Positions 1 through 64,000 of a stretch of DNA of 64,000 nt are shown here, piece after piece (within the stretch, counting starts at the first letter, position 1; every line of letters begins with the position of its first letter). The translations under genes were made by a program, and so were the position numbers. Source of the DNA: Bryum argenteum (lineage: Eukaryota; Streptophyta; Bryopsida; Bryales; Bryaceae); assembly GCA_037043015.1 (NCBI GenBank), contig CM073327.1, forward strand, positions 2,586,727 through 2,650,726, written 5' to 3'. Under the pieces are notes generated by a model. The model saw only the letters and a program-made list of their open reading frames with translations. It did no database searches and was not told the DNA's origin.

Positions 1-450
1 TAGTGTCAAAAAACAACATGTTGGGCAGAAACTTTAAAGAGTCCTAATAAAGCATTTTAGTGAAGGCAACTTTTGTTTTTGGTATTCCAAAAATGGGGCA
101 TGCTTTACCATTGCAAGCTAATTATGTGAAATCAAAAGTAGTTCTTCATGCAACTGTATACATAAGTATGATTTTTAAATGCATCCTAGCAATTTTCTAG
201 TTGAAACTTTTTTTGATCCACATAGCTTTCGTATCGGATTTGCGATGATGTTTCTACATCAAAAGAAGTGAATAATTGGATGATTTTTGAAGTGCTAAAT
301 CTCCTTCAATTCATTATTAGATTTTGACTTTATTTATCGTTCACATTTTAGTCTCGTTTCAAAGTAAAAAACCTTAACCTAATCAAAGATGTGTTTTCGA
401 AATTGTGTTTTTTGCTACAAATACCCCAAGGACGTTTATGGGTCAAGTTT
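1..450 (-). mobile_element. Partial TTAA-family C element
   Basis: On the minus strand this stretch matches the elements at 52850-54805. Positions 60-160 match block C/D (lines with GCATGCCCCA and TTGCAATGGTAA), and 200-400 match block A/B (GATCCAAATGACTTT-like and ATATCTCCTTCAT-like words). The element runs off the left edge, so one terminus is missing, and its inner end fades near 450. No reading frame of interest lies inside. Confidence 0.6.
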
Positions 451-1279
451 TTTTGCTTTATTATAATATTATTAGTTATTATTCTCAAGAATTAATTGCA
501 TTTATCTACTTTTAGCAGCATTAAGGTCTTCATAATGTTTTACGAGCAAAACTTCAAAAGTATTACAAAATGCATATTTTATAACACAATTAAGCTTTTT
601 TTCAACCTCATTAGGCCTCGAAAGTTTAAATGTCCCCATGCCCAAAATCGCCACACCATGACAAAAGCTCCAAAATATTGAAGTCCACTAGTTCATGAGT
701 TTTGAAGTTTTTCCAAAAGGTAGTGCATTAATCTCCTCTAAAATCAACTTAACTCAAGAAAAAAACACGATTGGGTGGGTGGTGAAGCACGTAGTGGGGC
801 TTAGAGAGTAGCTACCTTGGCAAATCAAGGGCCCTTCTTTGGTAGGTGCTAAATTTGGAGAACCAAATAACAATTTTGTTAAGACGATAGATTAGAATTT
901 TCTCCGACCCTAAATGTAACTCGTCCCAAGCGTTTAGCTTGCTGAAAATGCTCTTATCTTCCAAATAACTTTGAGGAAACTATACAACAAAATTCTCTTC
1001 CTATGACTAGGAGGACAACGATGATGAACATCGGGTATGGAGAATAAATCTCACAACCCCGTCACTGGAGGCCATAAGTTCCAACCACCAAGTGAAGGTG
1101 TTTAGTGCCTCTCCCTTGTCCGGAGGCCATCGGGATATTAGCATTACGAACGGACACTTCATTCACGCCGACCCCTTAAAAAGGACCAAAGTTTCTATCT
1201 ATCTATCTATCTGTTTAGTGCCTTTACCTTCCATCACTCCTTCCCTCACTGCCTCGTCTTAGTCTCCACTAATCTATTT
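451..1279. other. Intergenic, possible retroposon tail
   Basis: I see no gene here. Positions about 1005-1192 are more GC-rich than the flanks and run directly into a (TCTA)n tail, a layout common at the 3' end of plant non-LTR retroposons. The rest is AT-rich sequence without recognisable structure. Confidence 0.35.
1193..1213. repeat. (TCTA)n microsatellite
   Basis: About five TCTA units, directly after the GC-richer segment ending near 1192. Confidence 0.85.
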
Positions 1280-1547
1280 TTAACCCCTAAAGATCCAAGA
1301 AACCCGAATCGGCTTTATGGGATTTCCGTTGGGAAAGAATTCAGTCAACTTTGACCATTATAATCTCAAAATTCGAAAAAAATTAACGGCTCAAAATTGA
1401 CATTTGAGTAAAAGGTCAAGTTAATTTTAAGATCCTATGGTTGGATCTTCTAATTAATTTGTAGATTGGTTTTCTTTGGGCTTGAAGTAGAAGAAGGTTC
1501 CTTTTGATAATTTTGACAATTTTGTATCAAGGATCTTCAGGGGTTAA
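1280..1547 (+). mobile_element. TTAA-family A MITE, copy 1
   Basis: A 268-bp non-coding element counting one TTAA at each side. It starts TTAACCCCTAAAGATCC and ends GGATCTTCAGGGGTTAA, an imperfect terminal inverted repeat. Inside are the two shared boxes, AATCTCAA at 1362-1369 and ATCCTATG at 1432-1439, exactly 70 bp apart. It is closely related to the copy at 30219-30486. Confidence 0.85.
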
Positions 1548-1887
1548 GCAATGTCAAAGTTATTGGTAGAAAGATGGTTTGACACAACCCACTAAGTAAG
1601 AGACTTGTTTTATGTTTTGTTTGTAATTAGCAAAATCATGTATAGGAAATTTGGTACTACATTGTTATAGTGAATTGCACTACCGTACCACCATAGCAAG
1701 TTCGTTCATAAATAATTCTATTTTAAAAATACGTAAAATTTTAAAAAATTACAAGCCAAGAGGAACGAAAAGTTGGGAAATGATATTATTAAAAAAAAGT
1801 GTGCCGTACCACAAAAAAACAAAAGAACGAATTTCAAGAAAACCTATTTCTGGGAGATGAACCTTATTTTTTCAAAAATAAAAATAA

Positions 1888-1892
<5 letters not shown>
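1548..1892. other. Intergenic
   Basis: AT-rich sequence between a MITE and a TA repeat. I see no gene or structured feature. Confidence 0.5.

Positions 1893-1928
<36 letters not shown>
1893..1928. repeat. (TA)n microsatellite
   Basis: About 18 TA units at the left edge of the pyrimidine-rich dispersed repeat that follows. Confidence 0.95.
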
Positions 1929-1930
<2 letters not shown>

Positions 1931-3495
1931 AGTCCTAACCCGTGTCCTCCGGACACGGACATCAAAAAAGTAAGATCGAAATTTATGAAAACATGTAAAA
2001 AAGCCAAACCTAGGTATAAAAAATAATTATACCCTATTGAGAATCCTCCAACTACTTATTTCTTTTTATACCTGAGTTTAAATTTTTAGTTTTTTACGTG
2101 TTTAAAAAAAAAAAATGATCGGCCCTTTTTGATGTCCTAGTCCGAAGGATATAGGTTAGGACTTCTATATACCGATGTCCTTTGGACAAAAAATAAAATA
2201 AAAATAGTATCAATTAATTGGTGAGTAAGTTCCCCTCGTCCCATGGGTAAGCACTTTATTTGGTGCTCTTCAAAAACTACACCCTATCCTCGGTTCCCTC
2301 GTAAATGGTCTTCCTACTTTGTAAGATTTATAGCATGTCCTACGTTCCCTTTTTCTGGGTTACCCATGCTTTGGCCCGTTCCCCGTTCTCATCATTTCTT
2401 TTGTGTTTCAACAACTTTCCTTTTTGGTTTCCGTAATTTGTTCCTAGTTTCCATCATTTGTATGTAGTTCCCATCATTCGTTCTTGGTTCTCATTATTTG
2501 TTAGTAGTTCTCATCCTCCTTTCGTAATTCTTATCCTTTAATCTCGATTCCTGGTTCCCCTCGGATGTTCCCTTGATCTCCCCTCAAGTGACTCTTTCTT
2601 TGCTCCCATCTTTATGTTCCACATTCCTTGTCTCTTTAACTCCTTGTATTTTTATTATTGGGATCTAATAAACTCTTAATAACAACCACATACCATTTAG
2701 AGAACTCTTCAAAATCTTTAGAACAGTTAGTCTTCATGTCGTGTATACATGACCAACTGATAATGGCCATGACCATGCATGTCTTTGATTAATTTCTCCC
2801 CCTCATCCCGATGGATGAGCTTTTTATTTGGTGCTCCTCAAGAACTGACCCCTATCCTTGATTCTCTCGTTGATTGTATCTCCTTGCTTTATACGAATTT
2901 TAGGATATCCTTCATTCCATGGATCCCTACTTCCCAGCTATCCTCTGTTCTATTCTAGTTCCCCATTCTCTTTTTCTTTACTAATCACTCCCAACCTCTA
3001 ACTTCCCATTTGCGGTTTTCATCCTTTGTTCCCGATTCCGGCTCCCCCATCCGGCCATCCCCCAATTTCCCTTCTTGGTTTCATCATTTGTTCCCGATTT
3101 CCATAATTTGTTCCCAGTTCCTATCATACATTCATGGTTCTCATTATTTTTTTTGGTTCCCATTCTCTCTGCCCAATTCCCAGTTCTTGTTCCATGTTCC
3201 CTTGATCTCCTCTTTACTCCTTACTTTGCTCCATTTTACATGTTCCACATTCCTTGTCCCTTCGACTCTTGTTATGTTAATGAGATTTAATAAATTATTA
3301 ATAACAATCAAGTACCACCTACAGAAATCCTTCAAAATCTTTAAAACTCTTCATACCGTGTATACTCTCATGGGCAAACCACCCTACCACCGGGAAGGAT
3401 CACCAAGGGCAAACAGAGAAAACCGGCTGCATCAGGTCGGGCAACCTGCAAAGGATCGCTAGCAGGTAATCGTGTTCTTTTATATATATAGATAT
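1929..3495 (+). repeat. Pyrimidine-rich dispersed repeat, tandem copies 1 and 2
   Basis: This begins CAAGTCCTAACCCGTGTCC and is then dominated by a decaying phrase of about 17-20 nt built from TTCCCATCATTTGTTC-like words, at 2240-2680 and again at 2840-3290. Both halves end in a related tail containing CTTCAAAATCTTTA, at about 2705 and 3330. A third copy lies at 50099-50754 and is interrupted there. No coding capacity is seen and the class is unknown. The tail at 2665-2720 is the empty-site counterpart of the PIF-like insertion at 50755-55968. Confidence 0.65.
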
Positions 3496-3772
3496 AGTTG
3501 TTTGTTGAGGACCGAACTTGCTAAGGTGGTACGGTATAAACCTAAGATAAAACACAATTGACCTATCTTTCACACAATACACAAAACTGTTATAACATTT
3601 GTCTTTCGTTGAATAGTATCTTTCTTTGCCTGAACTTTCAATTTACATTTAAAAATTCGGTTAATATAATATTTTATTTTGCAGCCTACTGATTTTTATA
3701 AATAACCACTTTTGCTAAGGTTTCGTTCAACAACACATGATCTATGTGTATGTACTATTATCCTCACCAAAC

Positions 3773-4645
3773 TTAACCCCTAAAGTGAGTACACATGAAA
3801 CAACCAAAAACCCTCAAAATTGCTCGCTTTTGATGCATGATGCAAATTTTTGAATTTTGACAAGTTTTGAAGTATCTAATTGTAGGATCGGGTACCTAAC
3901 TTGTACATGAACATGTACACCAATTCTTAGGTTCAAATTTCTCACCATTTGCGAGATCGTAATGTTCAAAACTAAATTAAGAATTATAAAAAAATTAATA
4001 AATTAAAAAAGAAAATAAATCCATGTTGTAGAATGGCATAGTAAAGTTTCAGGGGCCAAAAAAATCGTTTCTGAAAAGATATTTGACGTGAGGCTCTTCA
4101 AATTCTTCTTCCTAAGTGATTGAGGAATATGTGCATGCAATTTTTACCCTCATGATAGATATAGAACTTGAAGAAATGCTTGATCTTTCACATGGAGGTA
4201 TGCTGAAATTTAAATACAAAGGCCCAATTTCAACAATTAAAAAGGCATGTAAAAAATTATTGGATTGAAAATCCAAACGATGAGTCATGCTTTACTACCG
4301 TTTTTACATGTGAGAAAAGCAAAACTTGAACAAAAGTAAAATCTCAATAATTTATGCGTTTTAATCGATTTTGGGCAGATTTTGAGAATAAATGAGCATA
4401 CATGTCACTTTGGGCAATTTTGGGCAGATTTCAAATAGCATTTTCAAATTTTGACCATGACGAAAGTACAAGGAATTTTGGAATCCCTTAAAGTATGAGG
4501 AATTTTTTTGCATGACATAACTTTTCACAAAGCTATGGAAAAACTCTACAACCTCAACTTCATACAATCCAAAAATAGTAAGTCAAAGGCTGACCAAAGT
4601 CGAATCGACCCAATTCGGGCCTCACTCAAAACTCAAAATTGGGTT
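3773..4645 (+). mobile_element. TTAA-family D element, copy 1
   Basis: The left end is TTAACCCCTAAAGTGAG. The body matches the element at 14273-14949, including words near TGCTGAAATTTAAATACAA and the two boxes TGTAGGATC at 3881 and GCGAGATC at 3951, exactly 70 bp apart. The right terminus has decayed around 4640, so the end is approximate. It is non-coding. Confidence 0.7.
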
Positions 4646-5056
4646 GACAATTGACTTTAGGACTTGCATCATGCACTATGAACCAATGAAGATCATAGGA
4701 TCGAATCCCAACAATGCTGTGTTCTAATATCAATATTTAGAAAATTTGTGAGAGGCCCTAATTATAAAGTAAAATACATGACTTTTGAGTATATATTTAA
4801 ACAATGAGCCTATTTCTTTGAGCAAATTGCAGAGGTGGGGAATATAATTATCCAAACCTGGAAAGTCTGGGGGTTATAGCATGACAGCTTCCTGGAAATA
4901 AGATATTCCATGAAGTAGAAGTACCCATCACCGTGTATGTATAAAGTCAACATTATATTAATTAAATATTGAAAAAGGTATACTGGTGGAAAATTATTCT
5001 ATAACTTTGCTTCTATTTCACTAGAATTATAAGTCTAAAAATACTTCTTACCATTA
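4646..5056. other. Intergenic
   Basis: No gene, repeat or structured element recognised. Confidence 0.5.
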
Positions 5057-5206
5057 AATTATATTAGAAGTCAACCATATTGTACTTCTTATAATTAAAT
5101 TATATTGGAAGTCAACCATATTGTACTTCTTATAATTAAATTATATTGGAAGTCAACCATATTGTACTTCGTATAATTAAATTATATTGGAAGTCAACCA
5201 TATTGA
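5057..5206. repeat. 41-bp tandem repeat, about 3.7 copies
   Basis: Unit of 41 bp containing GAAGTCAACCATATTGTACT followed by TTCTTATAATTAAATTATAT-like sequence. Copies differ at one or two positions, which suggests recent expansion. Confidence 0.95.
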
Positions 5207-5959
5207 TTGTGTTGTGGTAGAAGAAGTAAGTATGTACAAAACTTATTCACAATACACCAAATTAACATGCTCTTGAGTGCACATGTATAGGTTTCTTTGG
5301 AATATATAAGGGTGGGTTTGGACCATGGTTACCAAAGTACAAGGAATATTACACATATGCGTCAAGAATTTTCCACATACATATGATTTTCTTTGTACTT
5401 TTGAACTATTTCATTTCGTTTGAATATGGGTATCTGTGAGTGGAAAAAAACCAATATGTATAATTTTAAGGTGAAATACACGTTCAAAATAAGAAGTACA
5501 AGATTATGTTTCTACTATGGCATAGACACTAGGGTAAAGTGTGTTTGTTTTTAGTACTTTTACGGATGTAGGTCAATTTATCACCACCATAGTCCACCCA
5601 ACTATGGTGGGGGATTCTTGGATCCTGTTGTATGGGTACCTCAAAGCCCTTCGGGAGGATACCATGTCGGGTATTTCAAAGGTACTAGTGGCTAGGTAGG
5701 AACTAGCATAGTATTCATCCCGATTCCCGAGAGGGGTTAGTTGTCCCGCCATTAGGGTGATGACCTCCGGGCATACATCCAAAGATAGGTGGAAAGAACA
5801 CTCTGATTACGTCGACCTCTATATAGGTTGGAGTTTCTCTTCTTCTAGGTCGATTTATGAAAAGTAAATAGCTTGGTAAGTGACTTTATGGGAGTAGATT
5901 TTCATGTGGTCATCGTAAGGTGATTTCATTATTAAATCCTCTCTCTTGATAAAACATAA

Positions 5960-5990
<31 letters not shown>

Positions 5991-6415
5991 ACTTGTTTTT
6001 AATGGTGAAAATATACAAAAAAGGATATATAGTGTTACCAACATTTAAAGCACGGTGAAACTTACATTATTGATGAAAAGATAAGAACCTATACTCAAAC
6101 TAATGCCATAAATTTGATTGCTCAAAATGGAATAGTGTATCCCACCAACCTTAAAGCTAATATCCAAACTCCCTAGAATAGAACACATGAATATTTGGGA
6201 TTCTTTGGGGGAGGGGCACATTAGAATGAGAATTTGTAGGGGGTAGGGCGGGAAGTGGTAAAGCCCTCTTTATATGCATGTATGTAGGCAGGCACTCCAA
6301 TTGCGTCCACATTATTTGAACCTGTTCATCCACTAGAATCCACAATGGGAGAACTCCGGGTGCTAGGGTTTGGAAATGGGTCTTTTATAAAGTCCCCTAA
6401 GCTCATTTGGAAGGC
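5207..6415. other. Intergenic
   Basis: No intact gene. Positions about 5560-5840 are more GC-rich and may be an old retroposon piece. A (TA)n run lies at 5963-5990. Confidence 0.45.
5963..5990. repeat. (TA)n microsatellite
   Basis: About 14 TA units. Confidence 0.9.
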
Positions 6416-6783
6416 TTAACCCTTAAACGCCCATGGGGTCTAAAACGGGCAGCCCAAAATTGGATAACAACATCTTTTGGACTTGGGCATCATGAATAGT
6501 GCACTTTTTGAACTTGGGCACCATGAATGAACCAATCAATGATGAGCTTGCAACCTCCTACAAGGTTATGTACAACCCCAACCTACCTACCACAATCCTT
6601 TCAAACCATAAAACCATACATACAAATTGTGATTTGAATTGTACAATTTCACTTTTAAATGCATCACAAGACGGTGACCAGTTTGACATCAAAATATAAG
6701 TGAAAAGTGATTACAGTGAGAGCTCCAGAGCAGATTCTGTTGGAATCAAGCCCCTCGGGCTTGCTTGGGCGTTTAAGGGTTAA
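6416..6783 (+). mobile_element. TTAA-family B MITE, copy 1
   Basis: A 368-bp element. Its ends are TTAACCCTTAAACGCCCA and TGGGCGTTTAAGGGTTAA, a perfect 18-bp inverted pair if TTAA is counted. The interior is non-coding and nearly the same as 26506-26863 and 41987-42347, both of which lie in the opposite orientation. The low divergence suggests this is the youngest TTAA family here. Confidence 0.9.
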
Positions 6784-8450
6784 TTCAACAAGGCTCTTCT
6801 AATGGGTCCACAGACTTTGTATTGCAAGGCCATTTTCACAAACCATTTTGAATATAAGGGATGTTGTACATGGGGAGTGAAGGTCAAGAAATAGCCAAGC
6901 CAATTCATTCATATGCTGAGCCTAATGTGCTCCATGGGCCACTTGAAGAACACTTAATTAAGTCGGGCCAATTCCCCCATGTGTAAAGCCCTTGGGGCTC
7001 ATTTGTAGAAGGAAAAACAAGGCCATGGAGCCAATTTTTATAGTTAACTACATTCCATGCTTTTGAATTGTGAACATTAAAATATTTCAGTGAAAAAATG
7101 ATTTTGTATTGAAATCAAACAACAACCTTGAGACCATGAATTGGCGTTCCATTCTTGTATCTCCCAACTTTTGGAGCAGGGGCGTGTCATAATTTGTCCC
7201 CTACCCATTATTAGAAAATTGGCCTTGAATCCCCACGTAAAGTCTTTCGGACTAATTTGAAGAATTGGACCAATCACAAGAGAGGATTTGGCCATCAATT
7301 GGCGCCATCAATGGCTTGGAACCTCTTTTAAGGTGGCAGTAAGAGTTTGAAATATGGCAAGCTTACTTCAACTTCACATGGGCTCAACTCCAACTCCAAA
7401 TGGGCACAAGCCAAGTGGGCCTTGATATATAACTAGAAAGCAAGTAATAAAACTACTGCTCTTTGAGTAGTTGTTTCTTGATAAGTTTATGCTTAAGGAG
7501 ACTATTTCTAAGATGGTCATTCCCATAGAAGGAATCCAGATTAGAGACATTGTATAGAAAAGTGTGAAATCTCATTGCAGGCAAGTAGCGACATTTTCTC
7601 TTGATGAGATAAGTGTTATATGTTATCAGCTTTGTTATTGACACTTGATTTGAATTGTTTCAGTTACTAATGTAAATTTTTACACTTCAAGTAATCTTAT
7701 CATGTTACAATGATTATATTCCTTATACTTTGGTAATGTCTTGAACTAATGCATGTACATTTAATCTTGTTGTATAGATATATCTATCATCTACTTGTTG
7801 AACATCTTCTTGTAGAAGTATCTACTGTGATATTTTACATATCTTTTTAATTGGACCACTTCGTTGATTCTTGTTCACAAATTTCTCAAAGGAAGCCACC
7901 ATTGGAAGTTTCTAACCGATTTGACTTTCCTTGCAAGTAGTATATCAATAGACATAAGCAAACTAAGTAATCCGGCTCGTCCTTTGATTTGTCTAACATT
8001 TTTCTACTTTGTTGTGGAGTTCTTTAGATTCATAACATGTATTAAGCTTGACTTCCGGGGAAAAGAAGGTCTCATCAATAATGGTTGCTTGATGTGCAAG
8101 ATTGCTTGCAAGTGTTATGCTATGTGCGGTATTGACAGTGGTTTTGATTGGATATCATTGTGAGTTACGCCTTATTATCATGTGCAAGAACGCTAAGCTT
8201 TCTTTGTCTTTGTTCGAGCATCTTGTTCTACTGGGACTGTGAGAGCGTGTAAGCTCTCTTTTGCTTAAGTGTTATTAATAATGGATTTTTATTAATGAAT
8301 TGTTTTCAAACCATGACATCTTGAGGTAATTTGATGAATTTATGATAATTGAGTTTTGAATGCAATAGGTATATTAAAGATTAGTTGTCGCAAGGCCTTT
8401 GGTAGATTATTTAGCATGAATTTTGAGCTTAGTTTAGATTAGGAGTGATT
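6784..8450. other. Intergenic
   Basis: AT-rich, no gene supported. A short open frame at 7864-8163 has no recognisable domain and no coding-like context. Confidence 0.45.
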
Positions 8451-8552
8451 GGTTCGATAAGGAAGGACTAGAGGAGGTAAAAAGCCCCCTAGTGGATCCT
8501 TGGTTCGATAAGGAAGGACTAGAGGAGGTAAAAAGCCCCCTAGTGGATCCTT
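8451..8552. repeat. 51-bp tandem duplication
   Basis: Two almost identical copies starting GGTTCGATAAGGAAGGACTA at 8451 and 8502, followed by the start of a third, diverged copy at 8553. Confidence 0.95.
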
Positions 8553-9031
8553 GGTTTGATTAGCGTAAGAATTAGGGACTTGGAGTTGGGTTAGAAATTT
8601 ACCATGGGCCTTGTACAAGTAGTCTTTGATGTCCTTGTTGTGTTTGAAATTTGGTTGTTGAGAGATTCATTCATCTAACCTTGTGGTAGCATGTGGGAGC
8701 TACATCCATTGATGAAGTCGTTGATAGGATGGAGGCTTCAAGACGGAGCGCATGGAGTGGCGGTCATTCATCCATGCCTTAGTTAGGGCTTAGGCCTTAG
8801 TTAGGGTTATGGTGAGCCGCCTCTTTGGCGGCTCCCATTTGGTACTTAATAGCTTGTTTCCAAGCTATCATCACCTCTTCCATTTCTTCTTAGTTTAGGT
8901 TAGAGTAGGAGAAGGGAGGCCTTGGGCCCCCTTCTCCTCCATTTTGTTCACCTACCTATTCATCTATGTAGTTAGGAGGAGGAAGGCCATGGGCCTCCTT
9001 TTTCTCTTTGTTCACCTTGATCATCTTTCTT
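8553..9031. other. Intergenic, purine/pyrimidine-rich
   Basis: Repeated GGAGGAGAAGG-like words and their complements. No coding signal. It may be the leader or long terminal repeat of a decayed retroelement continuing to about 9800, but no repeat pair, primer-binding site or polymerase was found. Confidence 0.3.
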
Positions 9032-9176
9032 GAAGTGTTAGTAGTTAGGAGAAGGAGAGCCCTTCTCAAAATGATCTTGTTGTTGAAGTGTTAGTAGTTA
9101 GGAGAAGGAGAGCCCTTCTCAAAATGATTTTGTTGTTGAAGTGTTAGTAGTTAGGAGAAGGAGAGCCCTTCTCAAA
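9032..9176. repeat. 53-bp tandem repeat, 2.7 copies
   Basis: Copies start GAAGTGTTAGTAGTTAGGAG at 9032, 9085 and 9138. Copies are nearly identical. Confidence 0.95.
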
Positions 9177-10147
9177 TTGCTTGTCTTGCCTCACTCATCT
9201 TCCTCCTCCTTATTTAGTTCCTTTGTTATTAAGATAAGAGCTTGTTCTTGCCCTATGAAAGCCAGCCAGATTGTTTCCCCCATAACTCACTCGATTTTTC
9301 TTCAACTCCTTTGAGATTTCTACACTAGATAGAGCTCCAGTAGAGCTTTCCAATGGTATAAAGCATGCTCAATTCCGAGTTGTAGAGAGGGAGGTATGAG
9401 CTTCCAAAGTCGGGGTGTTGAAAAAGTTTTCCCCCCGGCAGTGGCAAAAACCGCCACAGTCAAACAGCAATCAGTCTTAGCTCGTTGATCTTCTGCCTTT
9501 GAGATTTTAGGGGCGGGTGCACATTGAGCTTAGCTTTCCAAAAAGCTATGGCACGCCCCATTTGGACCTAAGACGAAGGAATGGCAATCAAAAGAGTAGA
9601 GACCACTTCCAAGCCATCCGGCCGGTGGTTCTCTTCTTCTTCTTCCCTATTTCCTTGTCTTCTTCTTGTCTTCCTTCTTCCTCTCTTCTTTTCTCATCTA
9701 ATCTTGCTCTTCAAAACCCCTTGTGACCAAATGCCACCTCATGGTGGTTTTTGGGTTCACAGGGACCGAGGCCCATATATTCCCAGGTGACTTGCTTTCT
9801 TCCCATCAAGAGTCGCATGTTTATGACCAAATAGTTGCGTGTGATATATTGTACATAGATTGCAAGTTATTTTAATTTTATTTGTATTCAATCTTATCTT
9901 TGTAGTCATTTTACAGTTTTGGGAGTGATTGATGTAAAATCTCTTTCAAGTTTGGTCATCACATGGTTTGATGTGTGATCACATTTCTATTCCCTTCTTG
10001 TGTTTAACTTTACAATGTGTTGCCTTGTTTTTATATTCAATAAAAAAAAAAGGTTTGTATGAGCAAGGAGTCTCAAAACAAAGTCAAACCTTGGAAAATT
10101 AGCACCATGGACACCTCAAGATGTTAACAACAACAACCAACGAGAGA
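9177..10147. other. Intergenic
   Basis: Moderate-GC sequence to about 9800, then AT-rich. No gene or repeat pair found. Confidence 0.4.
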
Positions 10148-10402
10148 AACCCCAATTCCGTTAAAATGGCACTATGCCATGTGCCATTTTGTCACACTAG
10201 ATCTTACGTTTGTGCTCATATAAAATGGTATATTCTGTAATATCACAATTTTTTGTAATATCACTTCTTTATATACATTGTCACTCATTTTCCCTAATAT
10301 CACCTTAAAATTCTGTTATATCACATGATTTTTGAACTACAGTTCACGAAGTTGAGGTGTGCCATTTTACCGGAATAATGCCATTTTAACGGAATTGGGG
10401 TT
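10148..10402. mobile_element. MITE with 24-bp inverted repeats
   Basis: A 255-bp non-coding element. Its left end AACCCCAATTCCGTTAAAAT is repeated inverted at the right end, ATTTTAACGGAATTGGGGTT, and pairing extends to about 24 bp. A degenerate relative lies at 20690-20975. The target duplication is unclear (GAGA on both sides). The superfamily is not assignable by eye, and the terminus differs from the TTAA families. Confidence 0.8.
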
Positions 10403-10731
10403 GAGAACCTTTTCTTCGCATCTCAAGTTGGAGAAGTCAACTCCTTTATCCCATTTCAACAAGTAATGAAACTGCTATTCTTTAAATAGTTATGGTAAAC
10501 TTACACAATCAAACGACACTGCTTTATTCCGCTAGCAATTGGACCAAAACATGTAATTCTTCTCAATCCTTCCTTTGTCCCACTTTTTTTACTTAATCAA
10601 TATATATATCCTCTAATGTGTCCAAAAGCTAATTGATCTAACTCCTCTTAGAAGTTCAACATTGATTGCATTAAAGTCTTTCTGTTTGTCTATGTTCAAA
10701 TACATGGGTGGTTTGATTGCTTCCTTGGTTG
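10403..10731. other. Intergenic
   Basis: AT-rich, nothing recognised. Confidence 0.5.
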
Positions 10732-10998
10732 TTAACCCCTAACTTTCCTTAAAACCCGAAACATGTTTCAGAGGTTCCCTAGGAGAAAAACTCAACCAAC
10801 TTTGACCATTATAATCTCACAAATGAGGAAGAATGAACGGTTCAAATTTGGTATGTGAGAAGAATGCCAAGTGAACTTTGAGATCTTACCGTTGAATCTT
10901 TTAAATAATGCTTAGATTGAGATATTTTGAACCTAATCTAAAGGAAGGTCAAATCTTATGACTCAGACGGTTTTGCAACAAGGAAATTTAGGGGTTAA
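10732..10998 (+). mobile_element. TTAA-family A MITE, copy 2
   Basis: A 267-bp element flanked by TTAA on both sides, starting TTAACCCCTAACTTTCC and ending AAATTTAGGGGTTAA. The boxes AATCTCAC (10813-10820) and ATCTTACC (10883-10890) are 70 bp apart. Confidence 0.88.
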
Positions 10999-11094
10999 GA
11001 CAAAGTCATATTCAGTCTCTTACTGATGAGATTCTTTAATGATCACCAATATCTGATGAATGTCGATCTTTGTCACTCTTTCTACTTAGATGAT

Positions 11095-12110
11095 CATGGG
11101 ACAAAAACAGATTTGTGCAAGTGGTACCTCATACCTGAGCAGAGGAGAAGCCGGAAATGAAACAACTGCTTGACGAGAAGCAGTTCCATTACGTGCTGAA
11201 AGGGGCCAGAAGAGTTGACAAAACGAATTGTAAAGAAACCGGCCTCTCGCCAGCTTTAGAGTTGACAGCAAGTTGGATATCCGTGGTGCTAATCTCGCCT
11301 TGGAAGGCTTCACTCCAATTTAGACCTCATCGATCGCTCACCTCTTCCGTCCGATCAAAACTACCTCATTCAAGGCGATATAAGTCGCCAATCCCACCTG
11401 AGTTCGGCAATTTGGTGAACCTGCAACTCTTGAGTTCCGCCGACACCCATTCCGAGATGCTGGAGATTGTAAACAAGGAGTATTTTGGCTTAGCTTGACA
11501 GCTTCTTGTGGTGTTAATTACTGGAATATGCATACGAGTGCTCACGCTTTTTGGTGGGCTCCCTTCATCGTGGGGAAACCGGAGGAACATAAGCAGATTG
11601 TGAGTTCGACAAAAGCTTTCACATTATTCATGCTCAATGATCTCGCCGCATTATCCTCACTCTCAGTGATGCGATGCGAGCTGATATATAATATCGACCT
11701 GACGGGATACATCATTCCCATCAAGTTGGCAGGCGATGACAGCCTTGAAGCAGTTGTGAGCACCTCGCTCGCAAATTTGTGTAAAGACTTGAAGGTCTAT
11801 TGATTTTGATGGAGTTTCTCGTCGCGTGTTCATGGTTATGGCGAACGCACTAGGATCAAAATACTCCTTCCCGGATTGGGTGGTGAATATCTCCATTGTC
11901 AAGCTTCTGTAACTTCCGATCTCTCATGGTTACATGTGAATGTAGCCTTGATTGATTGCGTATATATGTTGTTCATGTGATTGCTGTCACCATTTGCTCA
12001 GGGACTTGTCGAGGAACTCGATCGCTTCGAGGCTCGCTTCCTTAATTGAATGCGACGCTGCCGTTCGTCAAGGCAATGAAAACGAGCATCAAATGCACTT
12101 AAGTCTGATT
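11095..12110 (+). pseudogene. Decayed LRR receptor-like fragments
   Basis: Short conceptual translations resemble LRR segments: IPPEFGNLVNLQLL around 11395-11440 and LNDLAALSSLSV around 11632-11670. Stops and frame changes separate them, and no continuous frame exceeds about 110 codons. The segment 11110-11340 is repeated in diverged form at 12250-12500 (both contain GGTACCTCATACCTGA), so an old tandem duplication is present. The GC is higher than the flanks, as expected for former exons. The family (LRR receptor kinase) is inferred from the motif only, and no kinase domain was found. Confidence 0.45.
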
Positions 12111-12239
12111 GTTCTTCTACGTCCAGGTAAATTGGCAGTATGATTGTTTAGTTAAGTCCAGTTATTTTCAGTTACTTTATTGTTAAGATACTTCAATGAG
12201 GACCAGAATGTAACTTTGTTGCATGTCCCGTTCGTGCCA

Positions 12240-12500
12240 CTCAGATGCGACAAGCAAATATTTGTGAAAATGGTACCTCATACCTGAAAAGAAGTTGGAA
12301 ATGTTTAAAGAAAAAACTGTTCGAAGAGAAGCAGTTTGATTACTTGCTGAAATGGGCCGATAGAGTACATTTTCCAACTCAAGCTGTGAAGATAATTTCC
12401 TTGCGCCGAATAATGTTGACAACAACTTGGAGATCCGTGGTGTTTATCTCTCCAGGCTTTGCTCCGTGTTAGAGCTCATCGCTCACCTCTTCATAGTCTT
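12240..12500 (+). pseudogene. Diverged duplicate of 11110-11340
   Basis: This shares GGTACCTCATACCTGA, the GAAGCAGTT...TGCTGAAA run and ATCCGTGGTG with the upstream copy, offset by about 1140 bp. It has no intact frame. The origin is probably the same former receptor-like gene, but no domain is readable in this copy. Confidence 0.45.
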
Positions 12501-13107
12501 CCGCCCCCACCTTCTGTCGAAATTGCTTATTCTTACTTCTATCGTAGAGCATACAAGCCCTTTTTTTCTTTCATTGCATAACAGTACCGTACTTGAACCT
12601 GTGTGTTGCCGATTAAGGTGATATATGTAGTTTGAGCACCAAAGGATAACTTTTTCGGCTTCGACCAAAAATTATCCTGCAAGTTTTCAGCATGAAGTCC
12701 TCCTGTACATGTTGTCCATCGTCGTCTTCAGCAAGAAGCCAGTACTATTGACGCTCTCCACCGCTCACCACCACAGTTCTATATCAGCAATAGAAAGCGG
12801 CCATGTGCGATTTGCCAATATAATTCAGATTTGTAGAGAATCTTCACGATCATGCTGAGTTTATAAGAGAAGTAAATATGATAAATGTTGAATACAAGAA
12901 ATACCTTACGTAAGCTCCCTTAAGACTGAATTTTCAAATTTCCTTTACATTGGGCAATATGGTTTTAAGATATATACCTGAATTTTCAGCATATTCATTA
13001 TAGAAATTGATCATTCAGAAACTCAATTCTATTTAGTCAATCATCATGTTAACGTTAGTAGGATATCGCGCAATATCAACAGTATGGAAAAGCAATCACA
13101 CACCAAA

Positions 13108-13169
13108 CCGGATGTGACGACATGTAGGAAGTGACAATCCGGATGTGACGACGTGTAGGAAGTGACTAA
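13108..13169. repeat. 31-bp tandem duplication
   Basis: Two copies of CCGGATGTGACGACATGTAG-like sequence at 13108 and 13139. Confidence 0.9.
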
Positions 13170-13377
13170 GTGACAAAGTGTCGAAGCCATTGCCTCTACT
13201 CCTGTCTCGATGCAGTTGATATTTCTGTGTAATCCATTGTAGAACTTATCTTACTGTCAAGCAAAGGGAAAGTCAGAGCTTGATTGGGCAACCACTTCTA
13301 AATGCAAATATGTAGATTCAAGCATTGGAAGCTTGAATGCCTGAGAAGTGTGTGGATGGTGCAGACGGAATGGTCGC

Positions 13378-13760
13378 TAGGCTGTTGAGCATGGCGGAGT
13401 CGTGGGGTCGGACGTATCCCACATATGGGGGTCCGACCCTTGCGTGCACTCGGGGAATGTGACTTGCGACTCAAGACGCGTTGCGTCAGAGGCTTGTAAT
13501 TCTTTCACCCATCTCTCATGCGCTCTTCACATTCTCTCATGCAATCGAGCAATAGTTAGTCAATTACAGTTGTTTAAAATTTCGTTAAGGTGCAGGAACT
13601 TGACGTCGTCGCAGTTGACTGGCTCCATGTCGCCAGCAATCGGGCAACTCACTTCTTTTCTTGAAAATGGATCTCAGCAACGGACCCTTCCCTTCCGAAT
13701 TGGCCCCTCTCCGAAACCTGCAAGCCCTGTATGTCCTGCACGCCCTAGAATCCTATCAGT
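13378..13760 (+). pseudogene. LRR receptor ectodomain remnant
   Basis: Translation gives GSDPCVHSGNVTCDS near 13425-13480, which looks like the cysteine-bearing N-terminal cap of a plant LRR receptor. It is followed at 13590-13660 by NLTSSQLTGSMSPAIGQLTS, an LRR repeat. The next repeat is readable only in another frame (SELAPLRNLQALYVL, 13700-13740), so at least one frameshift separates them. No signal peptide, membrane span or kinase follows. It resembles the LRR-VIII type of plant receptor kinases. It is a broken gene piece rather than a short gene. Confidence 0.55.
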
Positions 13761-14272
13761 GCTGTCAGTAGATAAAATTCTCACGCTACGACTGGCTGCA
13801 GGTATGCATTCAACTCGCCGTTTGCGAACTCAAGATTCTAACTGACTTGTAATGAAACGATTCTCTCCCTCTCACTTTTTTGAATTATATCTTAACTCTA
13901 CAGAAACTTCAAATTAATACTATAAGTGACTCCATTTCCGCCACCAGTTTCCGAGGGACCTTACATTGAGCGCCATCGTCATCACATTTATGGGTTCTTT
14001 TGTGTCGAAACTGGAAAGGGAAGTTTACTTCAATACTTTGATGCTCTCTGCACAAGTTTCTTGGATATAATTTCATCCACTGGACCACGTTGGAATACAA
14101 GAATTTCAGCACTACTCGCAAGCTTGTACAGGTTGAGTGCAATCCACAAAGTTGATTGATAGGTCTCTGATTGAGGAGTTGATTGAGAGTCTTTTATTCT
14201 GGTAGGATGTTGAAATAGGTTTACAATAGTCAGACAAGTCAAACAAAAATTAACAGTCAAGGCAAATATCCA
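13761..14272. other. Intergenic after LRR remnants
   Basis: Open frames of about 77 codons overlap on both strands at 13909-14260, with no recognisable domain. They are probably further decayed exon sequence. Confidence 0.35.
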
Positions 14273-14949
14273 TTAACTCCTGAAGTCGAAATGCCTCAAA
14301 ATTGCAAAAAATTCTCAAGATTGCCTTCTTTCAATGCAAGGTGAATATTTTTAACTTATTGATGTATCTTTGAGAATATAACCGTAAGGTCTTGTACTTA
14401 ACTTGTATGTGTGTATGTATGTTAAATCTTAAAATTAGATTCTTTACCAATTGTGAGATCCTAATGCTCAAAGTTGAAAAGATAGATTTCTCACATGGAG
14501 GTCTGCTGAAATTCAACTACAAAGGCCCCTCTTTGACACTAATAATAGCATGTGAAGAATAATTGGATTGTAGATCCGAATGGTGAGATCATGCTTGAGA
14601 ACCTCCGTTGCATGTACAAAAACAAAAGTTGAAAAAAAGTAAGAGCTCAATTTTTGATGATCTTTTGAGGTTTTGCAATTTAATTGATTTTAGTCAGATG
14701 TTGAGAATACCTGAGCTTATACCAGTTTGGGCAGTTTTGGGTAGATTTTGAATACTATTCTCAAAATCTGACTGCAAATACCTCCTGAAGTATAAGGAAT
14801 TTCAAAGCACGAAATGACTCCTTGAAAAGGTATGGGAAATGTCTACAATGTGCCAAGGTAGCAACTTCACACAATTTAAATTTAGTAACCTAGAGCCTGA
14901 CCAAAGTCAAATCAACCCTAGTCTCGCTTTTTTTGAGTTTAGGGGTTAA
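14273..14949 (+). mobile_element. TTAA-family D element, copy 2
   Basis: A 677-bp element running from TTAACTCCTGAAG to TTTAGGGGTTAA. The boxes CGTAAGGTC (14383) and GTGAGATC (14453) are exactly 70 bp apart. Its 14480-14560 segment matches 4190-4260 and 31515-31590. It is non-coding. Confidence 0.85.
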
Positions 14950-16772
14950 TACTTTACACAAATGGCCTACCAAGTCTCGTTTTAGTAAAATAAATTAATG
15001 AAATATCACTTAAAGAGAGAGGTCAAATTGTACCTTGCTTTGCATGTGGAATTGTATAACTCAATATACTATATATCATCAAAAAACAACAGAGGGGTTT
15101 GCAACTGTACAAACGTTGCTTTCATATATACTTTGCCAAAGTCTAACAACGTTTTGGAACTTGCTTCAGAAACGTTCTCATGAAAATTAACATTATCAAA
15201 TCACCAAACAAAGTTATTTATAATTTAGAATATTTAAGTGCACAAACAATCCGGAGATTGTAGCAAATTTGGCATGAATATCAAAATCTTGATGAGCATC
15301 ACAAGTTCACAATCTTTCTCTCAAAAGAATTTATTTGTCCCTCTCAGATGAAAATGTGATTGCATGTGATCATTGTCCCTTTAAGACCTTTCAAATGCTA
15401 CATTGTTTTTGCAAAAATTTTGTAAGAAATTAGGGATTTCATCAAAAGGTGGATGTCTTTTGATGCCTTTGCCTTTGCTCTTAGTGGCATGTCAATTCTT
15501 TTCAATAGAATCCTCTACCTCCCCTTTAACATTCAAAATGCAATGTCCACCGCCAGTGTTATGTTTCATTGAATGAAATGGAGTTTATGGCGAGCGGTTG
15601 ATCTGTACACCACAAATAAATCTTTGAGAATCCACAAGTAATAGTAACGTTTTGCCATTGCTTGTATCTTATCAAGTCATTGTGCCAAAATCACTTTACA
15701 CCAGTTCAGAGCTTGGTATTCGAGTGCAAATACACAAATGATTCAAACAAAAACTCAACAAAAACTCAACAAAACTGTTAGACATGCTATATGGATATGT
15801 GTGTAAGACTAATGTTAGTAGGTGTAAGAGGATCGAAGTACCTGTTGGAGTGTCATTATGTGAGGTCTCATCAAACAAGGTCTCATCATCTGACATCTCA
15901 TGATCGGCTGAGATATCAAATGGAATTGCCTCTGAAAAAGTACACTTCTAGTCCACTTGTCATGTTGACAGAGATAGGTGGTGAAAAACAAAACTGTGAG
16001 AGAAAAGAACAAATACCCATTATTTTGTTTCTCTTGGTGAAAATGTATATTCATCGTTTGAAATACAACATATCTTAGCAAGGTTGCTTGCAAGAAAGTA
16101 CTCAACTCCATATTGCCATAAGATTTAGGTTAGTTTACTTGAATGCAATATTGGTACATTTCAAAACATGAAGGCCCACGGTTACTAAGTAATGCCTCCG
16201 TTGGTCTTACTCTTTGCTTACAAATATAAATGAAAACTTGAAATGCACTCCACTGAATAATATAGCTCCAAATGCAAATTGTGCTTTTTGTTGAGTTTTT
16301 GTTTTCTAGATTAACACCTAGTTAGGTCTTTCTATCACGATTCTAACATAACAATCATGTAATGACTAAACTTAGGCATTTGTTATAGAAATTATCTATT
16401 GAGTTTTGGATTTTATTGGTTTCTCTTGCGCGGGTTTTTATTGTAGAAAGGAATGAGGAAGTGTTAGTAGAGATTCACAGACATCCACAAAGTCTGCCTA
16501 TTGTTTATTAAACATTCAAGGAATTTATAGCTACTTGCGTTTTACATCTCTTTTCAGAACCTACATAATCTTGACAAGTGAATTATAAAAGAAAGAGAAA
16601 ATGGGCACTTGTTTTAAATTAAAGATGAATCATGAAAGCAGATAAGTACAAAGACTTACTTGGAGATTTAAAAGTTGACATGATGGAGAGCTTGAGAAGT
16701 AGCGCAAGATTCAAGCCAGAGTTGTAAAACTACTCCTCCTAGAAAACTTAAGATGCGACAGAGTAAAGAAAT
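14950..16772. other. Intergenic; possible decayed retroelement piece
   Basis: No intact gene. On the minus strand, 15690-16110 can be read in interrupted fashion as an acidic linker-like peptide (DISADHEMSDDETLFDE), which could be an old copia-type remnant. No catalytic motif supports this. Confidence 0.25.
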
Positions 16773-16827
16773 CAATAATAATAATAATAATAATAATAAT
16801 ACCAACAATAATAATAATAATAATAAC

Positions 16828-16880
<53 letters not shown>
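16773..16880. repeat. (TAA)n microsatellite
   Basis: About 108 bp of TAA units with a few CAA interruptions. It reads as poly-leucine on the minus strand, which is not a gene. Confidence 0.97.
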
Positions 16881-16881
<1 letters not shown>

Positions 16882-17365
16882 CCCTCAAAAGCATAAACCC
16901 TATAGGCCGTCAAAGCAAATACCCTAAAGGCCCTCTTTCCAAGTTATCTTCGACAACCAAAAAACCTCTGTAGAATTCCTTTGACGCATGCGGTTGATGT
17001 AAGCTATATAGTGAAAACCTCCATAGAATGTCTTTGATGCATAGATGATGTAAGCTATATAGTCTCTTATACCCTGGTATTTGCCTCTTCTTAAGCGGAA
17101 AATATGTTGCATGACTTGGCAAGCCTTTGATTACATGTAAGGCTCCCTACCCCACCTTTCAAGTAACCCAAATTTACACAACATATGCTTGGAAAGTACA
17201 ACTAATTACTACCAAAAGACCATGTGCACAAGGGACAAATGACAACAACTAAGGGAGGCTTTACATGTAAAAATCAAGCCATTCGTAGGGCCTCAGGATA
17301 GGCAAATTCCTCTCATATAATTACTTCATTGAAAAAATATTTTAAATGACTCAATCACATTGGAT
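16881..17365. other. Intergenic
   Basis: Includes a local duplication of GATGTAAGCTATATAGT near 16994 and 17047. No gene. Confidence 0.45.
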
Positions 17366-17826
17366 CAGGGATGTCACGGCGTCCGGACGTCCGGACATCT
17401 GCACGGGGTTAAGGGAGCGTCCGTGACTTAGAGATTTTAGACATTTTACTTAAGGGGCCTCTAGGATGACGGTCGGCCCGAGCGACCGGCCCCCAGAATG
17501 GCCGTCAACCCGGGCGACCGGCCTCTGCCTTGAGCACGGGCAACCGGCCTGTCGACCGGTAGCCCAATAGCCGTCCGATCGATTGCCGCAGCCTCCTACC
17601 GTTGAATACTTGAATCTATCGCGGCCAACCGGTCAGACGGCCCAACCGGAATTTAAGGAAAAAAATTTTAAAAAAAAATTTTAAATTTTTTTTAAAAAAA
17701 AAAAAATTAAAAAAAAAAAAAAAAAAAAAAAAATCGCTGACGGCCTGGCCGACCGAGGCCGCCCCGGTGACAGCCGACCGATCGGTCGGCCCAACCGATC
17801 AGACAGAGCAACCGGATTCCAATTTT

Positions 17827-17865
<39 letters not shown>

Positions 17866-17985
17866 TAATTTTTAACCCGGACGGCGTGGGCGTCCGAAGC
17901 CGCCTTGGTGGGGAGCTAAGGATGGCGGCCACTCCTCTTAACCCTAACCCTATTCTAATTTATTTCAACAACCATTTTGAATTTC

Positions 17986-18241
17986 TTAACAACTCCCCCC
18001 CTAAAGTTTTTCAAGATCCAGATTGCACTATTTGGGGTTCCCGCCCAAATAAGATTCTCCTTGCTTTGAGCATTACGATCTCCCTAATGGAAAAGAATCA
18101 ACGGTTTAAATTTTACAAGTGACTAAAAACTCAAGTGAACTTTAAGATCCTACGGTTGGATCTTCTAAACATTGTTTCAAATGAGGCTTTATAAGCATGG
18201 AGAATTTACACAATTTCGCATCAAGGATATCTAGGGATTAA
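17986..18241 (+). mobile_element. TTAA-family A MITE nested in the hAT element
   Basis: A degenerate copy of about 256 bp from TTAACAACTCCCC to CTAGGGATTAA. The boxes GATCTCCC (ending 18084) and ATCCTACG (ending 18154) keep the 70-bp spacing although the ends have decayed. Confidence 0.7.
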
Positions 18242-19359
18242 GATCTCTTTATTTTATCTATAAATTATAACCATACTTAAGTTACTTTTGCGAATTGATT
18301 GATGATTCATTTAATCTTATTATCATGGTCCGGAAGATGTTACTTCATAATACGTATGGCATGTTGATGTTTAACAACTAAAAAAAGAAAATATGATGAC
18401 GTTCATGTGTTTTCTAGTTTACATTATGTATGTTTCTTCAATGTCCAAATTGCAAACTTTAGGAACAAGTCTAATGTCTTAATTCACTGTGAAGGGCATT
18501 TGGTATTTTGGGGATGTAAGTTCTTAGTGTCATTTGCCAAAAACACATAGCATCATAAGGGTCAAATAAGATTAAATAAAAAATCTTTACTTGAGGATAA
18601 GAAGACGCTTCCACAAAGATTACTTTTATTCAGTACAAATTTTATTGACATATAAATCAAATGGAGTTAATATCACCAAATCAAATCTTAAAATGATATA
18701 TCATTGTATATTTGATCATGTAGTATTATGAATTGCTATAATAAGATATTGAAGATACATTACTTTCTACAAAAATCAAAAATAATATACGCCATAAACG
18801 TGGACATGACTCATATTTATTCAGGAGTTATGAACATCTACCAAGATCAATTAAACGAAAAATCTATATTTACACATTACCACTACGTAACTTGTTAAAT
18901 GGTTAGGAGAGTCTTATAGAAATATAATCTTCATACTCGCACATACACTTGAAAGACAAATATTAGCACATACTACTTTGTACCCATGTACTTCTCAATT
19001 TGGGTTGCATGAATTTGTATTGCAAGTTTTAAGTTATATGTCTTTTTACTTCACATATTTATATATTTATATGATGCTAATAGCCTTTCAATATAGTACA
19101 TGATTGGATATTCACTCTAAACGCTCAACCACTAAAGGCCCAATCAACCATTTTGTACTCTATTCCGAATTTTGACAAGATGTATCTGATTTAAAAAGGA
19201 TTCTTGTTGGACTTATTTTTTACCTTCGAGGTGTAAGATGGGTTGAGGATTTCAATTATAACAATTTAATCTAAGCAATAAGGTTTTTATATTGTCTTTG
19301 GGGAGAAAGTTCACAAGAGTTAGAAAACTCACATTTCCTAACACATTTATTCCTTCAAA

Positions 19360-19373
19360 CCCCCCCCCCCCCC
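19360..19373. repeat. Poly(C) run
   Basis: Run of about 14 C inside the hAT element. A second such run lies at about 20365-20378. Confidence 0.85.
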
Positions 19374-20050
19374 TAGCCTTTAGGGGTTAAATAAACAACC
19401 ACCCATTTGGATTCAAATAAAATTTGCTTAGATACTTAAATACGTAAATGGTTAGCAACTATAATATTTTTCATTATCATAAGTCAATGTGAATATATTG
19501 CATATTTTATCAAAGCATGACATTGTACCCCTAAAGAATTCCAAGTGATTCATGGATAGTTAAGATTCATATGAACAATGAGGGGTTATTTATAATAAGT
19601 TCTATTTTTCATGTGTGTCCAAGCCCATAAAATCTTTTGAGTAAAACATTCCCTTCTATGAAACTAAAATCTTCCCGACATTCCCTTGACAAATCGGCAT
19701 GTGGATTAATGCCCTGATTTAGGTTGTAGGTACAATGTCACGTACCTAAAAATAGAAATTTTTTAAATGCAAGCAAGAGGAGGAAGAAGAAGTGAGAAGT
19801 GGAGAGATGAGGGAGTGTTGGTGAGTGAGAGAGGAAGAGAGGAGCGCAAGACACCGACTGGGATGTCGACCGGTCGCTAAAAAAATAAAATAAAATAAAA
19901 TAAAATCTAAAATTGGAATCCGATCGCTCCGTCTAATCGGTCGGCCAGGCCATCAGCGTTTTTTTTTTTTTTTTTTTTTTCTTTCTCGAATTCCGGTCGG
20001 GCCGTGTGACCGGTCGACCGCCAACCGCTCAGACGGCCAGGCCATCAGCC

Positions 20051-20092
<42 letters not shown>

Positions 20093-20432
20093 CCCTTAAA
20101 ATCCGGTCGGGTTGTCCGACCGGTCGACCGGTGACCGCTCAGACCGCGTCCGACCGTTTGGTCGGCCGTTATCGATCTGACGGTTGTGGACCTTTGAATC
20201 AAATCTCATGGTCACCACAACCTTCGGTCACCTCGACCGGGGGCCGGTTGGAGCGAATTTTCTCGGTCGCTCTAAAGAAGATCAGATTTGAACGGCTTAA
20301 ATGCAAGCTCCAAAAAGATTTAATGGTTGAAAATTTTATTTTTGTCGTAGTAATTCCAATTTACCCCCCCCCCCCCCGGCGGACGTCCGTCCGACCAAAA
20401 GAACATAAAAAACGTCCATATTGACATCCCTG

Positions 20433-20689
20433 CATTCGATGAACTTGTTCATCCTTAAGCTCCAAAACCATTGAAGCTCAATAGAGGAAGAGAATGATGA
20501 CAAAACAATCAAAAGCTTACAAATAGTAGAGCAATGAATGCTTGAATGAGATCCTTACTCATTCTAAGCAGTTACTTATATATCCAAGTGAAGACACTAG
20601 CTACAATAAAGATAAAGATAAGGTTTGAGTGAAAAAAATCACTCCACAAGAGGATAGACCACTAGAGGACCTTCTCTCTCTCTACATGC
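20433..20689. other. Intergenic
   Basis: Nothing recognised beyond the hAT target duplication at 20433-20440. Confidence 0.4.
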
Positions 20690-20975
20690 TCAAAATGGTA
20701 CATTTTCTTTAATATCATGCACGATAATATCACTTAATTTTTTCCTAATTATCAAAAGTTTTGAAGATTGTGGACTTCAAAGAGCAAAGCCGTGGTCAAT
20801 GTTTTTTATAGCTTTCCAAAACATTGTTGTTTCGTAAACAATTGTTGAGATATATTTGGCCTGTGATGGAGTTGTAAGGTCAATGACGACAAAAACCTAT
20901 GTCATTTACAACTTTTTGGATACCTTCAAACGTGTCATTTTGCAGTAATAACGCCATTTTAATGTAATTGAGGTT
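20690..20975. mobile_element. Degenerate relative of the 10148-10402 MITE
   Basis: Shares AATATCACTTA-like runs and a right end CGCCATTTTAATGTAATTGA, which corresponds to the inverted terminus at 10380-10400. The left terminus is lost. Confidence 0.55.
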
Positions 20976-22299
20976 ACTTGGCTCACAAATCTCAATCAAA
21001 TGAGAATCTTTCCTATCTTCAAGAAAAAGACAAAGTCACTCTTACTTTCCTTGAGATACAACGATGTATACGTAATAAGTGATAATCTTCACAATATTAT
21101 GTAAGTTTACTTGAGATACATTAATTACCTCCATTTTTGAGATTATACTACTTATCTATACACCTTCTCAATCAATGAAGTTATGTGCAATATATGTAAG
21201 TTGATGCTAAAATAACGACTGCAACGTGACAATGTTATGCACGAAAAGAAATAAAGCACATTAAGGTCCACCACAACCAAGGTGGTAACCTCTCTGTAAC
21301 TCATGTCTCTTCATTATTTTACATTGCCAAAGCCTTCTCTCAAAACCTCAATTGCGTCAAAGTAGCATTTATACACCAAAATAGCACGTTTGAGAGTGTT
21401 CACAAAGGCGCAAATAACATAGGTTTTTGAACTTTTGTAGGTACTTTATTCTTGAACCATTGACGGAAAATATTTGTCAAGAGCCATAAGTAATTTACGT
21501 AAGATTAGTGTATTCTAGAACGTTTCTCCATACTTGAAATGGTTTCAGACCTTTCAAAACGTTTTTGCAACAGTTTGAGAACAAGAAATGCAAGTGTAAG
21601 TCAAGCTTAAAAATTTGAGCGAAAGTGATCCTATCACGAGACCCTATCACACCTTGTTACTACACAACCAACCTATATAACAAGTAACTATATCACGAAG
21701 TGTCTCTGTGGAGATCTTCTCTCAGTCCATTAACAACTCATTTTTGTTACTCTAGCTTGTTGATATTACAATACACATATGAAACAACTTTTGATCATGT
21801 ACCGTTTTTTTATGTAGTAGGTCGTTGATGACATTACTTTCTTTTTGTTTATTGTTAAAGTTGTAGCATAGTCAGGGCCTTTTCAACAACCTAGTCAAAA
21901 GGACTCGCTAAAGGGATGAGGGATTGTTAAATGTAGCACCCCTTCGAATCCACACCCTGACCCAATGAACTAATTAAATTACCTTGTTATATTTTGCTTT
22001 TCACCATAGTTTGACAAAAATTAAAAAGTACAAGTTTTTAATTGGAAAGTTTTGAGCGCGCCCCTAAACTCCTAAAGGCTGCAAGTCGTATAGCAAGTCC
22101 GTTGGAAATGGAAATACATTTGCCTCGACGCTAGATGTAGCAAGTGTTGTCCCTTTAGCCAATCCAGTGGAAATGCTCTTAGGATGGAACAACCATATTG
22201 TGGACATTATGCATAAAACATCTCTACTCCGATGATTTTCTTGTCCCCACAATGAGGATTTGTTAGCAGCCTCACTAGTTATCGCTACTTCGGCGAATT
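20976..22299. other. Intergenic
   Basis: AT-rich with no gene supported. A short minus-strand frame at 22064-22252 has no recognisable domain. Confidence 0.4.
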
Positions 22300-23139
22300 G
22301 TGCTTCATCGATCGAGCTGCTCGATCATGTCTGAACACAAGCTCCGAAACTCGTCATCCGCATGTGACCATTCGAATCATAGTAGTCTACTAACATACGG
22401 TGAGCTGATGACATACTTGTGACTTTGAAGAATCATGAGCGATCAAAGCGGCGTCGGTATCGACATTCGCCGGATTGCGCTTTGAAGGTCCGGCGATCGA
22501 GCTGTCCATGCATGCCCCTGTTGATAACTCTCCTTCACTCTACCGGCCGACCATTCTTATTCCGTCACCGAACTGGCCATCTTGCTTCGCCCCCACGCAC
22601 AGTGAAACACAAATGATTTGCAGTGGAAGTGATCTAACGGTGAACGGTTTGATTCATAACGACGGGGAGCATGTGGAAACTTGCAACAGGCTGTACATAA
22701 CTTGGTAAGAGAAAGGACTTCCCTTTACACAAAATCTAATTGCATGTTTCACCTTTTTACTCCTGAATCAACGGCCATTTCGCTATCTTCTGTATCGCAG
22801 ACGACATTATCTCAAAAAATCACAAAATCCAAATGCTCTTAAAACGGCAATTGTTCTAGTAGAATGATTCTTTCAGGAAGAGAGAGAACTCGTACATGTG
22901 GAATTTGGGCCATTTAGGTCAAAAGTGAGTGAGGTTACAATGTCTGAGGAGTGTTATCTTCAAACATTGGAATGAAGTGATGATATTCCAAATGATACAC
23001 TGCATAGCAAGATGGAACTTAGAATATTGCCATGTTGACGAAATTTCCTATGTAAGGATTATTCATAAGCTGTTGAAGAACGTGAGGATGGTCGAAGACA
23101 CCCACACCAACTCATGATGAGACTTATAAATTGTTTGGA

Positions 23140-23270
23140 ATGAACTAGATAATGTTTGTGGAGTGTGCCATTACAGTGTATAATTGACCTCTTTGAGCTG
23201 CGGTAGCAATGAGACAATACTAGGTCAATTACTCACCGTAATGGCACACTCCATAAACATTCTTGTTCAT
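23140..23270. other. 131-nt imperfect hairpin, possible miRNA precursor or tiny MITE
   Basis: Arm 23140-23190 pairs with 23222-23270 around a 31-nt loop. The best-paired stretch is GTGGAGTGTGCCATTAC against GTAATGGCACACTCCAT, and outer pairing continues to ATGAAC/GTTCAT with small bulges. Length, loop size and isolated mismatches fit a plant miRNA precursor. A small MITE is the main alternative, though no target duplication is obvious. Transcription is not shown by the sequence. Confidence 0.5.
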
Positions 23271-23661
23271 AACCAGCCACGAGTGGAAATCAGGACGGTG
23301 ATTGTTGAACTATGAGAGCGAATGTATAGTTAATCAATTCCAATCTCACATGACTATGTGCCAATTAGATCTTGTGATTGAAAGGATTAGATCAAGCTTT
23401 AGGATTCTCAAGGTAGCTATGTAGACAATGATAAATAATTAGAATTCAGTTTGAGATGAAATTGTCCTTGAAAACTCTCAATATATTAATGGAAGTCAGA
23501 TCCTGAGGAAGCAGATTACAGCTGATAATGATGCTGCTGAGAGCCAATCTCTTTAGCAATCACCACGTCGTCGAGATTTCCACTCGTGGTCGTTACAACA
23601 CGCGGAGTCGTTGGATTCAGCTGCTCACTCTTGCTACGACTCTTGCTACGAGTTACATAGC

Positions 23662-23827
23662 TTAATGAAGCTCTTCTTCCACTTCACCTTTTACTGAAAA
23701 ACTCACCATCAGTCTTCTTTCCTGTTGAGCCATTTTCCATAACTTGATGAAGCTCCTCTTCCACTTCACTTTTTACTGAAGAATTCACCATCATTCTTCC
23801 TTCCTGTTGAGCCATTTTCCATAAGTT
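23662..23827. repeat. 82-bp tandem duplication
   Basis: Two copies starting TTAATGAAGCTCTTCTTCC and TTGATGAAGCTCCTCTTCC, each ending GAGCCATTTTCCATAA. A shorter doubled motif, GTGATCGTAGCGGCGGCCGT, lies just downstream at 23871 and 23906. Confidence 0.93.
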
Positions 23828-25650
23828 ACTGCACAATCTGTGGGAAGTCAACATTCTCCACGCAGAACACGTGATCGTAGCGGCGGCCGTAACACGGTGA
23901 GCAGGTGATCGTAGCGGCGGCCGTATCACGAGCGCCTACAAGCCGCCTTCCTGATCACACCACCCGGATCCCATTCCGAGTCTACTACTCTTGACTGATC
24001 AATACTACTTACACGCTCTGTGACTCTACTGCTCACCTCTGAAGACAATGTTTTACCATTTGTCCCTTTCGCTTTTCAATGTGATTGTTCTCTTTCAACT
24101 CAATTTTCCATTTTGGTGAAGCTTTGTACTCTGGTCAGCCCTTTTACAGACTCTGGCCATACAGACAGGGACTTTGCAACGACTGCCCCATCATATCTAC
24201 GGTATAATAATAACTACGATTGAATTTTCAGATTTTAGTGCGTGCTTCGCTCTCGATTTCAATTCCAATACACAAACTAGGCCGACATGACCTGAGAATT
24301 TTGTTGTCCTTGCTTCTGAATCCTTGTGCAGATCAATTTCTCATCACATGCTTTTCACCTGAACTATGGAACAGGACTTCTAATACTTAATCACAACATT
24401 GATGGACATGTATAAACGACAAGATCTTGTACACGGATTTAATAGGCAACAAACACAATTAGAGAAGAATGATGATTTAGAATAAACAGTTTCTCTCTGG
24501 TGGTGACTCGTTTCTGAGCATTGAGTTTCGTATTTCGTCGAAAATTGAGCTTTACTATTTTCTTATCACTTACCTGAATTTTTAAGGTGAACAATTAGAG
24601 TGTCGTGAGAGCTGATATTTCTTGTTGACTACAGAAATTGGGTATTCTGATATCCGACCATGGATGCTCTCCTGGCAATATTAAAAGACAGAAGGGGGTG
24701 TTCGAACAATCCTCGCAGACGAAAATTGATCCCCAAAAATACAAGAATAGCAGCACTAGTCGCACTCAGGATCAAACAAGTTAAGTCTTACATGCAACAA
24801 GTTCAAACATATTCATAACCAACTCCTGCCATCGGTGACAGACATCATCATCTGAAGTAAGTTAGATCTTAACTCAGTTCTTTGCCGGAGAGCGTGAACT
24901 TGCTGGCCGAAAGCATGCCATCTAAGAATCAATGTTTCAAGACCAGCCCTGCCCCTGTTGATAAATCTTCTAACTTCAATCTAACCAGATTTAACACATC
25001 GGCCGACCACACTTGCTGCGTCGTCACTGAACAAGCCCACAATGAAACACAAACGATCTGCAATGGAAGTGATTCAACGGTGTAAGCCCAGACTTAAAAC
25101 AATGGTGATGACGTCAATATTTGCAAAGGCTACTCATAACTCGTTTCACACTCTTACCTGTTGACACTCGATACCAACTCTGAATGAGCATCATCATGTT
25201 GCTCGTTTCTGCTTTTCAGTTGTTCTGATTGTTCTGTTTCAACTCACTTTTCCGATTTGGTGAACCTTGGTACTCTGCTCAGAATCTTTCACAGACTCTC
25301 TGCCATTCAGACAGGAACTTTACAATGACTGCATGCCCCCATCATATATCTCTGAACAATGTCAGACAAACATCGCAGATCCCCAAGAATAACAAGTCAG
25401 AATAGCAGCACTAACTCCTGCCATCGGTGACAGACATCATCTTTGCCGGATCTCGAGCGTGAACTTGCTGGCCACAAGCATCATGTACACAGTTGATATT
25501 CCATCGAAGAAAATAATCATCCAAGACCAGGTGAACAACACCTTCGAGACAAAAGACTCTGTGAGCATTTCCTCTAACATTCTTACTTGTCACATACTGA
25601 CCAGCTGCATGTTTGATTAAGCTTCCAAAATGCCATTACAAAGTACCCAT

Positions 25651-26220
25651 CGCTTCTATCTAATATCACTACTCATGTATCATCACCCGCTCTTGTACTT
25701 TGTATCGATCGTCGAACTCTATTTCTAATCCACTGAGCGTATCACTTATGCAGAATACACTAACAGGGGTATTATCGTCAGATGTTGTTTGAAAGGACGT
25801 GATCGAGAGATCTATTGATCATGTAACAACATTTGAGGACAGTATTTCTAGTGATATCGAGGATAGAATCGAGGTTGCTCTACGAAAGCAGAAAATGTCT
25901 CGAGACGAAGAATTTTCCACACTATTTCAGTTTCTCCGTTCTTCACTTGGTTCTCTTTACGTTTGTACTTTCAGCCTCCCATTTATTGTTGCCTCTGTCA
26001 TTTGAAATGACTACCTCATCATCAACTCATGCAGAAGGTACTGTGACAAGTTATTTCTATATTTACAATCATGCCTTCTTTTGTGCACCCTATGCTCTCA
26101 ATGAACAAGGAAGCTCTCTTGATGTGACACTAGTACGTCAGCATGACGCTGCCATGCACACATAAATACTTTGATCATGCCCATCGCCACGTCCTGCTAC
26201 CGTGAAAACATGAAAAAGGG
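25651..26220 (+). other. Unassigned open sequence before a long poly(A)
   Basis: Overlapping frames at 25799-26005 and 25833-26165 show a charged start (SISSDIEDRIEVALRKQKM) but no domain I recognise. The segment runs into 33 consecutive A residues. It could be a retroposed transcript fragment or chance open frames. Confidence 0.25.

Positions 26221-26253
<33 letters not shown>
26221..26253. repeat. Poly(A) run of 33
   Basis: Thirty-three A residues, preceded by GAAAAAGGG. Confidence 0.97.
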
Positions 26254-26254
<1 letters not shown>

Positions 26255-26505
26255 ATGATGCGACGCTTGTAGGGCCACATTCTATGCTAGGTAAATATTC
26301 TATGACTCCAAACAACATGATTCTTGCACGGTGGGGTTCCTCTAGTTTTTAATGCTTGATCTAGAATCAGGTCATTTTTTGTAATTTCTTGTAATTTTTG
26401 AAACCATGGATACTTTGAAATTCATTACTTCAAAGATCCGAGGGCCCGATTTGCAATTTGATTGTTGCCCATGCCCTTACAAAAAGACCCGCTTTCAACA
26501 ACACC

Positions 26506-26863
26506 TTAACCCTTAAACGCCCAAGCAAGCCCGAGGGGCTTGATTCCAACAGAATCTTCCATGTACTCAACTTTTCACTTATATTTTGATGTCAAACTGG
26601 TCACCATCTTTTGATGCATTCAAAAAGTGAAATTTCACAATTCAAATCACAATTTGTATGAAGGATTTTGTGCTTTGAAAGGATTGTGGTAGGTAGGTTG
26701 GGGTGGTACATAACCTTGTAGGAGGTTGCAAGCTCATCATTGATTGGTCCATTCATGATGCCCAAGTTCAAAAAGTGCACTATTCATGATGCCCAAGTCC
26801 AAAAGATGCTGTGATCCAATTTTGGGCTGCCCGTTTTAGACCCCATGGGCGTTTAAGGGTTAA
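26506..26863 (-). mobile_element. TTAA-family B MITE, copy 2
   Basis: A 358-bp copy in the opposite orientation to 6416-6783, with TTAACCCTTAAACGCCCA and GGGCGTTTAAGGGTTAA ends. Near-identical over its length. Confidence 0.92.
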
Positions 26864-27837
26864 GTTGTACGATCCAACCTGTGGGCACCAAGATCATACT
26901 CTCACAAAATGAAACAAAACCCAACGAAACCAAATTAAACAAAAAAAACAAGCCGCCTTACATAATAGATAACCTGACATAATTGCTCTTATTTCAAGAT
27001 CCTTGATACTCGCCAACTAAATTTTAAAAATTTTAAAAAATAAATAAAATAAAATAAAATAATCGAAACAAAACAAAGAACACACATAAACAAGCATTGC
27101 CTTGTATGGGTTACAAATGAATGAATAGAACATTATTTATGCACCTAATTCATAATATTATGACCATCAATTAAATACAAAAAAAAACTCAAGATTAGTT
27201 CGCTCTTGACAATGGTCACGTCTTTCCCTATTCCTTTTCTACTTAGTTCTTTGTGCCCATAAGATGATAAACATTTCATTCATTCCAAAAGACTTCGGCA
27301 TCTTCTAAGTGACAACAACATCCTACAGTTGGGTTTACAAAACTCTTCTTAAGTTGAGAATCAAAGCATCCTAACACAAACTCACTTATCCGTATAACGA
27401 ATCAAAATTATAAAAATCTAGCCCCATACTATATTATGAATGTACTTACCCAACATTGGTTTGGACCCCAATCCGAGACCCTAAAAGAAGTTCCACCCAA
27501 ATAAACCTTCCAAATAACAAACTTAAACATTGACAATAGTAAAATTTTGAAAAGTTCTAATTATTTGGGAACAATACCTTTACTTCATCTTGCATAAAAG
27601 CAATAGGGTACCTTTTCTTAGCTGTAAGGTTGAGGTGAAGTCAACTTCACCATTGGTAGGTACACATTCCTCCTCCTCTTTTGCATGGACCATGACTGCT
27701 TGTTGGATTGTTGGCTAGCATTGCTGGTTTGACAAGTTATGTCCAAGCGTCACCTTCATATTCAATTCAAAAGCTACAAGAAACGGTCTTTCACTTCATG
27801 TGCTTTTTGACATGTCTCCATCTTGCCCCCACCTAAC
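26864..27837. other. Intergenic
   Basis: AT-rich. Nothing recognised. Confidence 0.45.
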
Positions 27838-28032
27838 AATTTACCCCTAGTGGAGGGTGTATCTGAATTTATTTTTTGGAAAATCCAACCGTAGAATCTT
27901 GTTTACAACTGTCTAATTAGTCTACCCAACGATTTTTATCAGATTTCACCGTACGGATCTTGAGATATTTTGAGTCAAAGTTTCAGTTTCGTCTGCAAAG
28001 AAAACATCCATCGACCCAATTGGGGCTTTCTC
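27838..28032 (-). mobile_element. Truncated TTAA-type element
   Basis: The left end reads TTTACCCCTAGTGG. The boxes CGTAGAAT (27890) and TTGAGATA (27960) are exactly 70 bp apart. The right end is lost and it abuts the next element at a degraded TTAA (TCAA). Confidence 0.55.
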
Positions 28033-28310
28033 TCAACCCCGAAATTTCCTTGTTGCAAAACGGTCTAAGTCACAAAATTTGACCTTCCCATAGATTAAGC
28101 TCAAAAAATCTCAATCTCACCATTATTTCAAAAATTCAACCGTAAGATCTCAAAGTTGACTTGACATTCTTCTCACATACCAAATTTGAACCGTTCATTC
28201 TTCCTCATTTGTGAGATTATAATGATCAAAGTCGGCTGAGTTTTTCTTCTACGGAAACTCCCATAAAGTCATTTCGGCTTTCTTGGATCTTTAGGGGTTA
28301 AAAGCTGCAT
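28033..28310 (-). mobile_element. TTAA-family A MITE, copy 3 (reverse)
   Basis: Reverse-oriented copy from CAACCCCGAAATTTCC to GATCTTTAGGGGTTAA. The boxes CGTAAGATC (28141) and GTGAGATT (28211) are 70 bp apart. The left TTAA has mutated to TCAA. Confidence 0.85.
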
Positions 28311-30218
28311 GCCCCCAATGAGGAGGTGAGGTTCTAGATGGTCGTCATTGCATGTTGGCTCTAGACTACTTTCGAAAACAACAAAAAAAGGGGAAGAAAA
28401 GAAACGACAACATTATATTGTTTTCTTTTCATGGTTGCCTTTTTGAGAGAATAAGTTACCATGTTAGGTACTTGGTACTTTTCTATTTGGTAACAGTGTA
28501 GTTGGAGAATCGAATAATCATCTTGAGATTGGCAAATATGGCTACTATGCTACTGAGCCTATGATTATGAAATCATGCTTCAAAAGTTGGCCAAAATAAA
28601 CTTCAGAAAATTTTGTCGTATTTTTACCCTCCGAAGTCTCAACATAGTTGTACAGATCTTTGCGGTGATTTGCACTACGCAAGAGTTGTTGATTAGTGTT
28701 AAAAACGTCAATTGCAAACCATAGTTGCATAATTGTATAGATCATTTTGCTATACAATCTTATATATTGTGAGATTTTTATTTTTTATTTATTTTTTGAA
28801 CCACACATGAAGGGATTCCTTTTTTACAAGAATGAAAGTACAAGGACTAAACTCCAGCATGTGTAACAAGATTGAACATCAGTTTCAGAAGAGAATTGAG
28901 GTTTTTCTTTTAAACTATCTCTATATATCAAGGCAAATAGCTTATGTTTTTATGACATCTCTGGGTCCACCGGTCGGATCGTCCATGAGGTGTACTTGAA
29001 AGCGGATTGTTGACGTAAAGATGCCGGCAACAATCTGATTGCAAATTAGATTAAAGGATCAAGATATTGAACTTCAAAGTATTGGCCCCATGGATACTGG
29101 TAACTATTTGTATGAGTGTGGCAACGCCGCGTGGGCGCACTAGTCTATATATTTGAAGCAAGTAGATTGTTTGTTTTACTTGTTTCGTTTGTGATTGTAT
29201 GATCTCACGGACCACCAATCACGGTGTGATCTCAAGGACCGTCAATCAGATCGGGCCGCATGAGGTGTCATTGAAAGTGGTTAAGTTTGAAACACTGCGA
29301 GCACCAATCAGGTCGTGGATCAAGCCTACAAATTTTACGATATTAAATCCCCAAGTACTTACAATTTCAAAATTACCAGAAATTACAAAAATGACCTAAT
29401 TTTAGATAGAGCACAAATAGAAAAGTGGGCCAACAAACATAAAAACCTGACTTCTTTTTCACGGCACATACGAAGACGGGGATGGACATGGTTGAAGTAT
29501 TTGTGTACACATACTAGTCTCTCATGGAATAAATACGATGTCCTTTTCTATGAACATGAAGTATTTTTTTCAAAAAATAAGAACAAATTCGTTAAGCTAT
29601 TCATGCACCGTCCGCGTAGCACTCAAATGATTGAACACACTTGGAAGCATGGGAGGACAAAAATGGTCATAATTTGGAAAGTAGAAGTAAAGTAGAATTG
29701 CTTCAAGTAGAAGTAAAGTAGAAGTAAAGTAGAATTGCTTCAAGAAATGGAAAAGAATCCCTCAAACATGAATTATTATTTATTCTTCTTTTTTTTTATA
29801 TGTACTACAATATTGCAAGAATTACAATACAAATTTGAGTTGTCTAAAAAAAGAATAATTGGGTAGTCACTATAGCCTAACGGACGTTGCAGGTGATTCT
29901 ATGTAGCAGAATCAGTTGTTCTTTATACCAAAAGGTAGATTAATATATAATGCCTTTTAATGTACAGTATTGCAACTAATCAGAGAATGGTGTTCTGTTT
30001 AGATAATTAGTTTTGCCCCATTATGGACAAGTATGCTACCGTTCTGCATGGAATCTACCCGTTCATGGAGCTTTGTGAACCTTTCCAGTTGTATGCACAT
30101 TTTATTACATTTTTACCACAATTTGACCACAAAAAATAATTATGTTGTTTTTTGTAAAACTAAAACTTCGACTACGTATAATTTGAGATCCGTACATTGA
30201 AATTGGTGTTGGGGCTAA
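28311..30218. other. Intergenic
   Basis: Contains one isolated CACTA-like terminus near 28673 (CACTACGCAAGAGTTG). A 126-codon lysine-rich open frame lies at 29315-29695, with no recognisable domain and AT-rich composition like its surroundings. No supported gene. Confidence 0.4.
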
Positions 30219-30486
30219 TTAACCCCTAAAGGTCCAAGAAAGCGGAAAACGCTTTTTGGAATTTCCGCAGGGAGAAAATTCAGCCAACTTTGACCATTAT
30301 AATCTCAAAATTGGAGAAAAATTAACGGTTCAAATTTGACATTCGAGAAAAGGGTCAAGTTAACTTCAAGATCCTACGGTTGGATCTTCTAATCAATGCT
30401 TAGATTGAGTTTCTTTGGGCCTGAAGTAGAAGAGGGTTCTTTTTGATAATTTAAGCAATTTTATATCAAGGACCTTTAGGGGTTAA
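30219..30486 (+). mobile_element. TTAA-family A MITE, copy 4
   Basis: A 268-bp well-preserved copy: TTAACCCCTAAAGGTCC at the left and GGACCTTTAGGGGTTAA at the right, a perfect 17-bp inverted pair. The boxes AATCTCAA (30301-30308) and ATCCTACG (30371-30378) are 70 bp apart. Confidence 0.92.
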
Positions 30487-30684
30487 AGAACTATACACAA
30501 GATTTTATTTTTGGAGTTTCTGAAATCGAATTCAAAAAATTATTTGTTCACGGATTTCAGATATGGCCGTCTTGAGGTCACTGTAGAGCTTCTTCTATAG
30601 GGGTTGAGAGCATAGCACACTTATGTAGAGTTTGGGCACAAGATTGCATACTTTGAGCAAGCGTACACTATGGTGAAGAAGTCC
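30487..30684. other. Intergenic
   Basis: Nothing recognised. Confidence 0.4.
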
Positions 30685-30880
30685 ACCATTTTTTCCCATT
30701 ACTAGTTACCATTTCTCTCATAAATCGCTTCCATTTTCCTCATTACTTGCTCCCATTTTCCCCATTACTTGCTACCATTTTCTTCATTGCTAGCCACTAT
30801 TGTCTCCATTGCTTGAATGCCACCATTTTCTCTATTACTTGCTCCCAATATTCCCCATTGCTCCCTACCATTTTTCTCTT
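30685..30880. repeat. Degenerate minisatellite, about 22 bp
   Basis: Repeated CCATTTTCCCCATTACTTGC-like phrases, eight or nine degenerate copies. Confidence 0.8.
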
Positions 30881-31079
30881 TGATAGCCTTGGAAAGGGGG
30901 GTTACCAATAACAAAGATGTCCTTCCATCTTTGGAAAATCCTACATAAAAAGATCATTAAAGTTGGTAGTTCCCGCTTATTTGATGGAATGATAAGTACT
31001 TGTGAAGTTGGTTTTATTAGAGCAAAGAAATACACTTGTAGGCCCCTATGGAAAGAGAGATGGAGAAATTGTGTCTTTA

Positions 31080-31454
31080 ACGGTTGAACCTGACATGATG
31101 GTGGGCATGATGGTACAATTATAGGGGAAAGTGTGGGAACGCAGGGGAACTGAGGAATGCCGGTAGGCGGAATGGTTGGGAACGCAGGGGAACTCAAAAG
31201 GGCCTCTACAGTCCAGTATATGCTGCGAACTGTGGTTCCCCATGTGCACGATGGAACGGACGGTCAGGGCAGGCCACGCCCGGTGGTCAGTGGTCAGTCG
31301 CCGCCTGAAAGAATTTTGCCACTGCCGGCGGGCGTCAGCGGTTGTTATGCACGGGCAGTTTTATTTTTCGTTTCATTGAGAGCCAAGCTGACTGGCCGTT
31401 GCTCTGACCCATGTTCTGCCCGAGATTGCTCATGTACCTCTTCTAATAACTCCC
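31080..31454. other. GC-rich gene-less island
   Basis: Noticeably GC-rich against an AT-rich background. It contains a doubled GGGAACGCAGGGGAACT at about 31134 and 31180. Short overlapping frames show no domain. It may be exon debris or a distal regulatory region. Confidence 0.35.
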
Positions 31455-31940
31455 TTTTCGGGGCAATGTGAGAAATTTTTCTCATATGACCTAAAGAAAT
31501 GCTTGATTATCACATGGAGGTATATTGAAATTCAACTACAATGGCCGATCTTTGACAATAAAATTGGAATGTGAGAAAAATAATTGGATTGGAAATCTAA
31601 ATGGTGATACCATGCCTCAAAACCTTATTTACATGCACAATAATCAAAACATGAAAATTAGTAAAATCTCAAATTTTGGTGAATTTGGGATTTTTTGCGA
31701 TCCAAATGATTTTGGGGAGATTTTGAGCATATTGAGCATCGGTTAGTTTTTTGGCAAATTTTGAACTCTGTTTTCAGACTTTGACCATGAATATCTCCTA
31801 ATGTATGAAGAACTTTGAAGCTCAAAAGGAGTGTAAGGAAAGGTTTCAACTTCATAGAAACTAAATTCAGAAAGACAGAGGCGTACCAAATTCTAATCGA
31901 CTTGAATACAACATCCAATCGAGTCGGCTTCAGGGGTTAA
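31455..31940 (+). mobile_element. TTAA-family D element, 5'-truncated
   Basis: The body 31500-31640 matches 14480-14620 (ACATGGAGGT, GAAATTCAACTACAA). The right end is CAGGGGTTAA. The left terminus and box pair are missing. Confidence 0.65.
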
Positions 31941-32549
31941 TCAACTCAGAAATATACAATTATGAACCCAAATAGCGAATCTACACAACGAGTAAATTTC
32001 TTGCGCTTTTTTGGTACTTTTGCACTAAAGTGTATCTACGAGTACAAAAGGAGTTGCAGTGTAGGTTGCAAACATATTGATGGTGTATGAGAGAGCTCTT
32101 GAGAGAGGAAGGGTTGGCAAACACTACAACCTCTATTATCATGCATGCGACGGAACAATGATGAGCTCGCAGAGCCGGGATTTTTAAAATACACAAGCAA
32201 GCTTGCTAAGAATAGTGCAATCAGTTGTTGCCTGCATGCAACTCCGGTGGCTTTGACCTCGCTGCCTTTCAACGCCGCGCATCGTCTCCGAACGTGCTTT
32301 CAGGCCACCTACATTTGGTATGTCTGTCTGCCGATCCTTGTTCCAGGCCCTAAAGCTGAGCTGATGATGATGCAACGGAAGCAAGCAAGCAAGCGGACAG
32401 AGCTAGCTAGCTAGCCAGCTAGGGCCCATGCGAGCGATGCGATCGAGTGTTGGTCCTTGCGCTCTTGTACTACACATGGGCAACTGTGCAATACAAAATA
32501 CTCATCTGGGTGCTGCAGGATGAGTGTTTTGTCGACAAGCTAGGTTGTA
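31941..32549 (+). promoter_or_regulatory. Upstream region of the glycosyltransferase gene
   Basis: Probable promoter/5'UTR. GC rises towards the gene. CAAG- and AGCT-type short repeats lie at about 32375-32420, and no convincing TATA box is seen. Open frames at 31981-32414 on both strands lack any domain. Confidence 0.35.
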
Positions 32550-34123
32550 ATGGAGTCGTTCGGAAAGCTCAAGGCGCAGTTCCTGGCCTACGCGTGGGTG
32601 GCGCGAGTGGCCATAGGCGTGCTGCTGTTAGCTACAGGTTTCCTCATCAAGATCGTGTTGGATTCGCAACCCAGTTTCATTCCGGCCGACTTCCGCGGTT
32701 CGTTCCCGAGTATCATTAGTTCTGCAGACTCGTCTTGTTGCAGCAATCCGCGGGACTTGAACACATCGAGGTTTCCTTCCGGGACTTATCGGAATTCGTT
32801 TCTGCCGTGTAAGGATTTCGTTAAGCCCGGAAGTAGTGTTCGTATCCTGCCCAATGCGACCACGAGATTTTTCTACACCGGCGTCGAGGACAGTGAGCTT
32901 CTGCATGCGGCGCAAGAGGCGGCCACGCAGCCTCTCCCCGCTGGCAAGCCCCGAATCGCTTTCTTGTTCATCACTCGCCAGAAGCTCCCCCACGAGGCTC
33001 TCTGGGAGCGTTTCTTCGATGGGGTTGATCCGGAGCTTTACTCGATCTACATGCACAACAGCTCGGTGGTGGAGGAGCCGGGGTACTCGAATTCCTCCGT
33101 GTTCTACCAGCGAGCCGTCCCTACCAAACCTGTTTGGCGGTTCACAGTCCAATTAGTGGACACGTTCCGGCGATTGATGGCGTTCGCTCTCTTGGACACC
33201 GATCGTGCCAATATGTGGTTTGTGTTGCTGTCGGAGTCGTGCATACCTGTTCGAAGCTTCCCTTTCGTGTACGATTACTTCATGAACTCCACCACCAGCT
33301 TCGTGGAAGGATTTTACCCCCAACAAAGGTAGCCCTCGCTCATTTTTTTTTACAAATTCCGCTTCGTTATCAAAGCAGGTTTCTCGAATGGGCGATTTCT
33401 CACCAGATTTTTACAATTACGATGCTTTGTTATTAACGCATCAATTGATTGACTGTGCAGGTTTCTCAAATACACGACATGGGAGCCGATAACTAAGAAA
33501 GAGGAAGTGCGGAAGGGCGAGCTGTGGATGTCGATGCATCGTCGCCATGCCGGCATGGTGGTGGGCGACGTTACATTCTACCGCAAGTTCAAATTGGACT
33601 GTCACACGGAATGCGTCAAGGATGAAATGTACGCGCAAACTCTGCTTCACGTCAGAGACCCTGCGGTACGACCCCTGCAAGAATGCCACCTCGCCGCTTT
33701 TCTGCTCAAATCAGTTCCATTGTGGACCCTCACGAGACAGACAGTCGTGACAGTTCCTTTCTTTGCTTGTTGCCAGCTTCAGAATCTGTCGCTCAATTAA
33801 TGGGATTGCTTGGTGTCCTGCAGGGGACAGCGAATCGATCGGTGACATACGCGGACTGGCACTACGCGCACACGGGATCGCCGCGAATGCAAACGGCGCC
33901 GCTGATCAACACCACTTTGATCGCGACTATCCAGAACCGGACTGAGAATCTCGTGGGCCAATACTGGGACTCCACCGATGAATGGAATCACACGTTGTTT
34001 CGCGATTGCGTCTACAACGGCCGACCTCACTCGCCCTGCTTTCTATTCGCCCGCAAATTCTCCGGGGAGAAGGCCGATGTCCAAGCCTTGCTGCAAATCC
34101 CCAAGTCCATCTTCGGCTTCTGA
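32550..34123 (+). CDS. DUF266 / Core-2/I-branching-like glycosyltransferase (BC10-like)
   Basis: Three exons: 32550-33328, 33461-33665 and 33824-34123 (introns of 132 and 158 bp, GT-AG, phases 2 and 0), giving 427 aa. Residues about 14-36 form one hydrophobic span after a short basic N-terminus, which fits a type II Golgi membrane protein. The family block begins at PRIAFLFITR (134-143) and continues with LWERFFDG, LYSIYMHNS, SSVFYQR, FVLLSESCIPV (about 224-234) and SFVEG. The second exon adds GELWMSMHRRHAGMVV and ECVKDEMYAQTLL. The third adds VTYADWHY and ends CFLFARKF, the usual C-terminal signature. Plant members of this family affect cell-wall formation (rice BC10), but the donor and acceptor here cannot be told. 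The start was chosen as the first methionine before the membrane span. The exons are clearly GC-richer than the introns. Confidence 0.93.
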
Positions 34124-34849
34124 TCTCCAAACCCCCTCCCCCCCATTCTTCATTCATCCCCCATCGAGGAAATTCATATCTCCCTTCACAACCCACTTGT
34201 GAAAAGATTCATCTCCTGCTCGCAACCCACGAGAAGAATCAAATCTTCATATCTTACTCACGAGGAGCCATGGCCATGTGAGAAATCATCCTAATCTTTC
34301 AAGTGGTTTTGGAGTCATATTAGGTTGTTTTCTGCAGCCATCGATGCTTAGAAAGTCAATAAGCACAAGCATCCTGATGTACAGTACAGAAAGTGCGAGC
34401 TTCATTTTTCTTCGCAGAAGTGAGGGATGATGATCGTGGTGCCGAAATTATTGGACCAATTCTTATTGCTCTTTGTAAATTAATATAGCAACCCAATTTT
34501 GAGGTGGAAGATTCAATCATGTGTGACAAGACCTGCTGCACATTTGTTATGTCTGTGCACATGGGGGGTGGGGGACAGACAGGCTTCTTCTTTCACATTC
34601 TGCAGGACCTGCTTACCAAACCCTCACTCAGTGCAGTCTTTTCTGAATTACAAAATTCAACGTTTGGATGGTGCATGTGTTTTCGGTGTCAGGCATTCAA
34701 GCCACATTTTGACTTTTGAATCTGAACAGTGCCGAATGTAATGTAGCATATGAAAAAAGCAACCAATTTGTTGTATGATGAAAAAACTTCGAACAGCAAA
34801 ATCAACCTCAAGTGACAAAAACTCTACAATTCCGAGTAGTCGTCTTGTG
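34124..34849. other. 3' flank of the glycosyltransferase gene
   Basis: Probable 3'UTR followed by intergenic sequence. Open frames at 34356-34962 on both strands have no domain. Confidence 0.4.
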
Positions 34850-35081
34850 TCAACCAGAAACGGGTTCTGGAGGTTCTTGCAACTCAGCCAACTTTGACCA
34901 TTATAATCTCGCAAATGAGGAAGAATGAACGGTTCAAATTTGGTATATGAGAAGAATGTCAAGTGAACTTTCAGATCGTACGGCTGGATCTTTTAACTAA
35001 TGCTTAGATTGAGATTTTTTGAGCTTAATCTAAAGGGAGGTAAAATTAGACTGTTTTGCAACAAGGAAATTTAGGGGTTAA
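34850..35081 (+). mobile_element. TTAA-family A MITE, 5'-decayed
   Basis: The right end is AAATTTAGGGGTTAA. The boxes AATCTCGC (34905-34912) and ATCGTACG (34975-34982) are 70 bp apart. The left end has lost its TTAACCCC terminus. Confidence 0.75.
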
Positions 35082-35760
35082 AGAGGATTCCGGCAGGTTA
35101 GTGACAAGATTGAATTAATATTTGCTGATTTTGTGGAATTTCTGACTTCATTGCTGAGTACTATTAATAGTGCCCAGATATTTGGGATAGTGTCCAGGTA
35201 TTCAGGGTTAACTCTACAGTAAACCATGTGGGTTTTGTAAATAGTGTTGATTGCTAAAAAAGAGGATTTTGTGAAAGGGTTGCTTAGCCACTTCTTGCAA
35301 TATAGGAAATTTGTTATTTGTGTGTCTGAAAGAAAAGGTGTAGCTTATATTTATTGCAAGTAATGTCCTTGTTTACACAAATTATATACTCAAAAGATGC
35401 CTTGATTTATGCCAACATGGAAATCACACCTAAATTGGTGTTACGCCCATATCTTTTACACACCTAACTTGGTGTTATACCTAGTTTGGTCACTAAATCT
35501 GCATGGGTTTAGGGTTTAGGGTGTATGGTACTTTTGAAGGAGAATTTGCAATTGTTGATGACAATTTGGACTTTGAATCTTCAACTTTTGTATACCATAT
35601 TTTAATCACACATTCTTTGGTGGAAAGGAATTCTCTTGTACTTGCTTACAAGAATACATAGAGATAAATTCACCATATTAGATGACTCAACCTAAAAGCA
35701 CTAGTACACAATTAGTGGCACGACCATATGTGTGTAATCTTTAACATTGAGCTATTGCGT
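35082..35760. other. Intergenic
   Basis: AT-rich, nothing recognised. Confidence 0.45.
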
Positions 35761-36634
35761 ACTACACAACACTTGTTGATTAGTGTTACAATTGTTAATA
35801 GGGAAAACCATATCTCTAAATGTCACACATCACCATAGTGTTACAACACTAATCTTCAAAACATAACACTAAATGTGAGAGCATGCAAACTTTCTTGCAA
35901 GTGAAGAATTTATTAGAATTGGTGACATGAAGAAAAAACAAGGAGCACTGATAGCAAAGGTGGCCCAAAGTGAACACTTATCTTGACCTCTAAAGCCCCT
36001 CGGTGATTTTTAAGAGCTTGATACCTCAAAATTGCAATTTTCTACCTCTATGCACTCCCAGGGTGTAAACCATTTTTTCTATATTCAAACTTCCAACTAT
36101 AAGATTTTGTACCTACGACTATCTTTAGTTACTATCCCAAAGTTTGAATGTTAAATGTTTACCATTTGAAAGATCATAACATCCAAAGTTTGTCTCCCAA
36201 TTTTTTTTGGGCATAGTGAAGATTCCTTTTTAGATTCTTGAAGGTTGCCCTCCTAAAAAGTTTAAACTATTTGAATGTGGTCACTTTAGAACTCAAGTAG
36301 TAATTCAGTAGTGAACAAAATTTTTATTTTAAAAACTTTTTTAAGCTACCCCATTTCAGCTCGCAACCCAAGAATTGTCCTAGAAGACTCAAAAATTGAA
36401 ATTTTGACTTTGCAAATTTTACCACATACACTTCGCAATATAAGTAGCATCTGCAAAAATCTGAGACAAATATACTACGTTCAACACCTTCATCTATGCT
36501 ACCAGAATTTACAAAAACCCATTTTAGGTCTCAAGGAACTTTAGGAATTAAAAGAGCTGAGAAATGGTGTAAATGGGTAACTTTCAATGAAGAACACTAA
36601 TCTTCACATAACACTAATTATCAACAACTCTTAT
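35761..36634. mobile_element. CACTA-like small element carrying a nested TTAA element
   Basis: Left end TACTACACAACACTTGTTGA and inverted right end TCAACAACTCTTATTGG. The subterminal word GATTAGTGTTA is repeated in both orientations. Removing the TTAA element at 35983-36551 leaves about 300 bp that matches, in reverse, the element at 38770-39085 (GGCCCAAAGTGAACAC in this copy). The CACTA assignment rests on the terminal consensus CACTACACAAGAG and is tentative. Confidence 0.65.
35983..36551 (+). mobile_element. TTAA-family D element nested in the CACTA-like element
   Basis: Degenerate ends TTGACCTCTAAAG and CTTTAGGAATTAA. The boxes at 36098 (CTATAAGAT region) and 36168 (GAAAGATC) are 70 bp apart. 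The sequence on either side reconnects to match the uninterrupted copy at 38770-39085. Confidence 0.7.
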
Positions 36635-37293
36635 TGGTCAAACAATAATAACCAAATCAACCAATTACTGTAGTTTTGCCCCCGAGGATGTCGAATGTTT
36701 CACCTAAACAATGATTTCCACCAAAACAATGAAAACATATGAAAGTTTCCATATAATCTTGAAAATCTTTTTATGTATACGAGTCACTCATTGTTGGAAA
36801 ACACGGAGAAATCGGCTCAATTGCATTGACAATATAAGTCAAATCTAACGAATATGCTTGTGTTTGATTCCTTTCGGAAATTTAACGTTTCAAATTCAGC
36901 CCATGTGAAATCATCAAGCTCACTGTGGCCATATACCCCGGTGATAATTCACTTATAATTGTGCATGGTTTGACTCTCAAACTCATATGAAGGTGATTCC
37001 CTTTAAAAAAATCGGGATATTTTCGAAGCATATCTTTCGTTATTTGTACGTTACTTGCGGACAAACAGTCTCCCTGGACATTGAATAGTTTCTGTCTGTT
37101 TTTGAGAGTCATATTTGACAGTATCATTTGAGTTTAGATTCTAAAGAATTCATGTAGCAAGCATCTTGTAGGTCATTCAAAATGGAGAAACTATTGACTA
37201 TTTGAGACAACTTGACTCACTATTGAAAACGTGTGGTAGTTTCAAGAGATTCTTCACCAGTATTTCTACCAAGAATGTCACATTCCACTAAGG
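36635..37293. other. Intergenic
   Basis: Nothing recognised. Confidence 0.4.
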
Positions 37294-37739
37294 TAGGAGT
37301 GGTGAAAACCGTCTGAATTTCAGCTTTGCATACTTGGAATAGTGGTGTAAAATTTTAATTATTTTTCGATGGTCTGCAAAGCTAGTGCAAATCCATCCCA
37401 ATTTATTTTTTTATTTTTTTATTTTTTTTGAGTAATCCTATAATTTCCTATGAATTTTTGAATCTCGAGTCTTAGGAGTCCCACTACCCGAACATAGAGT
37501 GTTGGCTTTTTGGCAAGGTTGTATTCCGAAAACTGTGGATTGAATGTCCCAAAATGAATTAAAATAGGTTCAGTAACTAACATAGGAGTTGTCTAAAACC
37601 GTTCAGCATGCATGGCGGGAGCTAAAAACAGTAGATGGTTCCCAAAACCTGTCGGTTTACCATGAACGGACGGTTCTACAGCCCCTACCTATAAACCTAC
37701 TGTGCGGTTTTTGGGGCTGGACGGTTTTCACGACTCCTA
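37294..37739. mobile_element. Inverted-repeat element with TAGGAGT ends
   Basis: Left end TAGGAGTGGTGAAAACCGTC pairs with right end GACGGTTTTCACGACTCCTA. A second, similar left-type end (TAGGAGTTGTCTAAAACCG) lies inside at 37583, so the real element may be 37583-37739. The target duplication is not clear. Confidence 0.55.
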
Positions 37740-37801
37740 CCTTCAGCTTGGCACTGTTTTGCTTGGATATCTACATGCATGTCGTGTCGTATATTATATT
37801 A

Positions 37802-37903
37802 CTCCCTCTCTCCCATTATAAGTGTCCAGGTGGTTCTCTCAAATCCACCTTGCGAGGTAGATTTGAGAGAATCTATTGGACAATTATAATGGGACAAAGG
37901 GAG
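37802..37903. mobile_element. Stowaway-like MITE, 102 bp
   Basis: Starts CTCCCTCTCTCCCATTATAA and ends in the inverted counterpart TTATAATGGGACAAAGGGAG. It is flanked by TA on both sides (37800-37801, 37904-37905), the Tc1/mariner target. The inner part also pairs (TCTCTCAAATC with GATTTGAGAGA), so the whole element folds into one hairpin. Confidence 0.9.
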
Positions 37904-38769
37904 TACTACTTTGAGAATCTTCAAGTAGGTAACTATGATTCCCTTACAATGAACATCCTTGCATCAAGAGAATTCGGCGTTTGGTTGTTTTGATGCAGCC
38001 CATTTTGACCAAGTTTGCAGCTTGTGTTTCTAATTCTCTAAAAGCATTCAACAAGCTTCAACAAGAAAGATTTGGAGCAGTTGTAGACAGAACCTCCATC
38101 AATGCTTTTCAAAATTTTCATTTCACTTTGTTACGTTGCAAGATTTGGTAGTATGTTTGCCAAACATCCAAGTTGTTTATATTGACAACTAATATTCTAG
38201 TCAAGGAGTTGAAGTATGACAATTGAACAATTCTGGACCAAATGAATTTGGTATTTCATGTATGAGGACGAGGCTTTGGAGGAGCCAAATAGGATATGTA
38301 GGAGGCTTACAGCTTTGTTCACTTGAGTAGAGGTTTTTGAGATGCACCGATTGATAGGTATTTTGTGACTTGGGAGTCACTCAAAACACAACATGGTCAA
38401 GTTTTTCATAGTTTGTGCCTTGAAATTATGTAAATACAACAATGGTCGTGTCTTTTTACGATAGTGGTCATGTTGAATTCTTTGTATGTTACATTCATAT
38501 ATTTACAAATGACTATTTTTTATACTAAAATCAAATTGTGGTGTTGAATAGTTCTAAAAAATGGCATGCCCATCTCTCTTGGGTCCTCAACTATGAGCTC
38601 CCACACATCTGAGACTCTAACATGTGCTTGAAGTGGTGTTTACCTTCTCACATCCCATCGAATAGCCTTGTGGTCAAGTTGTATACACTTTGCACATCTC
38701 TAGAAATTTCGCCAAAATAGGAGTAAACCCAACCCCCTGATTCGGACAGTGGTTGTTAAGATGAGAAGG
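37904..38769. other. Intergenic
   Basis: AT-rich, nothing recognised. Confidence 0.45.
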
Positions 38770-39085
38770 CACTGCACAAGAATTGTTAATTAGTGTTACG
38801 AGGAGATTAGTGTAACGAGTAACTTTTGGCAAACAACACTATTTCTCAAATTTCTTGAGAGTAGTGTTCACTTTGGGCCGCCATTGCAATCAATGTTCCT
38901 TGTCTTTTCTTCAAGCCACTAATTGCACTTCTCATAAACTCTTCCACTTGCAAGAGAGTTTGCATGCTCTCACATTTAGTGTTATGGTTTGACGATTAGT
39001 GTTGTAACAATATGTTGATGTGTTGCATTTAGTGTTACAGTTTGCAGTTAGCGTTTGTAACACTAATTAACAACGCTTGTGAAGT
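38770..39085. mobile_element. CACTA-like small element, intact copy
   Basis: Left end CACTGCACAAGAATTGTTAA and inverted right end TTAACAACGCTTGTGAAG. Subterminal TTAGTGTTA words recur on both sides. It serves as the uninterrupted reference for the nested copy at 35761-36634. Confidence 0.65.
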
Positions 39086-39774
39086 AAAAACCCAATTTGT
39101 TTCCAATGGTCATTCCACTGTAGATCTGGTCTTGGTGGTGGTTTCGCAATTTGATTGGCCAATTTATTTTCATTGTTGTTTTCCTGAAAAGTTGCGTGTG
39201 ATCTATACACCCCTTCATTCTTTAACTTTTGCCAAACTTAAATCAAGGACAATAGTGAACAACTTATGCGGTTTACAAGGGCGGGAACGTGATTTTCATT
39301 CTTTCGCTGCAAGAAGAGAGGTTGGAGCGGCCTTTCTTCCATAGCAGGAAGGGTTTTTGTGTCACAATCAAGTTGACTGTGCACTTAGAAGAGGTCTTTC
39401 CGATGTATCACTTCCAAGTCTCTTCTTATTATATGTCATACCTCGGCATACATATGCTCTATAGAATTTGCACTCGATTGTGTAGCATGCACGTTTGTGT
39501 TGGTGAGAGCTCAAGGAAGAGAACAATCGTAGATTACATCGATGTATTGGTGTTTTTCAAGTGTTCTCTTGGTCTCTTCTTTTGTTTTTTGGATTGAGCT
39601 TGTCGTTGTCGTAGTGTAGCAATTGCTCATATGCTTTCTTAAACATTCAAGCATTGGTCGCTACTCATTAAACCGTAAACCCTATTCGAACAAAGAAAAA
39701 ACCTCACATTAAGGAGTGGGTGTGCAGTTTCTTTGTGCTTGATGTCTCATTTAACCAAGAAATTCCACCGCACC
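39086..39774. other. Intergenic
   Basis: Open frames at 39042-39597 have no recognisable domain. Confidence 0.4.
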
Positions 39775-39903
39775 CCGAGATGGAAATACTGATGGATTCT
39801 TACTTGGTTTCTAGCCACCGCCGAGATGGAAATACTGGTGGATTCTTACTTGGTTTCTAGCCACCGCCGAGATAGAAATACCGGTGGATTCTTACTTGGT
39901 TTC
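39775..39903. repeat. 46-bp tandem repeat, 2.8 copies
   Basis: Copies start CCGAGATGGAAATACTG at 39775, 39821 and 39867. Confidence 0.95.
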
Positions 39904-40657
39904 TGATAATGAGGTATAGTAAAAAAGTGAGCAGATTTGACTCCTCATAACCTTAATTTTTCCGATGATATTTGATAAATCATATATTCCACAAAAAAGT
40001 TGGTGAATTGAGACATTCTTGGCTGAAAACTTCGTGGAGATTCTTCACTTCAGCACATGTCATATAACATGCAATCACACTGTAACGAAGAGGGAGGTGC
40101 CCATTATTCTCACACAAAAACTTCCATGCCCTTCGTCCCACTCATTCTTTACAACTACGAACTCTGAAGAATTATAACAAAAGGAATGGCAACCCTAGAG
40201 TATGTGTGTACCTCCATATGTACCTTCAACATCTGCCGAGATATCTTCACCTACCCTATACAACTACTCGGATATTCGAGAGCATATATCCACCCTAATT
40301 ATCAATCACTCCTTCATGATCTTACAGACTGCACTTTACTACTCAAAAGCATAATAAGAAGTGGCCATTATTAACATGTGTACACTCGCCATAGCCGCAG
40401 TCTACACGCGAAAGCTGCAATTCTAGAGACACCAGCAAGCGAGGGCATGCAGGAAAGCAAAAAGGCGTATGTGGTTGGTTGCATTCAAAACCCACCGGAA
40501 TCGTTACTCTGTTGTGATCTTACACAATGTGGTTGCATTGAAAAACATAATAAGAATTGTACATAACAACATGTATACATAATCAGCATCATCTACACTC
40601 GTCGATCAGCCTTTTAATACACTCTGCATTCAGACACGCCATAGCCGCTGGAGAACT
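39904..40657 (-). other. 3' flank of the LysM gene
   Basis: Probable 3'UTR and intergenic sequence. Around 40380-40412 a short run (CGCCATAGCCGC, CTACACGCG) repeats the gene's own 3' end at 40636-40670, so a partial tail duplication is likely. Confidence 0.4.
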
Positions 40658-41458
40658 CTACACGCGCAATTCATCACCAGGGTAGATGAGGTTGGGGTTC
40701 CTGAAGCTGGGATTCTTCTCCGCAATCTCGTGCCAACTCTTGTTGCCCGTCTTCTGCGCAATCTTCGACATGTTATCACCTTTCTTCACCTTATACGAAC
40801 CATTGAGTCCAAACCCACCGTGGTGCTCATCATCGTCACTCTCGTGGTCGATGTGCTCCGCGGTCCGTCCCACCAAGTTCTTCAACCTCTGCTGTCCGCT
40901 ACCCAGAAACTCCTTCACACGCCGCTCGCCGGTTCCCAATGCGCCTTTCACACGATGATCGGCGTCTTCCACCGATCTCCTAATCTTCTGATCCACATCT
41001 GGGTTCTTCTTCTTGTAGTAAAACAGTCCACCGATCAGTGCGGCCAAAGCCGCGGCACCGCCTAGCCACGGAACCCACGCTCCGGCGCCGCTGTCGTCGT
41101 CGTCGTCGTCGTCGTCATGCTCATGCTGATTCTCGTACTCCGGCTTCGAAATGAACTGCCCCTGCCCCTTCTTCTTCTGGTTGTTGTTGCTACTGCTCGA
41201 CTTCTGGTTACTAGAACTCGTGGTGGTCTTAGTCACATTGGTCTTGGTGGTCACATGCGCTCCAGGAAGATCCTCAACTGCAGGCTCCGCAGTCGTCACC
41301 TTGTAATTCGACTCGGTGACAATGGGTTTCCGCTTCGCCGCGGCTGAGTCCAAGTCGTGGTGCACCTTGTTGTACGTCTCACTGGGCTCGGAGTCGCCGT
41401 TTAGAGTGCTGTGAGTGACGGTCTCACGACGCTGATAGTTCTCCCGGTGGCTCTCCAT
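40658..41458 (-). CDS. Membrane protein with C-terminal LysM domain
   Basis: Single exon of 266 aa. Residues 1-110 are polar, low-complexity and rich in Ser, Thr, Asn and Lys, with no signal peptide. An acidic run (HEHDDDDDDDD) ends at 122. A membrane span follows at about 127-148 (WLGGAAALAALIGGLFYY) with a basic stop YKKK. Residues 155-215 are charged and probably helical. The last 45 residues (222-266) are a LysM domain, from YKVKKGDNMSKIA to IYPGDELRV. LysM modules bind N-acetylglucosamine polymers or act as interaction modules. Because there is no signal peptide and no kinase, this is not a standard chitin receptor, and its side of the membrane and its ligand are unknown. High GC and the absence of frame breaks support a real gene. 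No TATA box is obvious. Confidence 0.88.
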   Translation of the reverse strand: MESHRENYQRRETVTHSTLNGDSEPSETYNKVHHDLDSAAAKRKPIVTESNYKVTTAEPAVEDLPGAHVTTKTNVTKTTTSSSNQKSSSSNNNQKKKGQGQFISKPEYENQHEHDDDDDDDDSGAGAWVPWLGGAAALAALIGGLFYYKKKNPDVDQKIRRSVEDADHRVKGALGTGERRVKEFLGSGQQRLKNLVGRTAEHIDHESDDDEHHGGFGLNGSYKVKKGDNMSKIAQKTGNKSWHEIAEKNPSFRNPNLIYPGDELRV

Positions 41459-41986
41459 AGCTGTGGGTGAGGGTGAGGAACAAGAGAATGTGCTACAATC
41501 AATCAGTGAGGTGGGGGGAATGTGCGAGAACCGGTTAGGGTGGCAGGGGCTTTAAGGGGGCCAAGTGGTTTTGCGAGACAAGTGGCGTCCGCGGGACAGA
41601 TGGAGGGGTGCAGGGGAAAGAGAAAGGGCCGTAGAGGATTGGAGCGATGGTGATAAGGTGCGCGGCAATTGGCGATGGAGGTTGTCGAGCCCCCTGCAGC
41701 CATCGCATGGTAGCCTTGATGAACGGGGCTACTCACTTGCCTTGATCGAGGACGACGATGCCACGTGGCTGCCACTCTCAGCGTCCAGCTGTGCCGGGCT
41801 TTGTGACACGTGTGATCGTGCGTTTCTGCATTTAAAGTTTTTTCCTGTAAACGCTAATTAGTGTGGGTATTCCTTCAGCCGACAACTCAAAATTAATTAG
41901 AATGTATTTTTCATAGAAGGTGGAATAGAGGTCTGTCATGTAAACCCAAAATCTTTGAACGAATTTCTTACTCAAAGACTTGTTAG
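41459..41986 (-). promoter_or_regulatory. Upstream region of the LysM gene
   Basis: GC-rich sequence to about 41830, then AT-rich. It probably holds the 5'UTR and promoter. Antiparallel open frames at 41503-41861 are side effects of high GC. Confidence 0.35.
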
Positions 41987-42347
41987 TTAACCCTTAAACG
42001 CCCAAGCAAGCCCGAGGGGCTTGATTCCAACAGAATCTTCTCTGTAGCTCTCACTGTAATCAACTTTTCACTTATATTTTGATGTCAAACTGGTCACCAT
42101 CTTATGATGCATTCCAAAAGCGAAATTTTACAATTCAAATCACAATTTGTATGTATGATTTTATGGTTTGAAAGGATTGTGGTATGTAGGTTGGGGTTGT
42201 ACATAACCTTGTAGGAGGTTGCAAGCTCATCATTGATTGGTTCATTCATGGTGCCCAAGTTCAAAAAGTGCACTATTCATGATGCCCAAGTCCAAAAGAT
42301 GTTGTGATCCAATTTTGGGCTGCCCGTTTGAGGCGTTTAAGGGTTAA
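41987..42347 (-). mobile_element. TTAA-family B MITE, copy 3
   Basis: A 361-bp copy with TTAACCCTTAAACGCCCA at the left and GGCGTTTAAGGGTTAA at the right. Same orientation as 26506-26863 and near-identical to it, with a small deletion before the right end. Confidence 0.92.
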
Positions 42348-42396
42348 AATCATGCTACAAAAAAATTGGATAAAAATGACGTTTTTGGAACTTTCA

Positions 42397-42630
42397 TTAA
42401 CCCCTAACTTTCCTGAAAACCGGGGACGGGTTTTGGAGGTTCGTGCAGGAAAAAAATTCACCAAACTTTGACCATTATAATCTCACAAATGAGGAAGAAT
42501 AAACGGTTCAAATTTGGTATGTGAGAAGAATGTCAAGTGAACTCTGAGATCTTACAGTTGTATCTTTAAAAGAATGCTTAGATTGAGATTTTTTGAGCTT
42601 AATATACAGGAAGGTCGAATTAGGGGTTAA
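42397..42630 (+). mobile_element. TTAA-family A MITE, copy 5
   Basis: A 234-bp copy, slightly shortened near its right end: TTAACCCCTAACTTTCC to ATTAGGGGTTAA. The boxes AATCTCAC (42479-42486) and ATCTTACA (42549-42556) are 70 bp apart. Confidence 0.88.
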
Positions 42631-43721
42631 ATTTCCAAAATGTGTAGATAAATTAGTATGTTTAGGGGTTAAATTTTCTTAACCCAACTAGGTTCAAAAT
42701 AGTGTTAAACTTCCAAAATGTGTAGATAATTAGTATGTTTAGATTCTAAAAATAAATTTAGAAAGTGAACATTGAGGAGAAGTAGTTTCGTACTTGCAAC
42801 CAACAAGAAAAATTAAAACTAGAAAACAAATTTTTAAATTTTTAAATTTCAAAAAAAAAATAATAATAATAATAATAAATCTAACTTTTAGGATAAAAAC
42901 AATCAAATGAAAATTTGGTATGGACAACATTCAAATGATGGATTTGACTTTCCTTCCCGTTCACAAATTGACATAATAATGTGGTTCACAAATTGACATA
43001 ATAATGTGGTTCAAAGTAGTTGACGTTTGGTGAAAAGAAATTGAAGTATTTACTGCCATCGTGCCAATTTGTTTGGTTATATGCTTTGTGTCACGTTTTT
43101 ACAAGTATCTTTGGCTTAGCAATAAAGGGCTACCTCGTATATACTCAAACCCTTTGGTCCTCACAAATTTTTCTTCGGAGCCATTTAAACTATCCTTCCC
43201 TTACATATCTTGCGAATTGTCCTTACCTTTGCTTAAAGCAGCTGCTCTTGGGTCAAGAACTACAAACTTGAATATCAATTCAAGTATCATTGACATTACC
43301 AAATTACCAAATTTTACTACAAAATGTTCCCTCTATTGTTTACCCCCAATAAAAAAGATTCACCAGCTTAAGCGTTAAAAGGAGGTAGCTCAACCCTAAA
43401 GCGGACTTCATGTAAATTTAGGGAATAAAGGCCACATGCTCATGGATTGGGTTCACATTTCCATTCCTAAACTTTGAAAATACAACAATATATCCCTCTC
43501 TAAAAACACCTAAAAAAATTTAGAAAACCAAATGAAATTTTCTAAATTGCTTATTATCCACAACCCTTCAGACTATCAATATGCTCTTTTTACTTTCAAA
43601 TAATACGATCTCGAGTCATGGCAAGCTATCGAAACTTAGCATCGATTGGGCCTTATTGAATTGAAATAAAAACTAAACGATTGAAATAAATATTAAATAC
43701 AAAATTTGTCCTTCCTATGGT
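42631..43721. other. Intergenic
   Basis: Starts with a short direct duplication (CCAAAATGTGTAGATAA at about 42635 and 42713) holding extra TTTAGGGGTTAA words. A short (AAT)n run lies near 42860. Frames at 43020-43378 have no domain. Confidence 0.4.
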
Positions 43722-43932
43722 ACCCAAGAGTTGTTCATTAGTATTACGTATTGAAAAATGCCATAAGATTTTGCTCTTGACATGAACATTTACCAGGAGC
43801 ATTGGTTCAATCTAATATCCCCATCTCAACCAAAAATAGGGGGTAATGTTTTTTTATCGACGGGAGAAGCTTATTTATTACATGTTTATGAAAATTAGTG
43901 AATATAACACTAATCAACAACTCTTGTGTAGT
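43722..43932. mobile_element. CACTA-like small element, third copy
   Basis: Left end ACCCAAGAGTTGTTCATTAG and inverted right end CTAATCAACAACTCTTGTGT. Its right end was duplicated again in the adjacent 92-bp repeat. Confidence 0.5.
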
Positions 43933-44048
43933 GACCTAAATGGCAAGACAAGTAAAGAAGCTTATTAATTACATGTTTATGAAAATTAGTGAATATAACA
44001 CTAATCAACAACTCTTGTGTAGTGACCTAAATGGCAAGACAAGTAAAG
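43865..44048. repeat. 92-bp tandem duplication
   Basis: Copies start GAAGCTTATTTATTACATG (43865) and GAAGCTTATTAATTACATG (43957). Both end GGCAAGACAAGTAAAG, directly before the 21-bp minisatellite. Confidence 0.95.
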
Positions 44049-44279
44049 AGTAAGCACGGTCACAAGATGAGTAAGCACGGTCACAAGGTAAGTAAGCACG
44101 GTCACAAGGTAAGTAAGCACGGTCACAAGGTGAGTAAGCACGGTCACAAGGTAAGTAAGCACGGTCACAAGGTGAGTAAGCACGGTCACAAGGTGAGTAA
44201 GCACGGTCACAAGGTGAGTAAGCACGGTCACAAGGTGAGTAAGCACGGTCACAAGGTGAGTAAGCACGGTCACAAGATG
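44049..44279. repeat. 21-bp minisatellite, 11 copies
   Basis: Unit AGTAAGCACGGTCACAAGGT plus one base, 11 copies with only A/G changes at one or two sites. Because 21 is a multiple of 3, frames stay open on both strands (SKHGHKV on plus, THLVTVL on minus). No gene is implied. Confidence 0.97.
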
Positions 44280-44782
44280 AGTAAAAGGTAAGGGCAAATC
44301 TTAAGCAGTTTGCTCATCTCGCTTACAAGAAGCCCCAATGTCGTCTAACAAGACCTACACGGACGAACTCAAAAACCTTGGCAAACACCCTTCCAGCCAA
44401 AGCTAAAGACATTTCTGTAGTAGCAACTATATCACCTATCGAAGTAGTCTGACAAGATGGTACACACGACACCCTTCCCTATATCACAGGACACCCCAGT
44501 CTACAAAAATAGAAGAAGAAAACAACAGTTCAGGTCCAACAGACAGACAGAGACTCTTTCTATCTACATAAGCTTCCTTTAGCCTCTGCTCTGCTCTCAG
44601 CTGCTGCTCCATCATCTTCAGCTGTAGACTAGAACCTCCAAAAAATTCATCCCCCGATCACCTTACAGCATCATCTATCACAAATCACGTCCAATCCAAC
44701 ATTAGTCTCGACAATGAGACAATCAGGACTACCATGACTGAAGCTTTGCAAAGCCCACAAGGATAACAAGCCTGCAAGGGAC
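44280..44782 (-). other. 3' flank of the kelch gene
   Basis: Probable 3'UTR on the minus strand, then intergenic. No separate gene seen. Confidence 0.4.
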
Positions 44783-47134
44783 TTACAAGATAGGTCTTAA
44801 GCTAGTAAGAGAGTCTGGTGGGATCACGGGCGATGCAATAGGCACTGGTTCTATTGTTGCTGCTTGAGGGATGCTTGCTGGAGGAGCTGACGCTTGAAAA
44901 ATAGCTTCAGGCATGGCAACAGGAGGAGTCACTTGCGGAGCTGCTACAGGCGGAGTCACTACTGGAGGAGTGGCCTGAGTAGGAGGATCTTCAGCACGTT
45001 TCGCAGCTTGTTTAGCAAGACGTGATTGCTTCCTTATTTGGCGACGATGTTCTCGCTCCTTGGCGACCGAAGCATCTTCAGCTGCTTTCTTTCTGCATTT
45101 CAAATGATAAGCGGATCAAAAGGGGGTCGCTCAATGTAAGATACTACATTCTTATGTTGAGACTGAAGCGGGAATTTATACCTGGATATGTAGTCGTTGG
45201 CGGCGTGGGCGAACCCAGGTTTATACGAGAAGAGGAGTCCTCGAAGGGGCTTGTTGTCGATGGTTGCTTCGATAGTGAAGCCGTGGTGAAACACATCGGT
45301 GATTTTCGCCTCAAAGGTTCGCTCCGCCACTGGAACCACATCGAACATCCCATAGACGCTCGAACCTGCACACGTTCCCAACCATTGGTTTTCCTGCAAA
45401 AACAGTCGAAAAGAGAGATCTTGCAGATGGTTATCACTTACCGACTGTAGAAACCACGGGCGACCCATGCTCTTCCTGCCCACTTATTCCACTCTGCTTC
45501 CGCTTCAATTCCTTCCTTAGTGACAGCTTCTCTCTCTTCGGCTCGGATTCAGTCTTCTCCAATTTCATCTCTGTCGAAGCAAAAAACGTAAAATCAGTTT
45601 TCGAATCAATGAAAAGGCAACAATGAAGGTGCTGGTTCAAAGCTTGTACCTGTATCCAAATAGTACATATCATCTAAAGCTTCCAAGTTTTCGTTGCACC
45701 CGCCAACGAAGAGGAGAATACCCCGCTCGGGATCCACCACATCTCCAGCGAGGGAGAATCGTGGCGATGGTCCGATTCCACTCGTTGTCGCTCTTGTCCA
45801 AACACCATTGTCTGCACATAATCAATTTCAAGCGTTAACGATTGCAACACTCAATGAAGAAAGAAAAACGTCGCAAGAAGACAATTGCAAGCAACGTACC
45901 AACATTGAGGACGTGAAGGTCATCAAACAGCTTCCGATCATCTGTAAATCCTCCAAAAACGAAGAGGTACTTTCGGAGCGCCACCGTCGTGTGCCCCGCG
46001 CGAGGAATGATCTTCTGCCCACTCGTTCTCAGCTCTTTCCAAACAAAAGTATCTGCAAACGAACAATACTCACATGTTACCAAAACCTCATGAGATTAGC
46101 ATCATCACATGTCTAAGGGTCGTCGGGCACTAACCTGTGTCGAGTATATAGATGTCTGACAAGAAGGAGTTCGATGCATCCTCGCCTCCAAGAATGATCA
46201 GCTTGTTGTTCCACGATGACATCGAATGACTGTCCCTGGCAGCAGGATGCGTCCCCGTCGTCGACACCTTCACCCAGTACATGGGCAAATGGGCTGTATA
46301 ACCAGATTGCTCACTTTAGTATCAAAAAACGAGGTTCTGTCACTCAAGCACAAAGAGAAGAGTGCATTACCAGTTTCCAGATAGTACAGATCATTGAAAT
46401 ATGAGTCGTCGGAGCCATCATTCAACTTTCCGCATCCACCAAACACGTACATGCGAGTTCCAACAACAGCCGCTGCATGTCCCTCACGAGCACATGGTGC
46501 ATGTCCCGTGGTATTGGGCGCTGTCCACACATTGCTCACTGCCATCAAGCACTGTCAGCACCTCCATGCTCAAAAGAACAAGTACTCTACAAGCTTTTCG
46601 TTCTTTCAGTAAAATTGTACGAAGTACCATCAGCATCTACATACTTTTCTTTCGTCCAGTAAAATTGTACGAAGTGCAAAGGAGTGATCACCTGTGTCAA
46701 GAACATGAAGGTCGTCAAGAGGACTGGTACCATCAGTGCCACCATAAACGTAAAGCTTTTCACCCATGGTCACGCAGGTGTGGCTATCACGCGGCGTTGG
46801 CGGATGTCCTTTTATGTTCGGTTTCGTCCATGTTTGCTTCACTGCAGCACCATCACCTCGTAAGCGCCATGCATGGCTTGATAGAGTTGTTATTTCAAGC
46901 AAACAAGAAGGATGTGTGCACATTACCGGAGTCGAAGATATAAATGTCTTGTGTTTGGCAATCATCTTTCCCGTATCCACCAAAAACGTAGAGATAGCGG
47001 CCATTCTTGACAGTATTGGCGGTATGACCCCACTTTTTGCCCGGACCCGCAGTGCCACCTTTGCGACCCGGTGATTTCTTTCCCTCCACATTGTCCTTGG
47101 GTTTGTGCTTCACTTTCACCCGCTCCCACTTCAT
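44783..47134 (-). CDS. Plant kelch-repeat (galactose oxidase-like propeller) protein
   Basis: Nine coding exons, minus strand: 47134-46927, 46841-46692, 46538-46371, 46293-46135, 46052-45900, 45811-45650, 45570-45442, 45365-45182 and 45092-44783, giving 540 aa in one continuous frame. It starts MKWERVKVKHK. Kelch blades carry YVFGGYG, YVYGGTDG, YVFGGCGK, IILGGEDA, FVFGGFTD and LLFVGGCNE (residues about 35-330). A charged probable coiled coil (LSLRKELKRKQ) follows at about 334-376. Next comes a conserved C-terminal module, RTFEAKITDVFHHGFTIEA, then a basic segment and an Ala/Pro/Thr-rich tail. The layout matches a conserved plant kelch family of unknown biochemical role; a protein-binding scaffold is likely. 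The first seven introns are all phase 1. An untranslated exon lies upstream. The exon 7/8 joint was picked by phase, because an earlier AG would break the frame. Confidence 0.92.
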
Positions 47135-47720
47135 CGTATCTGAGCCATTCTCACAGCATTAGACAAGAAAACCCACGGGAGTACTAATAATTACGAGTTC
47201 GTCAGGTACCTTCAGAAACTCAATCCATTCGCAATGCCGAGCTTTCTCAAATTGAGCTAAGGATTAAAACCCTAGTGCGCACAGAAACCCAAAACCCAGA
47301 CTCGCTCGGTGAAACCAGAATTAAACGGAGTGAAAAAGGTAAAGGTTATTAGGGTTGTGGGCACTTACGAGAAGAAGGAAGGGGCAGAAGTGAAAGGGGG
47401 GGTTTGGCGATTGTTACCAGTAAAGCTTGAACTGAGGGAGGGAGGGAGAGAGGGACGGTTGTTTGTGTAAATAGCTGCCAATGGGGCGATTTTCAGAATA
47501 ACAATCAAACGACGAAATGCGTCGGTGTCGTAGACGAAATGCGCGGGGCGTTGAGGCGCGATGAGCTTTCTCTTTTCGATCGTCGTCTCCGACTCTCCGT
47601 CGCCTTCTGCGCGTTGTGAACTGCTTGCTCGCTTGCCCGCGAAACCCTGGCGGGAGTTTCTTGGCCCACGTGGAATGGCGGGATCCACGTTTGCGAGTCT
47701 CACCCGCTATTCCGTCCAAC
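47135..47720 (-). promoter_or_regulatory. 5'UTR exon, leader intron and promoter of the kelch gene
   Basis: A donor at 47368-47367 (CTTCTC then GTAAGTGCCC) and an acceptor at 47141-47140 (CTCAG) define a 229-bp leader intron that ends five bases before the start codon. The leader exon runs upstream from 47369 through CT-rich sequence. Open frames at 47365-47719 are not joined in frame to the protein. Confidence 0.6.
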
Positions 47721-48028
47721 TGGACTTTGCATCTGCTGACGTGGAAATACCTGTGTCTGTCACAGGACTCTTATTATTTAAAATGTGAGATTATAGTACT
47801 TATAGTTGGCTATTATTCTTGTCAAACAGAATTTGAAAAGAAAAGAATTTGAAGAAAAGGAGAAGAAAAGAATTTGAACTGACTTACTACCATTAGTGTG
47901 GTTATGTTTTTTGTGTAAAATTCTCATGAATATATTGACTTAGTAATAATAAAGTCCATTTTGTATGAATCAAAATCTTATGTATCTTACGAAATTTCCT
48001 TTGCGACCCTTTGAAGTCCTCTTTTTCT
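47721..48028. other. Intergenic
   Basis: Moves from GC-rich promoter flank to AT-rich DNA. A doubled GAAAAGAATTTGAA motif lies near 47836 and 47864. Confidence 0.4.
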
Positions 48029-48984
48029 TTAACCCCTAAACGTCCTTGGGGTATTTTTAGCCAAAAACTCATTTTCAAAAAAAGTGATACAGATGAAAAT
48101 AAAGATAAGCTATTCAGATCTCAACTGTAGAAACTTGTAATAGACTTGTCATTGGCCTTTCCCTTTGCTTAGAGTTTGGTCTATATGAATTCAAATCGGA
48201 ATGACCTTGCCCGAGAGTTTTTATCTCTAATATAGTCCCTCTATTGCTCACTCACATTTTTAAAAAGTATAATATTTGGACTTTTATCCTTGGAAGGTCT
48301 AAGGGGTACAAAACCATCTTCAACTTTCTCCCTAAAAAGCACGTTGGTAAAAGATGTTTTTAGATTCTGCTCAAGATGGTCCTATAGAGCGGTTAGTATA
48401 AGATGTTTTACAAAATAATTCAGATTGGTTCACAAATTACGAGATCTAAGAATTTGGTATGATTTGGGCACTTAATGATTCCATGCAAAATGGACTTCAA
48501 CCAAGTCACTAAAACCTCACATAATCAAAAATACATTATACATCGCAGTTATGTTACAAACTTAGTTACCTTCAATTAGTCTGTTTGTGATGTAAGCATT
48601 GGAGATATACACAGTGATTTATAAGGCTTCCAATGGGCGGAGGTAAAGAAAAAAGTGGAAGGTATTCATTACGTGGGCAAGTTCAAAATAAAGGGTTGCC
48701 TACTTAGTCCCTTTATTTGACTTGTGTATTGACAATTATTGAAAGGGACATCTTGTTGAAATTTTGAATGAATCATAGTGCAATCTCACAACAACTTTTT
48801 GTTTTTTTTTTTTGTTTTTTTTTTAAAAGTGTAATTGTTAATAAATAATACACCCTTTCCAACTCATTTTTGATGCAGAAGTATAAATATTGATATATTC
48901 TTACAACTAAAGTTCACTTTAACTAAGTAAATTATAAATACCCTTGTGTTACTTGATTCTATGGTGAGCACTTTGAGGGGTTAA
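48029..48984 (+). mobile_element. TTAA-family C element, diverged
   Basis: A 956-bp span from TTAACCCCTAAACGTCC to TTTGAGGGGTTAA. The left 150 bp match 52850-53000 (AAACTTGTAATAGACTT and neighbouring words). The 70-bp box pair is not preserved cleanly here. It is non-coding. Confidence 0.75.
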
Positions 48985-50098
48985 TCGTACAATGTTTGGA
49001 GTTGACTGGGTCAAACAACAATCTCTAAATCTGCCTATGAACAAAATATTTTCTTATTTTTGTTTGAAGCCTTATAAAATATTATACATATTGAGACAAA
49101 GACGAAGAGTTGTGAAGTGCATTTGATAGCCAACTTGCCAAACATACGCCTTCGTTATTTTTTTTTCCAAAAGATTTAGTAGTTTAAGCGTGGTAAGGTT
49201 TCAAAGTTTCCGATGAGACCAAAAACATTCTTTTTGGCCGTTAGGGATTAACACCTAGAGCACTAAGGAAGTACCAATCTCCATCTTTCTTTTAGAAATT
49301 GCAAGTCAATTGATGTTTTCTTAGATTCAAAACAATTCAAAAAATTCTAAGTGTAGGATCTTGTAAAGCACTAGTATGAGATGTTTCACAAATTTTTCAA
49401 ATTTTATCACCTCACATATTTAGGCATATGAGAATTTGATGGAATTTGGGTATTTGAAATTATTTGGGAAAGAGATTTTTGCACTTTAAGACATGAAGAT
49501 CAAGAAAGTGATTAAAAGCGAGCATGAGCACAAATAAAATCACCTTCTATTGACAAAAAGTGTGATTAGACAAAGTAATTCAAGGGTGGCCGTTTTATCT
49601 TTGTTGAGTGTATTTCAAAATTTTGATGGTGAACACTTCAAGGGACTGCCCTTAGAATGTTAATACCTCAAGTATTTTGGGTCTATACACAATGGCATCA
49701 AAACTACTTGTAATAAACCTCTTGCTTTTTTTGTGTTTGGAGGTTTAATTAATATAAACTACAAATGAATATTTGTAAAGTGCATTTGATTTCCAATATA
49801 ACTTCTCTATAATTTCCCCTATATAATGTTTTTTCAAAAAAATTGTAGTTTAGGTGGGCGGCGCTTTATAATTCAAAGAATAACCAAAAATGTCTATATG
49901 GTAGTTAGGGGTGAAGTGTTCTAACCCTTGAACTTCCTTCGTGGTGATAGCAACATTTTGGATGAAAGGCTTGAAACTTAGAAGAGATATTGTACTACTT
50001 CTTAGTTCAAAATCTTTCTTTGATAAATGTTTTAAGTTGGATCTGAAAATGAAACCAATTTGAGTGGTAAGTTTTGCATGTCCATCTAAAATAGTATG
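48985..50098. other. Intergenic with TTAA-element traces
   Basis: AT-rich. Weak similarity to TTAA elements near 49340-49450 (GTGTAGGATCTTGTA), but termini are not defined. No gene. Confidence 0.4.
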
Positions 50099-50754
50099 AA
50101 TATACAAGTCTGTACCCGTGTCCTCCGGACTCAGGCATCAAATATATGAGATTGAAATTTATAAATTGTATAAATAATCTAGATCTAGTTATTAAAAAAA
50201 TACAAAGTTGGAGGTTTCTCGTGATGTTGACATTATAGGATGTGCAATCAATATGCAAGTTCCCTGCTTCTCAGTTCTCCCATGTTGTTTAAGATTTATA
50301 CCATGTCCTTTGTTTCTGTCTTATTAGTTCCCCGTGTTTTTTAAGATTTGTAGCATGTCCTCCGTTCCCTCGATCCATTGTTCCCACTTCCTTGTCCTCT
50401 ATTATGGTTCCCCATTCTCCATTTTTTTCTTATGGGTTCCCTACCTCCAAACTCTCGTCCATGGTTCCCATCTTTTGTTATCAGTTCCCCATCCCCAGCT
50501 TATCTTTTTGGTTTCCATCATTCGTTCTTAGTATCCATCATTCGTTCTTAGTATCCATCATTCATTCCTAGAACTCATTATGTGTTTCTAGTTCCCATTT
50601 TCCGTTCTCAGTTCCTATCCTTTATTCCCGTTCCTAAATCCTCTATATGTTCCCTTCATCCTCTCTTCACTTCTTCTTTGCTCTCATTATCATATTTCAT
50701 ATTTCTTGTCCCTTTGCCTCATTGTTATATTCTTAAGATCTAATAAACTCTTTA
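50099..50754 (+). repeat. Pyrimidine-rich dispersed repeat, copy 3, left part
   Basis: Starts ATACAAGTCTGTACCCGTG as at 1924 and holds the same TTCCCATCATTCGTTC-like degenerate phrases. It is interrupted at 50752-50754 (TTA) by a 5.2-kb transposon and resumes at 55969. Confidence 0.75.
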
Positions 50755-50903
50755 GGGCAGTTTACACTACGGTGGAGAAGGCGAGCGCTTGGTTGAAATT
50801 GCTTGCCCAAGACATGGTTACATGAGGCAAGTGGTGGATATGCCGGAGAAGAATCAAAGCAGATAAAATGTTTTTTATGAAGTCTTGATTGTTCGTAATC
50901 TAA

Positions 50904-52641
50904 AGGCCCATTTACACTAAGGTGGAGAAGGCCTCCGGTCGGTCAAGAATGCTTGGCCAAGACATGGTCATATAAAGCAAGTGGTGAATGTGCCGGAGAA
51001 GAATTAAAGGCAATAAAATATTTTTGAAGGAGTCTTAACGGGTTGTAGTCTAAATACCTAAAGGAGAAGTTTCACCGGAGAAATCCACCGGAGAAGTCCT
51101 CCAGAGAAGAGAAAATAACCAAATGGTGAAAGTTAGCTATGATAAGAAAAATTATATTTCCTTCCATGTACATTGTTTTAAAAAAATTAATCAAAAATTA
51201 TGTTCATGAAAAATTGAAGTATATATGTATGAAATTTGATTTAACTTTGTTTCAATCTGCATATCAATCGTGCCGTAAATAACAAGTTTTTGATACATCA
51301 TTACTTTCAAATACTTAGATGACATCACATGATAATAGTGTGTTCAAGTTTATCTTGCTTTTTTAAAAAATACCAATTTTTTTTGGTCAATCTTAAACTC
51401 ATTTAGGAAATAAATGTTTTCTAGGATGTTAACCTTCAGATATTTTGACTCATTTGTAGCAAAAAGAACACATTCTTAAAAAAGCGTCGTAAATGAGAAA
51501 AAGTTGAAGTTTCTCAAACATCAACCATACAATTTTGTAGTACACATGTTCTACATCATATGGGTAATTTTTTTAATCATGAGGCATCATATATTGTAAG
51601 CTCATAATGTATTAGTGAAAAATCCATGAGAGAATTTTGTTTGCGGAAATAATGACTTTACAATTGTGAAAATTTCTTAAAAATTTACAAAGGAAAAAAT
51701 GTTCACAACTAGGCTCCTTGCACAAAAATGAATGCTATAACTTCCTTACATCTTGGATAATATTGAGGTTTCTATTACAATAAATAGATCCAAGTTGGTC
51801 CCAACAAAAACATTAGAATCCAACACTAGACTAAATAAAACTTTGCCTCTAAAACCATAAAACTTATAAGAATGAAACAAAATCCTATCAATTAGAAATT
51901 TAAATGCATATTCGTAATTTACTAGAAAACTTCAATTATCCATTTCAAAACCATGAGGTGAAGTAAACTTCACAATTTAAATAAAACCCCATTCTTTCTA
52001 CAAACAAGAACACACATTCAATCAAGACAGTAAGAGGAATATAAAACATGATTTACTAATATTACCTATCTCTTAATTTAATAAAATTCACTGAGATAGA
52101 GATGGAAAAAAAATAAAAAATGATCATGTACTGATTAAATGGTTCAAGACAAATAATATGTGTATGGTTATGAAGTGCAACCGCATGCGCATGGAGGCAT
52201 CGTGAGGTGAAAAAAATCACAAACAGTCATGCCCAAATGGAGTATTTTTTTTATACTCTCAAAATAGTGATGTCCTTGAAATCCAACTTTATTCCCTTTC
52301 TACAGTATTGATTTTCTTATAATGACTCTCCCCTCTATAGTGAATGTGCTTCAAATACATATTTTAAAATTTCAATTGATGTTCACCGGAACAGTGATTT
52401 CTTGTCCGGCCTCTTAAGGCCGGACAAGAAACTCCACCTCCGGAGAACTTTTTCGTCAAAAAGTGCTGCCACATAGGCGGCCATGTAATTTTATCATTCA
52501 TTATAAATGTTCACCACCATTGCTTTCTTCACTTAATGTAAACACCCACCGGTCAAGAAGCATGCTTTCAACCAACCACAATCACGAATTCCCCTTCTTT
52601 TCATGACCGGTGGACTTCTCCACCGTAGTGTAAACCGGCCC
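50904..52641. mobile_element. PIF/Harbinger-like element, nested inner
   Basis: A 1738-bp element with left end AGGCCCATTTACACTAAGG and inverted right end TAGTGTAAACCGGCCC. It is flanked by TAA on both sides (50901-50903, 52642-52644). Its first 150 bp are a diverged copy of the outer element's first 150 bp, and its last 185 bp match the outer element's end at 55795-55968. It carries no transposase. Confidence 0.85.
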
Positions 52642-52849
52642 TAAACAATCAAAGGAGAAGTCTACCGGAGGAGTCCATTGGAAAAGTCCACATGTGAAGG
52701 AAAGTTCACCAGATGGTTAAAGTTAGCTATGATAAATACCTTATTTTACATGGCGATGGATATACATGGTAAAAACCCCATCTCCTAATCAACCATGATA
52801 CTTAAAATTCAAATACAAAAATGTATTGTTCAAGAATAATTTTTAACCC

Positions 52850-54805
52850 TTAACCCCTAAACGCCCCAGCCTATTTTTAGCAGAAAAGCACATTTCCATA
52901 GAAATCGTCATAGATGAAAATGAAGAGAAGCTATTAAGATCTCAACCGTACAAACTTGTAATAGACTTATCGAAGATCATTTGGACCAAAATTTGAGTCA
53001 TGAGGCCTTATAGATCGGGAGATCATAACATATTAATACTAAAAACAAATTGCAAAATTTCTTCATTTTCACTTTGAGGTGGAAATGCTACCAATATACC
53101 TATTGCAATGAAAAAATCACCAACTAGAAAGATGTTCACCTTCATCTTAATAAGTCCTTTACCCAACAAAAATTCATCAAAAAAATTTCTTGGCTCAAAT
53201 AAAAGCCATGCAATGGTAAAAAATCGCAAAAAATTTTACAAAGGAAAATTAGTCCAAAACTAGACCCTCTGCATTCAATTTCATGCCCTATCTTCAAAAC
53301 ATCTTCGATCTTGTTAAGGTTTCTACCAATTAGACTAGACTCTAATTGGAGGCCATTCCAAAAAATTAAGTTGAAATCCAACGGTGGATGAAGGAGATAT
53401 AGCTCCTCAAATATCATCCATTTTCTCACTTTATTTGTTGACAAAACATCATTGCAAATCCAATAGTAAAGTCATTTGGATCAAAAAACTTCTCACTACA
53501 AAGTTGTTAGGAATCACCTTAACCCCTAAACGCGCCAGCCTAGTTTTAGCAGAAAAGCACATTTCCATAGAAATCCTCATAGATGAAAATCAAGAGAAGC
53601 TATTAAGATCTCAACCGTACAAACTTGTAATAGACTTATCCAAGATCATGTGGACCAAAACTTGAGTCATGAGGCCTTATAGATCGGGAGATCATAACAT
53701 ATTAATACTAAAAACAAACTGCAAAATTTCATCATTTTCACTTTGAGGTGGAAATGCTACCAATATACCTATTGCAATGAAAAAATTACCAACTAGAGAG
53801 ATGTTCACCTTCATCTTAATAAGTCCTTTACCCAAAAAAATTCATCAAAAAATTTCTTGGCTCAAATAAAAGCCATGCAATGGTAAAAACGCAAAAATTT
53901 TACAAAGGAAAAATAGTCCAAACCTAGACCCTTTGCATTCAATTTCATGCCTTATCTTCAAAACACCTTCGATCTTGTTAAGGTTTCTACCACTTAGACT
54001 AGACTCTAATTGGAGGCCATCCCAAAAAATTAAGTTGAAATCCAACGGTGGATGAAGGAGATATAGCTCCTCAAATATCATCCATTTTCTCACTTTTTCT
54101 CTCATGACAAAACATCATTGCAAATCCAATAGCAAAATCATTTGGATCAAAAAACTTCACACTACAAAGTTGTTAAGAATCACCTTAAGATCATGACCAT
54201 GAAAAAAAAAAATCATGAAAACTATATTTAATTTCACATAATTGGCTTGCAATGGTAATACATGCCCCATGCTTGAAAACCCAAAAGCAAGTGCTGTCTT
54301 CACTAAAGTGCATTCCATTAATTCATACTTTATTGTATGGGCTTGCAAATTTTACAACGCAAACTAGACTTGATTTGGAACCTAACCCAAGTGATTTCAT
54401 CCAAAACGGACCTCGGATGAAGAAGATATGGCTATTCAAAGTTGCTGCCTTCCATCCAAAATGTCGTTTTTCGACATTCGGCGCGTTTAGGGGTTAAGAT
54501 CATGACCATGAAAAAAAAATCATGAAAAACTTTTTTTAATTTCACATAATTGGCTTGCAATGGTAATACATGCCCCATGCTTGGAAACCCAAAAACAAGA
54601 GCTGTCTTCACTAAAGTGCATTCCATTAATTCATACTTTATTGTATGGGCTTGCAAATTCTACAACACAAACTAGACTTGATTTGGAACCTAACCCAAGT
54701 GATTTCATCCAAAACGGACCTCGGATGAAGAAGATATGGCTATTCAAAGTTGCTGCCTTCCATCCAAAATGTCGTTTTTCGACATTCGGCGCGTTTAGGG
54801 GTTAA
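52850..54805 (+). mobile_element. TTAA-family C element, outer copy (interrupted)
   Basis: The left half is 52850-53518 and the right half 54498-54805, each bounded by TTAA. Left end TTAACCCCTAAACGCCCC; right end GGCGCGTTTAGGGGTTAA. Between the halves sits a second full copy (53519-54497). The boxes CGTACAAA (52947) and GGGAGATC (53017) are 70 bp apart. Confidence 0.92.
53519..54497 (+). mobile_element. TTAA-family C element, inner copy
   Basis: A 979-bp full element with perfect 18-bp inverted ends, TTAACCCCTAAACGCGCC and GGCGCGTTTAGGGGTTAA. It lies inside the outer copy at the TTAA that this inner copy still keeps intact at 54185-54188 (CACCTTAAGATCATG). The boxes at 53616 and 53686 are 70 bp apart. 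Short open frames at 53845-54105 and 54157-54497 are not conserved as proteins. Confidence 0.95.
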
Positions 54806-55409
54806 GCGGGCCGAATGTCGAAAAACGACATTTTGGATGACACCAACTTTGGAGAGCCATAACTTCTTCATCCGGACTCCGTTTTGGACGAAATCACTTG
54901 GGTTGGGTCCCAAATCAAGTCTTGTTCATGTAATAGAAATCTCAGACCCATACAATGAAGTATGAATTAATGGCATGCATTTCAGTGACAGCAGCCTAGT
55001 TTTAGACATTTTTTCCTTTGTAAAATTTAGGGCAGTTTTCACCATTGCAGGGCCATAATTTGCACAAAGAAATTTTTCTCATGGTTTTTTTTTGTTCAAG
55101 GATGCTACTGAGATGAAGGTGAACAACATTCTAATTGGTGACTTTTTCATTGCAATAAGTCTAATGGTAGCATTTTCACTTTAAAGTGAAAATCATGAAA
55201 TTATGTGATCATTTTTGAGTATTAATACATTATGATCTCGCAATCTATGAAGCCTCATGACTCAAAATTTGACCCACATGATGTTCAATATGTCTACGAA
55301 AAGATTGTACGGTTGAGATTTGGATAACACACTTTTACCTCCACCTATGACAATGCTTTTGAGGATGTGTTCATTTTACTACAAATGAGTCAAACCATTT
55401 AGGGGTTAA
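54802..55409 (-). mobile_element. TTAA-family C element, inverted partial copy
   Basis: About 608 bp in reverse orientation, sharing the TTAA at 54802-54805 with the outer copy and ending CATTTAGGGGTTAA. Its first 30 bases form a perfect palindrome with the outer copy's end. The boxes (ending 55241 and 55311) are 70 bp apart. Confidence 0.85.
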
Positions 55410-55968
55410 ATTATTGATAAAATTTTATATGAGTCCTGTGGTGCAATAATTAAATTATCTTCTATATTCTTAACTCTTTACTTCATTTACTCATACATGT
55501 TTTCTACCCTTGGAAAAATAAAAAATATCAATTTACAGAAAATATTTCCTCCCCTTACCTTGTAATTCCTCCCCTTCACATAGCAAGGAAATCAAGTAGC
55601 ATGCTGACGGGTTGGGGTACCATAGTGAACTAACACATACAAAGAGAGCTTGATTTATTTGGTCCTCCTTCTATTTTTATGCCCATGCTGCAGTCTCATA
55701 CCATTGAAGATCGATAAAAGCATGTGGACAACACAAAGATTAAATAGTATGATGAAGCATTATTAATTTATTGAGAAGGAGTTCTCCAAATCCAAAAAGT
55801 GTTGCCATGTAGGCAGCCATGTCATGTTCTCATTCATCCTAAAAGTTCACCAAATTGTGTTCTTGACTGTAGTCTAAACACTCACCGATGAAGAGTAGCA
55901 ATTTCAACCAATCACAATTGAAAGTTTGACTGCAGGACTTCTCCACCGTCGGTAGTGCAAACCGGCCC

Positions 55969-56105
55969 TTAATAACAAATAAATACCATTTATGGGAACT
56001 CTTCAAAATCTTTAGAACTCTTCATACATGACCAAATGATGATGACCATGACGATGACCATGCATTGCCAAGGACAGAGAGACAGATTGTGTTCTTTTAT
56101 ATTTA
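55969..56105 (+). repeat. Pyrimidine-rich dispersed repeat, copy 3, right part
   Basis: Continuation of 50099-50754 after the PIF-like insertion, with CTTCAAAATCTTTAGAAC and GACCATGCATG as at 2710-2780. Confidence 0.75.
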
Positions 56106-56510
56106 GAAATGAAATTAAACACCTTTCTTGGTAAGAGGATTTTAATCCATATCAATTTTGTATTGGATTTGCAATGATATTGCTATGTTTAAAATTTAAA
56201 AATACAACTGTGTCATTCAAGAGTCCATCTCAATATTGGGTTGGAGTTTTAGTTGGATCTACTTTCGAAGGTAGAAAATTATGTCAATTGAAGATGTTAT
56301 GAATATAAGGCATGAATTGGCAAGTGTACTTTTGAATAAAATATCATTATTTAGATTTATGAATTTCTTTGATATAACTACAAGCGCAAAATTAACTAAG
56401 ATTTTTAGAGGTAAATAGTCATGACATTTTAAAGATCATTTTTGGATGTATATAAGAAATCCTCACATAGATTGTTCTTTTTGCCATAAAGAATTGACTT
56501 GTTTGCATTT
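56106..56510. other. Intergenic
   Basis: AT-rich, nothing recognised. Confidence 0.45.
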
Positions 56511-57274
56511 TTAACCCCTAAATGCCGAAGCGCATTTTGGACCTCCAACACCAAAAACAACAATTTTTGACCACCTTGTCGAGATTAAGATGAGGCTAAA
56601 ACTTTTAGTGTTATATGAAACTTTAGATCACAAGATCTTGAACCTGATTACACTCATGGTCACCATCTCAAATCTTAATTGTTGAATCTACACTACATTT
56701 GAAATCATAAAGCTCAAATTTGATATAAAACTTTCTAGGAGCATTTTTTGAAGAACATATTCTACTGTTGGCAAGGGAGACTTGATGATTGTTACCTCAA
56801 ACATTTTCAATTAATCTATTTCCACGTAGATAAGTAAGTTGAGAACACTTATGCAAAATTTCAAAGACTGTTTATGTTTTTTTAACCTATATGGAGATTA
56901 ATTTTCAGTAGAAGGTACATAAATAACAACATGCTAAAACTTGAATAATGTTCAAAAATTTGGGTCAAATAAAAAGTGAATGCTAAGAGGTTGCGGCTAT
57001 GAGTTTGTAAATTTTATTATTGAAAAATAATGTGAGTAACATTTGTTACAAACATTTTTATGTTTTCTTTTTTTTGAACATTTTTTGAAAGAATGAAATA
57101 TTTTACCCTCATTGGGCTTGAAACTAAGATTTGCGCGATAAAATTCCTAAACTCAAATTTTGCTTTGCAAATTTTATTACAAGTAGTATATATTATTGCA
57201 AAATATAGCCCAAAATAACAAAATTAGACCCTTCACCGGGACCATTTTGGCTTTCTTAAGCACTTAGGGGTTAA
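56511..57274 (+). mobile_element. TTAA-flanked element, further family
   Basis: A 764-bp span from TTAACCCCTAAATGCCG to CACTTAGGGGTTAA. The interior differs from families A-D and the 70-bp box pair is not found. It is non-coding. Confidence 0.75.
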
Positions 57275-58480
57275 TGTATTTCTAAAACATGTCTCCCATT
57301 TTGTTTTTAGGCAATTTCTTACTCCTCCAAAGTGCTTGATTAATTAAAATTTATTGCAAGGTATCACATTGTGTCTACTGCAAAACAACAATTTTCAACT
57401 ACAACAGATGCCGTAAAAATAAGAATTTGTGGTCTAAATATGAAATAACCTTTTGGCTTTGCAAAGACTTCTGTTGAAATGAGGAAGTTATTATCTTTTC
57501 TCCCTATGTTTTTCACATATGTTGCTTAAGTATACATAATGCCCTTGTACTTTCTTCAACAATGTTTTTAAATGCAAATCTAACAAAATTTCAAATAATG
57601 TTGCCATTTAAACTATAACATTGCTCATTATGCTCAAAATGTTGTAAAGTAAGTTCCGTAAATGTTGTGTCTCTCTTGCAACGTTTGGTAATTAATGTTG
57701 CAAACTTCATATATTTAACTATGTAGAAACTATAGTGTTTGAGAACTATGGATAATTTAAATGAAATGGCCTAGACTCAAAGTCTAAATCTTGTTGTTTC
57801 CAAGTAGATGGGAATATCTTCACACTTTATTACTTTATTACTTTATATATGTGCAATTGAAGCTTTCAAAGAAGCAAGACACTTATTCTCAATCACCTTT
57901 CCTTGTTTTAAACACCATGATTTGTTGAAAACTCTCTCACACAAAACTGACAACTTAATACATGCAAAAACTTATGTGAACTCTAGCATACTTACTTCAT
58001 AGAACTTCTACAGTTGCAATATTTAAACTAACTTCATGATCATATTAGCTTCAGAAAATTTATTAAAAGTAAAAGTGAAGCAATAATTTTTAAACATCCA
58101 ATTTCTATAAATACAAAATTTGGCAATATTGAACCTTATTATGTTGATCTAGCATTGATAAAAGACTTTTTTAATATTGCAACAATGTCAAATGGTATAG
58201 TCACTGATATGGTTGCAATACTAATTTAAAAAAAAATTCTTTTTGAGATTCCACGATTATAGAGATTTCATCCAATATTTATTTTAACAAAAGTTATCAT
58301 TAGATTACATTAGGTGCATGTTTGTGTTAAACAAATTACATGTACAAATTTATAGTTGACAAACTGCTTACATTCAAGAAGCTCCTTGTACAGTACATGT
58401 TTAGACTTTGCAAGTTATCTATAAATATATTGGGAAAGTAGTCCATATTTGGCAAGCCACATGTATGTATCACGTAAGGA
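57275..58480. other. Intergenic
   Basis: AT-rich with no gene supported. Confidence 0.45.
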
Positions 58481-58865
58481 GATTTGTTGAGTACATGCCT
58501 TTGATGCCACACAAGCACCTTATTTTGGGCACGCGCGTTTTCACCGAAGCCGCTTACATTTACACTACAATTGATTACATTGGGCAAAGTGTAAATGATT
58601 TCCAAGCCGATTACGTTGAACACACATTTACATCCCACAACATAAGCCACTCCAATTAGGCACTCTATAAGTTGCGCAGACTACTTACGTTGACTACAAC
58701 ACATTTACACCGCACCCCTTAAAGCCACTCGTGTAAGCCTCTCGCAAGCACCTTACATTTACCTGGGGGCATGCGTATTTATACCGCCCTAGTAAGTTAC
58801 CTAATCCACTTTTGTAGGGCAAGCCGCGTCAAGATTACATTGGGCAATTCTTGCCTTCTTAGGCA
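58481..58865. repeat. Degenerate internal repeats
   Basis: Recurring CAAGCACCTTA, GCTTACATTTACAC and GATTACATTGGGCAA words spaced tens of bases apart, more GC-rich than the flanks. Class unknown. Confidence 0.5.
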
Positions 58866-59733
58866 ATACAAAAATAGAAACTGCGTCTTAAAATCATTAA
58901 TTTAAATTTCTGCAATTCCATATTCTGGTATGATCTTATATTCAACATACTTTTACGTTGTACATGGTCCCAATTTGTGCCTCTTACAAGAGCCAATTTC
59001 CATTTAAATCAACTTCCATATAGACTTCTCTCACACACATTAGATTTGTAAACACAAGTATCAACTAATAAAACTAGCATAACATTTTCCCATCGAGTAT
59101 GCTTATACTCCGGGATTGGAATACAACAACACTTGAAAGCTCACATATAATTGATGAAAAGTTGAAAACACATAAAAGAAATTACAAAACGTTCCCTCTA
59201 CCTGTCAAGAAAATCTATCATTACCAGTGATAGAAAAAAATACGGTAAAACTTGCTGCTGTTAATGAGAGCTGACTTTGGGTATGATAGACTAGGGCAAT
59301 CAGAAGTTGGATATGCACAAACACCGAGGCAGCAGAGTGCAACATTTCCGAGGAGAAAAGATAACGAATGAGAAGAAAATGGGAATTAAGGAAAGCATAT
59401 GATCAGCTGACTTTTGGCTGAATTTAGAGTAGGCAATCCCGGGGCAGAGAACTGAAGCTGCAGATTCGCAACTAACTCTCGATCGCAAGCTGCCGCCTCA
59501 AGGAACGCTTCATAAAAGCGAGGAGGAGGACCCTACTACTCCAATGAAGCCATCGGACGGCGACGAGAACGGCCGTCGATCTTTTTTCTAGCTAGCTAGC
59601 TCCTTCCGCGTGCTCGCTAGCTGCAGTATGCAACCTGGATGCATGGAGTTGACTAGCAGCGACCACGAATCGATCCATTCATTACAGCGTACTGACAACC
59701 GACTCCAGCAAGCGCACTCTTATTCCGCAACGA
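58866..59733 (+). promoter_or_regulatory. Upstream region of the MYB gene
   Basis: AT-rich until about 59450, then GC-rich with AGCTAGCT repeats near 59590. It probably includes the promoter. Nothing else recognised. Confidence 0.35.
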
Positions 59734-59740
59734 TATAAAG
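59734..59740 (+). promoter_or_regulatory. Putative TATA box of the MYB gene
   Basis: TATAAAG 188 bp upstream of the start codon, in a GC-richer context. Confidence 0.6.
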
Positions 59741-59921
59741 CCACTGCTGCCAGCTCCATTGCCATTAGTACTTCCCCGCCTTCTCACCACTACCATTTCG
59801 AGTCTGAGCTTGTAGCTAGCCGTCTGATCGACTTCCGGCCGCTCTGAGCGAACCGAGCGTTACAGTCCAATTGCATGTTGTTACGCATTGTTTGCATGAG
59901 TGAGTGTGTGATCGGTTAGCC

Positions 59922-61120
59922 ATGGTGAGGGCTCCGTGTTGCGATGAGCGCTTGGGTCTGAAGAAAGGTCCCTGGACTCCCGACGAGGACCAGAAGCTGG
60001 TCGCCTTCATCCAGGAGAATGGCCACGGCAACTGGCGTGCGCTTCCAGAGAAAGCTGGTACGCTCGTTTCTAGTTTCTGAGCAATTGTATGGTGGAATTT
60101 GGGTCCCTTGTGAGTCTGCACTAGTGATCTGCTTTCTAAGCAATTGTAGGGTGGAATTTGGGTTCTCTGTTTGTAAGTCTTCAGTACAGTGCAGACAGTA
60201 TTGTGTGTGGGAATGGTATACCGGGCTGTAACAGTTTGGTTTCTTGAGTTTCGGTTTTCGGAGTTGGATGCAATTGTTGAGAGTTCTTGCAATGTGGGCG
60301 TGTTTCAGGGCTTGCGAGGTGTGGCAAAAGCTGCAGGTTAAGGTGGACAAACTACTTGCGACCAGATATCAAGCGGGGAAGATTCACCCTGGCCGAAGAC
60401 GAATCGATCATTCAGTTACACGCGGTCCTTGGCAACCGCTGGTCGGCGATCGCAAGCCACTTACCGAAGCGAACAGACAACGAGATCAAGAATTACTGGA
60501 ACACGCATCTGAAGAAGCGGTTGGCGCAGATGGGGATCGACCCCGTGACGCACACTACCACGAGCGGTGGTGGTGGTGGTGGCGTCGCCGCGACACTCCT
60601 GGCGCCGCACTGGGCGCCGCTCACGTCCACACGCCTCACGCACCGCATGCAGTGGGAGCTCACAGTCGCGGAGACTCAGGCCCGACTGAGCTCTCGGACC
60701 AGCGCTCCATCACCAATTCCGCATCCGAGCTCGCTCTTTCTCAAGTCCTGGGAGCCCAAACCGGAGCGCCAAGACTGGAGTGCGGCGCTCAACCTTCAGC
60801 CCCTCGCACTCGAGGGCGTGGCCATCGAGAATCTGCACTCGCCAACTAGCATCCTGCAGGCTCCCGAGTACTCGGACTCCAGCAGCGCGTCCGGCAAGAC
60901 AACTGTGGACTCGCTTGCGGGCCTGCTGCACCCTCACAGCGACAATGCCAGCTTGCAGGCTCTCATCGACGAGTCACTGAGTGATTCCCTCGGTGACGAC
61001 ATCTACTGGAGTACTGGCACCATCGACGAGGAATTGATGACCAGTCTCGATGACAATATTCAGGCCATGTACCTCGGACCTTTCGATTCGTCCCTGTGCG
61101 CTCCAGGCCCTGCTCAATAG
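59922..61120 (+). CDS. R2R3-MYB transcription factor, subgroup 9 (MIXTA-like)
   Basis: Two exons, 59922-60057 and 60309-61120 (intron 251 bp, GT-AG, phase 1), giving 315 aa. R2 has Trp at 18, 38 and 58 ([11 protein letters not shown] ... CRLRWTNYL). R3 has Phe71, Trp90 and Trp109 ([10 protein letters not shown] ... [11 protein letters not shown]). The bHLH-binding signature of R3 is not present. Downstream, [14 protein letters not shown] resembles the subgroup-9 MAQWESARLEAEARL block, and [10 protein letters not shown] and SPTSIL are also family-like. The C-terminus is acidic ([26 protein letters not shown]), a likely activation region. In land plants subgroup 9 controls epidermal outgrowth and cuticle. 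The usual second intron inside R3 is absent. The intron holds a 59-bp-spaced duplication (60074 and 60133). The start fits the family's MxRAPCC opening. Confidence 0.95.
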
Positions 61121-61962
61121 TACTCACCAATATTCTATAGCGCCTCGAAGTGACGCTGAAGTTGCTCGAGCCTGCCATTGCCAGAGCTTCCCACATGCCT
61201 TCCCATCAAGTTTTGCAGTCTTGAGATTTCACATTCTTATTGTAGAGTAGCAGCGATTGATCGAAGAACTCTTTCTCAGCATCCATCCAATTGTAATTAC
61301 ACTGACTGAGTTTTATCAAACAAAAAAGGGGCTTCCGTGCTCCATTATCATCCCACAATTGTTATTACACTGATTCCGTTTATCAAACAAAGAGCTTCCT
61401 AATATCTTTCCTGCTTCCGTGTTGTTGGCTACCTCTGCCTCGTGCACACACAAGCATGAACACTGCTTTTTGCAGAAAACTGACTTGTCATTAAGATTTT
61501 GCAAGTGTGGATCATAATTGCAAGCCTGAGAATTAGGGTTAACAGAGATCGATAACGAATTGGGTTCAAGCTGCAAGTTCACGTCAGTATGATTCTTTGT
61601 TCTTAAAACTTTCCATACATCGATCATCATGCTTTTGAGGGACATGGGGATAGTTGCTGATTCTAGGAGGTTGCGAACTTGCAATGAATGAGCCATTAAT
61701 GAGGTGGTGCCTGTACCCAATCGATTTTAAGCAATCACCTCGACCGCTAAATGTTAAAGGAAATGTGGGGAGGTCTAAAAATGACCCAAGCAGGAAATAT
61801 ATATGCTACTCCATGCATGGCTGCGGGTGTAATCAAATCCTCAAGAGGAGTACCTGGTTTCAAGGGCATGTTGATTAGAGCAGTTTTGACGGCTCAGGTC
61901 TCTGACAACAATATCTGATTTTCTTCATGAGTGTGAACCCGGTCCCATTGTGGAATTTATTC
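61121..61962 (+). other. 3' flank of the MYB gene
   Basis: Probable 3'UTR. A short duplication (TTACACTGA...TATCAAACAAA) lies at about 61300 and 61363. A 134-codon minus-strand frame at 61316-61720 has no domain and probably arises by chance. Confidence 0.45.
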
Positions 61963-63420
61963 ACTTGGGTGCGTTTCACATTCTTTCTGCCTACTAACCG
62001 CAAGTCAATGGTGGGAAATTGATGAAGTTTAGAGGTAAGTTAGCCCTTTTGCTTGTTGAATAATTAATGGTTGTGTTGATGACATTTGGAATTTTCTTTC
62101 AAGTAAGAAGGCCAAAATTTGACATTTGTGAAGAATTTGTGTAAAATTATACCTCAATATGAAGAATTAGTTTGATTCTTTCATGTGGAACTTTGAGTTG
62201 GTCTCACAGGCAAAGGAGAAATATCGCGTTTATCACAGGGTTCGAATAAGGGCATTCCACTTTATTGTGGAGTTCTAGCTGTAATTGGCGTTTGAACAAT
62301 AGCGCACCTTAGGAACTTTGAGTTGGTCACAAAGTCTCATAAGTAAAGGAGAAATATCCCGTGTATCACGGGGTTCGAAGAAGGGCCTTCCAGTTTATTG
62401 TGGAGTTCCACCAAGAAACAACTGGCGTTTGAACAACAACCCGCCTTTTTACTTTATTGGTGGAGTTCCAACAAGGAACACCTGTAATTGGCGTTATTGC
62501 AAAGTTACACGAAATATCATCTCGCCTACTGGAGTTTGTATAACAGCCGCACACTTGACTGAGCCTTGCAAAAGAAGCAACTACGTAGTCGTTTCTCCTT
62601 GTTGTTCAAATTCAAATACAAACAAAGTCCTATTGGTTAATGATGAACTATTATTGCGAAGTTACAGCAAATAGCTTCTCACCTATTGGAGTTTCTATAA
62701 CAAGTGCTCACTTAATGAAGTCTTGCAAAAGAAGCAACTCCGCGGTCGTTACTCCTTGTTCAAATTTAAATACAGACAAAGTCTTATTGGTGTGCAAATA
62801 TTTTGCAAATCGGCTTTATTTGAATTCAAATGCGGTCAAAGCTTCACTGGTTTAGGATGAATAATTATAATAAAAATATATGAGGGTTGATATAATAACC
62901 ACTCACTTTATTATTAAGCTCCTACAAAATACACTCCAACAATCATTTTATCTTCAAATTATGGTTGTTCAAATTGACTTCAAACCTCCTAAAGTAAGAC
63001 TTTGTTGCTCTCCAATCATTAAGAAATATTTTGTTAATGGATGTTATTGAATAAATATGGAACTTGTTGCCTTTAGTAGGGATAGCATAAGAACATCCCG
63101 CTTTAGTTATTCACTTGGGTAAGTTATTTTACATTCTTTATGCCCACTAATTGCAAGTCAATAATGGACCTACATGAATATAGAAGTAAACTAGTGCTAA
63201 GCTTCTTGGATAATAAATGGTTGTATATTGGTGACATTTGGACCTTCTTACGTAAGAAGATCAAAATTTGATATTTCTCAAACTGAATTAGTGGAGAAGG
63301 GGTCTTATTGTTATGGTTCTTTTATGGAATTTTGTGAGAATAATCCTTGTTGTAAAGTCCCAAATAATGGTGCTAGTATAACTTGTAGTGAGTTTGCAAC
63401 AAAATGCACCCTCATAATTG
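61963..63420. repeat. Tandem segmental duplication with inner repeats
   Basis: Segment 61963-62140 recurs at 63113-63280 (ACTTGGGT, GCAAGTCAAT, GGTGACATTTGG-like words). Between them are two doubled units: 62210-62330 with 62335-62450 (AAAGGAGAAATATC, TTTATTGTGGAGTTC), and 62497-62640 with 62650-62795 (TTGCAAAAGAAGCAACT). No intact gene. Confidence 0.65.
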
Positions 63421-64000
63421 TGCACCCTGGAAATTGACGATGTGGCTATGCCTAGGTAAAAAATTAGGGACATGGTTGCCACATGAGTGCCACGTTGGTG
63501 CAAGGTGGATGTCATGGGGGAGTGGGCCACTTAGGAGAGGGCGGGGGCATGGAGGCGCAAACAACAAAACAACATTGAAAAGTCATAAAACAAATAAACA
63601 CTTAGCCAAAATATTGAATCTGAAGATTGTTTTATCTAAGAGCTTTGGGGCAAATGCAAAGTACATATATGTCTCTAAGAAGGTGAAACCCCTTCTTCCT
63701 ATAGCACCATATGCTAAAACCAAAAACGTATCACCTATTTAACTAAGAATCCTGCGTACAATCGTACATGCACACGCAAGTAATTGGGTGCCTTCTTCAA
63801 CATATCTAGCACATCATTCATTGTTGTCCTTTCTTGCATGTTTTCTTTTGAAGGGCTTGTAGTTTGAGACCTAGGTTTACAAACTGCTCGGTACTTTTTC
63901 GGTTGAAATACTTCGGGTTCCATTCTTCATTCCAAAATTTCCATGCACAATAGTAAATTTCCGGAGCTCTCATCTCCAAAAAGATAAAACAATTCAGGTG
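63421..64000. other. Intergenic to window end
   Basis: A minus-strand frame at 63735-63923 contains ERTTMNDVLDML, faintly like the end of a receptor kinase domain (RPTM...V..ML). It is too short to call. Otherwise nothing recognised. Confidence 0.3.

Follow-up and report, generated by a model that had tools for sequence, protein, structure and literature searches.

A three-level nest of elements assigned to the piggyBac superfamily in the moss Bryum argenteum

The well-studied members of the piggyBac superfamily come from animals, and piggyBac is in use for seamless gene insertion and excision. Plants also appear in print. Passages of earlier work place PiggyBac among the superfamilies present in every taxonomic group studied (PMC4438587) and among the superfamilies of plants (PMC10794571), name plants as piggyBac sources in a summary (PMC10813416), and give, in the PiggyBac line of the C-fern repeat table, 1,230 copies and 122 kb, or about 100 bp each (PMC6890710). 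In the parts seen, the main text of PMC12550479 and of PMC9033089 contains neither the word piggyBac nor TTAA, and the 'piggybac' match shown for a Niphotrichum paper is the word piggybacking. In the literature searched, with subscription papers and repeat databases outside it, we found no description of an autonomous piggyBac element of a land plant; libraries of moss repeats may well have annotated such elements already. An earlier note on this DNA had supposed that piggyBac-like elements are not a described major group in land plants. The superfamily is in fact listed in print, although the passages concerned describe no plant element. With PiggyBac in print for plants, the moss elements form a new lineage within a known superfamily.

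We analyzed a 64-kb stretch of the genome of the moss Bryum argenteum, referred to below as the window, together with related copies in the rest of the assembly. Its elements are almost certainly non-autonomous members of the piggyBac superfamily, moved by piggyBac transposases encoded in many genome copies. They resemble animal piggyBac-type MITEs in being short and non-coding, in their TTAA duplications and in having ends in common with a transposase-encoding element, and differ from them in their CCC(C/T)TAAA ends, their plant host and the presence of 14,192 exact ends. They share TTAA duplication, short repeats starting with CCC and a DDD transposase of the DDE_Tnp_1_7 type with piggyBac (PDB 6x67/6x68) and Myotis piggyBat (PDB 9c0f), and are unlike both in the moss host, in the aspartate spacings of the two moss transposase families (90/116 and 86/116 residues) and in belonging to a clade without named animal members. 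Whereas the plant PiggyBac of PMC4438587, PMC10794571 and PMC6890710 is a list entry or a count in the passages concerned, transposase, ends and duplications could be traced in the moss.

As the earlier note had proposed, a full inner copy (53519-54497; 971 bp plus one TTAA per side) splits an outer copy (52850-53518 and 54498-54805) that has TTAA at both outer edges (Table 1). In the alignment of the two, 928 of 968 ungapped columns were identical and 8 were gap columns; the inner copy is thus a sister of the outer copy and not its direct product. The uninterrupted target, CACCTTAAGATCATG, is present within the inner copy at 54181-54195, one base to the left of the position first given (54182-54196), and with the TTAA on both sides of the inner copy it makes up the empty and filled site pair that had been claimed. 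The same sequence was found without any mismatch in 33 of 39 fetched genomic copies.

The self-nesting is real, but its depth had been put at two copies, and a third, older layer makes it three. The outer copy was inserted in a TTAA that belongs to a terminal repeat of a third copy, which lies inverted. The flanks of the outer copy are TTAACCC-TTAA on the left and TTAA-GCGGGCCGAATGTCG on the right; joined across the insert (CCC-TTAA-GCGGGCC), they give the end of an opposite-strand copy whose terminal repeat contains TTAA. The far end of this third copy is at 55405, followed by TTAA at 55406-55409. When joined, it measures 607 bp, some 365 bp less than the inner copy, and alignments of 320-390 bases put it at 78-82% identity with members of the family. 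The nested positions give the order of insertion: the third copy, then the outer copy into the TTAA of its terminal repeat, then the inner copy into a TTAA of the outer one. A terminal repeat of the form CCCTTAAACG, which offers such an internal TTAA, is also present in the elements at 6420, 26510 and 41991. Each element carries several TTAA (the inner copy has nine), so that copies are targets of later copies, resulting in the three-level nest. The nest illustrates how an element with many copies of its target site can turn into a landing ground for itself, even within its own end. The inner copy had no ORF of 130 or more amino acids and did not match the family-1 transposase described below. 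A stem-loop by the 3' end was rejected as a special hairpin end, its fold being no better than that of shuffled sequences (z -0.75; 47 of 200 equally good).

Table 1. Coordinates of the nested copies and of other elements in the window
Feature	Coordinates	Strand	Remark
260-bp related element, TTAA both sides, ends CCCCTAAAGATCCA / CCCCTGAAGATCCT	1284..1543	.	
360-bp related element, TTAA both sides, ends CCCTTAAACGCCCA	6420..6779	.	TTAA within repeat
259-bp related element, TTAA both sides	10736..10994	.	interior partly 73% to family-1 right end
350-bp related element, TTAA both sides, ends CCCTTAAACGCCCA	26510..26859	.	
260-bp related element, TTAA both sides, ends CCCCTAAAGGTCCA/T	30223..30482	.	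family-1 right end matches at 73.5% across 117 bp (E 3.5e-13)
353-bp related element, TTAA both sides	41991..42343	.	
948-bp candidate element, TTAA both sides, diverged ends (11/14)	48033..48980	.	
TTAA flanking third (oldest, inverted) copy, left	52843..52846	.	
First three bases (CCC) of third copy's terminal repeat	52847..52849	-	continues CCC-TTAA-GCGGGCC beyond nested insert
TTAA, left duplication of outer copy	52850..52853	.	originally within third copy's terminal repeat
Outer copy, left part	52854..53518	+	terminates at CACC of target
TTAA, left duplication of inner copy	53519..53522	.	
Inner copy, 971 bp, terminal repeats CCCCTAAACGCGCC / GGCGCGTTTAGGGG	53523..54493	+	
Intact target CACCTTAAGATCATG within inner copy	54181..54195	+	empty site
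TTAA, right duplication of inner copy	54494..54497	.	
Outer copy, right part	54498..54801	+	
TTAA, right duplication of outer copy	54802..54805	.	
Third copy, main part	54806..55405	-	
TTAA flanking third copy, right	55406..55409	.	
756-bp candidate element, TTAA both sides, ends 11/14	56515..57270	.	

The window is rich in related ends. With at most one mismatch, TTAACCCCTAAA had 30 matches against 0.53 expected, and none of 100 shuffles reached 30. Eight further TTAA-flanked elements were paired, their ends agreeing at 11 to 14 of 14 bases, and the lowest agreement (11/14) was that of the elements at 48033 and 56515. Counted with the third nested copy, they amount to nine, in line with the earlier figure of at least nine other TTAA-flanked elements in the window. 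The 356 bp that close the family-1 element aligned at 72% identity with the left 355 bp of the element at 56515 (E 4e-44), and the family-1 end region matched several of the 260-bp window elements. No match to the family-1 transposase and no Rfam match were found in the window.

Since TTAA is palindromic, the nested pair alone cannot separate duplication of TA, TTA and TTAA. To that extent the pair would also suit another superfamily that favors TTAA as an extended target, such as PIF/Harbinger (TTA/TAA) or Tc1/mariner (TA). The flanks of other copies bear on this reading. For 39 copies taken with their flanks from a homology listing (40 of 6,486 candidates scored), the flanks were TTAA/TTAA in 34, a doubled 4-mer other than TTAA in three (L044, CTAG/CTAG; L045, CTAA/CTAA; L047, ATAA/ATAA), and decayed at one end in two (L042 and L046). 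Genome-wide, CCCCTAAACGNCC ends with a first target base other than T (VTAN) occurred at 87 places, and 30 of these loci were cut out, the partner end being selected on end similarity alone. A partner was recognizable at 23 of the 30, and 16 of these 23 had the same 4-mer at both ends (7 CTAA, 6 ATAA and 3 CTAG); one of the 16, L091, is L045 of the 39-copy set. In the seven unequal pairs, TTAA stood opposite CTAA (4), ATAA (1) or GTAA (1), and in the last pair ATAA stood opposite TTGA. Later mutation or a wrong partner may account for these seven.

In the doubled CTAG, CTAA and ATAA, both outer bases were copied with the target, and duplication of TA, TTA or TAA is therefore excluded. Judged from these flanking sequences, the duplication is 4 bp long and centered on TTAA, as first proposed and as in piggyBac. 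Neither the 3-bp TTA/TAA duplication of PIF/Harbinger nor the 2-bp TA duplication of Tc1/mariner was found, and the transposase lying between CCCCTAAACG-type ends belongs to PF13843, so that an origin in either superfamily is highly improbable. CTAA and TTAG are among the piggyBac target variants in animals, according to a passage of PMC10813416.

For 72 of 73 paired elements, the two flanks were joined and compared with fetched DNA in search of empty sites. Two further paralogous empty sites were recognized, each with a single TTAA: the counterpart of L065 (e10) was identical at 124 of 124 positions and that of L020 (e46) was 93.5% identical. The remaining alignments, mostly of diverged repeats and several without TTAA at the join, were not counted, and an empty site for L083 was discounted because the matching sequence is its own flank. 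In the C2:22562458 region (L003, L065 and L066), the filled site and the 124/124 empty site lie close by each other in inverted relative orientation.

A profile search of the genome for the DDE_Tnp_1_7 transposase domain (PF13843) gave at least 116 matches, all above the cut-off, with a best E of 7.4e-82 (116 of 775 candidates scored); none of 14 control genomes had a match. Two families with CCC-type ends encode a piggyBac transposase with three aspartates. The short terminal inverted repeats start with CCC and have the form CCC(C/T)TAAA...TTTAGGG. These matches and the two elements traced to matching ends support the piggyBac-type identity read at first from duplication and ends.

Kolobok and Sola3 elements also duplicate TTAA. 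Elements of either kind would use the same target, and Kolobok has been treated in PMC9587614. We nevertheless give this origin almost no credence: both traced transposase-encoding elements have DDE_Tnp_1_7, which argues against a Kolobok transposase in these two, and family 1 matches the piggyBac and piggyBat structures by sequence. Under the piggyBac assignment and the mechanism known for that superfamily, the transposase would bind the element ends, cut at TTAA via hairpin intermediates, and insert the element at another TTAA with no base lost.

The reference copy of family 1 (C8:13521756-13527448; L109 and L110) is a 5,693-bp CCCC...GGGG element whose 14-bp repeats read CCCCTAAAGGCCCA and which is flanked by ATAA at either end; at a copy on C4, the left end that was read had TTAA. 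Its transposase matched PF13843 with E 1e-75. When 5,101 bases of L109 were used as the query (29 of 4,246 candidates scored), at least 29 near-full matches, the C8 copy included, all rounded to 100% identity over about 4,950 bp, and one fragment was 72% identical. This near-identity indicates, at the level of sequence, that family 1 is the product of a recent amplification, a burst of 5.7-kb copies. Among 100 listed of 533 places with the TTAACCCCTAAAGGCCCA end, 14 pairs were spaced at 5.68-5.70 kb and 26 at 250-255 bp; one terminal repeat is thus common to full-size and short elements. Four of the 14 long pairs enclose a transposase among the PF13843 matches listed. At C2:1907221-1918618, two full-size end pairs lie side by side with one TTAA in common, and this single TTAA implies that one of them inserted into the TTAA bordering its neighbor.

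Family 2 (C2:14853138-14859102; 5,965 bp including both TTAA) has TTAACCCCTAAACGTCCC at each end and a 666-codon open frame within the 2,001 internal bases that were read in addition to the two ends. Its catalytic part is 41% identical to that of family 1 (163 of 401 aligned residues) and matched PF13843 with E 5.6e-55; the first 333 codons alone had no Pfam match. On C1, an end with TTAACCCCTAAATTTCCTTGA (L113, C1:2041560-2041650) stands 2.6 kb away from a further PF13843 match, which hints that there may be a third kind of terminal repeat served by a transposase of its own. The transposase at C1:2037893 has TTAACCCCTAAATTTCC on one side, and on the other no end was seen in the 601 bp examined.

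By sequence, family 1 matched the structures of piggyBat (9c0f, E 3.7e-28) and piggyBac (6x67, E 4.8e-25). The three aspartates lie at LTIDE, TMDNY and RGVDVADQ, and their columns have D in 71 of 72, 69 of 69 and 65 of 66 sequences with a letter in the column. The moss spacings fall outside the ranges of 78-85 and 98-113 that a passage of PMC10813416 gives for seven animal clades. In a midpoint-rooted tree of 70 proteins retained from 72, both moss families fell in one clade of 31 members (support 0.99). This clade contains no named animal protein, its other 29 members being sequences without an organism name. Eight transposase relatives had an organism name among the 70 relatives and 120 listed of 231, and all eight were animal. 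In the family-1 copy fetched, a cysteine-rich stretch, read by eye, lies downstream of the catalytic ORF in other frames, and a cysteine-rich domain is present in several relatives from the database, P0050 and P0051 among them. This tail may be joined by splicing, or the near-identical copies may be moved by a transposase made elsewhere.

The 971-bp family is tied to a piggyBac transposase by a 42-bp match: the first 42 bp of family 2 were 88% identical (E 4e-9) to the 3' end of seven of its 39 copies (L036, L040, L041, L043, L044, L046 and L047). CCCCTAAACGTCCC was found at both ends in six of the seven and at one end in L046. The inner copy itself has the repeat CGCGCC and only short matches to family 2 at its ends, so its link to family 2 runs via these CGTCCC-ended relatives, which are 92-95% identical to it. 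Because the homology is confined to the terminal repeat and about 28 bp at one end, and because CGCGCC differs from CGTCCC, a different, unseen piggyBac lineage may mobilize the 971-bp family instead, a serious possibility which we nonetheless hold to be clearly the less probable one. No transposase-encoding element with CCCCTAAACGCGCC ends was found at the loci and neighborhoods of CGCGCC ends that were examined: 30 loci cut around such ends had no match to the family-1 transposase in 1.5 kb on each side, and none of the 116 listed PF13843 matches lay within 15 kb of 56 CGCGCC-ended places (from 100 listed of 111). With 116 of 775 transposase candidates scored, however, absence near these ends means little, and the family-2-like end in 7 of 39 copies speaks for mobilization by family 2. 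When the 116 listed transposases were compared with 83 of the 87 non-TTAA ends, there was one pair, 4.8 kb apart, with the end facing away.

The exact end TTAACCCCTAAA occurs 14,192 times in 258.8 Mb as against 172 for the reversed pattern, corresponding to about 7,000 elements if the ends pair. TTAACCCCTAAACGCGCC, TTAACCCCTAAAGGCCCA and TTAACCCCTAAACGTCCC had 111, 533 and 887 occurrences, respectively, and their reversed controls none. A chance origin of the excess was rejected by the shuffles and the reversed patterns. The assembly consists of contigs C1 (44.1 Mb), C2-C10 (34.6-16.8 Mb) and C11 (7.0 Mb). In two Hypnales mosses, the sex chromosomes are the smallest of the genome, according to a passage of PMC10619864, and the small C11 would fit this pattern.

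The surprise lies in the host, the scale and the youth of these elements, and the traced transposase is also notable. A wider reading is that mosses host a plant piggyBac lineage apart from animal piggyBac, which is a major DNA transposon here and is still moving, including by a near-identical burst, and that this is the first system native to land plants with autonomous and non-autonomous partners traced. We put this forward tentatively, giving it somewhat less than an even chance. A native, very young moss family is a natural system for testing how plants tolerate and silence piggyBac, whether it arrived by horizontal transfer, and whether plant genetics could make use of a plant-adapted piggyBac.

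Elsewhere in the window, an ORF at 19894-20424 translates to long phenylalanine runs and, with a G-run near ~19365-19380, has the look of a simple repeat. The window also has a plant-type R2R3-MYB frame, named by eye, and a gene for a LysM protein whose named plant relatives are exclusively from mosses (Physcomitrium and Ceratodon).
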